A DNA stretch of 64,000 bases, from NCBI GenBank assembly GCA_010093605.1, contig MU004186.1:2150616-2214615 (forward strand), in the 5' to 3' direction. The position numbers and the translations under genes were made by a program. Positions 1 through 64,000 of the stretch are shown piece by piece (the first letter of the stretch is position 1; every line of letters begins with the position of its first letter). Under the pieces are notes generated by a model. It was not told the origin of the DNA. It saw nothing but the letters and a program-made list of their open reading frames with translations, and did no database searches. Source of the stretch: Lophium mytilinum. Its lineage: Eukaryota > Ascomycota > Dothideomycetes > Mytilinidiales > Mytilinidiaceae.

Positions 1-2
1 CC

Positions 3-2239
3 TCACCGACTTCTCGTAAATTTCCCTCGCTTCATCTCCTGCTTCAAACTTTCCTGTTGGCTAGGTAGCGGTCCTCTCCGCCGAACACTCGCTGCACCAC
101 CTCTATTACTTTCACCGTTACCATTCTCAGGAGTACCCTGCTGAGGGGGAAACGGAAGCATGGGCAAGCCCTGTGCTGTGTTCGGTAGAGGCGGCGGTAC
201 GAAGCCAGGCGGCGGTTGAAAGCCAGGTGGTGGTTGGAAGCCAGGAGGAGGGTGGAAACCAAGTGGCGGCTGGAATCCAGGCGGCGGTTGGAATCCAGGA
301 GGAAGCATCCCAGGAGGTAACATCCCAGGGGGAGGTGGAGGAGGTAAGAAGCCTGGCGGCATTTGGAATTGGCCCGGTGGTGCATTAGCAAGCATTTCAG
401 CGAACTTGGCAAGATCTGGCATCTTGCTGGGGTCCATTCCTGGGATATTGGGGAGGCCGGCGGGGAGAGGAGGGAAGGATGGAGGTAGTTGGGGTGCGCC
501 GCCAATTCCTGGTAGGTTTTGGGCACCGCCTACGCTTGTGCCATCCGCAGATAGACCTGGGAGGCCAGACATGACAGGCTGTTTCGGCGGCATTTTTTGG
601 TCTACGAGCCCTTCAGCCTCGTCCTCTGCTTCTTGCTCTTCCTCTTCGCGCAACTGTCTGTGTCTGTCTCTCCTATCGTATGTGCCCTGTGCTTCTGCTT
701 CCTTCTGCCCGATATGGTAACGGTCATTGAAACAAGCGCTGTCTCCGGGGCGAGGTCTTGTCCAGAATCGAGTTACGCGGTCGTTGGAACCGGATGCTAG
801 AAGATGACCCAGCGGATGCCAATCCATTGCCCAAATAGTGAAATCGTGTGCATACTGTATGCTATGCGCTGGGTATATGGTTTGCGCGGGTGCGTTTGAA
901 GGATCGTTACTGTCGTATGGCGATAATGTAGTTGCGACTCCAGGAGGAGGATTCTGCTCGTCCAAGAGGTAGTGGTTGAGGCTGCCATCGACACCGCCAG
1001 TCGACAACAGGTTCTTGTGGATTGGGTGCCATATCAAGGTGATGATGTCTTTTTCATGACCTCGTAGAAGAAGTACGTCACGCATCATACGTAGATCAAA
1101 TATCCGAGCCGTGTGATCTCTGGCACACGTAGCCAGGAGGTCCCCCTGGTTGGGTTCAAAAGATGTCTTCGAGATTGTGTTCTTATGTCCATGAAGTGTG
1201 GTCAGACAACGCCCAGTCCGAGGATCCCACAGCTTGACCTGGTGGTCCTTTGAGCCCGATACGAGCAGTCCTTTCGTAGGATGCCAATCTACAGACTTGG
1301 CTTCCCAGCCGTGCCCAGTCAAAGTCGACTCTTCCGTGCCTCCTGCAAAGTCGAATATCTTGAGACTCGCGTCGTCGGAGCAGGTGACGAACTTGGAGTC
1401 TGTGGGCGCGAATGCTAGGCCACGAATTGGCTCGCTATGTGCTTGTATCGCTTTAACATTGTTGAAGTTGGGTTGCCAGTATTTTACGATGCCATCTTGG
1501 TCCGCTGATACCAGCCAGTCGTCGCTGTGCGAGTATACCGCTGCTCTTATAGCCGCGTCATGCGCCTATTATGGATCAGTTATTTGTCTTCTCCATACAT
1601 ATCCTTTGTTCCTGACCTGCATGATAGTCTCGAAATTGAAACCCATTCCATTCCACAAAGTGAACTCGCCACTTGTAGAGCCTGTCAGAAGACGCCGGCC
1701 TTCTGGAGTCCATCGCACGACGTTGATGGGGTGCTTTACTTTGTTCAAGGAGGAATGGAGGGCTTTGGCGGGTATTGATTCGGCGGCACTCGACAGTCTA
1801 CCCAGGGGCGGGAGCATCTACAGGATGTCAGTGTGATGCTTGATTGCCTCCTTACAATCACATACATCCACAATATAGCTTGCGCTAGGCCTCTCCATCT
1901 CTAGGGTCGAGCTGCCCTTGTACCGCGGACGTCGATTGCGCATCCATTGCACCATGGTAGATCCATAATCTGTGACAGGGCCTGGATAATGATAGGTCAG
2001 CTTTGACTTGAAGATTCTCGGTGCATCCCCGACCTTGCCAGGCACGCTCGCGTTTGCTCAATAATCCGAGTCCCGTCTGGTGGGTGCCCATGTTGCGGGC
2101 GTAGTCGCAAGCGGGTGGTTTGATGGAGAGTATAGATGTGACAAAGCTGGGGATTGAAGAGACAGAGATGATGAAAATACGTACGTTTTGGCCTTGGGCG
2201 CATGCCATCGAAGGGCTGTGAATTGAAGTCGCGGTCCAT
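3..2239 (-). CDS. pfs2: Pfs2/WDR33-type WD40 polyadenylation factor subunit
   Basis: WD40 scaffold of the cleavage and polyadenylation factor (CPF/CPSF), acting in the nucleus on pre-mRNA 3' ends. I infer four exons: 2185-2239, 1866-1981, 1617-1817 and 3-1565, with introns of 203, 48 and 51 bp and consistent GT-AG borders. The product is 644 aa. The N-terminus has the family signature [20 protein letters not shown] and [10 protein letters not shown]. It is followed by WD repeats containing [28 protein letters not shown] and [14 protein letters not shown]. The last ~180 residues are a Pro/Gly-rich tail with repeated PPPGFQ units, as in filamentous-fungal Pfs2 and animal WDR33 but longer than in yeast. 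The stop codon lies three bases from the window edge, so the gene is complete. It is transcribed divergently from the acyltransferase gene. Family identity is clear; exon borders are my reading. Confidence 0.93.
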
Positions 2240-2771
2240 GGTGGTCAATGGCGCTTTGCGCGGCCGCCCGAGTCGCTGGAGGAAGGGCTATCGCATCAAC
2301 CTCGATCAGACAGAAGCAGCGTTGCAAATCTTCTCATTCGTCTAAGCATCCGGAGTCGGCAGGGCAATGGTGATGAGGGGTGTCGTAGAGCTGCATGCGG
2401 GTGAAGCTTCAAGGTTCAGAGCGCGACGAGATGGAATGCACCAGCCACATTTATTGCGCCACTTCCAATGTTCTTCTCCCAACGGCTGCACCTTAGCTGC
2501 ACCTCATCCCCCGCTGCATGACGCTTCGGGGCATGCTCCCAAGATGTCGCTCAACAACTGCGGAATGCCCAGCCCCCAGACGACTCAATGCCAGTATCAT
2601 CGCCCCGAAGGCGTCGATTGACCTGAGCCTGCCCTTCTGCACTCGCTTCCCAACATTCCTCCCTTCTGTCCAGCCTCCCCGCGCCACTTTATTTATAAAG
2701 AAGCTCCATATTCTGCCCCGCCATCACCAATTGGCCCTGCAGCTTCATTTCTCTCCCTTGCAGCCGTCGTC
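2240..2771. promoter_or_regulatory. Divergent promoter region between pfs2 and DGAT1-like gene
   Basis: This 532-bp gap separates two divergent start codons and contains no plausible gene. A TATAAA box lies at 2694-2699, 73 bp upstream of the acyltransferase ATG at 2772, in a suitable place for a core promoter. No other element stands out. Confidence 0.4.
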
Positions 2772-4422
2772 ATGGCGTCTCGAACAGATACTGCGACCAC
2801 TACCAGCGCCGACGTGTCCAATGGCCTTGAATCGAGATACAGCGATGCTACACGCCTATCTACGGCTAATGGCACTTCTACGACAATGTCTAGCGGCAGG
2901 AAGAAGAGGTGGGAGAGCAAATACAGACACGTCTTTGCTACCCATTCGGCCCAGCGACCGTCATGCCTCAGCGGCGACGCTGAAGAATCTCCCAGCTTTG
3001 TGGGCTTCCGCAATTTGATGGTAATCGTCTTGGGTGCGTACTCCTTATACATCTAGTGACGACCTTCCATTTACATGAACCGTAGTGGTTTCGAATCTTC
3101 GATTGATGATTGAGAATTTCCGAAAGTACGGTGTGCTAATATGTATACGATGCCACGACTACCGCCGACAAGACGTCATATACGGCTCCATCCTTTACTT
3201 CCTCGTTCCCTGCCACCTCCTCGTCGCATATATAATAGAATTGGCTGCGTCCCAGCAGGCCAAGCGTGGTGTAGCCCGGATGAAGAAGGTCAAGGAGCAG
3301 CCAAACCCAGAAGAGCACCAGCAAGAGCTACGGCGAAGCTTCCTAGCTACATGGAGGTTGATTGCGACCGCACACGGCGTCAATGCGACTCTAAACCTGT
3401 GCATTGCGACCTGGGTTGTCTACTACCATATCCACCACCCTGGAATCGGGACCCTTTGTGAACTGCATGCCGTCATTGTCTGGCTGAAGGTCTGCTCGTA
3501 TGCCTTCACCAATCGAGATCTCCGGCGTGCCTATGTGTCGCCCAAAGAGTCTGATCCACTCCCTGAGATCTACAAAGCGTGTCCGTATCCCCTGAACATC
3601 AACTGGAGGAATCTCTGCTACTTTTGGTGGGCTCCCACACTGGTATATCAGCCAGTCTATCCTCGTACACCAAGCATCCGCTGGCCCTTCGTCTTCAAAC
3701 GACTCACAGAGACCGCTGGTCTCACCATCGTCATCTGGATAGCGTCAGCCCAGTACGCAGCGCCTTTGCTTCAGAACTCTCTGGAGAAGATATCCACGCT
3801 TGATCTGGTTTCAATTTTGGAGCGAGTGATGAAGCTTTCCACGATATCCCTATTCTGCTGGCTGTGTGGATTCTTTGCGCTATTCCAATCCTTTCTAAAC
3901 GCCCTGGCGGAAGTGATGCGGTTCGCGGACCGCGAGTTCTACGCCGAGTGGTGGAACGTGTACAGCATCCGGACGTACTGGACTACCTGGAACAAGCCAG
4001 TATCTCATTTCATGAAGCGCCACATCTACTCGCCCCTCATTGGGAGAGGTGTGCCACCTCAAGTAGCCCAGTTCATCGTTTTCACTCTTTCGGCAGTTTT
4101 GCACGAGCTGCTAGTGGGTGTGCCTACGCACAACATCATAGGCCAGTACCGCCGATACTATCAAACTTTACCGAATACTAACCTACACGCAGGTGTTGCT
4201 TTCGCTGGCATGATGCTCCAAATCCCTCTCATCTTTATCACGGACAGAATCCAAAAAATGAAAGGCGTCAGCGGCAAGGTTGCCGGCAATGTTATCTTTT
4301 GGATCAGCTTCTGTCTGGTCGGCCAGCCTTTAGCCGCGTTACTGTATTTCTTCGCCTGGCAGGCAAAGTATGGGAGTGTGTCCAAGCAGCCCACTCAGTT
4401 CAGCTTCTTCCATCGTCGCTAA
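2772..4422 (+). CDS. DGAT1-type diacylglycerol/sterol O-acyltransferase (MBOAT family)
   Basis: Polytopic endoplasmic-reticulum acyltransferase that makes triacylglycerol (or steryl ester) from acyl-CoA. Two exons, 2772-3033 and 3086-4422, are separated by a 52-bp intron whose removal restores the family motif VVSNLRLMIENFRKYG. The product is 532 aa, normal for DGAT1. Residues 1-75 are a hydrophilic cytosolic tail. Hydrophobic membrane segments follow, then the MBOAT signature FYAEWWN near residue 371 and the active-site region SAVLHELLVGVP near 425, whose His is the catalytic residue in this family. The FYxxWWN and HELLVGVP forms favour DGAT1 over the Are1/Are2 sterol branch, but substrate preference cannot be settled from sequence. 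It shares an intergenic region with pfs2. Confidence 0.9.
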
Positions 4423-4810
4423 TGGCTGGTTAACATATGTATAGGGATGACTCCTCGGACTTCTGGACTACGAACATATTAGGCGGCGTTGATAAGGTCC
4501 GCAGTATCAAATTTAATTCTTTCCAGTGATTCACACTTGTGCGTTTTTTCTGGACCGCGAGTGATGTGCCTTTCTCCAATTCTGACTCGCATTCCTACAT
4601 ATAGACTTCTTGCACCCTGCAGATCTTGCACGCTTTACGCTCGGATCTGCACCTAGGAGGTGGCCAGCATCCCTTCCGCGAATCTTAGACCATGTCACCT
4701 AGTATTAGTAAGCACGGAACCTGCGTGAATCCCTTATCGATGTCATTACAATGTCAGTGCTTGGATGCCCTCAGCTTATCTCTGTCATTAATTCATCAGT
4801 TACATCGAAC
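4423..4810. other. Intergenic, no gene seen
   Basis: Holds the 3' end of the acyltransferase and the promoter of the next gene. An in-frame ATG at 4751 could extend the downstream protein by 20 residues. Nothing else is recognisable. Confidence 0.5.
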
Positions 4811-5395
4811 ATGGCATCCCCAACTCCCAGCTCCCACAGATACTACTTCTTGAAGACTCGTTCGCGCACCGGCGCCGCGAAGTACGACAGTTTATATATC
4901 CGCCTCCACGGCAACGGCGTCGACGATGTCGTCCTCACTGCAGCCCCGCCGGTTTTCCTACGCGCGTACGATGAGCTGGCTACCAGTGCCGCTTCTACCG
5001 AGCCCAGAGGCGGCACGGCGGTTAAGTTCATCTCTACCAAAAGTGGGGATAGGCAATGGAGTTTAGCTTTAGGTCGGCCGCGAGAGTTTGTGGGATGGGA
5101 GCCTGTGCAGATTGTGGCTGCTGCTGAGGATGATGGAGAAAGGGAAGGGGAAGCAGGGGCGCGGTGGGTGCAGAAGGAAGGGCCTTCGCAGGAGTACGAG
5201 GCGCTGGAGTGGGACGTTGGAAGCTCCGAAGGGGATGGCAAGGGGGTGTGGAAGGGCTGGATGGTTTGCGAGTGGGTGCATGGCCATCCGCAGCTCTTTT
5301 GGGTGACAGGGATGTTGGACTCGAGGGGGAAGGAGCTGGACTTGCCGGGGTTTTGTGAGAGGGTTGAGTTGGTGAGGGAGGGGGTGGAGGGGTGA
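4811..5395 (+). CDS. Small conserved fungal protein, DUF7907-like
   Basis: Intronless gene of 194 aa; starting at the in-frame ATG at 4751 gives 214 aa. I prefer 4811 because MASPTPSSHRYYFLKTRSR leads straight into the conserved-looking core. The arrangement of YYFLKTR, then EFVGWEPVQI, then GWMVCEWVHGHPQLFWVT resembles my recollection of the fungal DUF7907 family (KTR near the start, WEPV, and a C-terminal W.C.W.HG.PQLFW block). I have not searched it. No signal peptide or membrane segment is evident. The middle (residues ~105-160) is Glu/Gly-rich and probably disordered. Function is unknown. Confidence 0.7.
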   Translation: MASPTPSSHRYYFLKTRSRTGAAKYDSLYIRLHGNGVDDVVLTAAPPVFLRAYDELATSAASTEPRGGTAVKFISTKSGDRQWSLALGRPREFVGWEPVQIVAAAEDDGEREGEAGARWVQKEGPSQEYEALEWDVGSSEGDGKGVWKGWMVCEWVHGHPQLFWVTGMLDSRGKELDLPGFCERVELVREGVEG

Positions 5396-6015
5396 GTACG
5401 GTTGTGAGTGGCTCTGAAGTTCATTGCTGTTGTGGGGTTTGCTAATCGGATGGTAGAGAGTCTGAGTATTTCCTTGAGGTTCTAGGATCGCTTTTCCAAA
5501 TAATGTCTGGGTCGACTTTTCGTTCTCAGAAAGGGTCTGTGTGAAGAAAGAAAGCACTTCATGAAGGGTATGAAAACTATGCGCAGAGACTTCTCTACGT
5601 GCAGTCGCTGCCGGTCAAGAAACTTCTGGTCACAATAGGAAACAAGTGCATTTACAATGCTTCCTGGAAAAAGAGCTTATTTGCTTGCATTTGGGTTTGG
5701 TCAAGCTTGAGGATGAGAGCCTATCGGGTTCGCGTTCAACTGATTGTAGCCTCTATCAACTTCCCCGTACGTCCAGGGTGACATCACATATCTCCAAAGT
5801 GATTGCCAACATAATTAGGAGTAAGTACAACATTCTACCTACTTAATGCGGTCATTGTTCAGTGTTTCAGTATACACAAGACGAGTGGGTCGTGTAAAAC
5901 ACATCGCATTATACGGGATCAACGCCAACTGCACAATGCAGAGACTTCTATATAATGTACCGCAAGCCTAAACTACGGCAAGTAGAACATCCTCTCTGAA
6001 CTCGTTCCTGCAGTG
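5396..6015. other. Intergenic, no gene seen
   Basis: 620 bp between the DUF7907-like gene and the first BCS1-like gene. Frames are short and without recognisable content. Confidence 0.5.
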
Positions 6016-8211
6016 ATGGATTCCCTCAAAGACTTTGGAAACTTTCTGAACGCACAGAATGCAGTCAAGGCCATACAGATGGGCCAAATAGCTGGTCTCA
6101 TTGGCGACACCTCAAACGACCATGGGCTCAGCGCCAACAAGATTCTTGGGGAGGGTGGCTTCCTGTCGCCCCTTCAAAAGCGCATTGAGGCAAAGACGGG
6201 GATAACAGTCCCTATGGTCCTGACAGCCCTCGCCGTGTACAATTCGGGAAAGCTTGGAGGCCTTGCTTCTGAAGGTATTCGCGTCTTCCGAAGGTTTGGT
6301 ACCTCATCTATCCAGATAGATCTGCGTCATTCGCTTGCGAAAGCGGTGGATAAATGGCTGATCAGCAATTCTACCGGTAAGCAGACACCCCAGCACGTAG
6401 TCGTTGAAGCCGAAGGTGGTAGTAGTGGCGAGCAGAACGATTCAGTCAGCTCTAAACTGACCGTCTCACAACAATCAGGAGCACAATGGTTCTGGTACAA
6501 CGGCCGGGTTTTCCTGTATGAGTATGGATATCAAAACGGAGAAAGCGATCGCGCATACGGAGACTACGAAACGTTAACTCTCGTATGCTTGGGCCGTAGC
6601 CCGGCGCCGTTGACCAAGTTTCTGACTTTCTGCCAGAGCGAGGCTAGCTCCAAAGTGAAAACGACCGAGGTATTCACGTATAGCAAAGGATATATTCACG
6701 GGTCAAAACAGCCGGAAAAGCCGAGTCGCCCTATGGAGACGATTGACCTGGATCCGTTCCTCTACCTCGATATCCTGACCGACGCGGAATCATATTTCGA
6801 CGAGGAAACGCGAGCGTGGTACCACGAAAATGGGACACCCTACCGGCGAGGTTATCTCCTTTATGGCCCTCCTGGTACCGGCAAAACTTCACTGTCTTTT
6901 GCTTTGGCCGGGCGGTTTGACATTGGCCTCTACGTAATCAATCTCAACGAAGCAGAGCTTGATGACGCGAAGCTTATCGAACGATTCAGTAACCTGCCAG
7001 ATAAGTGTGTGGTCCTCTTGGAGGACATAGACGTCGCTGGTATCGTGATGGATCGTCATATGGCGCATGAGCCATCCACCGATGGTAGCTCCGGCTCAGA
7101 TCAAACCACCCTCTGGGAGGACACGAGCGGCCATCAGGTGGAGAATAGGCCACAGCCTCCAGTGGCCTCGAGAAACTCTAACCCCCAAAAGATTTCTGCC
7201 GTAAGCCTCAGTGGCCTCTTGAACGCCATTGACGGTCCCACGTCGAAGGAAGGTCGTCTTCTGATTATGACGACCAACGCACCACGAAGTCTTGACCCAG
7301 CTCTCTACCGCGCGGGTAGAATTGACAAGAAAATCTATCTGGGATACTCGACGAAGCGGACTGGTGCGATTACCTTCCGGCGAATCTTTGCCAATGATCC
7401 TTGCAATAAGTACAGCATGGACGAAATCACCGATTTTGCCCGACGATTCGGAGCCAAGGTGCCCCTTGACACTTTCACACCGGCAGAGTTACAGAACTTC
7501 TGCATGGGCTATCGCGGAAAGCCTCAAAAGGCAATCTCCGAATTCGATGTCTTCATTTCCCGACGGTTCAGCGGGGAAGATGGTTTCGAGTACGACATCG
7601 GCGACGGTGGCGGAACCGATGGTGACAATGAGCTCGAGCTCTCCGAGGATGAGGCCCTCGAAGACTTGCTGGATCTTGATTTCTCCTACCTGACACAGGA
7701 GGGGATGTCAAAGTTCCGTGTCAAGAATGGAGAGGATGTTCCCTTGGGCGACGGCTTCTCTCAAAGCTCGGATGAGCATGGAGAAGAGGCACACGAGGCT
7801 GAAGAGCGCTTCGGAGACCATACCATCCGGACGGTCTTCAGTGGACCTGCTCTTTTGGCACTTGCCAGTATCGATGAGCAGTCGAAAGGCGGGGTCCTCG
7901 ATAGCCTTCTTGCTCACTTTGACTACGACCCGGAAGAGGTCTACGGTCTGGAAGAAGAGTCCTGCAGCGAGGCGGATTCTATAAGCAACGAGGGAGAACA
8001 CCGGGGGGCTCGTTCCTATTTCGCATACTTTAGAAACAGCCTCGTCCCCGGACTCTGTCGTAGGAGCTCCACGACACCGTCGCCCTCCATTGAGTTGCCC
8101 GCCGGTTCGCGAGGACCGCGCACTCGGGGAGAGCTTGAGCGGCTAATTGCTCCACTCACCACATCAAATGGAGATCTACGAACCGTAGATCCGATGCCAA
8201 TTGTGGAATAG
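6016..8211 (+). CDS. BCS1-like AAA ATPase, intact paralogue
   Basis: Intronless gene of 731 aa. Residues ~1-240 match the BCS1 N-terminal region, including MDSLKDFGNFLNAQNAVKAI, VCLGRSPAPLTKFL and later YRRGYLLYGPPGTGKTS. The AAA domain has Walker A GPPGTGKT near residue 285, Walker B VVLLEDID near 332-339, and the downstream blocks LIMTTNAP and AGRIDKKIYLGY. A poorly conserved insert separates Walker B from the SGLLNAIDG block. The C-terminal ~200 residues are acidic and low-complexity, ending ...DPMPIVE. True yeast Bcs1 (~456 aa) inserts the Rieske protein into mitochondrial complex III. This protein is much longer and belongs to the expanded fungal BCS1-like group, whose roles are mostly unknown, so a Rieske-chaperone role should not be assumed. 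Two broken paralogues lie within 5 kb. Confidence 0.9.
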   Translation: MDSLKDFGNFLNAQNAVKAIQMGQIAGLIGDTSNDHGLSANKILGEGGFLSPLQKRIEAKTGITVPMVLTALAVYNSGKLGGLASEGIRVFRRFGTSSIQIDLRHSLAKAVDKWLISNSTGKQTPQHVVVEAEGGSSGEQNDSVSSKLTVSQQSGAQWFWYNGRVFLYEYGYQNGESDRAYGDYETLTLVCLGRSPAPLTKFLTFCQSEASSKVKTTEVFTYSKGYIHGSKQPEKPSRPMETIDLDPFLYLDILTDAESYFDEETRAWYHENGTPYRRGYLLYGPPGTGKTSLSFALAGRFDIGLYVINLNEAELDDAKLIERFSNLPDKCVVLLEDIDVAGIVMDRHMAHEPSTDGSSGSDQTTLWEDTSGHQVENRPQPPVASRNSNPQKISAVSLSGLLNAIDGPTSKEGRLLIMTTNAPRSLDPALYRAGRIDKKIYLGYSTKRTGAITFRRIFANDPCNKYSMDEITDFARRFGAKVPLDTFTPAELQNFCMGYRGKPQKAISEFDVFISRRFSGEDGFEYDIGDGGGTDGDNELELSEDEALEDLLDLDFSYLTQEGMSKFRVKNGEDVPLGDGFSQSSDEHGEEAHEAEERFGDHTIRTVFSGPALLALASIDEQSKGGVLDSLLAHFDYDPEEVYGLEEESCSEADSISNEGEHRGARSYFAYFRNSLVPGLCRRSSTTPSPSIELPAGSRGPRTRGELERLIAPLTTSNGDLRTVDPMPIVE

Positions 8212-9000
8212 GATGAGTTCGAAGCCTAGATTGTAAGACTGCTTCTCGCCCCTGTTCCATACTCTAATCCCCATTAGACTGACCTGATTCAGCGACTAAA
8301 TTAGTCGCTAATCTCAATACACAATTTCTTTCTCGATAAATAAATGTTGCTGGCAGTAGTGATGCTACATGATGTGTGCAGAATGCTAGTGAAGACTCTG
8401 AACATGTACGTAAGACACGTGTGTCTTTGCTCATTGATATTGTGAATCAGGACCTTTTGGCGAAGTCAAACCCATCGTACTTAATACCTGTTAGGGATTG
8501 GTGAGCGCTAAGAGGACACGGAAGTCATCATAAGTTTGAAGGGTTCGGAACAGGTACTAAGGCGGATCATACTCAGGGGATGAAATAAGTTTACTTAAAC
8601 TGTTAGCAAGCCTCCGTGCGATCCACACTTTGCTATCGATTATAGGCTGGATTCTATGGCGTTTCAACTAGTATAAAATTGATCAAAAGCTTACATATTC
8701 CTCGAGCCCCTTAAGAGAAGAGGTAACTCAACAGACTTTTGAAGTCATTTTCCTTGACCACTAAGTAGTGAACAAAACACCTGCTTCCACTCACGTGTTA
8801 TAGGTAGTCCCGCGGGCAGCGCGCCAGCGCCAGCCCCAGCTGCTTGCTGATATCCTTCTACTTTAACGCAGTAACTACCATGTTAAGTCCGTCACGTGAA
8901 CATCCTGAGTTCTGCCGTAAGAAAACTCGACTGTCTGCTGTGTGTTGGTCTGGTCTGCTCAAGACCATACGGCAGCCATTTCGACCTCTTTGTCAGCCAC
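8212..9000. other. Gene-free interval between BCS1-like paralogues
   Basis: This 790-bp stretch lies where the AAA half of the convergent paralogue (9001-9615) would be expected. I see no AAA motif in any frame. It contains one perfect short palindrome (listed separately). Confidence 0.5.
8291..8309. repeat. 19-bp perfect palindrome downstream of BCS1-like gene
   Basis: AGCGACTAA and its exact reverse complement TTAGTCGCT are separated by one A, about 80 bp after the stop codon. It could form a stem in the 3' untranslated region or be a protein-binding site. No function is known. Confidence 0.6.
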
Positions 9001-9615
9001 GTTTTGACAAAAGGTCAAGAACTTGGTCAAAGGCTACGGGCTGCGTCCTAAGCATACCAGCATGAGGAAATTGTCGCCTCCACTTGACAAGCCTTTATTA
9101 TTCGCCTCCGCCCCCGACAGATACTGGTACAAAAAGAAGTGCCCGTCATACCGAAACCATTCGAGACCTGGTTTCCGGGAAACTTCGAGTGGTAGGGAGT
9201 CATCCTTGGATGTGGAATAGTTGTTCTCAACAGCTAAATGCTGAGTCTTTTTCCCAGCACAGTTGCCAATCAGCCACTTCTCGACGGCTTTGGCGAGATC
9301 ATGGCCGACATTGATTCGCACGGAGGATGTACCGAACTTCCGGAAAAGATCAATACCTCCCGAAGCTAGATCTCCCACCTTTCCTGAATTGTATACCGAA
9401 AGCGCTGTCAGGATCATAGGCAGTGTGATACCTGTCATGTCTTCGATTTGCTTTTGAATTGGCGACAGGAAGCCGTCTTTCCCTAAAAACTCGGCAGTGC
9501 TTGAACCGTCACTGCTCGGCATCTCGCCGAACATACCAGCGATCTGGCCCATCTGGAGGGCCTTCGCTGCGTTCTGGGCATTCAGAAAGGTTTTAAGGTC
9601 CTTGAGAGTTTCCAT
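9001..9615 (-). pseudogene. N-terminal fragment of a BCS1-like AAA ATPase
   Basis: The reading frame from ATG at 9615 gives METLKDLKTFLNAQNAAKAL and continues through GITLPMILTALSVYNSGK and LVCLGRSP, closely matching residues 1-195 of the intact paralogue at 6016. A TAG at 9034-9036 follows GRSP. The same frame past that stop still reads PLTKFLTFCQ, the sequence that continues the intact copy, until about 9004. Beyond that, homology ends and no Walker motifs follow. So this is a decayed paralogue cut off before the AAA domain, carrying one premature stop and a 3' truncation. It runs tail-to-tail with the intact gene. A truncated 193-aa protein could still be made, but no ATPase activity would remain. 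Confidence 0.85.
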
Positions 9616-10342
9616 GGTGGTATGGTGACTGCTGAAAGTTGTTTCGACTAAACTCTCGAAGGGAAACGGGGGCAAAAAGTTCCTAGTCGGGGTGGTGGAG
9701 GCGAGTGATTGTATTGGGGTTCCTTGCTTTGTTGAATTGAGGTTCTGGGGGAACGGTGAGGTGGTGGTGGTGATGGTGGTGTGGGAATGGGTAAGGGAAT
9801 CTCTGCTCTCCTGTGTTGACTTTGGGGAAATTTATGTAAAAGCCTTTGCCCTCGAAACATGATGAAAGTAGTCGGGGAGTGAATTGCTGTTCAGCTGGGC
9901 GCCTTCACGCTCCTTGTAAAGGATCCTTCAAGAGACCCGCGCTGCGTCCCCTTGGGTGCTAGTGAATTGGGGCGCGGCTTCATAATCTTTGTGTCAACAT
10001 TGATTACACACAATGCAAAATAAGGTATAGGGGCTCTTCGAAGTTTGATATATCATAGAGAGTTGTAAACTAGAACAGTTAGCGTTTGCTTTGTAGGCAC
10101 GAAAGGACGTCTGAGAATAGGATTGCTTTACCACGTATTTGATCATTTGGGTTGTGTAGAAGAAGCATGTATGGAAAAAGAGTTCATTTGCTATGATACA
10201 ACTAGGATCGCCCCGATTCTTTTACCGGGGAAAATGTGAACAGTTAACTGACCTCATTCGTCGTGAGCAAAACGAGTTTGAGTGGAATTGCGGCCGAAGG
10301 AGAGCTTGCAGGTGTTGGAAAGAGGACGATTTGGTTCAATGC
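9616..10342. other. Intergenic, no gene seen
   Basis: Holds the 5' flank of the broken paralogue and the 3' flank of the MITE-split gene. The part near 9700-9800 is a GT/GGTGG-rich purine-pyrimidine biased tract. No gene was found. Confidence 0.5.
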
Positions 10343-10973
10343 TCACCGCCAGACGTTCTCGTCACTCTCAGGGTATAAAAAGTCAACGACTTCGTCTTCA
10401 CTTTGACCTTCAGTGACATCAGACTCAAGGCCAGGTATTTCTGCTGGTCCGGCGATTGAAATCGCTGCTTCAGGTTCTGCCAGAGCTGTGGATCTTTGGC
10501 TAGGCCCGATGACTTCATCAGTCTCTGGATGCAGACACTCAACTACTTCGTCTTCACGTTGAGCTTCATTGATTATAGGCTCAAGACTCAGTGTCTCTGT
10601 CGGCTTCAGAGTTGCTATGGCTGGCTCAGGTTCTTCCGAAGCCAGTGACCCTTGATCAAGGCTAAGGACCTCGTCAGAGTACTGCTGGAAGAACTCGATG
10701 TCTTCCTTTGAGTACTCGTATCCCGGATTGACTTCCAAGGTATCAACATCTATGCTCTCCAGAATCGGCATCGGCTCCACGACCGTGAGTTCGGTAAGTG
10801 GACTCGCATCCCATGGAGGAGGATCTTCTTCTTGTAGAAGAGTCGTTGGCCAGTGCCGAGGACGGATTCTCTCTAGAGCGGAGGGCCTTTGCAGAAGCGC
10901 CCTCGGTGTTTCCAGCACAGCAGAAGTTGCAGAAGCCAGCTTATTCGAAGCCAACCATGTAGTGCTTTGGAAG
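10343..10973 (-). pseudogene. Severed C-terminal tail of the MITE-split BCS1-like gene
   Basis: An open frame of ~207 codons directly beyond the MITE (in gene orientation), with the host codon phase preserved. It begins Q-S-T-T-W-L-A-S-N-K right after the duplicated target site. ALERIRP, then PLTEL and TVVEPMPILE parallel the C-terminus of the intact paralogue (ELERLIAPLTT ... TVDPMPIVE), which shows it is the tail of the same gene. The remainder is acidic and holds two related ~52-residue repeats, each ending EDEVVxxLxPExDE. The frame has no stop before 10345, so it has not decayed since separation. It has no start codon of its own and is probably not translated unless the element is spliced or read through. 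Confidence 0.8.
10388..10700 (-). repeat. ~156-bp tandem repeat coding acidic 52-aa units
   Basis: The blocks coding EDEVVDFLYPESDE and EDEVVECLHPETDE are 156 bp (52 codons) apart. Each is preceded by a related stretch (AEPEAAISIAGPAEIPGLES and SEEPEPAIATLKPTETLSLEP). A weaker third copy, KEDIEFFQQYSDE, precedes them. This is in-frame tandem duplication within the tail of the BCS1-like protein. Confidence 0.7.
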
Positions 10974-11546
10974 CAGGGCTCGGAATCAACCGATCGATCG
11001 ATTAGGCCTCTCGAAATCGATCGAATCGACTGCTTAATCAGCAGATGCCCAAATCAATTGAATTAATCGATTCGATATCGAATCAATCGAAGAATCGAGA
11101 TGGTTAAAGGTATTTGGAGGCTTGGCGCAGCGTATAGGTAGTATTAAGATATATAAGATAATATTGATTTTAGTTAATATCTAAATCCCTATTAAAAGCC
11201 CTTTAATACACTTTCTTATAAAGTAATAGTAGTTACAGCGGCATAATACTGCTCTATTAGAAAGATATAATAGAAGACGCACTTAATATAGTCATGTGAT
11301 ATATAAGCACGTAACAAAATGCTTATATAATATAATCTCCCGGCGAAGCACGGCCAATAAACCGCATCTTACGCGGCCAAACTGCTATTGTATTTACACC
11401 TTCAACCATGTCGATTTTCAATTGATCAGGCCTCCTGAAATCAATCGGTTGAACTGTTTCTAGATGGCTAATCAATTAAATCGAATTGCCAAGACTTCAA
11501 TTGATTTCGATCAACCGTTCGATTGGTTGATTGACTCCGAGCCCTG
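10974..11546. mobile_element. Non-autonomous hAT-like DNA transposon (MITE), 573 bp
   Basis: The ends are inverted repeats: CAGGGCTCGGAATCAA at the left and CAGGGCTCGGAGTCAA reading inward from the right (15 of 16 identical). They are flanked by an exact 8-bp direct repeat, TTTGGAAG, at 10966-10973 and 11547-11554. Eight-base target duplications and CAGGG-type termini are hallmarks of the hAT superfamily. The interior is AT-rich and contains no transposase frame, so it would need enzyme in trans. Both subterminal regions are dense in ATCGAT/TCAATTGA-like motifs, with a related AGGCCTC.TGAAATC block near 11002 and 11431. It lies inside a BCS1-like gene. The identical target duplication and the undecayed host frames suggest a recent insertion. 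Confidence 0.9.
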
Positions 11547-13461
11547 TTTGGAAGATCGATCCTGCCTTTCTGTTAGCGGCGCTAACTGATTGCTTAATAC
11601 GCGAACCGAACCCTTGCTGTACCTGAGGAGGCTGGTATACTGGCATACTTTTACGCTCAGGTGGCTCCCGTTGAGTCGCTCCGCGATTTGATACTTTGCC
11701 AGGGTTGAAGAGGTACGAGAAATCTACGCTTTCTAAGTCCGCTAGCGCTGACCTCTCGTGCTCGACATCCTCCAACTTGGTCGCCTCTTCACCGTTGTCG
11801 AGTTTCTCGGCGAGGTCATACTTGAATTGGTTGGCACCAGTCAAGCGGCCGAGCTTGTAAGCCTCAAACTCTGATATGGCTCGATGTGGCTTACCGCGCC
11901 GATCCATGCAGAAGTTTTGTATTTGTGCCGGGGTGAAGGTGTCTTTAGGCATTTGGCGGCCAAAGTCCTTCGCCATTGTTGTAATTTCGGCTTGAGTGAA
12001 TCGACCCTTTGCTCTAGGGTCGGTCCAGAAAATGCGGCGAAAGGTGATCGCTGCTGTCTCCTTAGTACAGTACCCAAGGTAGACAACTTTGTCCACGCGA
12101 CCGTCACGATAGAGCGCCTCGTCCAAGGACTTGGGGGCGTTTGTGGTCATAATGAGGAGGCGACCCTCTGGTGCTGCAGGTCCATCTATGGCATTGAGTA
12201 GTCCACTCAACGTTACCCTGGGAACTGGCACTGCTTTTTTCTTGGGAGTCGCCTTTTTAGGGACCGCATGGTTTTCGGAGCTGTGCTCGCTCCTTTGGTC
12301 TTCAGCATCTGGCTCTTTTGAATCTTCTGAAGACTCGTCTTCGTCTTTCATGCTGGTGCGGCTAATTCCGGCGGAGTCAATATCTTCCAAGAGCACTACG
12401 CATCTCTCGGGCAGATGTCCAAACCTAGTAAGTAGCCCATTGTCATCTAATCCCTGTTCGTTGAGGTTTAACACATACAGCGGCAGATCAAAGTGACTTG
12501 CTAAAGCAACACTCAGAGAAGTTTTCCCGGTTCCAGGTGGGCCGTAGAAGAGATAGCCGCGACGATGAGGCCTACCGTTTTCACGATAGTAGGACTTAGT
12601 CTCAGGGTCGAAGTAGTCCTCTGCATCTGACAAAATATCGTCGAAGTCTTTCCGGGGCAAATCTACCGTGTGTAGCGCCCTGCTGGGCTTCTGAATATGA
12701 CTGTAATAATCCGCAGTGATGTGGGCGCCGGGCTCTGCAACGTAGATGTTAGTGAACTTCATTCCCCGCTCAGATTCGTTCTGGCAATGAATCAAGAAAC
12801 TCTTCAAAGGCTCAATGCTACGACCGAGACACGAGACTAGCATATCTTCGGAATTCTTGCCTCCATGCCTGTCGTTCTTAGAAGGATGCTCTAAGAAGAA
12901 GATCCGTCCATCAAACCGGAACCATTGGAACCCGCTCGTGGGCTCAATCTGGAACATCATTCCGGTGTTACCTGGTTCCTCGGCAGGTATCTCTGCAGGC
13001 TCGTCTTCCCATCCGGAGCTCTCGTCATTATGTTGACTGCTGAGGTCAAAAGATGGTTTCAGAACCACGTGCTGTGAACCTTTGCCCCCAGTGGCCGAAA
13101 TGAGATGCTCGCTGATCGCTTTCCCCATCTTGTCGTTTCGGTTCAGACGGACAGAACATGTTCCGTGCTGCCGAATGAAAGTAGGCACCTTGGAGGTAGT
13201 ACCAGGAATTCCAGATTTATAGAGGTCAAAAGCGAACGAGACTATCGATGGGTTAAGCCCCACTTTTTCGAGTATCTTTTTATGAGACAGCAACGAAGTG
13301 TCGGCTTCGTTATCTTCTTCATCAATTGAATGGTCTTGACTTGAAGAATCGTGATCCTGATCGGAGAGGTTCTCGGCATTCTTCATTGGAGAGGCCCTCC
13401 TAGCCGTGGTTGTGTTGAGCTTGCCAGCAAGCCCGCTTACGATGTGTGCCAAAGCGAACAT
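11497..13461 (-). CDS. BCS1-like AAA ATPase, truncated by MITE insertion
   Basis: 654 codons from ATG at 13461. Walker A GPPGTGKT lies near residue 307, Walker B VVLLEDID near 350, followed by LSGLLNAIDG, LIMTTNAP and DGRVDKVVYLGY; the BCS1 N-terminal region lies upstream. The last 16 codons, after GSIF-Q, are encoded by the transposon and end at a stop inside it. Without element and target duplication (581 bp), the span 10343-13461 would be 2538 bp, exactly 846 codons in one frame. The frame stays open upstream of 13461 for ~40 codons without an ATG, so a short upstream exon is possible. The truncated product keeps the whole AAA domain and loses only the acidic tail, so it may still be functional. 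Confidence 0.88.
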   Translation of the reverse strand: MFALAHIVSGLAGKLNTTTARRASPMKNAENLSDQDHDSSSQDHSIDEEDNEADTSLLSHKKILEKVGLNPSIVSFAFDLYKSGIPGTTSKVPTFIRQHGTCSVRLNRNDKMGKAISEHLISATGGKGSQHVVLKPSFDLSSQHNDESSGWEDEPAEIPAEEPGNTGMMFQIEPTSGFQWFRFDGRIFFLEHPSKNDRHGGKNSEDMLVSCLGRSIEPLKSFLIHCQNESERGMKFTNIYVAEPGAHITADYYSHIQKPSRALHTVDLPRKDFDDILSDAEDYFDPETKSYYRENGRPHRRGYLFYGPPGTGKTSLSVALASHFDLPLYVLNLNEQGLDDNGLLTRFGHLPERCVVLLEDIDSAGISRTSMKDEDESSEDSKEPDAEDQRSEHSSENHAVPKKATPKKKAVPVPRVTLSGLLNAIDGPAAPEGRLLIMTTNAPKSLDEALYRDGRVDKVVYLGYCTKETAAITFRRIFWTDPRAKGRFTQAEITTMAKDFGRQMPKDTFTPAQIQNFCMDRRGKPHRAISEFEAYKLGRLTGANQFKYDLAEKLDNGEEATKLEDVEHERSALADLESVDFSYLFNPGKVSNRGATQREPPERKSMPVYQPPQVQQGFGSRIKQSVSAANRKAGSIFQTGLGVNQPIERLIEIN

Positions 13462-14571
13462 CTTGTGAATGCTAGAGGTTTGGTTGTTTCGAGCGGCTTG
13501 AACGGCGTATTCAAAGCTATGTCCTTTATTGAGTGGTTTCGACGAAGTGTTTAGAAAGGAGACTTCGTGGTCGGATTAGACCGTTGTGCGGAGACCTTTT
13601 ATGTTGACCGTGTCTACATTGTAAAGATCTTGAGATGATTACAGCGCGAGGCTATGTGAAGCTTCAACGCCCGTGCTGTGTATTGACTTGGAAGAACCAT
13701 GCGTTGAGCCGATGGATGGGACATTGTTGTAGCACACCGTGATGGTACAGCGTCACCGCTAGGCAGACTTGGTCGAAAAATTGTGGAAAAGTTACTGTAA
13801 TGACCGAACGGTGGAGAGCGTTTAATCGCACTTCGATGAAGACGTTCTTGGTAGCTATTGATCTCCTTCTTTCCATTCGTAGTAGAATCCATGGCGGCCC
13901 GTCGTATATGTTACATTCCGTCTTGGTCGGCGTCAACCCGTGTGAGTGTTTCGACGATATAAGGATTTTTAATGATAGGTATACAGATGACCAAATCTTG
14001 GTAGCACGAACAAAATGTCAGAGAATCACATACCTAGTTGTGTAATAGATGAGAGAGCGCACCTTCCTTTACACCACCACATTCAAGAGAACTTCAGGCG
14101 ACAAACCAGTAGGTTCCCGACCAAACTGACCCTTTGAGAGATAAGATTTTCCGGGATCCATCATTTGGAGGGTCCGAGCTCTGACTCAAACATTCATTTC
14201 ACACATCACATTTACGGCAAACCATCACACATCACAAAGCCCACAGAAGCTAAGAAATTCAGAAAGACTTTGACGTTGGGAAGACACTCCTCGCATTTTT
14301 GCTAATGTCAAGGGTCAAGACAAAGGAAACTTAGCATCCTGAGTCGTTAGTCTGAGATCAAACCTTGATTCAATACAGTGTCCGGACCGAGAGGTCGGCA
14401 AACACAACCGTTTGCAACACCGCTGGAGAAGAAAGAGGGACACATGATTCAGGAAATGGAAAGCTTCCACATGATACTTAGCCAATTTCCGATCGTCCGA
14501 GTTCATAGATCAGAACAGCTTGAGACATGCATTGACAAACCTATCCAATGTCCAGTTTGGGTAAGACAAAA
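13462..14571. other. Intergenic, no confident gene
   Basis: About 1.1 kb upstream of the split BCS1-like gene and downstream of the orphan gene. A perfect TGACTCA occurs near 14182, which may be chance. Frames near 13614-13936 on the minus strand could include a missing 5' exon of the BCS1-like gene, but I found no convincing join. Confidence 0.4.
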
Positions 14572-16359
14572 TCATGTCTTACGGGAGTACCTCATGGTTG
14601 GAGAAGGACTGGACATGGTATCCGGAAACATAGCATTGGACCTTGAGCTTGAAGTCGGGCTCGGAGTGAGGCTCCTGTTCACTGCGCCACTCTTCGCTAT
14701 TGTCATGAGCTCGCTCTCCCTACTGGTTAGACTGGTAGAGGTATCCACCTGAAGAGCCTTTGGGCGAGGCTTTCTCGGGAGTCTTCCTAGCAATTTGCGC
14801 TTGTCCTCCTTCAAGACTCCGTAGAGCCATTGATGATCAGATCTTGTCAATACCGTGATGGGTATGACAACCCTCTCTGGCGCAGAGGCCTCAGCACCAT
14901 CGTCATCTTGATCAATTGCCACAAGACTCTTTCCATCAACGATAACCTCCCCAAGGCGGACATCTTTCAGCTCTCCGATTATCTCATAACCAGACCCCTT
15001 CGCCCAGATGCGTGTCGGAGTTCCATAATCTGCATAGAGAGCGAAAAGTTGCGCGAGGCCTTTCTCGGTCCGCTCCTTTGCCTCCTCGACATCACGAAGC
15101 GGACGGAGCACAGTCGCGTCGAGGACCGATAGCACGTCTGCGCGAGTGCGGTTATGTTCGATCGCGAACTTATCGATGAGCAAGGAGGTTGCGATGGCGG
15201 TGGCCAGATCCTGGTATTCGCTTCCATGCCAGGGGGTCCAGATGGGAGGCTTTAGTGAGAAAGCCAAGGGGCCCGGGATTTCCCTTCTCGACTCCGAGGG
15301 AACTGTGGTAGTGCCAGATGTCGGGGTACGTAGCGTTGATGGCGTGCCAATATATGAGGACTTGAGAGGTGTTGGAGGTGGGGTGACTAGGGCAACAGTC
15401 TTTGGAGGTTCGGTGAATCCGATGCGCGCTGCCTTGACAGCGTGGGTCATCTTGCCAGGGCGAAAACCTGTGCTGGGAGGTATCTCTTGACCACCATCAT
15501 CAGCCTTGCGCTTCTGTGGAGTGGCCTTCCAGGCCAGCTCTCCAGATGTCTTTGAGACTGATGGAAAGATATCTTGTATCTCCGATGCCAAATGGCTGCT
15601 TCGTTCTGCACCCAATACGTTTGAGACGAATCCTCCCTTCTTTCGCAAGGTCGTCAGACCAAGGAGCGTGCGATGCCGTGGTAAGAGAGAGGCCGCTGTC
15701 AAGATCTTCGATCGATCGTTCTGCTGGGCTCTGATTTCGTGAGAGCGAAGTTCAGTATCCGAATCGCGGACCATATGTTTGGACGGAGCTGTGCGCGACT
15801 TCGGCGATACAGTGTTCTTCGACCGAGATGCCGCTTCGTCCATAGTAGCAAGACGTTGAATGGGCTCGGTAAGCTGATCTGCCCCAGTCGCTTCCTTCCT
15901 CTCCTTCGCCTTCCTCATAGCGCCTGGTCTTGGAAGATCCGGAAGATCGGGGCTTCTGATAGCGTACGGAACGTTCACATGTCTCTCCAGCGAAGGCTCT
16001 CCCTCGTCATCATCGTCCTCTCCGCACAAGTCGACATATTCGACGTCATTACCAAAAAGACTTTTGCTGGAGAACACGTTGGTGTAGGTCAACTTGGGAG
16101 TTGGAGCACTTTCGCGGGCTTTTTGGGCCAAGTTCGAGACGTTTGTGTCGATCATGCTGTTGGCCATCGTTTGTGGACCGTCGACTGGTACCTCCTTTGC
16201 CGTCGCCTCCTCCATCTTGACTCCCGCCCTCCAAACGTGATGGCGAGGACGGTGTTGAAGAACAGGAGGCGACGAGAAAGGTCGAGACGTGAGGGAGAGA
16301 TATGGCTGCCTGCCGAACACTTCCTGGCATGAAGAGTGAAGGTGAAGGCGGTGGATCAT
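14572..16359 (-). CDS. Uncharacterised low-complexity fungal protein
   Basis: Intronless frame of 595 aa from ATG at 16359. A later in-frame ATG at 16215 (MEEATAKEVPVDG) gives 547 aa and may be the true start, because the first 48 residues look like translated leader. Residues ~60-350 are Ser/Pro/Lys-rich and probably disordered, with an acidic patch DLCGEDDDDEGEP and a basic ATPQKRKADD. A more ordered region follows (about residues 370-540: PIWTPWHGSEYQDLATAIA, then GELKDVRLGEVIVDGKSLVA and RSDHQWLYGVLKEDKRKLLG). No known domain was recognised. The composition suggests a nuclear protein; function is unknown. Confidence 0.75.
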   Translation of the reverse strand: MIHRLHLHSSCQEVFGRQPYLSLTSRPFSSPPVLQHRPRHHVWRAGVKMEEATAKEVPVDGPQTMANSMIDTNVSNLAQKARESAPTPKLTYTNVFSSKSLFGNDVEYVDLCGEDDDDEGEPSLERHVNVPYAIRSPDLPDLPRPGAMRKAKERKEATGADQLTEPIQRLATMDEAASRSKNTVSPKSRTAPSKHMVRDSDTELRSHEIRAQQNDRSKILTAASLLPRHRTLLGLTTLRKKGGFVSNVLGAERSSHLASEIQDIFPSVSKTSGELAWKATPQKRKADDGGQEIPPSTGFRPGKMTHAVKAARIGFTEPPKTVALVTPPPTPLKSSYIGTPSTLRTPTSGTTTVPSESRREIPGPLAFSLKPPIWTPWHGSEYQDLATAIATSLLIDKFAIEHNRTRADVLSVLDATVLRPLRDVEEAKERTEKGLAQLFALYADYGTPTRIWAKGSGYEIIGELKDVRLGEVIVDGKSLVAIDQDDDGAEASAPERVVIPITVLTRSDHQWLYGVLKEDKRKLLGRLPRKPRPKALQVDTSTSLTSRESELMTIAKSGAVNRSLTPSPTSSSRSNAMFPDTMSSPSPTMRYSRKT

Positions 16360-17334
16360 GTGACATATTGCGCAGCATGACGGAGCTGTAATAGTCGGTG
16401 AAGATACAGATCCTTTATCTTCCGCCGGTGCCGGAGCGTAGATAGCGAGGTACTGAAAGCGTGGGCAAGCATTCTAGAGACCGGAGAAGAGAGCGACGGC
16501 GTTCGATGGTGCCTGGATGACTTCGTAACGAGATGGGAGCTGTGAGCAACGAAGCTAAACCAGTGAAGCAATGCATAAAAAGCATATCTAGTGTAAGGAC
16601 ACATGGGACACTGACCTTGAAGCTAGCATACTGCACAATGTCTCGTCATAGACTTTCGCCAGCCTTTCCGCCACGGCGGGTTGCACCTCTATATCCCTTT
16701 GTTGGTCAGAGTGGAAAGTCAATGGGGAAGTTTGTTTGCGCATACCTGTCACTGTTCGCGATAGCGGAGCAAGCCCATTGGTTATCGAGAAAGATGTACT
16801 GATCTTGCGATCAGAATTCTCGAGGTATGCTAAGGCGCTAGAGTAGTAGCAGGCAAGCGTACACAGATTTATAGCTGAGTAGTGTATTACCGGTACACTT
16901 CCTGTGAGGTGATGGGCTTTGGGGTTACTAGCGCCCGCAAGATATTCCGCCTTCACTCAACTCGTGATCTTTGACAACAACGATAGCCTAAGACAGACGC
17001 TGACCAACGGTAAAGCCGCGTCACGGGGTCTCTGAGTTGTCCCCCGATACTGAGCATCGAAGTGAACCAATCGGCTATCAACGTAAGCTGCTCGCTTTGA
17101 AGTCGGACACCTCACTGGGAGTGTGCTACTCTTGAAACTCCTCCATAACTCCTCTTTCGAAAGGGACGAGCCTTCGACTCACCTATCTTACTCCGCGCAC
17201 CATTAGTAAGTGAGCCCCACTCTAATCCTGCGTCAGCTTCGATTAACACCTACTTGGCAGATCTTCGTACCTCGATCGCCGTCCCACTACCAACACCCGT
17301 GCCGGCTGCGTAAGCCTTCACACATAACTTTGAG
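16360..17334. other. Intergenic with only weak minus-strand frames
   Basis: About 975 bp. A minus-strand frame (~16588-16956) with a possible GTCAGT donor near 16614 and an acceptor near 16545 could code about 105 residues, but I recognise nothing in it. The interval probably holds the promoters of its two neighbours. Confidence 0.4.
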
Positions 17335-17643
17335 ATGGGGAGTGTCCAGTCGAAACGCCGCAAGTCTTCAATGACGGGGAAGCGTAGAGTCAGATGTAAA
17401 GAATGCGGTCAGCCGGGTTTTGAAGGTGCTGCGAAACTACCTGAGTGGCTAAACGAACAACCTTTTGTTCTCGGGAGCAAGGAATTGGCGCAATGCAAGA
17501 CATGCGGTTCTGGGTATCATAAAGAGGACATGCCTTCCAATCTCAGGTTCCTACGAGTCCTTTTTTTTAAGGTCAGGAGCAGTGCTGGTCGCAACAATCA
17601 GTGGTCCAGCTACATACTTGTCTTCATTCAAAGAACTCTGTAA
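17335..17643 (+). CDS. Small protein with paired CxxC motifs
   Basis: 102 aa if unspliced. It starts MGSVQSKRRKSS, a possible N-myristoylation signal (Gly2, Ser6). CKEC at about residues 22-25 and CKTCGSGYH at about 60-68 give a CxxC-(~35)-CxxC-x3-H layout like a zinc ribbon. The last ~30 residues look unlike the rest and may be intron sequence. I do not recognise the family. It is the first of three tiny Cys-bearing genes on the plus strand within 2.6 kb. No paralogue-level similarity to the other two was visible by eye. Confidence 0.45.
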   Translation: MGSVQSKRRKSSMTGKRRVRCKECGQPGFEGAAKLPEWLNEQPFVLGSKELAQCKTCGSGYHKEDMPSNLRFLRVLFFKVRSSAGRNNQWSSYILVFIQRTL

Positions 17644-18299
17644 ACTACCTTTTGGAGTGTCAAGTTCTCTGGAATCCTTCACGTCTTCGCGCAGAAATGA
17701 GACTCGGAGTAAGAGGGAACTTACATTCCTTATGGTCTATTATCAGAAATAGGGCTAGCCGGCGTAGTCAGTAACTTACCAAAAACCCATTCTACATTCC
17801 AGAAGGTTTGTGAAATCCTTCTAAAGCCAACGTCAGTCGCTCAGCCATCCACGCAGCCACTGCGCGTAACATGCCAGATTCAGGTGCTAGGAATATATTG
17901 GTGGAGATAGGGTAGCTGTTTATGCTATATGTGATCGCTTGGCATCTTGTGGCGCGTATATCTTCACATAGTCGTTAGCAGAATAAGTCTAGAGCGTTCA
18001 CTTCCTAGACGAGTGTTCAGAATTGATACCAAGCTCTAGGGGTTGGTTAACTATCAACGAGGTAAAGACGTAGTGCGGTCTCCGCGGACTTAAAGTTGCA
18101 GGGTAGTCGGCTTGCGTGGAACTAGTTGCGCGTGTTCTGGCAACGCGCAGTTGCTTTGGGGAATAGAGATTGAACTTTAGATGCCGGGTCTTCTATGTAG
18201 CACAGAATGTGTTAGCGGTACTCAACATTCAAGGCCATTCGTCGACGTTGCTCGCACATCCATTCTTTTTATGGCAAGAAGCCTACACTGTCGCGGGAA
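17644..18299. other. Intergenic, no gene seen
   Basis: Short frames only. It leads into the duplicated upstream block that begins near 18300. Confidence 0.4.
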
Positions 18300-18530
18300 T
18301 CCTCGCGGTGAAGTTAGAGCTTCAAGACCCGACCTTTACTACGTGTCTCGAGCCTTCTTCGTGGCTTAGCTCCTTGACAACTTTCAATTCTTGTTTGCAC
18401 ATCATTCTAACGACCGCCAAATCTTCTTACGACTGCTAAGTCTTCTTCTGACCATCATAATAAAGCCACTCCTGTTTTGAAAGTCAACCACTTTCGTTGC
18501 TATTAGCTTCTAGAAACGGCAAACTCAGAC
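18300..18530 (+). repeat. Upstream block, copy 1 of a diverged tandem duplication
   Basis: Shares ordered blocks with 19125-19340: CCTCGC..TGA.G, then AGCTTCAAGA, TACGTGTCTCGAGC, a GACTC/GGCTTAGCTC...AACAACT-like stretch, CATCATAA, and ATTAGCTTCT. The order and spacing are the same. It precedes the small gene at 18641 as copy 2 precedes the one at 19441. Confidence 0.6.
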
Positions 18531-18640
18531 CTTCAAGCCTACCACCACTTCGTAAGGAGCAACCTCATTCAACCGCGAAACCCGCCATCAGCCTTCAGGC
18601 CTCATCCACCCGGGCGCCGTTAAGCAATAATCCCAATAAG

Positions 18641-18936
18641 ATGACTCGCCAACCTCCTAAATCTTCCTCTCCGCTGGGCCCACCTTCTTCTAAGACCTCT
18701 CTCCCTTCGACTGTTTCCCAAATCGCGGGCTCTACCGTTGGTCGCTTTCCTTGCGCAACGGAGAAGTGCGCTGGGCGCACTCATGACAAGGGGCAGACGT
18801 GTATGACTTGCATGGTAAGCCAATTTCCACTCAACATATCTCCTCCGTTAGGTCGAGAGGGGCGGTATGGATGACTGATTTGAAGTGCCCTTGACTAACG
18901 CAGCTATGACAGGCGCACGGAAAGTACAACTTCTAG
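18641..18936 (+). CDS. Tiny Cys/His-rich protein (65 aa), tentative
   Basis: Proposed exons 18641-18814 and 18913-18936 with a 98-bp intron (GTAAGC...GACAG). The protein is Ser/Pro-rich for ~35 residues (MTRQPPKSSSPLGPPSSK). It then has a compact PCATEKCAGRTHDK-GQTCMTCM cluster, with a C-x4-C-x4-H-x5-C-x2-C pattern that could bind zinc, and ends AHGKYNF. The frame is open upstream to 18497, so the start is uncertain. It has the same plan as the gene at 19441 (disordered N-terminus, Pro-Cys, His, then C-x2-C at the exon end) and a related upstream region. I do not recognise the family. Confidence 0.45.
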
Positions 18937-19440
18937 AGAGTGAGTAAACAGCGAATTAGCGGGGTTCGTGTGCTTGGAGAGGCAAGGTTTTCAACTCACG
19001 TCGGCGCCTTTGTGGGAGTATGTGGTGTGCTGGAGATCGGCGGTGTCAATGTTGGGTAGCCGGTTTCCTTATTGACCGTGCTGGATACTGGAAGGGGATG
19101 TATTCGGGTCGAATCTTTGAATCCACCACGAGGCCCTCGCAATGAGGGTAGAAGCTTCAAGAATTGGCTTTCTTACGTGTCTCGAGCTTTCTCCATGACT
19201 CGACTCTTAAACAACTCATAGCTCTTTCTTAAATAGCAAATGCAAGGAACGATACCTCTCTTCTTCATACCACATCATAACCACGCCGGAACAGAAAGCC
19301 ACAATCTACTCTCATAATCATTAGCTTCTTGGATCAACAGATTCGTTAACACAAACTCCTTCTCATCTTACTGGCAAATCGCCTCCGCTAGCATCGAGAC
19401 CTTCACTACCTCGTGTACTCCCCAAGTGCCAGACTCCAAG
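18937..19440. other. Spacer with second upstream block
   Basis: About 500 bp. Apart from the duplicated upstream block, nothing is recognisable. Confidence 0.4.
19125..19340 (+). repeat. Upstream block, copy 2 of a diverged tandem duplication
   Basis: Homologous to 18300-18530 by shared ordered blocks (AGCTTCAAGA, TACGTGTCTCGAGC, CATCATAA, ATTAGCTTCT). It precedes the small gene at 19441. The two copies lie about 820 bp apart. Confidence 0.6.
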
Positions 19441-19930
19441 ATGGGTTGCGGATCATCTACGCATTCTTCCCGATCTCTCACGCCAATCCAAAACCCCTCG
19501 CTCAAGGACCTCAAAGATTTCCTGGGCCCCGAAAATGGTCGCGCTGCTCGAAGCGTCGTTCCTCAGAATCCGCCAACCAGTCAAAACAGGAAACCAGGAC
19601 AGCCACAGCCGACGAGGGTGGCGCCTGGGTTTGCACCAAAATGGTCTAGTATTGGTGGCGGTAAATCTAGGCCTCCCTCGCCTGCTCATTCTTCTTCTCA
19701 ATGCCCTGGATCTAATAGCGAAGTCCAAGCCATGCCAGGATTCGGCTACCATCTTGGTGCTCGTGCTCTTCCATGCGTAAACGCTAGGAGGGACGCTATG
19801 TCCTACGGAAGCTACGCCCACGGCACAGTCGAGAATTTCCAAGAAGAGTGCCATGAATGTCAGGTACGTGAGCCTCCCCTTGGTTCTTCGAAACACCAGT
19901 CCTTGTGGAGGTCTAGCGTAGTTGAAGTAA
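19441..19930 (+). CDS. Small Cys-containing protein with MGCGSS lipidation-type N-terminus, tentative
   Basis: Exon 1 is 19441-19863 (141 codons), ending CHECQ at a GTACGT donor. The acceptor is uncertain: TAG at 19919-19921 would add LK and a stop at 19930. The N-terminus MGCGSSTHSS fits dual myristoylation and palmitoylation of membrane-tethered proteins. The middle is Ser/Pro/Asn-rich. Near the end are ALPCVNAR, YGSYAHGTV and EECHECQ, a PC...H...C-x2-C layout like that of the gene at 18641. An in-frame ATG at 19426 would bury the MGCGSS motif, so I prefer 19441. Function is unknown. Confidence 0.5.
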
Positions 19931-21496
19931 AGTTTTGGAGCTTTGGACTGGCAGCGCTATCATAGGGTCGATATACGATGGGCTCGTACAACGGGACAGA
20001 TTGAAGATTGCATTGATGTCGGCTGGTCCGAATCCTGAGTGGTGTTTCCCATCTTTATTTTCTGGCACCGCGTTGTCTGCATTGAGGATTGGAGACACTG
20101 AATATTTAGAGGGTGCTGGGGTTAGGCAAATACCAGATTTCCGTGCCACAAGATTGCTATGAGGCCACCTACCTTATCACTAACCCGCGTACTTTCATAA
20201 CTCACCCATGCTTACGCACCTCCGTGACTCAGCTTCAAAAGATTTCCGCTTTATCCTATATCACACCTACCATCGCAAAAAGACTCCTCAATAACCTACT
20301 TGATACCTACTGTCTCGTCATTAGCTTTAATATAAATCATCACCTGGTAGTCTATCTTGCTATCTCTCCACGGACAACTTACACTTTGACCCTAAATACT
20401 ACCATCACACCCTGTTTTCCAGATGCGACAACCCTGTAACTTAAAAGCAAATGGACGTTCAACTTTATCAACAAATCCATACCCTTATACTCCGCTATAA
20501 ATCTATATACAGCTCTCATAAGGTTCTGGAGAAGCGCGGTCTACTACATTTCCAAAACTTTGACAAGCCTTTGCTGCTTGGGAAGGGACGCTATTCCGAA
20601 ATGCTATACCGGACAGGTGACTAGAATAGTAGAAAGGGTTGTAGAAATCGAGAGGAGGTAAGCTCAGTGTTCGAGCTAACAACCTTTCGACCGATTTGAC
20701 AATGAAAGGTTCTCCGTGAGGCGGCACTGCACGATCAGCCTATGTAGGTCGGGACCGTTAAGCGGAACTATGCGAGCTGTGGCTGGATACTTTGCGATAA
20801 GCCGGGCCTATTGTAAAAGATACATATGCTTGTGTATGATACATCTAACCTCTTATCTTATAGCTTGAAGGGGAAGGCAATACGGTTGGTCATAGTAGCT
20901 GTCAATCTTGCAGCTAGGAGGGGAGGGTAGGAGGGTGCATGGATGGCAGATTAGGGATGGGGACAGGGAATCCGAAGTGAAGGTAGTTCCGAGCATTTGT
21001 CTAGAGATGTGAAGGATGATTGAAGTGAATGCTAGGGGACAAGACTTTTCTCTTATTATAGTTCATTTGGGTTTCTGCGCTCCTCTCATATGGAGCGGAA
21101 TAGACACCAGAGAGCGACAACTCGAAAGAACTTGTCGGGAATAAGCTTATCAGCAATGAGGGAGGAATCTCTTATCGATAGTAAAAAGATGATGAATGAA
21201 AGACGGAGCTGGAGTGGTCAGGGGAACTTCGGGTGATCAAACAGCCTCGCCAAGCAAACGCGGGGCTCGTTCCGATTTGCGGCGGCCGACCCGCGGCAGG
21301 GAGACGAGATTAAGAAAAGAGGCTAATATTTCTCGATACAAAGACTCATCATCCATCCCAGCCTTGCATATGAGGCGTGAGTCAAGCTGCCAGTGACTCC
21401 TACAAATACTCCTCTATATCCGTCCTTCTGCTCCTCAATTGATTCCTCAGGCATAACACTTGCCAATTAGCATTACCACGTCATTGCTCATACACC
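19931..21496. other. Long intergenic region upstream of tryptophan synthase
   Basis: About 1.57 kb with only short, unrecognisable frames. The last 120 bp carry the TGASTCA elements noted separately. Confidence 0.5.
21378..21384 (+). promoter_or_regulatory. Gcn4/CPC1-type site TGAGTCA upstream of tryptophan synthase
   Basis: A perfect TGAGTCA lies 113 bp before the TRP5 start codon, and a one-mismatch TGACTCC lies at 21394-21400. This is the general amino-acid control element bound by Gcn4 (yeast) and CPC1/CpcA (filamentous fungi), and tryptophan synthase is a classical target. About eight TGASTCA matches are expected by chance in 64 kb, so the support comes mainly from position. Confidence 0.55.
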
Positions 21497-24001
21497 ATGG
21501 AGGGCATCAAGCAAACGTTTGCGCAATGCAAGAAAGAGGGCCGGGTATGCTTCACCCAGCTTGACCCCGAGTCAATGATACTAATTGATAGTGTAGTCTG
21601 CCTTAGTCACTTATGTGACCGCTGGTTTTCCAACTATTCAAGAGACACCAGACATCTTGCTGGGAATGGAGGCGGGTGGCGCTGGTAAGCTACTCCACGA
21701 ATCCATGAGTCAATGAGACAAAACTTGTTCAGTATAAGCTAATATGGTATACATAGACCTCATAGAACTCGGTATGCCATTCACGGACCCAATTGGCGAC
21801 GGGCCCACGATACAGAAGTCAAACACCGTACGATGACTCCCACGCCACCCAATGCCCAAACCCTCGAAAACCTCATAGACTGACTTATGGACAACTCAGA
21901 TAGCTCTCCGGAACGGAGTCACAACGGAAATATGCCTGCAAATGGTACGCGACGCACGGAAACGAGGCCTAAAAGCACCAGTGGTGTTGATGGGTTACTA
22001 CAACCCTCTCCTTAGTTACGGAGAGGAGAAGATGCTGAAGGACGCGCGGGAAGCGGGTGTGAATGGCTTCATAATAGTCGATCTGCCCCCAGAGGAAGCT
22101 GTGAGGTTCCGGAATTACTGCACCAAAGCTGGGTGAGTCTCAACACGCTAGAACTTGAAGAGACAGCCCGCTGTTAACTGTAGTTTCCATCGCTAATGGA
22201 CCTTAAACTTGCAGCCTATCCTACGTCCCACTCATCGCTCCGGCGACCTCCGAAAAGCGCATGAAGATGCTCTGCAAGATTGCCGATTCGTTCATATATG
22301 TGGTGTCAAGAATGGGCGTGACAGGCGCTACAGGAACAATGAACGCTGCTCTACCCGAGTTGCTCGAGCGAGTGCGGAAATGGTCGGGGAACAAATACGC
22401 TGCCGTAGGGTTTGGTGTTAGCACAAGAGACCACTACCTGAGCGTCGGAAAAATTGCTGACGGTGTGGTCATTGGCAGCCAGATTGTCACTGAGGTTGGC
22501 AATGCCTCGGCTGGACAAGGCGCAAAGGCTGTGGAAGAATACTGCTCCAAGATCACAGGTCGACAGGCAGGCCAGAATGGAACAACAAGGGAGGTCGGCA
22601 TCATCGAGACCCTTGCAGAGGCAAAAGAGCCCACCGGCGTTACTGTAGACAAAGTCATCACGGACGCGGACACACCAGATGGACCAGGACTCGTAGATCA
22701 GATTGATGCTTTGAATTCGAATGGGACTGCTGATCCCGCTGCGACGCCCTCTCGGTTCGGCGAATTTGGAGGACAATACGTTCCCGAAGCTCTCATGGAC
22801 TGCCTTACTGAGCTCGAGGCAGCCTTCGACGAAGCTAAAGACGACCCGAAATTCTGGGAAGAATATCGATCATACTACCCCTTTATGGGCCGGCCTGGTC
22901 AGCTCCACGAGGCGGAAAGACTCACAGAGCATGCGGGTGGTGCTAAGATTTGGCTGAAACGGGAAGACTTGAACCACACTGGAAGCCACAAGATCAACAA
23001 TGCTGTTGGACAAATCCTTCTCGCGCGCCGCTTGGGTAAAACCGAGATCATCGCTGAGACTGGAGCTGGTCAGCACGGTGTAGCTACAGCCACTGTCTGC
23101 GCCAAGTTCGGCATGAAATGCACAATTTACATGGGCGCGGAAGACGTTCGACGACAGGCTCTCAACGTCTTCCGTATCAAGCTCCTCGGCGCTCAAGTTA
23201 TTGCTGTGGAGGCAGGCTCACAGACCCTTCGCGATGCTGTCAATGAAGCGCTGCGAGCTTGGGTTGTCAACCTGTCCACCACGCACTACATCATCGGCTC
23301 AGCAATCGGCCCTCACCCATTCCCTACCATCGTGCGAACCTTCCAATCCATCATCGGGAATGAAACGAAAGAGCAGATGCAAGCGAAGAAAGGCAAGCTC
23401 CCAGATGCTGTCGTCGCCTGTGTTGGAGGAGGAAGCAACGCTGTCGGCATGTTCTACCCATTCGCCAACGATCCCAGCGTCAAGCTCCTAGGCGTAGAAG
23501 CTGGCGGTGACGGCCTCGACACGGATCGACACAGTGCTACTTTGACTGGCGGCTCGAAGGGAGTGCTCCATGGTGTTCGAACATACGTCCTCCAAAATAA
23601 GCACGGCCAGATTGCCGACACCCACTCTGTCTCCGCTGGTCTCGACTACCCCGGCGTCGGTCCCGAACTCTCATCTTGGAAAGACTCAGATCGCGCGAAA
23701 TTCATCGCCGCGACTGACGCTGAAGCATTCCTCGGTTTCCGACTCATCTCTCAACTCGAAGGCATCATTCCCGCCCTGGAAACCGCACACGCCGTTTTCG
23801 GTGCTATCGAGCTGGCGAAAACGATGCGGAAAGACCACGACGTAGTCATCTGTGTAAGTGGACGCGGCGACAAGGATGTCCAGAGCGTTGCAGATGAACT
23901 ACCGAAGCTAGGACCTATAATTGGCTGGGATTTGAGATGTAAGAGCCCCTTCGCCTGATGAAAACTGTGATTTTAGTACTTACTGACGATTCATAGTTTG
24001 A
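21497..24001 (+). CDS. TRP5: Tryptophan synthase, fused alpha-beta (EC 4.2.1.20)
   Basis: Makes L-tryptophan from indole-3-glycerol phosphate and serine in the cytosol. Six exons were read: 21497-21544, 21597-21684, 21757-21827, 21900-22132, 22215-23938 and 23997-24001. They give 722 aa. The final exon is only TTTGA, completing ...GWDLRF. The alpha part (about 1-250) starts [19 protein letters not shown] and has catalytic Glu49 (LIELG) and Asp60 (DPIGDG), in the same numbering as bacterial TrpA. The beta part has HTGSHKINN with the pyridoxal-phosphate Lys at 406, [10 protein letters not shown] and CVGGGSNA. Residue 59 is Gly where Ala is usual (DPIADG/DPLADG). The gene looks complete and functional. 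Confidence 0.97.
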
Positions 24002-24839
24002 GTGTGCGCCTCTGAATGATTTGTAGGCTGGTAATACTGCTACGAGACTGAAGGAAAATAGATGAAATTGTTGTATGGCTATCAAGATATAACTCACGCA
24101 TGACAGCAATTTTGGGCCTCGCAATACGCTTTTCTTGTGCACCAAACTGTCTCCTAGCACCATGTGATCTTAGATGAGAATGCGTCTCATTGCACTTTAC
24201 GGACTCAGTTACATCGGCGAGACCCTTGGCGTTTTGGACATCCACATTTACTTCTACGCCAACCCTTAGTGAAGACTAAACCTCAGTCGCGTTCCATCAA
24301 ACGCGGCATCACGATCTAGGACTTCTCCACTAGGAAAAATTGGGAAGGTACATACGAATCCGCTTCCCGAATTAGAGACAAACAGGTCAAAAATCACTAA
24401 CCCTCAGGCTACACGCTCTCCATACCCGCCCGATAGTAGTCCAGCCTCCTCAAAACGATGAATATCTCTTTGTCCCATATCGTAAAGCGCTTCTTCGGAT
24501 CCACAGCATGATTGCGTCCTAGCGTGAAAACAGTAGCATTGGGTTCCGACAGTACACTTCTTCAACTTCGGAAGGCGGAGTCGAGAAATTGGGTTGCGGT
24601 GTCTCCCCTTAGATGACAATAGATCACCGCACTTGGATTGAAATCAAAGACAGGTATCATTTGATTCGGATACTACGAAACGCTGACGAAGTCACGCTCT
24701 AACGCAAACAACGTTGTACAGACACAAGAAAATAGAACGTAAGGAACACGGGTTCCAATCCAGAGAACAGTCAGAGCCTGATTACCCACCCAGAAAAAAC
24801 CTCGGAAGACCTCCGACAGTCGTAAGCCAAAGCACCACC
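24002..24839. other. Intergenic, no gene seen
   Basis: About 840 bp between two convergent genes. Nothing was recognised. Confidence 0.5.
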
Positions 24840-26492
24840 TCACCTCCAGCTCTGAGACTTCATGTGCTCCAACTGCTCCTGGCTGACAACGCTCTGCACA
24901 TTGCTCAGGAGGTGTTCCACCTTGCGAGCAATCGTGCCGCCAGCATCGCACGCCAGATGCCGCTCGGGTTGCAACACCTTACACCCAGAACACGCCGTCT
25001 CTCTCAGGACAATATCCTTCATGTTCGTCAATCCGTTCTCTAGTTCGCGGACGCTCCGGGAGATCTTCGAATAGTCAGTGACAGGAGGCCAGAGCTTTAG
25101 GTGGTCCAGCTCGCGAATCAGAGCGCCAAGCATGTGGTTGGTGCATGTGCGGCGTTCATCGTCACTGGGGTCGCAGTTGAGTTCCAAGTGGCGGACGGTC
25201 TGGGGGGCGTCGCTGTTGGCGTCGTTATTTTGGACGCTGTCGGAGACGCTTGGATGGTCGGTTGAGTCGCCCAAACGGCATGCGTGTCCGCTTTTGATCA
25301 GTGTGTTGACGGTGTTGTAGCATTCGGCGAGCATGCTTTGGATAAGGGCCTCCCGCTTGGCAAGGATGAGGTCTAACTGTAAAGTTAGAATGAGGTGCTC
25401 ACAGGCTGAGGCGGCGTCGGAGGGGGTAGCGTGATGTCAAGCCGGAGTAAAGTGACGGTGAAATAGATGATTGTGGGGTACGTACAAATAGTATTCGGCG
25501 GGAATCGGCCAGTAAGGGCTGATCCACTGGAATTAAGGCATTTGCCATCTTTTGAGGTACAGGTCAAGACGAGGTGGTTGCTAATAGCCTCGAAGTCGTC
25601 AAGAAACCCGAATGCGTAGGCGACGAGTAGCCACTCCTCGTAGCCCGGGCGGAGGATATCGTTTTGGTAAGGCTTGATCCACCCACTCAGGAATGGTACG
25701 ACGAGGCCAGTGGTATCGTAGTCGAGGCAGACAGCGGCGAGCTGAACCAGGTCTTCGTAGGACAAACGTGCGGGAATGCGCTTGAACTGGGCATGGGCGA
25801 GTTCAAGAACTAGTTCCAGTGACTTTCGATCGCCCTCGAGGTTATTCCCTGGCTTCAGGGTGGGTTTCTTCATGGGGAACCGATGTGTAGAGAGCTGCGT
25901 ACGCCACACACTGCTCACTCGGCGGAGAGCGTCAGAGGAGACTCGCATTCGCTTCGGAATATCGCCAGATTTGACAGAGTTATTGTTTATGGTGACGCAG
26001 AGATCCCCTTTGTCATCAAGCACGACGAGAGCTGGAGTGACAGCAACGGAGCTGCTTTCAGATTTAGACCGACGAACTCTGGAACGAGGAGGAATCGATT
26101 CTGTGTCAAGTTAGCTCGCTGAAGTACCTCATACGGCGGCCCATAAGGAAAAAGGCTGGTAGGAAAAGAATTGCGTTACCTGCTTGAGACACGACTATCT
26201 TAGGAGCGACGTGTGAAACAGAGTCTGGGGAGTCCGGCACGAGTGTTGGGCAGCACTCAGAGTCTGTGGCATTGCTATTCTCTGGATCATGGAACCCCTC
26301 ATCGAGCTTAGGCTCGTCGTACTGGGTTGGCATTATATTAAAGGACTCGAGATGAGCGTGAGCAAGTTGAGCTTCTTGCACTGCTTGAGTGACCGCCGTT
26401 TCTGAAGAGCTCAGCGAGCTTCGACCCGAATTGGTCAGTTCGTGTTCACTGTAGGGCAACTGCTCAGCGAGCATTTCAGTCGATGATTGCAT
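24840..26492 (-). CDS. BTB/POZ-like fungal protein
   Basis: Three exons were read: 26180-26492, 25486-26100 and 24840-25372. They give 486 aa, and the phases agree at both joins. Residues 1-105 are Ser/Glu-rich and disordered. A BTB-like core follows (LDDKGDLCVTINN, then a Trp/Arg-rich stretch, LELVLELAHAQFKRIP and LAAVCLDYDTTGLVVPFLSGW), typical of the large fungal family of divergent BTB proteins. Such proteins may be adaptors for ubiquitin ligases, but most are unstudied. The C-terminal third holds repeated Cys/His residues (ACSGCKVLQPERHLACD). A second ATG upstream of 26492 through an extra exon cannot be excluded. Function is unknown. Confidence 0.75.
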
Positions 26493-27628
26493 AGTAGCGA
26501 CTGTGGTGTGAGAAGCCACGAAGCCGGCTGACGGAGTTACTGATGGAAGTATAGCGATTGGCTAGCAGCAGCTGGTTGAAGATAGCGAATAGTACCTGAT
26601 TGCATCACGGATCAGCCTTGAACGATGCCAGAAGACCAGGAGGGCCGGTAAATTGAGCCTGGTGGGGATAGGGTGGCAGAGTTAAAAGGAAGTTGCGATG
26701 ACCTCAGGTGTGCGAGAGCCCAGCTACGGCGAATGAGTCTAGGGAGGACTTACGATGCTAGTCGGGGAGCTGGAGCAAATGTGGAACGGATTGATGGATG
26801 AACAAAAGTGAAGAGTTGAAGTAGAAGGAAGAAAGCAAAGACATGGTGGAACGCTGGCGGCTTCCACGTGCGAAAGGGAAGGAGGAAAGGGGAAGGAGAG
26901 CCGCGTGCCCAACTCCGCAACTGCATCGCGGGCATTGCGCAAGTTGCATCTATTCGTATTGAGGAAAGTCTGAAGAGAATCTCTGAATCACGCTGCAAAT
27001 CATTTCTACTTAGCTCACGTAAGTTTTGGCAAGGTAGTGAGAGCGAGCTCGTCGACGGTCATCCCTCAAGCGCATCGTAAACTGCTTCTGTGAGCTCGGA
27101 CACTGCTGCCAGAGCTGTTGGTGATTTAAGAGAAGGGCCTAGGGCTCGTGGGCAGTGTAATTTGTATAGGGGAAGCCGTGTCCGGCGTCTTTTAAGAGGT
27201 AGATGATCCCGGCTGTGGGGCCCTCGTGAAACCCAAAATCCCTCAATTTGGCAATGTTCTATAGCATCTAGGCTATTTAAATACTATCGAGCAATTTAGA
27301 GATATCCAGAACGTTGCACAACTTTATCGAACCCATCGAGAGATTAGCAGCGTCACTGAGAGGAAAGGGTCAGGGTAACTAGGAAAGAGTATAGCCCTGA
27401 GGAATGAAAGGAGCGGTCCAGTCGGACAGCATTGCCTCGTCATCACGTTGTGTATACTTATTCGAAACTGTCTGATGTACTTCAATGGATCATCGAAAGT
27501 TTATCCCAGATGTAGTCTTGCCTAAGTCTGGGTCAAGCTGAGCGATGTTGCCTTCAAAGGTACCGTATTTGCGACTGTAATACCCATTCTCAATCATATC
27601 GGCGTCGAACGCAGCATCGTACTTGCAA
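26493..27628. other. Intergenic, no gene seen
   Basis: About 1.1 kb. It holds the promoter of the BTB-like gene and the 3' flank of the amino-acid oxidase. Frames near 26740-27080 are composition-driven and unrecognised. Confidence 0.5.
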
Positions 27629-29964
27629 TCAAGCCACCTTCGCCTCCGCCTCCTCAACCGTCTTCTCCAAAAAGCTGAGCAAGACCTGCGCCGAAGTAAA
27701 CGTAAGCGACACCCCCTTCGCCGGCACATCCGTCTTCGGCGCTTTCCTGTCCTCACCAGCCTGCCTCTTTGGAATCTCCAACGGCAGTGGCCCAAATGGC
27801 AGATCTTCTTTTAGGTAGGGATCCTGCAGGAGCTTCATCGCATCCCTGTACGGGTCGTGCTCAGGGCTCTGGAGCAAGAGCGCATCGAGCATCTGGTACA
27901 CGCCTCTGATGGCGCTTTCCAAAGCGCCTACAATCCATGCGTGATGAGCAGACGCGGCCTCGCCGATGAGGAAGAGCCAGCCATTCTGCTGGATGATCTC
28001 GGGCCACATGTTGGAGAACTGGCCGGGACCAAAATAAGCAAAGGCGCCGGACATGTTAGGGTCATTGTACCAGTCCCAGGCGTGGTGGTCATCGTAGAGT
28101 TCCTCAAGTTCCGCTCGCAGAGCTTTATAGGTGTCGGGAGTAGAATGCAGAAGCGCGAGGTCGTTGAGCAGAAGCTCCTTCAGCTCCGTTTCGTGCTTGG
28201 AATTGGTAGGATTGGATATCAGCGTTCCGATTCTTTGTGCATCCTGGGCCCAGGTATAGCTGCAAAGCAGGACTGCCGGCTTTTCGTAGTCGTCATGTAT
28301 ATTGTAGGACGGGTACACGCAGACACGAGTCGGGCGGTCTGTCTTTGCAACCCCACCACTGTTAATGTTGTGAGGTTCCTTCATCCACCATGCTTTCTTA
28401 AACTTCATTCCAACTTTGCAAGAAGCGCCATAGCCCAGCGAACGGATGGCTTGTTTGGTGCCGTAGCGCAATCCCGCGTCCTTGAGGTCCATCCGTTGGA
28501 GTGCTCCGAGAGTAGTCGAGTTGAATACTGCGAAGTAGTCCCTGGTCTCAGTCGGAGCAGATGGCTCATCGGCGTGTTTGATTGTCAAAGTCATGGTTCC
28601 CGTTTGGTCCGTTGAGATTTTTGTCACTTGTCTGTTCAGCTCGGGCTTCTTGACCAATTTGTCGGCCATGAGCCGGGCTACCTTTTGCGTTCCGCCCTCA
28701 ACACATAGCCATTTGGTGTTGTCTACAGAGGTCGGCTCCTCGACACCAAAGTCAAGTGCTTCAAGGACAGTTTCTGCGAGAGACTGATTGTACCACCCGG
28801 TGGCGCTGCAGTGGCATGGTCAGTGTGCGATCGCACTTCGATGCACCGTGGTTTTCTTACTAGGCAAAGGTCTCAAGCCACTCGATAGTATTAAAATTGT
28901 ATGGTCTCTTGAGAGGTCTCTCGACAGTTGGTAGATCATCTTGAAGGTCGGTACTAACGCAAGTCAGCGATGTTGCAACGTAGGTCTTTTGAAGAGTAAG
29001 CACTCACGAACGGAAAAATTGGCGTGTGCTCATGTAGTCCGCCGCTTCCAGGAGTTTCCAACCGTCGACACTTCCAATATCCATGTCACCCTTCAAAGCT
29101 GTCACAAATGGCTCGATGGCAGTTTCAACTATCTTCCCAGGATCTTTCGTTAAAAGTCTAGTATTAGTTCAGCAGATGGAACGCATAAGCGCAGAATTGA
29201 TACACAACAGCACTTACTCTTTGGGAATTCCCTTAGGGTCACCATCTTTGTAGTCGGCATTGACGCCATAGGGATCCAATGCCCCTTCACTAGGGCCTCC
29301 AACATATCGTTTGTCGTTAAAGTATGTAGGGCAAACTTTCTTGTAATCATCAAGATAATAGGGCACCAGGCCACCATTTTCCTTTGTGAGACCTAGATAC
29401 TTGAAAAGGCGGAATGTTCTAAGTTTGAATTAGTATCTGTATTAGGTTTTTAGCAACTGCGGAGTGGAGTTGCCTTTTCATCACATCGTTCTCCGGGAAT
29501 CTCATGGCCCCGACATCGTAGTAGTCGTGCGGGAGCTCAGTGTCCTTGCTAAAGTGATGCGTATAAAGCCTGCCGCCCAATCGACTATCATCAGCCGCTT
29601 CTAGGATGTCATACGTGATCTGAAGATCTTCGCTTTTGATGTGCTGATTGACGAAGTCGAGCGTCATTGCCGTAAAAAGCCCAGCACATCCTGCCCCGAC
29701 TATGCCGACATGAAGCTTTTTGCGATCAGTAGGAGCTTCTCCAGTCAACTTGCTTTCCCCTGGAAGCAGCTCCTGCACACGATCCATGAGTTGCGAGATA
29801 GTGGTCGCAGCAGGGAGGTTCTGTTTTCCACTGATCTTTTCGTTGATGAGGGTGAACTTCTTGTCCAATTGCGCTCGAGCGACATATCGAGCCCATTGGT
29901 ACTTGTATGGATCACGGTTTGATGTGTTGCTCACAGCAGGAGGAAGGTTGACAAGAGTGGCCAT
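27629..29964 (-). CDS. FAD-dependent L-amino-acid oxidase (flavin amine oxidase family)
   Basis: Oxidises L-amino acids to keto acids, ammonia and hydrogen peroxide; in fungi this serves nitrogen scavenging or antagonism. Five exons were read: 29474-29964, 29218-29418, 29008-29157, 28861-28953 and 27629-28805. They give 703 aa with consistent phases. Near the N-terminus HVGIVGAGCAGL (GxGxxG at about 90-95) binds the FAD ADP moiety. RLGGRLYTHHF and VGAMRFPENDVMKR|TFRLFKYLGL are family blocks, and LIGEAASAHHAWIVGALESA is the C-terminal FAD-binding stretch. The first intron must use a GC donor (GC-AG, 29419-29473), because any nearby GT would break the conserved MxRTF join. No signal peptide is seen, so an intracellular location is likely. 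Confidence 0.9.
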
Positions 29965-31304
29965 ATTGAGTTGGGAATCGAGATGATTGCTATTTTGAAA
30001 TATAACCTACGTCTCGACTGAAATGCTGTTCTACTTATGCTGTTGTCTGCGCAGCATCTAGTTCATAGTCCATCTACTCGTTTAGCTAGCCTTCCGCGGC
30101 GGCATGTCTAGACTCGTTCCTACGCCCAAGAAACATCGAGAATTGAACGTGGCTTCAGCTGAAATGTGCGTCGATGAAGTGGACCGTCCAATAAAGGCAA
30201 CCGGAACATCTGCACCATTGAACATGCATCTCGAAAGTCTGCAGTAGACTCTGCAACAAAGCATATGCGAGCGTCAGACCTGCCCATGTGCAAGCCTTTT
30301 CGGTATGTCCGTCGTTAGCGATGTGAACTGAACACTTAAAAGTGGGGATTCGTCCATTTTAGATCGCTATCAGCTTCTCATGGCGATTGCCACGCGCGTT
30401 CGTGTGTGACGGGCGTTGAGACGAGCATGTTGAGCTAAGTCTCAGCCGTAGGTGCATGGTTTAGACAGTTTGAGAAACCTTTGGGTCTACGCGCCTACGC
30501 GCATTAGGCCAAGTCAGATGCGCGTCCATGAGTCCAGAAGCCGTGATAGCAGAATGCGGTCTGCAGCCAGCCAGCCACAAAGCGGGCGGGAACCCAGTGA
30601 GCGATCCGGCCCGCGGCTAGACCTGTCCTGGCGTTTGTTGGCGAATTTAGCTGGTGAACCTATAAGCTGAGAGGCCTGCGGGGTCATAGGAGAGTGCCCC
30701 GATGCGTTCGGTGGACTCGTTGAAGAAGATGGAGGGGGGGAGAAGCCGGAGGTAGGTAGGTGAGAAGTGAGAATTCTGGGCCCACATCTCCACGTGCACT
30801 AACGCGAGATGAGTGCACTTTCAGCTTCAAATTTGTTTTGTAGGGCAAGAACCCGAAAATATGTCAAGAGATGTTATGAGCCAGGTTCATTTTATTGTTT
30901 AAAAGCTTCGATTGAGTACAGCAAGTCACGTGCTCACCGCCAGAAATACTACTCTTCTGTTTCTTTCTCTTGACTGTCGGTCTTTTCAAGGGAAATGAGA
31001 TCAGGCGTTATAGAAATATGCTATCTGTTCTTTCCTACATGAGTTCATCTCATTTCCCCGAAAAACCGATTCTATTAATCTAACCCTCACGCCCCGGCAT
31101 CTCGCAAACAGATCCGGGCCTGCAATTAATCTAACACCGCCCTGCCACATTTCCTTAAGACAAGAGGACAGAACTCAAGATTAAGTTCTAGCTGTATATT
31201 TATTGGCATTCTGCTCCAGAAAATGTTTTCACTACTTCCGTCCGTTGGATTTCAACCTCTTTGCCTCCAAGAACTTCTGTTAGGTCTACTTCACATAAGA
31301 CACT
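29965..31304. other. Intergenic, no gene seen
   Basis: About 1.3 kb between divergent genes, so it probably contains two promoters. No gene or repeat was recognised. Confidence 0.5.
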
Positions 31305-32045
31305 ATGAAACTCTCAAATTTCCTCAGCACAGCAGCACTGTTAGCCACAACCCTAGCATCTGAAGACCCCGACCCTTCTCCCGCCTCCGAACTCGCCTCC
31401 GAGTCCTCCCCTTCCGCCGCGGACGCCGACCCATCGCCCTGGGCCTCACTCTGGACACCCTCTTCCCTCTCCGCCTACACCACCCCCTGCCGCGCCTCCA
31501 CCACCTTCAAAACCGAGATCTACACCCTGGCCGAAATGTACCCGACCCTGAAAACCTGGGCGCCGGAGCTCAAGGTTTTCTACAACAAAGTCGAGTACCC
31601 CGGTTCCTGGGACGGGGTCGATCTGCACGGCGAGAAGCGCGAGCTGCTGAAGATGCAATTAGCCGATGTCCCCGAGGGGGTGCGGACGTGGTTGAGGGAG
31701 CATGAGTTTCAGAGGCGGTACAGTGTGCAAGGGGATGTGGTGTTTTTTGCACCAGGAGCGATGTATCCGTTGCTGCCGCTTTGGGTGGATGAGCCTGGGA
31801 ATAGTGTTTGCGAAGGTAGGTTTAGGTGCGTGTCTTTGCTATAGAGGACCATGCTGATTCTGATTGTGTTAGGGGCTTTCGAAGATTTGGAGAATTATGG
31901 CCGTGAGTTGACAGATGGGGGGGTGGTGGCGAGTGTGAGTCATAGGAGTTCGGGGAAAAATGAGGTGGAGATTACCATTGAGGCGATGCTGTTGAAGTTG
32001 AAGGAGGAGAAAGACAAACACGCGGAGCTCAAGGATGAGCTTTGA
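31305..32045 (+). CDS. Small secreted protein, uncharacterised
   Basis: Two exons, 31305-31815 and 31873-32045 (57-bp intron), give 227 aa. MKLSNFLSTAALLATTLA is a convincing signal peptide. A Ser/Pro/Asp-rich linker follows to about residue 55. The mature part has only two Cys residues (near 63 and 169) and ends in a charged, probably helical EEKDKHAELKDEL. The last residues KDEL sit at the exact C-terminus, which would be an HDEL/KDEL-type ER-retention signal, so residence in the ER lumen rather than secretion is a real alternative. I do not recognise a domain. Confidence 0.75.
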
Positions 32046-32125
32046 GTGTTTGGTCCAGAGAGCTTGGGGTGCAAGTGGACGACCCTCGTTAGGAATGTCT
32101 TCTCCATAGGTGTAGTTGGGTATTC

Positions 32126-33258
32126 TCAAGCACCTTCATTCGTATCATCGTTCCTCCGAATGCGGGAACTCCGTTTCGCGTTCTCTGTTTTGTTGTGTGA
32201 TATAGCCGAGAACATGTTATAGATGAACATAGAACTGAAAGTCATTCCCACAAATCCTAGTACAGCTGCGACTGTAACGATGGAGAAGACAGTGAAGCCA
32301 TAAGCCGCATTCTGGAATGTTGCGCTGCTAGCGAGCTGGGGCGTTCCTGCGCCGACTTGCATGGCCGAGAAGACCAGCGAGAAGAACACGAAGACGATGA
32401 GGACCCATCCGAAGTTCCTTTGGAAGAAGACGACGTAACGGTTGTAGCCGTAGAGATATCCGCGAACGAAATGTGTCCTGAAGAAGCGAATGCGGTAGAT
32501 GGTGTTAATCCTCCCTAGACGTAGCTCGCCGAACAGATAGCGTTTGTTGACTTGATGAAGCGTGTTTACGTCGACTTGTGAACAGAAATCAGTAACGAAT
32601 CGTTTCCAAGAAACCCATGTGATGGGCAAAGGTAGAAGATCCAATTCTTGGGCTATTTTCAGATCCAGAGGTGACCGAACAAGCCAGACGTATGATAATA
32701 AGAAGCCGCACGCAGACTCATGCAAGGCTTTTGATTTAGGTGCGCATAAATAGTTTTCCCAAAACTCGAAATTTAGTAGAAAGGCAGGAAGAGGCTTGAC
32801 GAGCAGGCGATTTGAGAATTTGAGCAGGTGGAGATCTGCCTGTTCGGTATGCACCACATCGAAGCCCATCATCTGCTGTCTATGCAGAGGTCGGGCATTG
32901 AGAGGCCTTCCAGCCATCCATAGGAGATGATGAATGACATTGAGACGGTCTAGATCCAGATCTTGTTCTAGAAATCCCGCTATATCGTCGTTCACTAGAC
33001 GTACCACATGTTGCGTCCGTAGTTCGTATGTAGCTGGCAGCGATTCGAGCGCGTTATGCAAGTCTGGCACGCTACTCTGCTGGGAATCGTGTAGCTGTAT
33101 ATCACAAATTGAGGTAGGTGAATGATGAGGTGACGCAGCATCTACAGCCTGTGTAAGTACTGGGGATGTGAATGGAGGTCGCAGGGGCGGAGCCTAGGGC
33201 GAATTAGCAGATGTTCGATGCGCGCGTCCTCCTGCGACGGTACCTTGTCTTCTGCCAT
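32126..33258 (-). CDS. Two-pass fungal membrane protein, DUF6601-like
   Basis: Exon 1 is only 15 nt (33244-33258, MAEDK) and exon 2 is 32126-33193, separated by a 50-bp intron, giving 360 aa. The strongly conserved middle reads LNVIHHLLWMAGRPLNARPLH, then QADLHLLKFSNRLLVKPLP, VNTLHQVNKRYLFGELRLGRIN and GYNRYVVFFQRNFGW. These match my memory of the fungal DUF6601 family. Two hydrophobic segments near residues 265-285 and 310-340 would anchor it, with a basic C-terminal tail. Function and membrane are unknown. It ends 81 bp from, and converges on, the KDEL-ending gene. Confidence 0.8.
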
Positions 33259-33745
33259 ATCTCGACTCTTTGGGGGTATGCCAGTTTGCATCGCCGACAG
33301 CAGAGGAGGACTGAGGACAAGGTGCGCGTTGCGCGAGATTTAAGACGTGTCCGTAGCTGCGGAATCGGAGGGCTGTGAGACGTGAACGTGCAGCAATCTA
33401 GGCACCTGGGCAAGCCACGATCGCCGAGGCTGTGATCCTGATCATAAAGACGATTTACACAGAGTATGGTCAGATGTCAAGTCAGGCATGGTTCAATTCA
33501 CACGTTGTTGAGACGTGATTCTGTGGATGGCAGCATGTGGTCAGTTATATATCCATCGTAAAGTTGAGCAACGCGGAGGATTTCTTTATTGTTCGAGCAA
33601 AGGCTTTCCCTTTTACGGTTCGTGTCACCAAATGACACGTCGTAACACCTATTGAAGCCATGGTGCACGAGACTAGGTCGCAGTGCTCACGAGCCCCCGT
33701 GTGGACTTGAGATACACAAGTATCAACCACCACCTCAGAAACCCC
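33259..33745. other. Intergenic, no gene seen
   Basis: About 490 bp between two minus-strand genes; promoter and 3' flank only. Confidence 0.5.
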
Positions 33746-35376
33746 TCACTTGCAATAATTTGCCGGAAAACTACCCTTCTGGCCATTGAGCTCGCCCTCC
33801 CACCAATCCTGTGAGCTCTGTGTTTTCTTTGTGACCTTTATTCGATCGCCTTCGCGGAAAGCCAGGTCACCCTGAGTTGAAGCAACGAAATCATACATCG
33901 CCGTCACGTATTCGCCCTGGTACGATCCAATTTTCTTCGGAGGTGGTGGAGGGGGAGGCTTCTTCTTTCCTACCGCCGGATTTGGGAATCCAGGACTGGC
34001 AGCACTAGCGGAGGGTATCCTCGGTTTCGCGAAATAATCGTTTTGACCATTAGTTGCAGAAGGGGACGAAGTACGACGTCCCCATTGCTCCTGGCTGGAA
34101 GCTGGGCTAAGATTGAAAGAATAGCTGCTCCCGATCTTTGGCTTGGAAGCATTAAGAGATTGCATAGACGGCTTGTTGGACAGATTTAGAGATGGTGGTG
34201 GCTCGTTGACTTCATGATGATCATAACTCGGCCTCGGCGACGTGGCATGGTGTACAGTTCCCATCGTTGGGACTGAGGAATTACTGCTCCCTTTACGCCC
34301 CGGAATGACCTTATTTCTGAGGCCCATGCCGGTCAGAGTGCTGCCTTGGTCAGGATTCGCAGCGCTCGTGTTGCGTCCTGGAACCACCTTGTTCCTCAGA
34401 CCAAGGCCAGTAAGTGTACTTCCCTGATCAGGCATCCTCATAGGGAGATGGACTGCTTTCCCACGTGCCAGCAGCTCAATGCCACTTTCTGCTTCCTTGC
34501 GGAGAGGTGTAAATTCGGCATCCCAAACCGGTATGACCTCTTCTAGTTCCGGAGGTGGGTTCGGGAAACCCTGCTCCTGGGAGTATTGGTGGAGGACAGT
34601 ATACAGGTTTCCAAGCAGATTGTTTTGGAGCAAGATTTGATTGGCGAGTAGATGAGGGAGGAGGGAGAAAGTGGCTGCGTTTATGCCAGGGAGCTTCTCT
34701 CGAAGGCTCTCGTCTGCGCACTCGTATTCGTAGGATGCTTTCGCAAGGTCGGCCTCATGTTTCCCGAGGGCGGATTCCTCGCGGGGAGATCGTGTAGCTT
34801 TCTTTTGCAGTGCATCTACTCGACCTTGGAACCTCTCGTAGTCCAACTATAGCTCGTTAGGTACTGTCTGAGCGATTGCAAGAGCTTCGAAATACCTTTC
34901 GGTCCTCCCTGTTTTTGATAGTCTTCTTCAAAGGCTTTAGTGACTCTCTAGCTGTCTTTGCGGGCCCGATGAGTCTAGTGTCAATTGCTTGGACCTCCGT
35001 GTACATGTCCGTCTTGAGTTCCAGGTATACCTCCTTCAGCTTGGCCGCTCGTTCTAACGTCGCTCTTGGGGCGTCCACCGGTATATAACCGCTTTCATAT
35101 TCTTCCTTAGTGCCTAATGGGAGGTAGAGGATATGAACTTCCTCAATCATGCCTAGCTGGTGAGTGAGGATGTTCGACCATGCGTCGCGCCACATTTTGG
35201 CCGCCTCTGCGATCTGATCCAGAATCAGACATATTCAATGCATAGGCTGGTCTCGTACGGACCTTGACAAGCATCTGGTCTGCCTCTTCAAACTCGCGGA
35301 GCATGGTAGCGACATCACCGGTCTCCGGTTTCCGGCCCGGCATGATTTTGGTAAACTTTCTCTGGACTCGCTGCAT
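33746..35376 (-). CDS. rvs167: BAR-SH3 protein, Rvs167/amphiphysin homologue
   Basis: Membrane-curving protein of actin patches and endocytic vesicle scission. Three exons were read: 35263-35376, 34896-35213 and 33746-34846. They give 510 aa. The N-terminal BAR domain (about 1-240) starts MQRVQRKFTKIMPGRKPETG with FEEADQMLVKIAEAAKMWRD, like yeast Rvs167. The linker has two in-frame copies of PDQGSTLTGxGLRNKVxPGR about 26 residues apart and a polyproline run after GKKK. The last ~56 residues are an SH3 domain (AMYDFVASTQGDLAFREGD, DWWEGELNGQKGSFPANYCK). Partners in this family are actin-patch proteins and Rvs161. Confidence 0.93.
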
Positions 35377-35797
35377 GATGGCGGTAGGAGCTAATGATAC
35401 TCCTTACACGATAGAAGGGTGAGAGGAATAGGGTAGTGGAGGAGGGGGGCAGAAGTAGTGGTCTGAGGTGCTGAGTTCGTGAAAGTGGCTCAGCTTGCTG
35501 CGCGGTAGTACGGCACCCAGCAGCGACAACCCCCGCGATTTGGGCGGAAACGGTGGGAGAGATAGTTTATTATGGAGACGGACGCAGCGGCTGACATGCT
35601 GTTGATAATCTGCATCATTTGCATCGCTGGGGGCTGAAAACCTGATCACGTGCCAGCGTGTGAAATCCAGCCCGCTTCACTTCACGTCGTCCGTTCCCAA
35701 CGCGTCCTTCCACTCCAACATCCTCACCCCGCACCAGTGCAGCTGCGCCTATGCCTGAGCCCACACATAAAACCACGACTGAAGAGCCGCCGACGTG
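35377..35797. promoter_or_regulatory. Divergent promoter region, rvs167 / DUF2439 gene
   Basis: 421 bp between two divergent start codons. No gene was found and no defined element recognised, apart from CACGTG at 35648-35653. Confidence 0.4.
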
Positions 35798-38119
35798 ATG
35801 ACGGTCGTTGTACGAAGCACTCCGAGCCTCACTATCCCCGCGACCCAAAACACCGCGCCCGTTCTCGAATTCCGCTGCCTATACACCCACGATCTCCGAC
35901 GGAAGTCTAAGAGATGGCAGGATGGCTTCCTACGCTTTCACACGTTCAACAAGCGGGTCATGGTCTATGACATGCCGCGAAACTTCATCGGAGACATGCA
36001 TTGGAAAGAGGGGGCCGATATACAAGAAGGCGATGAGTTGACGCTAGACAAGGGCGTTATGATAGAAGTCGCAGAGGCTATTGGGATAATGGAAACTGAC
36101 CTCACGCCTCTGTTTGAGAAGAGAGGCAAGGAGTCGCCCAAATCTGGCGCCAGGCCTACGGTCCCGATATCCACCAGTCGTACCAACATGTCGCAAGGCC
36201 CCTCCCAGCTCCGCCAGAAATCTCTCAACGCCTTACTGGGTACTCCTAGGGGACCGTATGGAAAGGCCGTGATACCTAACAAGTCTCCGTTTGAGGCCAG
36301 ACGAGACATTGAAAACAGACGGGATATCGAGAACAGGGCCGACATGGGAAGGTCACCGAAGAGGCAACGAATAGTGGAGCCACAGCCAGGGCAAAACGCT
36401 CCCACGCCCGTGCAAAGGCCTCAAGCTACTCTCAGTAAAGATTCGCCCTTATGGGCAAGGACAGCAGACGCAAGGAAAGCCCAAATTCCCAAGGCTGTAC
36501 CGGTAGTATCAAGTGTCGCATCCCTTGTACCGAATAATCACGTTGTCCAGGAGATCATTGATCTGGACTCCGATCTAGACAACATCTTCTCGGATGTGAC
36601 GCTCCCCAGTACGCCAACTGGGGTTTTCAAGCCTCAACGTCCGATACCGATCTCGAAGCCTCGAGAAAGCCCTGCTCCTCTATCAGTCCGAGCAAGACAT
36701 CGCTCTATGGCGACTCCGACGCGTGTATATCCTTCGTCTCCGCCTGTTAGCGTGTCCAACAGAGTCAACAACGTGGCTGAAGCTTCTCGAACAATTACCG
36801 TTGCAAATGCGGCTGAGAGAGAACCCCCTCTATCTCCTCCTCGCAATCCCCGAGCAAAAGCATTGCGGTTGTCTAAAGGGAGAGGAAGATCGACTTTGAT
36901 GTGCCAAACTAACACCACACGGCAAACAAAATCGACAAGCAACCCGAAACCTGCCCCTGTCCAGGATGTTGATGATGATTTGTTCTCGAGTTTAGACTGG
37001 GAATCTTTAGACGCTGAGGCTGCCGCTGTGAAGGAAGTGGAGACACTAGTCAAAGAAAGAGATTATCACCCTGCCATCGAGGGGTACAGCATTACACCAG
37101 CGAAGACAGACTCGGATCAGCGGTCTGCTAGAAGGAACGTTACGCCCGTATCCGCTCCCGCAGCTGAACGCCCCATATCCGTTGCGAACTCTGCGTCCAA
37201 ACCAATACCTCGCCTACACGTCGCTGATTCTGCGACTATATCTGTTCCTAAGACGGCACGCGAACGACCTGTGGTCAACTCTACAACAATGCTCCCTTCG
37301 AAGACTACGTCTCATCCGCCTATCGACGACTCTGTTCCCAAATCCCCACCCAAGAAGACGCCCCGTCCAGCGGTCATAGAACCACCCGCCTCCTCCCCCG
37401 ACTTCTTCGAGGAAATGGACATCGTCCACGGCCGCATGGACGAGCGCCTCCGCGTTTCCAGACCACCCCCTCCCGCCAAACCCACCAAAGCCGCCGCCCG
37501 TAAACGTGCAACTCCCAAAACACCAAAAGAACCACGACAGCCCAAACCCAAGACTCCCCGTGCCAAAGCCGCCCCAAAGGCGAAGCAGTCGGAGCCCACC
37601 TCAGCTCCCGTGCCTGTTTCCAAACCAGCAAAAAGAGCGGCATCAGCGAAGACTTCCAAAGTGTCAGAACGTGCACGTCTCGACGTCGCGCCCATCGAAG
37701 ACCCACCGCCCCCGCCAGCCATCGCTGTGCCAGTTGTGACCTCGCCCACAGCCCGCCCCTTCCGCCGCGTCGTCTCTGAGAACGACGCACCTATCCCATC
37801 TACAGCCGGTATCTGGGAAGAACGGAATGCCACCACCAGCAACCCCCCCTTGAAATCACCACCGATCATCTCGGCACCCGCGAATCCGAAACGCAAACTC
37901 CAGCGCTCGAAAAGTCTTGCTATGGGTGCTGTAGTGAAGAAACCGAGCATCTCGGATGTGGAGAAGGAGAGAGAGCCTTTCCTTCCGCCACCTCCGCCTG
38001 TCGATAAAGACGTGGGCGCTTGGAGCACGGAGGCGTGTGATCTCTTTGATTGGAGGCCGCCGGGTTGGAGGGATGAGGAGGGCAATGAGGTTGGGCGGAG
38101 TGGGATGTTGGTTGGCTGA
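35798..38119 (+). CDS. DUF2439 protein, Mte1/Dbl2/ZGRF1-N type
   Basis: Intronless gene of 773 aa from ATG at 35798. Residues ~22-95 are the DUF2439 domain (APVLEFRCLYTHDLRRKSKR, QDGFLRFHTFNKRVMVYD, DELTLDKGVMIEVAEAIG). This domain is found in yeast Mte1, fission-yeast Dbl2 and the N-terminus of human ZGRF1. Those proteins act with Mph1/Fml1/FANCM-type helicases in recombination and telomere or fork maintenance. The rest is Pro/Ser/Lys-rich, disordered and basic, with no helicase domain, so it resembles Mte1 rather than full ZGRF1. The C-terminal ~60 residues (WSTEACDLFDWRPPGW) may be a second conserved motif. A long minus-strand frame at 37312-38127 is a composition shadow. Confidence 0.87.
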   Translation: MTVVVRSTPSLTIPATQNTAPVLEFRCLYTHDLRRKSKRWQDGFLRFHTFNKRVMVYDMPRNFIGDMHWKEGADIQEGDELTLDKGVMIEVAEAIGIMETDLTPLFEKRGKESPKSGARPTVPISTSRTNMSQGPSQLRQKSLNALLGTPRGPYGKAVIPNKSPFEARRDIENRRDIENRADMGRSPKRQRIVEPQPGQNAPTPVQRPQATLSKDSPLWARTADARKAQIPKAVPVVSSVASLVPNNHVVQEIIDLDSDLDNIFSDVTLPSTPTGVFKPQRPIPISKPRESPAPLSVRARHRSMATPTRVYPSSPPVSVSNRVNNVAEASRTITVANAAEREPPLSPPRNPRAKALRLSKGRGRSTLMCQTNTTRQTKSTSNPKPAPVQDVDDDLFSSLDWESLDAEAAAVKEVETLVKERDYHPAIEGYSITPAKTDSDQRSARRNVTPVSAPAAERPISVANSASKPIPRLHVADSATISVPKTARERPVVNSTTMLPSKTTSHPPIDDSVPKSPPKKTPRPAVIEPPASSPDFFEEMDIVHGRMDERLRVSRPPPPAKPTKAAARKRATPKTPKEPRQPKPKTPRAKAAPKAKQSEPTSAPVPVSKPAKRAASAKTSKVSERARLDVAPIEDPPPPPAIAVPVVTSPTARPFRRVVSENDAPIPSTAGIWEERNATTSNPPLKSPPIISAPANPKRKLQRSKSLAMGAVVKKPSISDVEKEREPFLPPPPPVDKDVGAWSTEACDLFDWRPPGWRDEEGNEVGRSGMLVG

Positions 38120-38614
38120 TGTGACATGTATTATGTGAATATGAAAGGGGCGGTGCCGGATGGGATGGGATGGGATGGGATGGAACGAGATATATCGTAT
38201 TCAGTCACATCTCTACATGAGTACGATTAGATGTCGAATGGGAACGCGGGGGGCATGGGAAACCGGCATCGATGAGCCGTGTTGTAACTCTCCCGGCCGT
38301 AGCTATATCAGCTGCAATACGCATTTCAGTATCAATGCCAGCTCGCAAGAAGAGATCTTCAAAGTCAATAAACACACGCTCGCGAATGCTTAGATGTGAA
38401 GGCATTCCGCCTAAAATTTGACATCATTCACCGAGATGGCCGTGTCCTCAACGCCCCGAAACCCCTTGAATACCTACCGAGCCTAGTGGGTATATGTAGC
38501 CTTATGAACAGTTCGCCAGTCCCTCTAAATCAGTTCTGATAACGCAAAAAACAACACCTGAACTGAACCGAGTTGAAAACTCAAGCACGCAACAACAACT
38601 CCCTCTTCGCTCGC
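38120..38614. other. Convergent intergenic region with pentanucleotide repeat
   Basis: Between two convergent stops. It contains (TGGGA)4 at 38161-38180, flanked by partial units. No gene was seen. Confidence 0.6.
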
Positions 38615-40224
38615 CTACGCATACCACCCCCTCACGGTAACGGTGTTTCCTTCATCGTCGGTGCGGTGCGGGATCAGCGGTTCTTTGATGTCATACGCCT
38701 TGATGTAGGCCTCCCACATGGGGTAGTCGAGGGCGAGGACAGCCTGATGTCTTGAAATTTTCTGCTCGCGCTGCTCGACGATTTTGCGGGGTTCAGAATA
38801 CGCTAGCGAGATATTAGCTTTGATGGATATCTCGAGATAGGAGCGGGTAACTTACACAGTATAGGCAGCCCATGCCTGTCCTTGCCCATCTTCGCGTTCC
38901 CCTCTTTGATCAAGAAACTGACGTAGAACAGGTTCTCGACCGTCTGCCCGAAGGAGTGTGGGTTGATTATCAGATCGAATAGGTCGACGGCTGCTTCGCC
39001 GTCTGTGGCGACGCGGATGCGTTGGGCGGTCATGGCTTTGTAGTAATCTTCCTCGCTAGCGTCTTCGCCCACCGCGGCTTCGACTGCGTCCATGCCTTTC
39101 CTGCAGTGTTCTTTTAGCTGCACTCGGATCTGGGAGACCATGTGTGTTAGGGTGGTGTTATTGGCGGCTTCGATGTCTTCGCGCTCGATAGACTTAGGGC
39201 GTGTCACGGGTCCGCGGGCTTGTGTCTGTAAGCGGCCTCGTCGGCCTTGGGTTACGCGCACGCGCTTTTGGACGGAGAGGGGGCCGAGAAGGAAGTTGGG
39301 ACATGGTGGTCGCTTGTTTGAGGGGAAGCAGGCACGTCGGCCTAGGATGGCCCAGTCGAAGCCGTCTCCGTCGTTCTCGTCTTGTTCTTCGTCGCTGTCT
39401 GGTTCGACTCGTTGGCGGCGACGGGCTTGAGTGGATGTGCGCGCCCGATTGTCGTTGTCGGAGTCGTCGTTTAGGTTCCCGCCGTTTCGCATGAACCTGA
39501 TGCATTTCGAGACGAACTCGTCTACGTCGATCTGACCCGCAGTGTCTCCGAGTACGCCGTTCGTGGTCTTCTTTAGTGCTAACTCGCTGGCGTGTACCAG
39601 GAACTTGGAGTCAACAACGGCGTCGGACGTCTGCTTGACCTTCTTCATATGCGTATTTTGTTGTTTAATGAGGTTCTTCAAATCGTTGTTCTGCGGGTGC
39701 ACCAACTCGTCCTTGCGATCTGTGTAACATTAGACAGAGAATTTGCAAAAGATAGATGTGCCACGCTCACCAGTCATATCCCGGAAGTTCTCACGCATAC
39801 GCATGCGCACCTCCCGGCGCTCTTTTGGGTCCTGGTCCGGGTCATAGAATTGCTTCTGTACGTACTCCTCGACTGGAGTATCTGGATTCGGGGGAAGCTT
39901 GCTCGCTGGGGGGATGTTGAAGTCCCCGAGTCTTCGCCGCTTGTTCCCATGCTGGGTATTAGGGGTGGGGAGGGTCGGGGGACCCATCGGCTCTTTGCCC
40001 TTGCGCGCTGGGCGAGGAGTCTCGTCGCGGTCGTCTGGCTGGTTTTCCTTATCGGATGAGGCGCCAGGAGTTGGCGAATGCACTGAGTAGGTGGTTTCGC
40101 GCGTGGAGGCGCGTTGGGGCCGTCGTCGCGTACCGAGTTGGGAGACAGGTGTTGGGTCGCGGTATAGAGAGGACTCGCGACTTGGAGTGGGTGTCTCTTC
40201 TGCGTCGAGGTTGAGGCGCGCCAT
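38615..40224 (-). CDS. nse4: Nse4, kleisin subunit of the Smc5/6 complex
   Basis: Bridges the Smc5 and Smc6 heads with Nse1 and Nse3 for DNA repair and chromosome segregation. Three exons were read: 39771-40224, 38856-39719 and 38615-38802. They give 501 aa, with agreeing phases. Residues 1-135 are disordered. The Nse4 N-terminal region follows (SDAVVDSKFLVHASELALK, IDVDEFVSKCIRFM). An acidic/basic spacer leads to DWAILGRRACFPSNKRPPCP and PLSVQKR. The C-terminal winged-helix signature is QTVENLFYVSFLIKEGNA, then RHQAVLALDYPMWEAYIKAY and PLIPHR. Family assignment is strong. It is divergent from vps34. Confidence 0.93.
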
Positions 40225-40696
40225 GATTGTGTAGGTAGCTATATCATGGAGCGGTGGATATGGTGGGTCTCGGAAAGAGCTGCAGCCTTACGCGACGGTG
40301 GGACAAGGCTGAGTTTATGGCGGCGGCGCAGCTCGGGCGCAGGATGCAATAACTGACGCCGCTGGATCGCGGGCTTCGCAGAGGGCGAGCGATAGTTCTG
40401 GGTGTGTGTGGAAAGGATGGATCAAGGGGCGGCCGACGTCGAGAGTGAGACGCGCTGGTGTTGGGGGCTTCGAGTGGCACCGACCACCGCGTGCCCGCTA
40501 GTGAGCCAAAGTGTCCGACTCGGATCGACTATCAGCCCTACCAACCGCCAGCATCCATAAGAGACACTGACCACCATGAGACCCCCGCCATGACACTCCC
40601 CTCCACTCTCAATATTCAACTCAGAGCTTCTACCCATGACACTCGCCTCCCTTTTGATACTCAACTCAGAGCCTCTCCCTCCTCCGGGCAACAGCC
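40225..40696. promoter_or_regulatory. Divergent promoter region, nse4 / vps34
   Basis: 472 bp between divergent starts. Frames on both strands are short and Pro/Ser/Arg-biased, with no recognisable gene. No specific element was identified. Confidence 0.4.
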
Positions 40697-43508
40697 ATGG
40701 AGACCTTTTCTTTTGCGACATCCTCCTCTATCAAGCTCAAGGTAAACGTAAAGATGTAGGTACAATGTCTTGGAGCTCTCTTTCAGCGCCTAACAAGCTC
40801 CCAGACACCAACTAGATGGCAACCAGAAGCCCCTTCCCTACTCGGTTCTTCTCAAGAGACCAGACCTGAGACACCGTGCCTCTATCGCAAAGTGAGATCT
40901 ACCAAGCTCCGGGTGAAATGTGAAAGAAGCTCACAGAAACAGTCCCAACTCCGAGCTGTATGCTACTGCGCAAATATGGGCCGACAGCAAGCCCCTCACC
41001 CTGCCTATGCAAACAACCTACAAGACCTTCAAGAGCGGCCGAATATGGAACGAGTGGCTAGAACTACCCATCGGCTACGACGACCTGCCCCTCGCCTCAC
41101 AAATAGCTATAACAATATGGGACCTCTCTCCGACTGGTGGCGAAGGCGCAAAAGGGCATGCCATCCCATTCGGAGGAACTACCATACCACTATTCGACGA
41201 GGACCACACCCTGCTGAAGGGTCGGCAGAGATGTCGGTTACATCGTCACAAGGCAGCAGACGGCTTGTCTTCAACCACAACACCCTGGATAAAGAGGCCA
41301 TCTAGGAGGGGTCGGAAGGATGTCAAAACCTCGGTCGACGTGGTGGACGAAAAAGTCGCCGAGATGGAGAGACTGGAGGCGCTGTTGAAGAAGCAGGAGA
41401 TGAACGAGCTTCCCACGAATCATTGGCTAGACCAGATGGTGTATCGGAAGATGACGAAGCTCAGGAAAGACGTCCTGAAGATACCTCCAACAACACAGAA
41501 ATTCAAAGAAAGCTTAGATCAGCCCGGTGAACCTGTTGACGACAATCAAGACGAAGAGCGGTTCTATCTGCACATCGAACTTCCTCGTTTCGACCATCCT
41601 ATCGTCTTCGCCGATGAGGAGTACCCACCGCCTCCAGTATCGAATCTTCAGTCATCCATCATGTCTGAAGTTCGACTGAAACCCCCGCCCGAAGTGTCCT
41701 TTGGCCCTGGCATCAATGTGGACGGTAACGGCTACGGCGATGCCCACGCAGGAAGACTAGTCCGAATATATGACCCTGAAATAGGTCTCAAGGAGAATCC
41801 TGTAGAGGTGAAACACCGACGACTGGTCCGTGGACGAAATGCCGGCCTCGCAGACCGTGACATGAAGCCGAATGCGAGGATTAGGGATGAACTGAACGCT
41901 ATCATGAACTATGGGCCAACGCACTCTTTGACTCTCTCCGAGAGAGATCACCTCTGGACGTTCCGGTACTATCTGTGTCGGGATAAGCGCGCCTTGACAA
42001 AGTTCGTCAAGTCGGTGTCTTGGCATGAGCAACGAGAAGCCCAGAACGCAGCTCCTATGTTGGCGAAATGGGCAGAGATTGATGTTGACGATGCCCTAGA
42101 ACTCCTAGGACCTTCTTTCACCAGCCCCATTGTCCGAGCCTATGCCGTGGACCGATTGCGGAAAGCTGACAACGATGAGCTTCTCGTATACCTCCTGCAG
42201 CTTGTTCAGGCTCTCAAGTACGAGACGGTAGCTCCTGAGATGGCCGATAGTGATCCAGCACAGAGCTCCTCCCTAGCTCGTTTCCTGATATCTAGAGCGA
42301 AGGATAGCCTAGTCTTAGGCAACTTCCTCCATTGGTATCTCATGGTGGAATGTGATGACAACAGTCCAGAGCAAGGCCCAGAGTTCCGGAAGCTATTCGC
42401 CAAAGTCGAGTTTGACTTCCTAGTCGAGCTAGAGAAGACAGAAGAAGGAGCTGCACGACGAAAGACCTTCCGTCGTCAAGCTGAGCTCATCACTGTACTG
42501 TCCAAGATTTCGAAAGACGCCCGCTTTTCTCGGGAAGACCGGACTCGAAAGATCGAGCGGCTAAAGAGGTATCTCGCTGATCCAAAGAACGAGCTACTCA
42601 ATATCGACCCTCCTCTGCCTCTTCCCTTAGATCCATCTATTCTCATCACCGGCATAGACCCTAACGACTGCAACGTCCTCAAATCGAGTCTCTTTCCTCT
42701 GCAACTAAACTTCCGCACCACCACCAACACCAAATACCCCATTATCTTCAAAACCGGCGACGACCTCCGCCAAGACCAGCTCGTCGTGCAAATCATAACT
42801 CTCATGGACCGCCTCCTCCGCAAAGAAAACCTCGACCTCAAACTCTCTCCCTACCGCATCCTCGCCACCTCGACCTCCGCCGGCGCAGTCCAATTCGTGC
42901 CCTCCCTCTCTCTCGCCGCCGCTATCGCCAAACACCGTGGCATCCTCCCCTACCTCCGCGCCAACAACCCCGACGACACCGCCCCCCTCGGTGTCCGCAA
43001 AGAGGCCATGGACACCTACATCAAGTCCTGCGCCGGCTACTGCGTCATCACCTACCTCCTCGGCGTCGGCGACCGCCACCTCGACAACCTGCTCCTCTCC
43101 CCCAGCGGCCACTTCTTCCACGTCGACTTCGGGTACATCCTCGGCCGCGACCCAAAACCTTTCGCCCCCTTGATGAAACTCTCCCACGAGATGATCGACG
43201 GGATGGGCGGGACGAGCCACCCGCACTACGCGCAGTTCAAATCCTACTGCTTCACCGCGTACTCGACGCTGCGGAAGCAGGCGAACTTGATCTTGAATCT
43301 GTTTGCGCTGATGCGGGAGGCGAATATCCCGGATATCAGGCTCGAGCCGGATAAGGCCGTGTGGAAGGTGCAGGAGCGGCTGGCGCTAGAGTTGAGCGAG
43401 GAGGAGGCGATGCGGTATTTTGAGCGCTTGATTGAGGAGAGTAGTAGTGCGATCATGCCCGTGGTTATTGATCGTCTTCATGGGCTTGTGCAGCATTTTA
43501 GGGCGTAG
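40697..43508 (+). CDS. vps34: Vps34 class III phosphatidylinositol 3-kinase
   Basis: Makes PtdIns(3)P on endosomes and autophagic membranes together with Vps15 and Vps30/Atg6. Three exons were read: 40697-40755, 40805-40891 and 40937-43508. They give 905 aa. The first joins give KLKVNVKIHQLDGNQKPLPY and RHRASIAKNSPNSELYATAQ, restoring the C2 region. The helical PIK domain contains LWTFRYYLCRDKRALTKF. In the kinase domain are FKTGDDLRQDQLVVQ, the catalytic loop GVGDRHLDNLL near residue 760, and the DFG-containing HVDFGYILGRDPKPFAP near 778. The C-terminus ends in the membrane-binding amphipathic helix region. All key catalytic residues are present. Confidence 0.96.
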
Positions 43509-44604
43509 AAAGGGCGCTTTTTGCTGGGGGGAAGGTTGAGATGGAATGGGGATTTGCGGAGGAACTGTGCGATGAACGTGGTGTATATATATGTTGTGAG
43601 GAAGGCTATGTAGCTGGACCATAGTTGAAGATAGTGTGGAGATATTTTGTTTCTTAGATTTTAACGTTGTGGGTGCTTTTCTAGACTCTGTGTGCGTTCA
43701 AACACGCGGAGGATTAGTGTTCGAAGAACGGCGAGAGAGTATTAGACGGTAAACATGTTCCTGTAGAGGATGCCAGACCTGGCCTGAGAGCAATAAACCC
43801 GAACGCGTCGCGATGCGCGCCCTCATACCGCAAAGACAGCAGAACACTCTTCTTCAACCACCCGCACAAGGCGAGTAGATCAATGAAAAGCCGTTGGGCA
43901 GATAGCGGACCAGCAAAAATTACGCCGGTGAAGCCCCCGAAGGAGATTCATGACAGCCGTCGCCGCGTAGTGCAATGCAGGACAGTCTACCAGGTGGACC
44001 GGATTCATGAGCTCGGCCACCCCAACAAGGTAAGTATGCGGAGGTGAAAGAGGCAGGAGCGGAGGGGCTCTATATACGTGGGCAAAATGAAGCCAAGGCG
44101 CTAGTGATTAGTGTATGGAATGTCGCGGAAACTGGTGGAATCGTGCTGCCTGGAGCGGCCTGCAGAGTGAGGAGCGAGGTGGCTTCCTCTCTGATACCCA
44201 AATAGCAAACGTATTGAACCAGATCAATCAGCACGAATTCACACACCTTTCCAGAGCAGATTTATTCCGTATTCCCCAGAAAGATACTTCACAGAAAAGG
44301 TCTTCACTATGGAACGTGCTTTTGTGTCTTGGCGTTTTGAAATGTGCCAGCCTTGGAAGCGGTTGACTCGAAATGCCAAACCGAGCCTTGAACGAGTATG
44401 TGGGGGATATGCGGAAAACCGCAAGTCATCCATATGAAAACGAAGGAGACGGGAAGAAAAATACATCCAGAATCGTATATTCCAAGATTACCCAATAAAT
44501 CCAGATCAACGCTCACCGCTCCTATGGACATCGCTACCACGCTTGCAAACCCCCAATTCCGGAGAACCATAACCCAACAAACAGACAGAGGTACCAAATC
44601 ATAC
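43509..44604. other. Convergent intergenic region, no gene seen
   Basis: About 1.1 kb between two convergent genes. Frames are short and unlike known proteins. Confidence 0.5.
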
Positions 44605-47600
44605 TCATTTCTTACGTTTATCAAACCTCTCTCTAGACCCCTCATACTCTCTCCGCTCATTCGCCTTCTCCACCATCTTCACAGCTTCGTCCATAACGTC
44701 GCTGCCTACCCTCCAGCTGCGGAGCACAACGCCCTTGTCGCCGAGGATCTGCTCAGCCCGCGCCCACCGCTGCCGCCAGAGCTGCTCTTTCTTGTTCATG
44801 GCTTGTCCGTTTCCGCCCCCGTTGCCGCCGTTCATACCCAGCGTCGAGTCGTTGTTGCGGGAGGGGTACTGCTGGGAGGATGTCGTGCTGTACGCATTGC
44901 TTTGGGATTGCGAAACGTTTAGATTGCTGCTAGCGGCAGGGTTGCCACCGCTCCACGCCCCCTGGACTTTCGACGAGGCGTAAGAAGCCGCCGCGACGGG
45001 GTAGGATGATATGCCTCTGCGCGGTGGTGGGGCGGGCGGCGCTGTTCGTTTCGATGACGCCTCGGAGGATGTGCTCATGCTGCGAACGGAGTCGTTGGAG
45101 GGTGAAGGCTGGTCCTGTGTTGTTCCGTAGAGATATGAAGAGGCGGAGGGGAGGTTGCTGTATGCGGATGTGAGTTTCTGGCGGGCGGAGTCTCTATAGG
45201 AATATGATGGCTCGGCGCGCTCTGTGGATGGCTTTTGTGGTGGTCTAGGTTTCGGAGACTGAGTTTGCACTTGATTGGTTAGGGGGCTGGATCCGTGGAC
45301 AGAATTAGATGGTCGACGAGGCTTTGGTGGTATAGGTGGCTTTGATGAGGTCGTAGAAGGCGTAGGTGATACTTTCTCGCTCGAGGTGCTACGCAATGCA
45401 ACAGGCTTCCGGGGTAGCGTCGGTGGCATCGACTTCGCACTGGAGGTCGAGGCTACGGAGTTACGTTTCCCGGAATCCTCGACTTCAGCTGAAGTATGGA
45501 CGCGCCGAAGTGGCGATGGGTTATGGGATACAGGATCCTGTTCACCATCCGAGAAATCGATAAGATTCTCCTGCGGTTCTGGCTGACGTGGCTGTGTTGA
45601 TATCCGAGGCGGCAGCTGGGGTCTCTTGTCCGGGGAATCCTCTTCGTGAGGCCACGAGTTGATGCCCTTCTTATTCTCTCTTTCCATGTCCTTGAGAGAA
45701 GCAGAAATTGCCGCCTTAAGATGAGGGTCATAATTTTCTTCCATAGGGGTTAATGAAGCAGTCGCTCGACCATTCCTCCCTCCTTGCGTACTCGTACTTG
45801 ACGACCTCTCACCAGTCAGAGGTCCCATTGAGGAATCAAAGAAGCCTCCCTTGGATATAGGGGTAGTCACGTCTCGAATGAAAACCGCCAATACTCGTCC
45901 CGGATTTTCTTGGACAAAGTCGGTGTAGACTTCGAGATCAGCTTCTCCGCTGTCGCCCACGAGAATGAAGCTTCTCTCGGGAAAGTCTCTGGCAATCTTA
46001 TCTAGCGTACCCTTCTTTCTCTCAGCAACAGGCTCGAAGATACCTTGGAGCATACCATTATATTGCTTGAGATGAAAGGATCCGGACGGAAGGCCAGCCA
46101 GTGTGAAGAACTTCGTCAAGACTGGGTAGAGTTGCCAAGGCGAGTTGGAAACGTAGTGGAACTTCACGCCCAAATCAGCCATTCGATTGTACCATTCCGT
46201 AACGCCTTCGATGGTCAAATCGCCGAGTTCGCGAATGAAAGCGTTGCGGAAGATCTCGCGCGCACCACTGCCAATTGCAGAATGTTTGATCGTATCGTCG
46301 ATGTCACTGATGAGACTGATGCCCTTCGGATCGGTAATAACGACCTCAGTCGTTGCAGAAAGACGTTCCGATGCTATTATTCGTACATGGGTAGGGATGA
46401 AATCCAACGCTGCACGGACATTGAAGTGACCAGACGCATTGGTGTACACTGTTCTCTGTTTTGACGTGTCCTCGTTGTAGAAGAAAACGCTAATGGGCTC
46501 ATTCGCCATAGGGTTCGACATAAAAGGTTTCAGTCGCGCCATTAGATGGTTGTTTGCCTGTGTAAGCTCGGCAGGGCTCATGTTTGCTGGTTGATTCCAG
46601 GATTGTCGTTTTTGCAAGGGAGTTATATGATCATCCTTAAGAGAACTCAAAGAATTCAAGGAAGATGCGTGCTTCAGTTGATGTGACCCTTTTCGTGAGT
46701 GTTGTGCAGGCGAGTCGTATGGACTGTCCGAATCGTCATCTCGAGGAGCCTCACTATACCCGCCTTTCGCCGCAATGGCGCCCTCTTTCTCGCCTTTCAT
46801 GAGGATAGCGTCGGCCTCTTTGGCAGCCATCTCTTCGTCCCGTCTCGCTGCTCTTTCCTGGTGGCCACTGTGCGGACTTGGGTTCCGGCTGTTCTCGCTA
46901 CTCCTGGCCGGGGGTGCATTTATACCTACGAGACTCCTCGCGACCCCCACAAAGAGGCGATGCTTTCGAGTTAGCTGCCCCTTGTGAGGAGAATATATCC
47001 ACCCGCGTACGTCGACATCCACGATGGCATTATCGTCCTCATAAGCTTCCCACTGTTGCTTCCAAAACTCAGCATCTCCAGCACCGACTGAGTCTCGAAC
47101 ATCTCGCCCATCACCCGGTGTCTCTTGAACTGTCCCGGGCTCCGCTTGCGGCTTCTTCTTAACGTGCTTCCTTGCGTAGCTTGGAAACAAGATCATCTCT
47201 TCCTCTCCGCTTCTGACAACCGCAGCATCCGGAAAGGCACCTGGTGTTCCGTCATCCCCGTCCTCATATTGCATATCCCGGTTGCTGCTCCATCCTTGGG
47301 TGTAGCTCTGCTGATATGACTGCCGCAATTCGTTCGCTGCCTTTAGATATCCTGCCAGTTTCTTCCTCCTCGCTCCAGGCTCCCGTCCTTCGGACCTGTA
47401 ACCGCCCATATCTTGACCGGCGCCCGAGCCCTCCATATTGTAGCCGTCCGAACCGCGCGACTGGTTCATTGTGCGTCTTCGGGCGACAGCATCGTCTCTT
47501 TTAGAAGTGGTCGTATAGCCTGGTCTTAGCAGGTGCCGGCCGCGGCTGCGGAGTTGCTGGAGGATGCTCTGTGGACCCTTTGCCTTCTTGAGCTTTGTAG

Positions 47601-47793
47601 CTTGCCGGCGGAGGATATATCTGTAGATGCGAGACTGGGCCTTGTGCTTGAAACCCGGAATGGTCTCGTGGCGGAATCGTGCGAGCTGAGCGCGTGCGCG
47701 GGTGCGCGTGGATGGGAAGATGTAGCGGAGGAGAGACGAGGTGCCGTGGGATGCGGGCTTTACGCTGCGGCGGAGGGAGGGCGGAGGAGCCAC
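44605..47793 (-). CDS. app1: App1-type phosphatidate phosphatase (DUF2183)
   Basis: Mg-dependent phosphatidate phosphatase that converts phosphatidic acid to diacylglycerol at cortical actin patches. Intronless, 1062 aa, longer than yeast App1 (~590) because of long disordered ends. The N-terminal ~70 residues are very basic. A conserved VDVRGWIYSPHKGQLTRKHRLFVG block comes next, then a beta-rich region PISVFFYNEDTSKQRTVYTN. The catalytic LISDIDDTIKHSAIGSGARE (DxDxT motif near residue 495) and SFILVGDSGEADLEVY follow. The last ~330 residues are Pro/Ser-rich with SH3-type PxxP runs (PPLPPRI, PAPPPRRG). The family binds Rvs167 in yeast, and an Rvs167 homologue lies about 9 kb away. Confidence 0.93.
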   Translation of the reverse strand: MAPPPSLRRSVKPASHGTSSLLRYIFPSTRTRARAQLARFRHETIPGFKHKAQSRIYRYILRRQATKLKKAKGPQSILQQLRSRGRHLLRPGYTTTSKRDDAVARRRTMNQSRGSDGYNMEGSGAGQDMGGYRSEGREPGARRKKLAGYLKAANELRQSYQQSYTQGWSSNRDMQYEDGDDGTPGAFPDAAVVRSGEEEMILFPSYARKHVKKKPQAEPGTVQETPGDGRDVRDSVGAGDAEFWKQQWEAYEDDNAIVDVDVRGWIYSPHKGQLTRKHRLFVGVARSLVGINAPPARSSENSRNPSPHSGHQERAARRDEEMAAKEADAILMKGEKEGAIAAKGGYSEAPRDDDSDSPYDSPAQHSRKGSHQLKHASSLNSLSSLKDDHITPLQKRQSWNQPANMSPAELTQANNHLMARLKPFMSNPMANEPISVFFYNEDTSKQRTVYTNASGHFNVRAALDFIPTHVRIIASERLSATTEVVITDPKGISLISDIDDTIKHSAIGSGAREIFRNAFIRELGDLTIEGVTEWYNRMADLGVKFHYVSNSPWQLYPVLTKFFTLAGLPSGSFHLKQYNGMLQGIFEPVAERKKGTLDKIARDFPERSFILVGDSGEADLEVYTDFVQENPGRVLAVFIRDVTTPISKGGFFDSSMGPLTGERSSSTSTQGGRNGRATASLTPMEENYDPHLKAAISASLKDMERENKKGINSWPHEEDSPDKRPQLPPRISTQPRQPEPQENLIDFSDGEQDPVSHNPSPLRRVHTSAEVEDSGKRNSVASTSSAKSMPPTLPRKPVALRSTSSEKVSPTPSTTSSKPPIPPKPRRPSNSVHGSSPLTNQVQTQSPKPRPPQKPSTERAEPSYSYRDSARQKLTSAYSNLPSASSYLYGTTQDQPSPSNDSVRSMSTSSEASSKRTAPPAPPPRRGISSYPVAAASYASSKVQGAWSGGNPAASSNLNVSQSQSNAYSTTSSQQYPSRNNDSTLGMNGGNGGGNGQAMNKKEQLWRQRWARAEQILGDKGVVLRSWRVGSDVMDEAVKMVEKANERREYEGSRERFDKRKK

Positions 47794-48168
47794 GTTGGGC
47801 TAGAGGAGAGTGATGTAGGTCGGCGTGTTGGAGAAGTGCATGTCAATGGTGTAGGCTGGAACGCATGGAGAATGTGAAAATGCCATATTGGTTTCGGACG
47901 TCATGGGGCGATCATTTGGAGCGGAATCGGGCACGGGCCTCCTTCTACTTCAGCATTGCAAGACTGGGACAGAAATATCAGGGGTAAAATTCGGTAATAG
48001 TAGAGATGGATTAGAATTCTGTTGTATGCTAATTTCTGGAAAACACCTATCAGGCTAGCCTTGCATCTAAAGGCTCGAGGGTCCATCTCAAAGACTACCA
48101 TGCCCGCAACTCCCAAAAAGACCCGGTATTCCAGTAAAGTAGGAAATGAACAACTGCAACCCAATTCA
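47794..48168. other. Intergenic, no gene seen
   Basis: 375 bp between two minus-strand genes; 5' flank of app1 and 3' flank of the dehydrogenase. Confidence 0.5.
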
Positions 48169-49218
48169 CTAATTCGTGCCTTTGGCGGCTTCGATGATTG
48201 TATCGATGTTTCCAACATCCTTCCTCAGCGCTTCAATGACTTCAGTCCAGATCTGCTCCTGCAATTTTACTCCATCTTCGCCCTGAAGTAGAGGTGGATC
48301 TCTGCATAGATGTCAGCATCGGAAAGTAATACATAGCAATTGTGCTTACGGTCTGATCTGGTCGTGGTACCAGAACTTTCCATTTCCAGCCGCTCCCAGA
48401 GTCGTTCCACTGACAATAATCCTGGAACCTGCTTCGGCACTTTTGGAGAAAAGGCCCATGAAAATCGGTACTACGAGCTTCATGTACCACGCATCAAACT
48501 CTCGGGCCAAGTTCGTGTTGGCGGCTCCGGGACAAACGACGGTAAGGACCACGTCAGGCTCCTTGACGTTCTTCGAAGTAATATTCGTAAGGGTTTTAAC
48601 GATGCTCATGATGAGGAACTTTGATATCGTGTAATTGACATGTACGTTGTACGTCGATTTCGCATTGAAGGATGTTATGACCGCGTCTTTATGGCTTGCT
48701 GGAATACTGGCTCCATTGTGTCGACTTGATCCGACGATCTCGAGGACAGGCTCGCTTGTCGTAGTTTTTGAAGCTCTCAATTTGGGTAGTAGGAGGAACG
48801 CAAGCAGGGAGGTTGACAGCGTGTTGACCTGAAGTGTTTCTTCCCATCCGTACTTGCTTTGGCGATATTCGGGAACCGTCACCCCAGCGTTCAAGACCGC
48901 AATATCCAGATGATCCAACTCCCTCGAAGCACGCTCGGCGAACTTCTGGATACTTTCGTATGAGCCCATGTCCACCTCCCACACTACAATCTGCCCAGTC
49001 TTGTGCGTCCGGCCTTCGATAGCGGACTTTGCTGTTTCACCTTTCTGTACGGATCGAACACCAAGGATGATTTTCGACGCTCCGAGTGCGGAGTACTTTA
49101 CTGCTGCCTCAAATCCAATGCCGGAATTAGCTCCTGTGACAATGATGTTTTTGCCAGCGAAGGAAGTTGTAGTGTCGCGGGGTGGAAACCATTTCTGTTT
49201 GAGCATAGTGAGCGACAT
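48169..49218 (-). CDS. Short-chain dehydrogenase/reductase
   Basis: NAD(P)-dependent oxidoreductase with unknown substrate. Two exons, 48350-49218 and 48169-48301 (48-bp intron), give 333 aa. The Rossmann signature TGANSGIG is at 28-35, LDIAVLNAGV follows the fourth strand, and the active site has Ser (GSSRHNG) and YTISK (Tyr-x3-Lys). Arg in GVRSVQKG suggests NADP preference, but weakly. The length and the C-terminal KLQEQIWTEVIEALRKD block are like the fungal retinol-dehydrogenase/WW-domain-oxidoreductase-like SDRs common in secondary metabolism. No biosynthetic backbone gene is nearby. Confidence 0.9.
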
Positions 49219-49947
49219 GTTGTCTTGCAATCTCGATGAGGGATGCTAGATTGGATTGAGCTCAGGTCGAAATATTCCGTAAATGAGGAAGTCGGGGACG
49301 TATTTTGCTTTCGGGAGAAGATGCAACTGGGTTATCTGCCCATTTAAGAGGGATGTCGTGCTGATTAGCGGACGAAATGTATCGGATCCTTGTGAACTGA
49401 ATCATTTCAATACCTAGATATAGCTGCTCCAATGGCCCTTGCATTATCCTAAATAGGGCTTTGTCTAAGCAGCAAGGGTCTTAATGGGGTGTTCGCGAGT
49501 AGTTTACTGCCTAATAGACCTCATAAAGGTGGCCTTCCGCCGAAGAATGTCCTTGTCCTTGTCCGTCCTGGCCAGGCTAACACCGGCAAATGAAGGATAG
49601 TACTGGATTGCTAGATAAGCAAATGGGGGGCCTCGTCTCAATTCCATGGTATTCCGTTGCAGGGACATCAGCTGTGGCTACCGAGCCAATACGGCGGAGT
49701 TGGGATTTGCAATTCGATTGAAATCCGAAACACGAAGAGACGGACAGCGTTGACAATGCGACATTGTAGGGCTGGCAGACGAGCACGTGACGGCCATGTG
49801 GGGTAGTCGCGTCTAAAGCTCCTCGTCAACGCCAGAGCTTCTTCACCTCCAACACAAACATCCAGAGCTCGTCCAGTCAACCACAACGAGCCTCTCGATC
49901 CATCAAAAACCTTGATCCAACACTGACCAAAGCACTGACAAGTCATC
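49219..49947. promoter_or_regulatory. Divergent promoter region, SDR / LSm1
   Basis: About 730 bp between two divergent genes. No gene or clear element was seen. Confidence 0.35.
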
Positions 49948-50706
49948 ATGGACAACATGAACAAACTCAGCATCAACGACCAGCCGACCATGCTTGATTG
50001 GGAGGCCCATCTCCGCGCTCAGCAGCAGCAAGACCATGGTCCGCCTGAACCTCCACAACAAACCAATCCGTACGAAGGCCGTGTTCTCGGTGGTGCCGTC
50101 CCTAGAGATGTTCCCCAGCTACCTCCCCAAGCCTTCACGACATCCGCGCAGCTTCTCGAGCTTGTCGATAGTAAGTCCCCCTCTTCCAAAAAAATCCAAA
50201 ACGCGTCCCAAGGCTAACCGCCTGCTTCCACCCATAGAGAAGGTCAACGTCTGCCTCCGTGACGACAAGTTCATCCAAGGAGTCATGCGCTCCTACGACA
50301 ATTACGGTATGTCCACCCCACCTCCACATCTCGACAGCCTGCTAACGCAGCGTCCCATAGGCAACATTGTGGTTAAGGACTCAATCGAGAAGATCTACTC
50401 CCACGCGCAGAAGCTCTTCGCGGACGTTCCCCGGGGAATGTTCATCATTCGTGGCGAGAACATCGCGATGATTGGCGAAATCGTACGTGTTTCCCATGCC
50501 CTTTGTCCTGACCCTTCAAATCGCTAACAATTTTCTAGGACCTTGACAAAGACGACGACATCCCGGCTGGCTGGACCCGCGCTGAGGTCGAGGTCGTATT
50601 CCCGCTACACAAGGCCGAATCAGAGGCTCGGAAGGAGGAGCAGGAGCGCAAGGAGGCGAATCTGGCGAGGTTAGGGTTCGTTCCGGAGCATGGAATGGAG
50701 TTCTGA
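49948..50706 (+). CDS. LSM1: LSm1, Sm-like decapping activator
   Basis: Subunit of the cytoplasmic Lsm1-7 ring that binds oligoadenylated mRNA 3' ends and promotes decapping with Pat1. Four exons were read: 49948-50170, 50238-50306, 50361-50482 and 50539-50706. They give 193 aa with consistent phases. Residues 1-60 are a polar, Gln/Pro-rich extension longer than in yeast. The Sm fold follows: VNVCLRDDKFIQGVMRSYDN (Sm1), NIVVKDSIEKIY, and GMFIIRGENIAMIGEI (Sm2, with the RG). The C-terminal helix is charged (ESEARKEEQERKEANLARLG), ending GFVPEHGMEF, which is typical of LSm1. Confidence 0.94.
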
Positions 50707-53700
50707 GGGGATTCAATGGGGGGTGACAATGTACTATAGACGGCTCTGCGGAGCCTGATGCCGAGCCTGCGGGCATAACGACCTCAAATGCATGCCCATA
50801 TCGGGCGGGGGTGCTTTTCGGAGCATCCCCCACAAAGGAAAAACTGAAGCAATTCAATTGTGATGTGCCTTTTCTGAGTGTGTGATTCGCAGTGTGATTG
50901 TCAAACCACTTGCGCAACAGTTGATATCGTGATGTCGGAAATCGTTGTTTGTAACATCCTTGACACTGTTTGAGGTTCCCCTAGACGTCGCAAAAGTAGA
51001 CACCATGATGTCAAGTTTGCGGGAGTTGAGATCAGACGGCTGAATCGCACATCTGTAGAGCCTATTGAAGCGCTTCCGATCCTCATGCATTGTGTCAACC
51101 AGTAGTCTGATCTGCGGTGCTATTCGAGAGCCTCTGAGCCAAAGAACTGGAATCGCGCCACATGATTCGGAATGTTTGAACTGCTTGACACTTCGATGGA
51201 CCTCCAAGCCTTTTTCAAAAGGAGAGCACCATGATGTAAAGATCGTCAGGTCGGAAATAAAACATCCAGCACATGTGTGAATGCGCGCTTAGAAAGTGCG
51301 ACGAAGTGCCTCAGACATGCCCTGAATCTCTTCGCAGTGTGTGCGAACTGAAGCGTCATATGAACCTCCCGAGTCTGTAGCCCGTATCTCAGGGCTCGTG
51401 AAGTTGGGTTTTGCAAGCTGTATCGCGCCGTCAGAAGACCCTCAGCGTGGTCGCTGGAATTCGCGCGCGATGTAAAGAGCACGACGTCACAAGTTAGGCC
51501 GCAATTTGACACAGCGGATGCCGATGCTGAAGGACCACCACAGACGCTGCTAGACGTGCATATTATTTGGCGTTTGCGTCTGATTGACGCCTCTTCCCGA
51601 CGCGCAGCTTTCCAGAGAGCTCAAACAAAGGCGACGATGACGCCTACTTGCGCACCTCCACCAACCCATCACAGGACCCTCAGCCTTGCGACACCATTTT
51701 CAGCGGCAGTGGCATGTTGGCCCAAGATTTGATCAAGGCTGGGCCTGCTTCCAGATGCTGCGCTGCGGCCACAGCGACAGAGAGGGAGTCCCTAAACAGA
51801 GCCACCCCGAACACGCGCGACGCGATCTGCGACACGGATTTTGAAGACTTCCCGCACGATTATCGTAGACTGCAGAGCGAGCCACACCCTGGAAAGATAC
51901 GTGCTTGCTGAATTGGAGGGGCGATGGAGATGTCAGGTATCAGGTGTGGCTGTACTTAGACTGATGTCGCACCTGGATCGCAGCTTGCGACTTTGGACAC
52001 ACTCCACGAGCATGGAGGCCTCAAGAGCACTACAAGACCGTCAAGATCGAGGAAGGCGTACTCCGTTTTAGAGGCCTAACATATATCGGGAAGAAAGATC
52101 CCAGAAAGACCGACTCGAATACCACAGCATTGAGATCAGTCGCTTGAACTTCCCCAATTTCCAGACGTGTGCCGTTGTTTGTGATGCTTGAAAGGGCTAC
52201 GAAAGCGCAAGACCAGATGGCAATTTTTGTGAGGACTGAACCGGGCTGCGATTTGAAGTCATTCGATCTTTTACCCTGCATGGAACTAGATATCCGGGAC
52301 GATGTGCTTCGTATTCATCTACCGTGCGTTCTGCACACGCCGACGACCTGTTAGGGCCTCCCAGATGGCCAAAAAGAAAGAGACTAGAACTAAAAATGAC
52401 GAATGGGAAAATGACGCCGAGGAAAGAGATGGGAGCATTGAAGAAAATTAAGGGGTTTGAGAATGATGTTACTCATTGGGCACTCAAAGGAAAGAAATTG
52501 AAAATAGAGAGGGCAAAGCGTGGCCGTATTTGACTGAGCCCATGCCGAAGGTGGTAATCTGGCTACGCAGCGGATATTTTTCCGGATGGGTAACCTTCAT
52601 CGCATTTCTATATCCGCCAACAGTCAATTAATGCCCGTGGGATCAAGCTGTGTGGCTCACGAGATATTAGGTATGTCAGTAGCTTGATACCTGTCATCAG
52701 TGCCTTGTACCAAAATGAACTCTATGAGGAGAGCAGGATGGAATAAGAAACTGTCTCAAGGTATATAATGCTCCGACTTGGGGCCTCCAAGCAGCTTGCT
52801 ACTCCTGCTGTATCATGTTACGGGTGGATGGTCGGTCTAAATTTGCCCGTCAGCCAGCACATGTTGGGATCTCGGTCTTTGCTCTTGCTACCATCTTCCA
52901 TGCTACCATTTCCTATCCTCAATATTCGTTTCTTCCTTGATATCTTTCCTTTTTTTTACGGTCCTCTTGTTGAATAGGCGGCTCGTCGCAGCGTGGGCAC
53001 TGGGGATGGTGACACTCCTTTCTATTCCTTTTCTGTAATGTCACGTTGATGCGTCGCGTCTCCAGATACGGAGTGGTACAGCCGAAGTTGTCCACGTCGC
53101 TCTCTATCTTGCTCTTCTCTTATACTTCGTTGTGGATAGATGCTGGGCTTGAGAGACCAGTGGACCGCGGTACTAGTCGTGACCTCGAGCTTTGCTTTGC
53201 CAACCTCGCTGCCATCTTCCATCCCGTTTGTGCTCTCGCAGGATCTTGTAGTCTTGTATTCTCCCAGCTCGATTGTGGTTCGCACATTGCTGTGGACGGC
53301 GAGTCTGGCGGTAGATGCAAGGTGCTGCTGTTGACAGCTTCCTTTGCTCCTTCTCTCAGTTCTTCGAAGGAATTACAGCATGGAAGCTTGTAAGGCCCTG
53401 TGGTAAGTGCAATCCCTGTTAGTCTTGATATCAACTCGATCTTGTTGACGAGTTTGCCGGTGAGGTAGAGGCTGTTTCGTCTGCCATCCCTGCTCCCTTT
53501 CCCGCGTCTTCTACGGATGCTTGTGGGTGTTCCAAGCTGCAGTAGTTAGTGCAGCTATATGTCAGTTCAGTTCAAGGTTGCTGCACGATTGGTATGCTAG
53601 TTGTACAGTGAATCAGGCGTGGTCGTAGTGGTTGTGAAGTGGAAGAGATGTGAGACGCGTTGGGGCGAACTTTAGAGCCGACGTCAACACCACCTGCCAC

Positions 53701-54940
53701 CAGCACCACCCCTGCTTCCCCACCCTCACCGCCGAGCTATTCTACGCTTTCTCCCCATCTAACATTCATGCGGCTCGATGTTAGTCGTTTCCTTATTCCA
53801 GCATGCATACACTGAATCTACGCCTCCTTTTGTACGAGGATGCTCCCCTACCTTTTCTCCTCCGACCGACAAGCCACTGCCCCTCCACGATTTCACCAAC
53901 TCCTGCTGAGGATCCCGCCTCTAATTCTCCGCCTATCCATTGCATTCCTCTCTATACCTTCATACTGCACTGTGTTAGAGCGGCGGATCAGCCCTATACC
54001 TGTTACAGCCGTACCTACAACGACGCCCCAATTTGAGCTACTCCGACAGCCACGTTCAGGGCGACACGGCCAATTCAACAGGAGAATATACATTTTATGT
54101 TAATGGATTACTCTTAAGGGGCAGGCTCACAATATCCAGAGCTATACTGAACACCGAATATTGGCATAGTAGGATTTTGACGATCAACGTGGGCAGCATT
54201 AGAGACTCGTTTTCGAACGGGGCGGAATTTCCCTTCAAGCTTACTGCAATTCTTTCACAGAAGGAGTATTCCCAATATTTCAGCTAATCTAGACGGACTC
54301 TGTTAGATGCTCTTACTCAAGCAAACGCTCAGTCGCTCTCCAAGTCCAGTTTCCGCCCCTTCTCCCTTGCCCTCCGGCCTCGTTTTAGCCTCCACAAACA
54401 ACTAGGACGAGTCTCCATGAAAGCTGCTGCTAGCATGTGGTTCCTAAATGAGCTCCATATCAGAGAAAACCAAATAAGCACACTAGACCCCCCGACGGCC
54501 TTTTACAATTCCACCAATGTCTTATGTCCTATTACTGTCCCGATTCCACAGCAAACAAGCTCAAACAAGCTGCGCAGTTGAAGTATGTTATTAATGTAGA
54601 AAGGATCGGTTGAGAGCATGTGTTACCTTCTTTCTGGCTACGCAAAACCCCCTGTTGGAAGGCTGGCCCTCTGCTGCACATCAGCTTTAGTACATGGACA
54701 GCGATGTCAGGAGATAAGACATAGCCACCAACTGGAACAAAATACTGAGCTTATAGGACGCTGCTGGTAGGGAGTCATGCGGTGTCCTTACAACATACAT
54801 CTTCCCGCCCTCTTTGCTTCATCTCAACGACGTGCGAGTCAACGGAGTACACCTCTCCTATCTTAGTCTCGAAGAGGACACGCCCATGTACTGCCTTGAT
54901 AAACTCCAATCTCAATCTTGCTTGCCATTCATCATAGTAA
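50707..54940. other. 4.2-kb gene-poor region
   Basis: The longest empty stretch in the window. Frames are all under ~120 codons and none is recognisable. Minus-strand frames at 50854-51207 and 51246-51512 and plus-strand frames near 51648 and 53046 were examined. There are no terminal repeats or transposase motifs. The part near 54030-54300 becomes AT-rich. It may hold relics of a lost gene or a long non-coding transcript. Confidence 0.45.
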
Positions 54941-55039
54941 TCCGGTATGGTGTAGATGGCTAACACGCTACTTTTACAATTGCCCCATAGCCTGGGATTG
55001 CAACGGTAGAGACCCGGGTTCGAATCCCGTGTACCGGAA
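54941..55039 (+). tRNA. tRNA-like gene with intron, predicted tRNA-Val(UAC)
   Basis: The acceptor strands TCCGGTA and TACCGGA pair perfectly over 7 bp. The D stem is GTGT/ACAC, and the anticodon stem CTACT/GGTAG encloses TTTACAC with anticodon TAC (54975-ish). A ~25-nt intron at about 54979-55003, which can itself form a TTGC...GCAA hairpin, sits one base 3' of the anticodon as in eukaryotic tRNAs. The A box (TGGTGTAGATGG) and B box (GGTTCGAATCC) are canonical, and a TTTATTTTT terminator follows. The T stem is imperfect (CCGGG against CCCGT plus one extra G), so it may be a degenerate tRNA. Isotype depends on my folding. Confidence 0.6.
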
Positions 55040-55890
55040 GCCATTTATTTTTGCGGACCGATACAGTACACGTGAGAAGAGTGAGATGTTACAGAGAAGC
55101 GCCCTCGCCAGAGGATTCTCGTAGCGCTTCAGGGTTATCTTGCTCCTAGATGCTCTTCTTTTTGGAATTCTGGTTTGCTAGGTTCACGACCTGTAGATTG
55201 GCAAATATTCACATTTCAGCACTCTCATAAACTGTCTTAGTGCTTAACACACATTAAACTCGGCTTTTATTGTGTATACAAGGTCATTCCTCTTAGCCCA
55301 TAACTGAATAACTTCACGTGATGTGTACCGTGATCCCCCTATCTGATTTGTTGCCGCGGAATAAGATATAAATTACAGATACAGTGGTTCGTTCTTACGT
55401 CTCATGAGGGTATTGAGCTAGACCTGGTGAGGGGACAACCCACATGTGCGAAGGCATGATGTGGCTAGTGTCAAAAGAATATTGCAACACTTCCCTTTCC
55501 ATGCCTGTGCTCTGAGATCTTGTGTGGCCCTATGTACACGATGTCGCACAGGGACAGGTGTTGCGGAGGGATATCTGCGAGGGATCAACACAAGTCATGT
55601 CTACCCAATGGAATCTAGGAAGTTCCGGGTTTGCGGAAGACAGGTCATGAAGTCGATCCTCATCATGACCGAATTGCACTGGCTACTAGGATGAGCAACT
55701 GATGATGAAGGTCTCTATTAAAACCTGTAAAAAACAACAAATACATTACTGCAACGCCTACAATGGAAATCTCCATGCAGCCCAGCAATATCGAAAGGGG
55801 GTATATCATCTCTGTCTGTTCCTTCACCTCGCAGCCCTAAGAAACCGCACAGCTTTCCCGCTTTCCCTCAGTCGGTTTTAGCTTTAACTC
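55040..55890. other. Intergenic, no gene seen
   Basis: About 850 bp. It starts with the tRNA terminator T run. Nothing else was recognised. Confidence 0.5.
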
Positions 55891-56956
55891 CTATCCCATC
55901 AACTTCCCGCCCGCCCAGAACCCCGTCATCCACAGCGCCCCCCATACCGGTTGTACCATGGCCCTCAGCACCCCAGGCCCCGGACACGTCCCATCCAGCC
56001 CCCAACCAACCCCAAACGCCACCGCGCCCGCCACGAAGCGCCAATCAATGTCTTGCCATGTTTTCGTTGGTAATTCATATTTCGGTGCGTATGCAGGCGG
56101 CTGCGGGAACCCTCGGATCTTGTTCTCAATGGTCGCTGGGAGCAGGCCAAAGAGTATTATGGCGATTAGAGAGGGGTCCCAGAAGGTGAGATTGGGTAAG
56201 GCGAAGAAGGCGAAGAGTTTCGGTGCTTGCGCCATTCCGGAGATGTGGAGGCCCAGGCCGAATGTCAGACCTGCGAGGAGGGAGGTTGTTAGGTAGGAGA
56301 GATTTCGTGAGGAGGTGGAAGCATTCGTCTTTTCGGCCTTTGGTTTGGCCGAGAGAGCCGCTAGGATAGGTGGAAGAGTGTGTCCAAGAGTGATGGCAGA
56401 GGCGGCGAGGGTGAGGAGGGTAGTCGACGTGTAAGGAGAGGGGTATACGGGAGTGTAGCAAGGGACTTCGCCGGTACAAATAGAAGTAGACAGAGCGGGC
56501 TGAGTGAGGTGGAAGGTGAGAACTGCCACAGGAAAGAAGATACAGACGGCGGCGAGAGAGCGGCCGGAAGAGCGAGAGAGGCCACAAATCATGTGGCCTG
56601 AGGTGCAACCATTACAGCCCTAGGCTATGTTAGCTCAGTCTCATCTTTTGCCAGCATCGTGAGAGTCTGACCTTGGTGCCCCATCCCGTCAGAATCCCGG
56701 CCGCTGTAGTGGTGAGGACCGTTGTCGAGTCCCAGGTGATTGCTGGATATCGGAGCAGTTCCGGCAGCACTATACGCAGCGGGAGAAAGCTCGAGGCCAT
56801 TCCTATTAAAAAGAGAGCATTTGGAAGTGTAGGTCCCTCGAATAGTCGGCGGAGCAGGCCCGAGAGTCCAAGTATAGAGCCATTGTTGTAGAGCAAGATA
56901 GACGTCGACTGCCAAATCAAGATGGCACCGACGCTGGACTCGATCGGCGTGAACAT
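55891..56956 (-). CDS. YeeE/YedE-type sulphur-compound membrane transporter
   Basis: Polytopic membrane protein of the sulphur-transport family (bacterial YeeE/TsuA takes up thiosulfate). Two exons, 56672-56956 and 55891-56619 (52-bp intron), give 337 aa. The join restores LTGWGTKGCNGCTSGHMICG, the hallmark Cys-containing motif. The second hallmark, GVGWGLDGTCPGPG, lies near the C-terminus; the two motifs are related, reflecting the internal pseudo-repeat of the family. About eight or nine hydrophobic segments are visible. It is much closer to the eukaryotic/fungal relatives of bacterial YedE in having both halves in one chain. Substrate (thiosulfate or similar) is inferred by family only. 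Confidence 0.88.
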
Positions 56957-58391
56957 CAGACAATGAATGTGACGCAGACTGAAGAGAAGTTTGAAAGGAG
57001 TTTATGTAGTAATTTGTACATGTATATAAGATAAAGGCTAAGCGAAAGCCATGTGTGCATATAAAGAAATGAAGTCCGCCACGCCTACCTCAATGGATCT
57101 GTCCACCTACGTACGTACCCCCAGCACTCCACGAGTGGACCCAATTGGCTCGGAGGCCGCCAGTCACTATCCTCCCTTAGGCTATGATTAGGTTAGATAG
57201 GTATGAGCTGTTGACATGGTCGGCGACATAGCTCCGGACCCACGCGCCATCCCACGCAGTGCTACGGTCGGCAGCAAACAGCAGCATACCGGCAGCGTGT
57301 TGCTAGTACCTCTTCCAAGGCATGAGGCTTCAGTCTTGTGTGGCTTGCCAAAAGCGAGGGTCTCAGGCCTACGTGACGTTCCGATTACGAGGCTGATCAG
57401 ATGGGTTTCCGCATCATTCACGGCATGCCAATTTGCATCGCGTTCTGCATTACAACGTGAGCCAAGACTCCGTGCGTGCTAAGCATCACACCGTCCCGTA
57501 AGTGCTCTTAGCGGGCCGTGTTGCTCGGACGGTTCGGGGCGCCATCGCCGGCCGATTTTCCCTAGGTACTACCTCGCCGATGTGGAGTGAATGAACGGCG
57601 ACGTAAATTCGGCTAGAACTCCGCCCTACCGCGATGATTTGGAATCTTCAATGAGAGGCGTGTTAGAATTGAATAGTAATCCTGTATACTAGTGGAAGGC
57701 ACATGTTCTCACGACATGAGAGCAATGTCAGAGGTGACAAAAGAAACCCGAACCGTCAACTCCAAATATCTGAAGATGGTGGTATTTGCTTAGTCATATC
57801 ATATTGACCAATCAAATCCCCGAAAATAAAAGAGGTCGGCGATCTCATACTCGGTCCTGGGCATAAATGTTTCATATTCAAGCAACGGAGAGAGCGCACC
57901 TACTTGTCGTAGATGTTTTTGGCCAGGTTCGCAAAAGGTAAGCTTAGGTCGGCTAGCTGGGAGCCACGTGATGCCCAGAGTCAATATTCGGATGCTCGGC
58001 TCAACAGAGCATTCGTTGAGAATATATGTACTGCACAACCTAATTGGAAGCCATCATCTTATACTACATTTGAAACAGATCTGAGGTGAGATCGGGTATC
58101 GTAGAATTGGGTGTTTTACATTCTGCAGCGTTGCAGAAAATACAATTATCCAAGTCCATTCGCTTGGTGCAGCCATCTATAGCTAGAACGCCATCCATCA
58201 CGCCCGAGCGATGCCTTTTGTTGCTGGCTCCTGGTATAATCTGGGAACGGGTAGGCACGTTGTTCGGAAGTGTTAGGCTTTGTAGAGGTAGCTCTCGATC
58301 AGCTCTAGAAATCCAACCAGGCGAACCCGTTGTTGTTTCCTGATCAATTGAGGAGAGCACAGAAAACCCCGCAGATATTAGATATCCTAGC
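56957..58391. other. Intergenic, no gene seen
   Basis: About 1.4 kb upstream of the transporter. Small frames near 57216, 57799 and 58064 were considered and not recognised. Confidence 0.5.
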
Positions 58392-58895
58392 TCAGGCTTT
58401 CTCAGAGTCTTCCTTCGGCGTTTTCGGGTTTGGATTCCTCATACTCGGTTGCAATTGCGCGCCGCTGTGGGTCCAAATAGAGCCTGCGAGGCCGTTATAC
58501 CAGTCTCGTATCTACACGGGTTAGTCTTTAGCTTCCATGTGTCTCCTTAGCATCACTTACCCCTTTGAACGGCGTGTCCTCTTTGCCCCAATCCATGAAC
58601 AACACTCCGTAAACCAGCACAACTTTGTCCATTTAGCCATTGCACACCTCGGAAGGCCGTAAGCCTACGTACATATTATTATCCCGTTCTGTGCCAGCTT
58701 GACACCCTTTGTCCATCTCGGCCTCGCCCATGCTAACTTGGCCCGCCGCTTGTATCGCCGTTCGAGGCGGAACTGGTGCTTCGGTGACATGTTGTCAAAA
58801 TTGGGCGGCCATATCTTCTTTGCTTTGTGGGGATTCGACGCGAAGTTGAACGGCTTCGGAGCTTCGGCAGCTCCTCGCGCCAGTGTTCGGAGCAT
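58392..58895 (-). CDS. Small single-pass protein, probably mitochondrial
   Basis: Three exons were read: 58673-58895, 58561-58622 and 58392-58511. They give 134 aa, with phases agreeing at both joins. The N-terminus MLRTLARGAAEAPKPFNF has the Arg/Ala character of a mitochondrial presequence. A very basic, likely conserved block follows (MSPKHQFRLERRYKRRAKL, then WARPRWTKGVKLAQ). Next comes one hydrophobic segment (IIIFVLVYGVLFMDW), and then a Trp-containing, hydrophilic tail. The pattern is of a small inner-membrane or assembly-type protein, but I cannot name the family. It shares a 342-bp divergent promoter with leucyl-tRNA synthetase. Confidence 0.75.
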
Positions 58896-59237
58896 TGCGA
58901 TGGCAGGTGTGTCACAACCGTTGAAGCCGTTGACGGAGCATCTCGAGATCCAGGGACGTCAGGAACTAGTTTTCTGCAGCCAATGAGAACGCGTTTGGCA
59001 GAATGACTCACCGCTTTGCGGGCAACTTTGACTCCCCCACATCCAAACATTTTTCGGAGGCTGCAACATCGATACTCCACCTTCCACTCTCTTTCTAAAA
59101 TCTAGTTCTTCTACCAGGACTTGACTAAAGCCCCGGAGCTTGGTTATCTTACACCGTATCCTCGGACAACCCTTTTGGGGTCTCAATGGTCTGATAGACA
59201 GCTTTCATCCCACTCCGAGGCAAAATTCAGTCCAATC
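58896..59237. promoter_or_regulatory. Divergent promoter with Gcn4/CPC1-type site
   Basis: 342 bp between the small mitochondrial gene and leucyl-tRNA synthetase. A perfect TGACTCA lies at 59004-59010, 228 bp before the synthetase ATG. In Neurospora and yeast, aminoacyl-tRNA synthetase genes are under general amino-acid control. The frame upstream of 59238 is open back to 59121, so an N-terminal extension (for example mitochondrial targeting by alternative initiation) is conceivable but has no ATG context that I find convincing. Confidence 0.5.
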
Positions 59238-62200
59238 ATGGCGGAAGTCCCAGTTCGAGACAGCGTGCCGCAATCGGCAGTGAAGGCCACTCTTACAGTC
59301 TTGGACCCGGAGCATAGTAGCTCGAAAACGCTGAAGATTGAGAACACAGAGAAGAGAGATGACTTGATAGCCGTTGAAAAGAAGTATCAAAAGCTTTGGG
59401 CAGATCAACATGTCTTCGAACCTAATGCACCAACTTTCGAAGAAGCACCATTCGAGTCTACCACTCCAGATGAACTCCACTCCAAATTCCCCAAGTGGTT
59501 CGGCACCATGGCGTATCCATACATGAACGGAACCCTCCATGCCGGCCACAGCTTCACCGCTAGCAAGGTCGAGTTTGGTGCTGGCTTCGCTAGAATGCAG
59601 GGCAAACGCGCTCTTTTCCCGCTGGGCTATCATGTCACAGGTATGCCTATCAAGGCGTGCGCTGACAAGCTGGTTCGAGAAATCGAGATGTTTGGACCTA
59701 CATTCGAGAAGTGCCCGGTCGAGGACATCCTGGACGAGAATAAGGAGGAACCCCCAGCTCCTGCCCAGGAAGCGAAGACTGATATGAGCAAGTTCACTGC
59801 GAAGAAGGGAAAGGCCGCAGCCAAGTCAGTCAAGACAAAGTATCAGTTCCAAATCTTGCTCGCCCAAGGAATCCCGCTGGAGGAGATACACAAATTCTCG
59901 GATCCCCAACATTGGTTACACTTTTTCCCACCGCTAGCAAAGCGCGATTTGACGAATTTCGGAGCTCGCATAGATTGGAGACGACAGTTTGTGACTACCG
60001 ACGCGAACCCATACTACGACTCGTTCGTGTGCTGGCAAATGCGGAAGCTCAAGGAGATGGGCAAGATAAAATTTGGCAAGCGCTACACTATCTACAGTCC
60101 CAAAGATGGACAGGCATGTCTCGACCACGATAGACAGTCAGGAGAAGGCGTACCCGTGCAGGAGTACACTGCACTGAAGCTAAAGGTGAAGGAGTGGCCG
60201 GAATCTGCTCAAAAGATCCTAGAGGGCAAATTGCCCAAGGACGCCAACGTCTATTTCGTTCCTGCAACCCTGAGTATGTAGCAACATCTTGTATGAATTA
60301 CAAACCGCTTACGATTCATAGGGCCGGAGACTATGTATGGCCAAACATGCTGCTTTGTCGGCCCCAAGATCAAATAGTGAGCATACAGTTCTTAGGAATG
60401 GTTTAAGTCTTTACTAATTGCCAACAGTGGAATATTCAAAGTTTCAGACAACGAGTACTTCTTTCTAAGTCAGCGAGCAGCCCGGAACATGAGTTTCCAG
60501 AACATTTTCCCAGAATGGGGTGTATTTCCTCAGGTCGCCGAGCTCATTGGGTCTGATGTCGTGGGAACACTCATCAACGCACCCTTGTCTGTCCATACCG
60601 AAGGCGTTCGTATCTTGCCCATGGAGACTGTCAAAGATACGAAAGGAACAGCTGTTGTCACATCAGTCCCCAGCGACTCACCAGATGACTATGCTACCGT
60701 CACTGATCTTGCTAAGAAGGCGGATTACTATGGAATCAAGAAGGAGTGGGCTGAGCTCGAGATCATACCAATTATCAGTACTCCAGCTTACGGCAACCTC
60801 ACCGCGCCTGCCCTGGTCAAGGAACTCAAAATTCAGAGCCCGAAGGATACTAAGAAGCTTGAGGAAGCCAAGGAGAAGGCCTACAAGGAAGGCTTCTACA
60901 AGGGTACCATGCTTATTGGCGAGTTCAAGGGCAAGCCAGTAGAGGAAGCCAAGGCCCTCGTTCGGCAGGTGTTGATCGACTCTGGTGACGCTTTCAATTA
61001 CGCTGAACCAGATGGATTGGTAAGTCTAGTTTCTACACACTTCACTGGATTGCCTGTACTAACGGTTGCAGGTCATGTCTCGATCGGGTGATGTCTGTGT
61101 AGCGGCAAACCTGGACCAATGGTACATGAACTATGGGCTCAACGGGGACAAGGAATGGGCAGAGACTGTACTTGGCCATATCAAGGGCGACTTGAACACC
61201 TATTACCCTGAAGCACGCCATGCTTTCACCCAGGTTATTTCCTGGCTCTCACATTGGGCCGTCAGTAGGTCATATGGTCTTGGCACAAAACTACCTTGGG
61301 TCAGTATTTTGTCGTTTCTCATTTAGTATATCCTGTACTAATTCTGTCTAGGATCCCGCCGTCATGGTCGAGTCTCTCTCCGACTCTACCATCTACCAAG
61401 CATACTACTCGTTCGCACACCTTCTCCACAAAGACCTTTACGGCAAGGAAATCGGATCCCTCGGAATCAAGCCAGACCAGCTTACTGACGATGCCTGGGA
61501 TTACGTCTTCGCGCGTCGAGACGATCTTGACTTTGAGACTACAATCGATAAGAAGGCTCTGGAAACAATGCGGCGTCAATTCGATTACTGGTACCCACTA
61601 GACATTCGGACATCAGGCAAAGATCTCATTCAAAATCATCTGACCTTCAATCTCTACGTTCACGCTGCGATCTTCAAGAAACAGAACTGGCCTCGGAGTT
61701 TCCGAGTGAACGGGCATCTGATGCTGAATGGAGAGAAGATGAGCAAGAGCACGGGCAATTTCTTGACCCTTGAGCAGGCAGTCGACAAGTTCGGCGCAGA
61801 CGCAACTCGAATAGCTCTTTCGGATGCTGGTGACAGTCTGGAAGATGCCAACTTTGATGAGTCTGTGGCCAATAGTGCGATTCTAAAACTGTACGAGCTG
61901 AAGAAGTGGTGCGAAGAGATGGTTCATGATGCCAAGATCGTGGCAGATGGAGAAGAGTACAAGCATGTCCGCGACGATGAGGGCAAGAAGTTCAAGAACA
62001 TTGACGCTATACAACGAAAGTCAGGTTCTCCATTCTTGCTTTGGGATAAGATGTTCGACAACGAGATGAACTCTCTAGTAATCGACACGAGGCAAAACTA
62101 TGAGGCAACGATGTATAAACTAGCGTTGAAGACTGGATACTACGACTTCACCGCTGCGAGAGACTTCTACCGGGAGGCCACTAAGGCTGCTGGTCTAGGA

Positions 62201-63045
62201 ATGCACGAGGATCTCGCGAGGCGATTCAGTAAGTATCCCTTTGATTTTTCTCGATAATCCCGCCACTAACGCCCCCCTAGTTGAACTCCAAGCCCTTCTT
62301 CTCACTCCAATTGCTCCCCATTTCGCCGACTACATCTGGCAGGAGGTCCTGAAGAAGGACGAGACCATCCAAAATGCTCTCTTCCCCAAAGTCCAAGAGC
62401 CGATTCCAGGCCTCACCGCCGCCCGCGAGTACGTTCGCACAACATCGTCAAACATCACCTCCGCGGAAGGTGCTCAAGTGAAACGACTGGCGAAGGGCAA
62501 GACTGCTTTGTTCGACCCCAAAAAAGGTCAGCCCTCCAATTGTTCCGTCTGCATTCTGCAGATGCCCTCCATGATTAGTAATGGTAATGATGCTAACTGA
62601 TCCTTTCCCTAAAGACAAGAAAATCACAATCTTCGCCGCAACCGCATACCCTGCTTGGCAAACCAAATACATCGACCTCGTCCGCTCCTCCTACCCTGCC
62701 CTTGATATCAAGTCCATTTCGAAGTCTGTCGACAAGGCCGAAAGCAAGAAGGCTATGCCGTTCATCAACGGCCTCAAGCGTCGCCTCGATAACGGCGAGG
62801 CGGCTGAGTCTGTTCTGAATCGCAAACTGGAGTTCGATGAGTTGGACACGTTGAAGGCAATGGTGCCCGGCTTGAAGCAGACAATTAGGCACTGCAAGAT
62901 TGTGGAGATTGTGAGTGTGAATGAGGGAGGCCAGAGTGGGACGGTAGTAGTAGGAGAGGGCGAGGAAGAGAAGCGGGAGGGACTGCCGCAGAATGCGGCC
63001 GGTGCGGAGCCGGGAAGTCCGAACTTCTTGTTTGAGAATATTTGA
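59238..63045 (+). CDS. CDC60: Leucyl-tRNA synthetase, cytosolic (EC 6.1.1.4)
   Basis: Charges tRNA-Leu with leucine. Seven exons were read: 59238-60273, 60322-60376, 60428-61019, 61072-61299, 61352-62228, 62281-62526 and 62615-63045. They give 1154 aa with all phases consistent. The class I HIGH motif appears as [12 protein letters not shown] near residue 100. The editing (CP1) region includes [21 protein letters not shown] across exons 1-3 and the T-rich block. KMSKS appears as [20 protein letters not shown] near 766. The anticodon-binding and C-terminal regions follow ([28 protein letters not shown]). The C-terminal ~40 residues are Glu/Gly-rich. The archaeal/eukaryotic cytosolic type is clear from length and HAGHS. 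Confidence 0.96.
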
Positions 63046-64000
63046 GGGTGAGAGGGGCTTGTGAGGGAGTCTGTGGTGTGTCTCTAAAACTGTTGCTGGT
63101 GCTGTAGGTAGGGGCGTCCCTAATTGAGGCGTGAAGGCATAGGGAGTGATTAGGGTATCAAAGAAATGAAGAAATAAACTTGCTAAATGGAGATAGGTGA
63201 TCCCTGACCCTGTGACGTTTCTGGGACAAATTAGGTTCCTTGGAGGCCACAGCGAATATGCCAGGACCAGCATCCTGCATTCTACAACCTGCATCCACAG
63301 CCGGCACCCGCAGTGACGGGAGCCTCCATCCCACCAGATGCGTATGCCGGGATCTGCATCTGTATCCATCCACAATCTGAAACGTGCACCTGCGGCTTGC
63401 ATCCACGACGGGCATCTCTCCCTGTAAGATCATAGGTCGAAAACACGTGGGAGTCACATGACGTGAGGATCCGGAAGGTATATAAACACCTTCCTGCTTT
63501 TCAACCATGGAGCAACGGGAGGGATGGGAAACAAAAAACAGTACTACCAAAGTTCGATAATGGTCCTTTGGGGTTCGTGCTGTCAAAATCATGAACGGAA
63601 GGAAACATTTGATGGTACTGGAGGGAAATCAACACTGCATCGAACCAATCGCGAATGGTGTCTACTGCAAAACTAGGCTCGCAGTGCCCAATGTGGGGGA
63701 GGGGTGGTTGCATTCTACTCCATGATTTCTATCTCTTTGGTCCGCTGCTGGATAACACCAACAGGAAACCTGGCCCGCTGTCGCCATCAATACCGTGTGT
63801 ACAGGGGCATCAGGGAGGAGGATGAAGAGCATCATTGGATGAATGCAATACACCACTTGAACCTCCCGCATTGCCGGCACGCCACATCAGGATATACTTC
63901 ATTCTCTTTTTGACCCAACAACCAGCCAAATCAGGCCACATGTAATGCGATCACCCTGTCGGTTTGATCCACCCCAATTTCCAAGCCATAAGAGAGGTTG
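63046..64000. other. Intergenic to window end
   Basis: No gene recognised. Around 63255-63420 the motif CTGCATCC/TGCATCCAC recurs irregularly about five times. The edge may contain a neighbouring gene's promoter. Confidence 0.45.

Follow-up and report, generated by a model that had tools for sequence, protein, structure and literature searches.

What split the coding sequence of a BCS1-like AAA ATPase in Lophium mytilinum, and what is left of the protein, is the question raised by this locus. The window analysed here is the whole stretch of 64,000 nucleotides (C6:2150616-2214615) from a genome of 43.18 Mb in 24 contigs. We conclude with high confidence that cut-and-paste transposition placed a non-autonomous hAT element in this coding sequence, truncating the protein.

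The element and the interrupted host gene

The element (10974..11546, 573 bp, minus strand) lies between two identical copies of TTTGGAAG, at 10966..10973 and 11547..11554. It carries CAGGGCTCGGA at each end, and its terminal inverted repeats, CAGGGCTCGGAATCAA on the plus strand (10974..10989) and CAGGGCTCGGAGTCAA in the minus-strand reading (11531..11546), are alike in 15 of their 16 outermost bases. The exact 8-bp duplication together with these ends fixes the insertion to the base, as the preliminary description had claimed. The strand was assigned as the counterpart of the transposase-coding strand in a 3,692-bp relative on contig C1, and the hAT assignment draws on the ends and duplication, on matches elsewhere in the genome and on terminal similarity to that relative. 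The element has 37.5% GC, and the ORF list contained no frame of at least 80 aa wholly within it. An RNA gene within the element was considered and rejected, with no Rfam match in 10900-11650 at E 0.1.

For the host gene, which runs on the minus strand, joining 13461-11547 to 10965-10343 gave 2538 bases, in phase and without internal stop, that is, an uninterrupted frame of 846 codons with the stop counted, in agreement with the earlier proposal that the host frames on both sides are still open in one phase. The ORF as it now stands (11497..13461, minus strand) encodes 654 aa, of which 638 are host residues and 16 come from the element. It had been noted that the element donates the last 16 codons and the stop, and this was borne out: the frame ends at 11497, and the first of the 16 codons borrows one base of the target site. 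The assignment to BCS1-like genes also stood, as the host protein exceeded the Pfam cut-offs (in brackets) for BCS1_N (PF08740; 58.3 bits [28.1]), AAA (PF00004; 62.6 [21.2]) and the BCS1 lid, AAA_lid_BCS1 (PF25426; 28.2 [27]). The best domain stretches are all in the retained part, at residues 91-266, 303-376 and 487-532, respectively.

The separated C-terminal part (10343..10965, minus strand) comprises 206 codons in phase and a stop. With codon usage learned from the gene's own front part, this stretch scored highest in the phase of the host (0.015 per codon, vs -0.228 and -0.365 in the other two phases and -0.087, -0.12 and -0.239 on the opposite strand), and 2 of 20000 mononucleotide shuffles left the frame open; from its phase, codon bias and open frame, the detached tail looks coding. 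Its 206 residues include 45 D/E and 11 K/R, so the acidic tail of which the AAA protein was said to be deprived is real in composition. At 10343-10600 (minus strand) the tail encodes two acidic stretches that resemble each other, EDEVVECLHPETDE and EDEVVDFLYPESDE, and look like an internal duplication. Homology support for the lost tail was sought and rejected: Pfam gave no match at E 0.1, and the comparison with seven paralogs, six of which were represented by the longest stop-free stretch per locus and may have been shortened by introns, gave no significant match. The single match, of 20 residues, is to the end of the 6016-8211 paralog and has E 0.012 as a lone comparison and 0.35 among the seven.

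A predicted transcript of the interrupted gene would be translated into the element and terminated after 16 codons, and the shortened protein would retain BCS1_N, AAA and the lid and lose its last 207 residues, the acidic tail among them. The recognised domains would be intact despite the loss, because they lie in the retained part and because the alignment with the nearest paralog (6016-8211; 44% over 563 columns) does not extend beyond host residue 588, short of the insertion at residue 638. The loss of the tail may or may not alter function. It seems to us highly improbable that the insertion produced a new allele that is useful, with the BCS1-like ATPase, minus its acidic tail and capped by 16 transposon-encoded residues, retained for altered behaviour. 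Truncation of one member of a multi-gene ATPase family by a transposon is an ordinary event. The gene belongs to a local cluster of three BCS1-like genes, at 6016-8211 (plus strand), 9034-9615 (minus strand) and 10343-13461 (minus strand). The first is an open 731-aa paralog, and the second meets a stop inside the BCS1_N region and continues as a stop-rich frame.

Related copies and a decayed hAT relative

A DNA search of the genome with the window element returned at least 10 matches, its own included, the counts from this search being lower bounds. A search for the end-sequence pattern with at most 2 mismatches gave 100 matches, compared with 45 for the reversed control; 30 of the 100 were examined for partner ends, the 70 left aside each having 2 mismatches. 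Paired CAGGGCTCGGA-type ends were present at 11 places: the window copy (573 bp), copies on C16 (584 bp), C21 (440 bp), C22 (573 bp) and C12 (197 bp), two on C1 (3,692 and 242 bp) and one of 140 bp each on C2, C6, C13 and C18. The duplication was exact in seven of them (window, C16, C21, both on C1, C2 and C6), had one mismatch on C13 and two on C12, and was not recognisable as an 8-bp duplication on C18 and C22. No two of the exact duplications have the same sequence, as separate insertions would give. The 140-bp group has at least five genome matches, including one at C16:1577816 without a recognisable partner end.

The preliminary description had suggested a search for further copies of about 570 bp, and this succeeded in part. 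The full interior of the window element recurs in one further copy found, the 584-bp copy on C16, which is 83% identical; the C22 copy, although of the same length as the window copy, has an interior that does not align with it, its ends alone matching in reverse orientation and weakly (69%), and the equal length is a coincidence. The designation as a MITE likewise holds for structure (573 bp, non-coding, inverted ends with a target duplication, ends common to the 3,692-bp C1 element) and not for copy number: many near-identical copies were not found, and one full-length relative at 83% was, these counts being lower bounds. We therefore describe the element as MITE-like with a low known copy number. 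Among eight insertion sites compared, seven of this family and one of a 273-bp family, the open frame around the window insertion is the longest, at 883 codons from stop to stop, the other seven having 36-139. The 273-bp family, a second short inverted-repeat family with ends CAGGGCTGTCAAGCAATCAA, was observed on C15 (L013:1882-2154), with an exact 8-bp duplication, and on C4 (L015:2114-2386), with one mismatch in it; a related match at C5:379488 is without paired ends.

The larger C1 element (C1:673074-676765; L009:2075-5766) is 3,692 bp long, has ends identical at 16 of 16 positions and is bordered by the exact duplication ACGTGGAC. Its ends align with those of the window element over 133 and 185 columns, at 84% and 76% identity. 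Three parts of the transposase at C21:388027 matched it (E = 8e-35, 1e-22 and 2e-16; tblastn on the 11 loci), and it was matched again when the genome was searched with the C21 transposase (3e-35). The C-terminal part of the C21 protein matches Dimer_Tnp_hAT (PF05699) at 40.2 bits, with a cut-off of 21.4. The C1 relic itself gave no match to the Pfam hAT model at a threshold of E 0.001, nor did an open stretch of 74 aa close to its C-terminal end at E 1, so its hAT identity follows from homology to the C21 protein. With this homology and exact 8-bp duplications at 7 of the 11 paired copies, the proposed hAT origin was supported. The opposite of a solitary element with no related transposase, the outcome named beforehand as speaking against that origin, was found: 11 paired copies and the transposase relic on C1.

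The longest stop-to-stop frame of the C1 relic is 79 codons. Its interior has 27% GC, a TA/AT ratio of 1.64 and a (CA+TG)/(AC+GT) ratio of 0.16, values usually taken as strong repeat-induced point mutation (RIP), and it looks like a decayed parent-type hAT element with RIP-like decay. Short tandem repeats with TATTAGCC-like units were also observed in the interior. The genome search with the C21 protein gave 14 transposase matches, 13 of which contain stops, in total 76 TAG, 51 TAA and 1 TGA; the dominance of TAG and TAA fits C-to-T change. Among the 14, the C1 relic alone lies between ends of the window-element family (at most 2 mismatches in 16 bases), and no intact transposase was found between such ends. 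The expected autonomous hAT with matching termini was thus found as a decayed 3,692-bp relative and not as an intact element. The C21:388027 element is 3,607 bp long, with candidate ends TAGGGCTGCCGTTT/CAGGGCTACCGTCA (10 of 14 positions alike) and an exact 8-bp duplication; its transposase is distributed over several frames, possibly because of introns. Contig C21 (0.61 Mb) carries 5 of the 14 transposase matches, among them the sole stop-free one, and both Pfam hAT matches obtained.

Cut-and-paste insertion would leave the 8-bp target duplication, and we infer that a hAT transposase from another copy, whichever one that was, acted in trans on the shared ends, the 3,692-bp C1 element being a probable relic of such a transposase-supplying parent. 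Against the hAT insertion stand the 4 of 11 paired copies lacking an exact duplication, the C1 relic that falls below the Pfam threshold, the lack of an intact transposase between these ends among the matches found, and the recurrence of the full interior in one other copy found.

Age of the insertion and alternative readings

The alternative that survives best takes the same hAT insertion to be an old one that has become fixed in the species, and the open tail to be a matter of chance; we regard this as possible, if somewhat doubtful. Neutral decay of the 618-base tail was simulated. At 0.1 indels per substitution, an assumed value, 52% of runs kept the tail open at 1% divergence, 15% at 3% and 4.5% at 5%, and the last two figures argue against an old insertion. 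When indels were left out, it was open in 82%, 52% and 36% of runs at the same divergences and in 13% at 10%, and an exact duplication would be expected to survive in 44% of cases at 5% divergence and in 19% at 10%; the figures at 5% and 10% leave room for an older event. Given the assumed indel rate, the divergence since insertion is probably below about 5%. The open tail is compatible with a recent event, and recency itself is not thereby demonstrated.

Base composition bears on both sides. When the window and C16 copies are compared, C/T differences stand before A more often than conserved C does (20 of 46, vs 32 of 155; Fisher p = 0.0036), the pattern that RIP would give. This would suit an old insertion, as does the distance of the nearest copy found. 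The middle of the window element is RIP-like (TA/AT 1.19, substrate index 0.90), whereas the element as a whole is not (0.76 and 1.38). Neither are its flanks (TA/AT 0.68-0.75, substrate index 1.16-1.25), which speaks against great age. It is probable that the window copy and the C16 copy have both been affected by RIP-like mutation, either before their insertion or since. Polarising their differences by the C1, C21 and 242-bp copies gave 8 window-private and 11 C16-private differences in 227 columns; these were not used for dating because the outgroups may be RIP-altered and most of the inferred changes are T>C or A>G. The earlier suggestion of a very young, possibly polymorphic insertion was not demonstrated from this one genome, since no near-identical copy was found and the bound of about 5% divergence hinges on assumed indels.

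A second alternative is that the element is removed as a new, introner-like intron and that a near full-length protein persists. The tail is indeed still open and in phase, and 21 frame-keeping GT..AG combinations exist when donors are taken between a point 200 bases ahead of the element and the stop, and acceptors up to 60 bases past the element, GAG acceptors left out. However, the donors before the stop are poor against a simple fungal consensus with weights set by hand, and for the best of them, GTATGC at 11648, no acceptor keeps the frame. Among the pairs that do keep it, the best-scoring start at GTAGAT or GTTAGC, with scores of 0.15 and -0.29, and their branch-point-like motif is just 10 bases from the acceptor; the implied introns measure 503-788 bases in the 20 pairs listed of the 21. 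Because no good fungal donor before the stop has a frame-keeping acceptor, splicing of the element appears unlikely; we give this reading very little credence.

That the repeats arose by chance or through an assembly artefact, with no insertion at all, is scarcely credible: under the loose criterion used to scan the window (exact duplications of 8-mers with at least 3 different letters; 11-bp inverted ends with at most 1 mismatch, 100-1500 bp apart) the element was the single site, and 40 first-order Markov re-samplings gave 2 chance sites altogether, but the same ends recur in other copies that have exact duplications of their own, and a misjoined duplicate would not differ by 17%, as the window copy does, from the nearest relative found.

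Comparison with known systems

The hAT superfamily of DNA transposons includes Ac, hobo and Tam3, and Restless in fungi; an 8-bp target duplication is typical of hAT integration, as is a CAG start of the terminal inverted repeats. The window element resembles this superfamily in its 8-bp duplication and short inverted ends, and it has a relative whose transposase is homologous to a carrier of Dimer_Tnp_hAT, as expected; it differs in that the window copy is without transposase and the sole relative found with one between matching ends is decayed. The host resembles BCS1-like AAA ATPases in having PF08740, PF00004 and PF25426 above cut-off, and its similarity to the seven paralogs ends before the insertion point.

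By title, no fungal-transposon paper appeared among the part of the literature occurrences of CAGGGCTCGG that was covered, and none on a fungal element among those on non-autonomous hAT elements in fungi, although the family may still be described. The analysis adds to one fungal genome a non-autonomous hAT family whose limits are clear and whose parent shows RIP-like decay, and the insertion provides a ready marker for testing whether hAT activity has been recent in Lophium mytilinum.

For the MITEs of Mycosphaerella graminicola, an 8-9-bp duplication is described for one of 13 families (PMC4522978). The likeness to the element described here is one of structure, and the full interior is present here in two copies found only. 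Within these bounds, the M. graminicola elements are likewise short, with inverted ends and a target duplication, and some of their families were grouped by common ends around different interiors (PMC4522978), like the copies in L. mytilinum.
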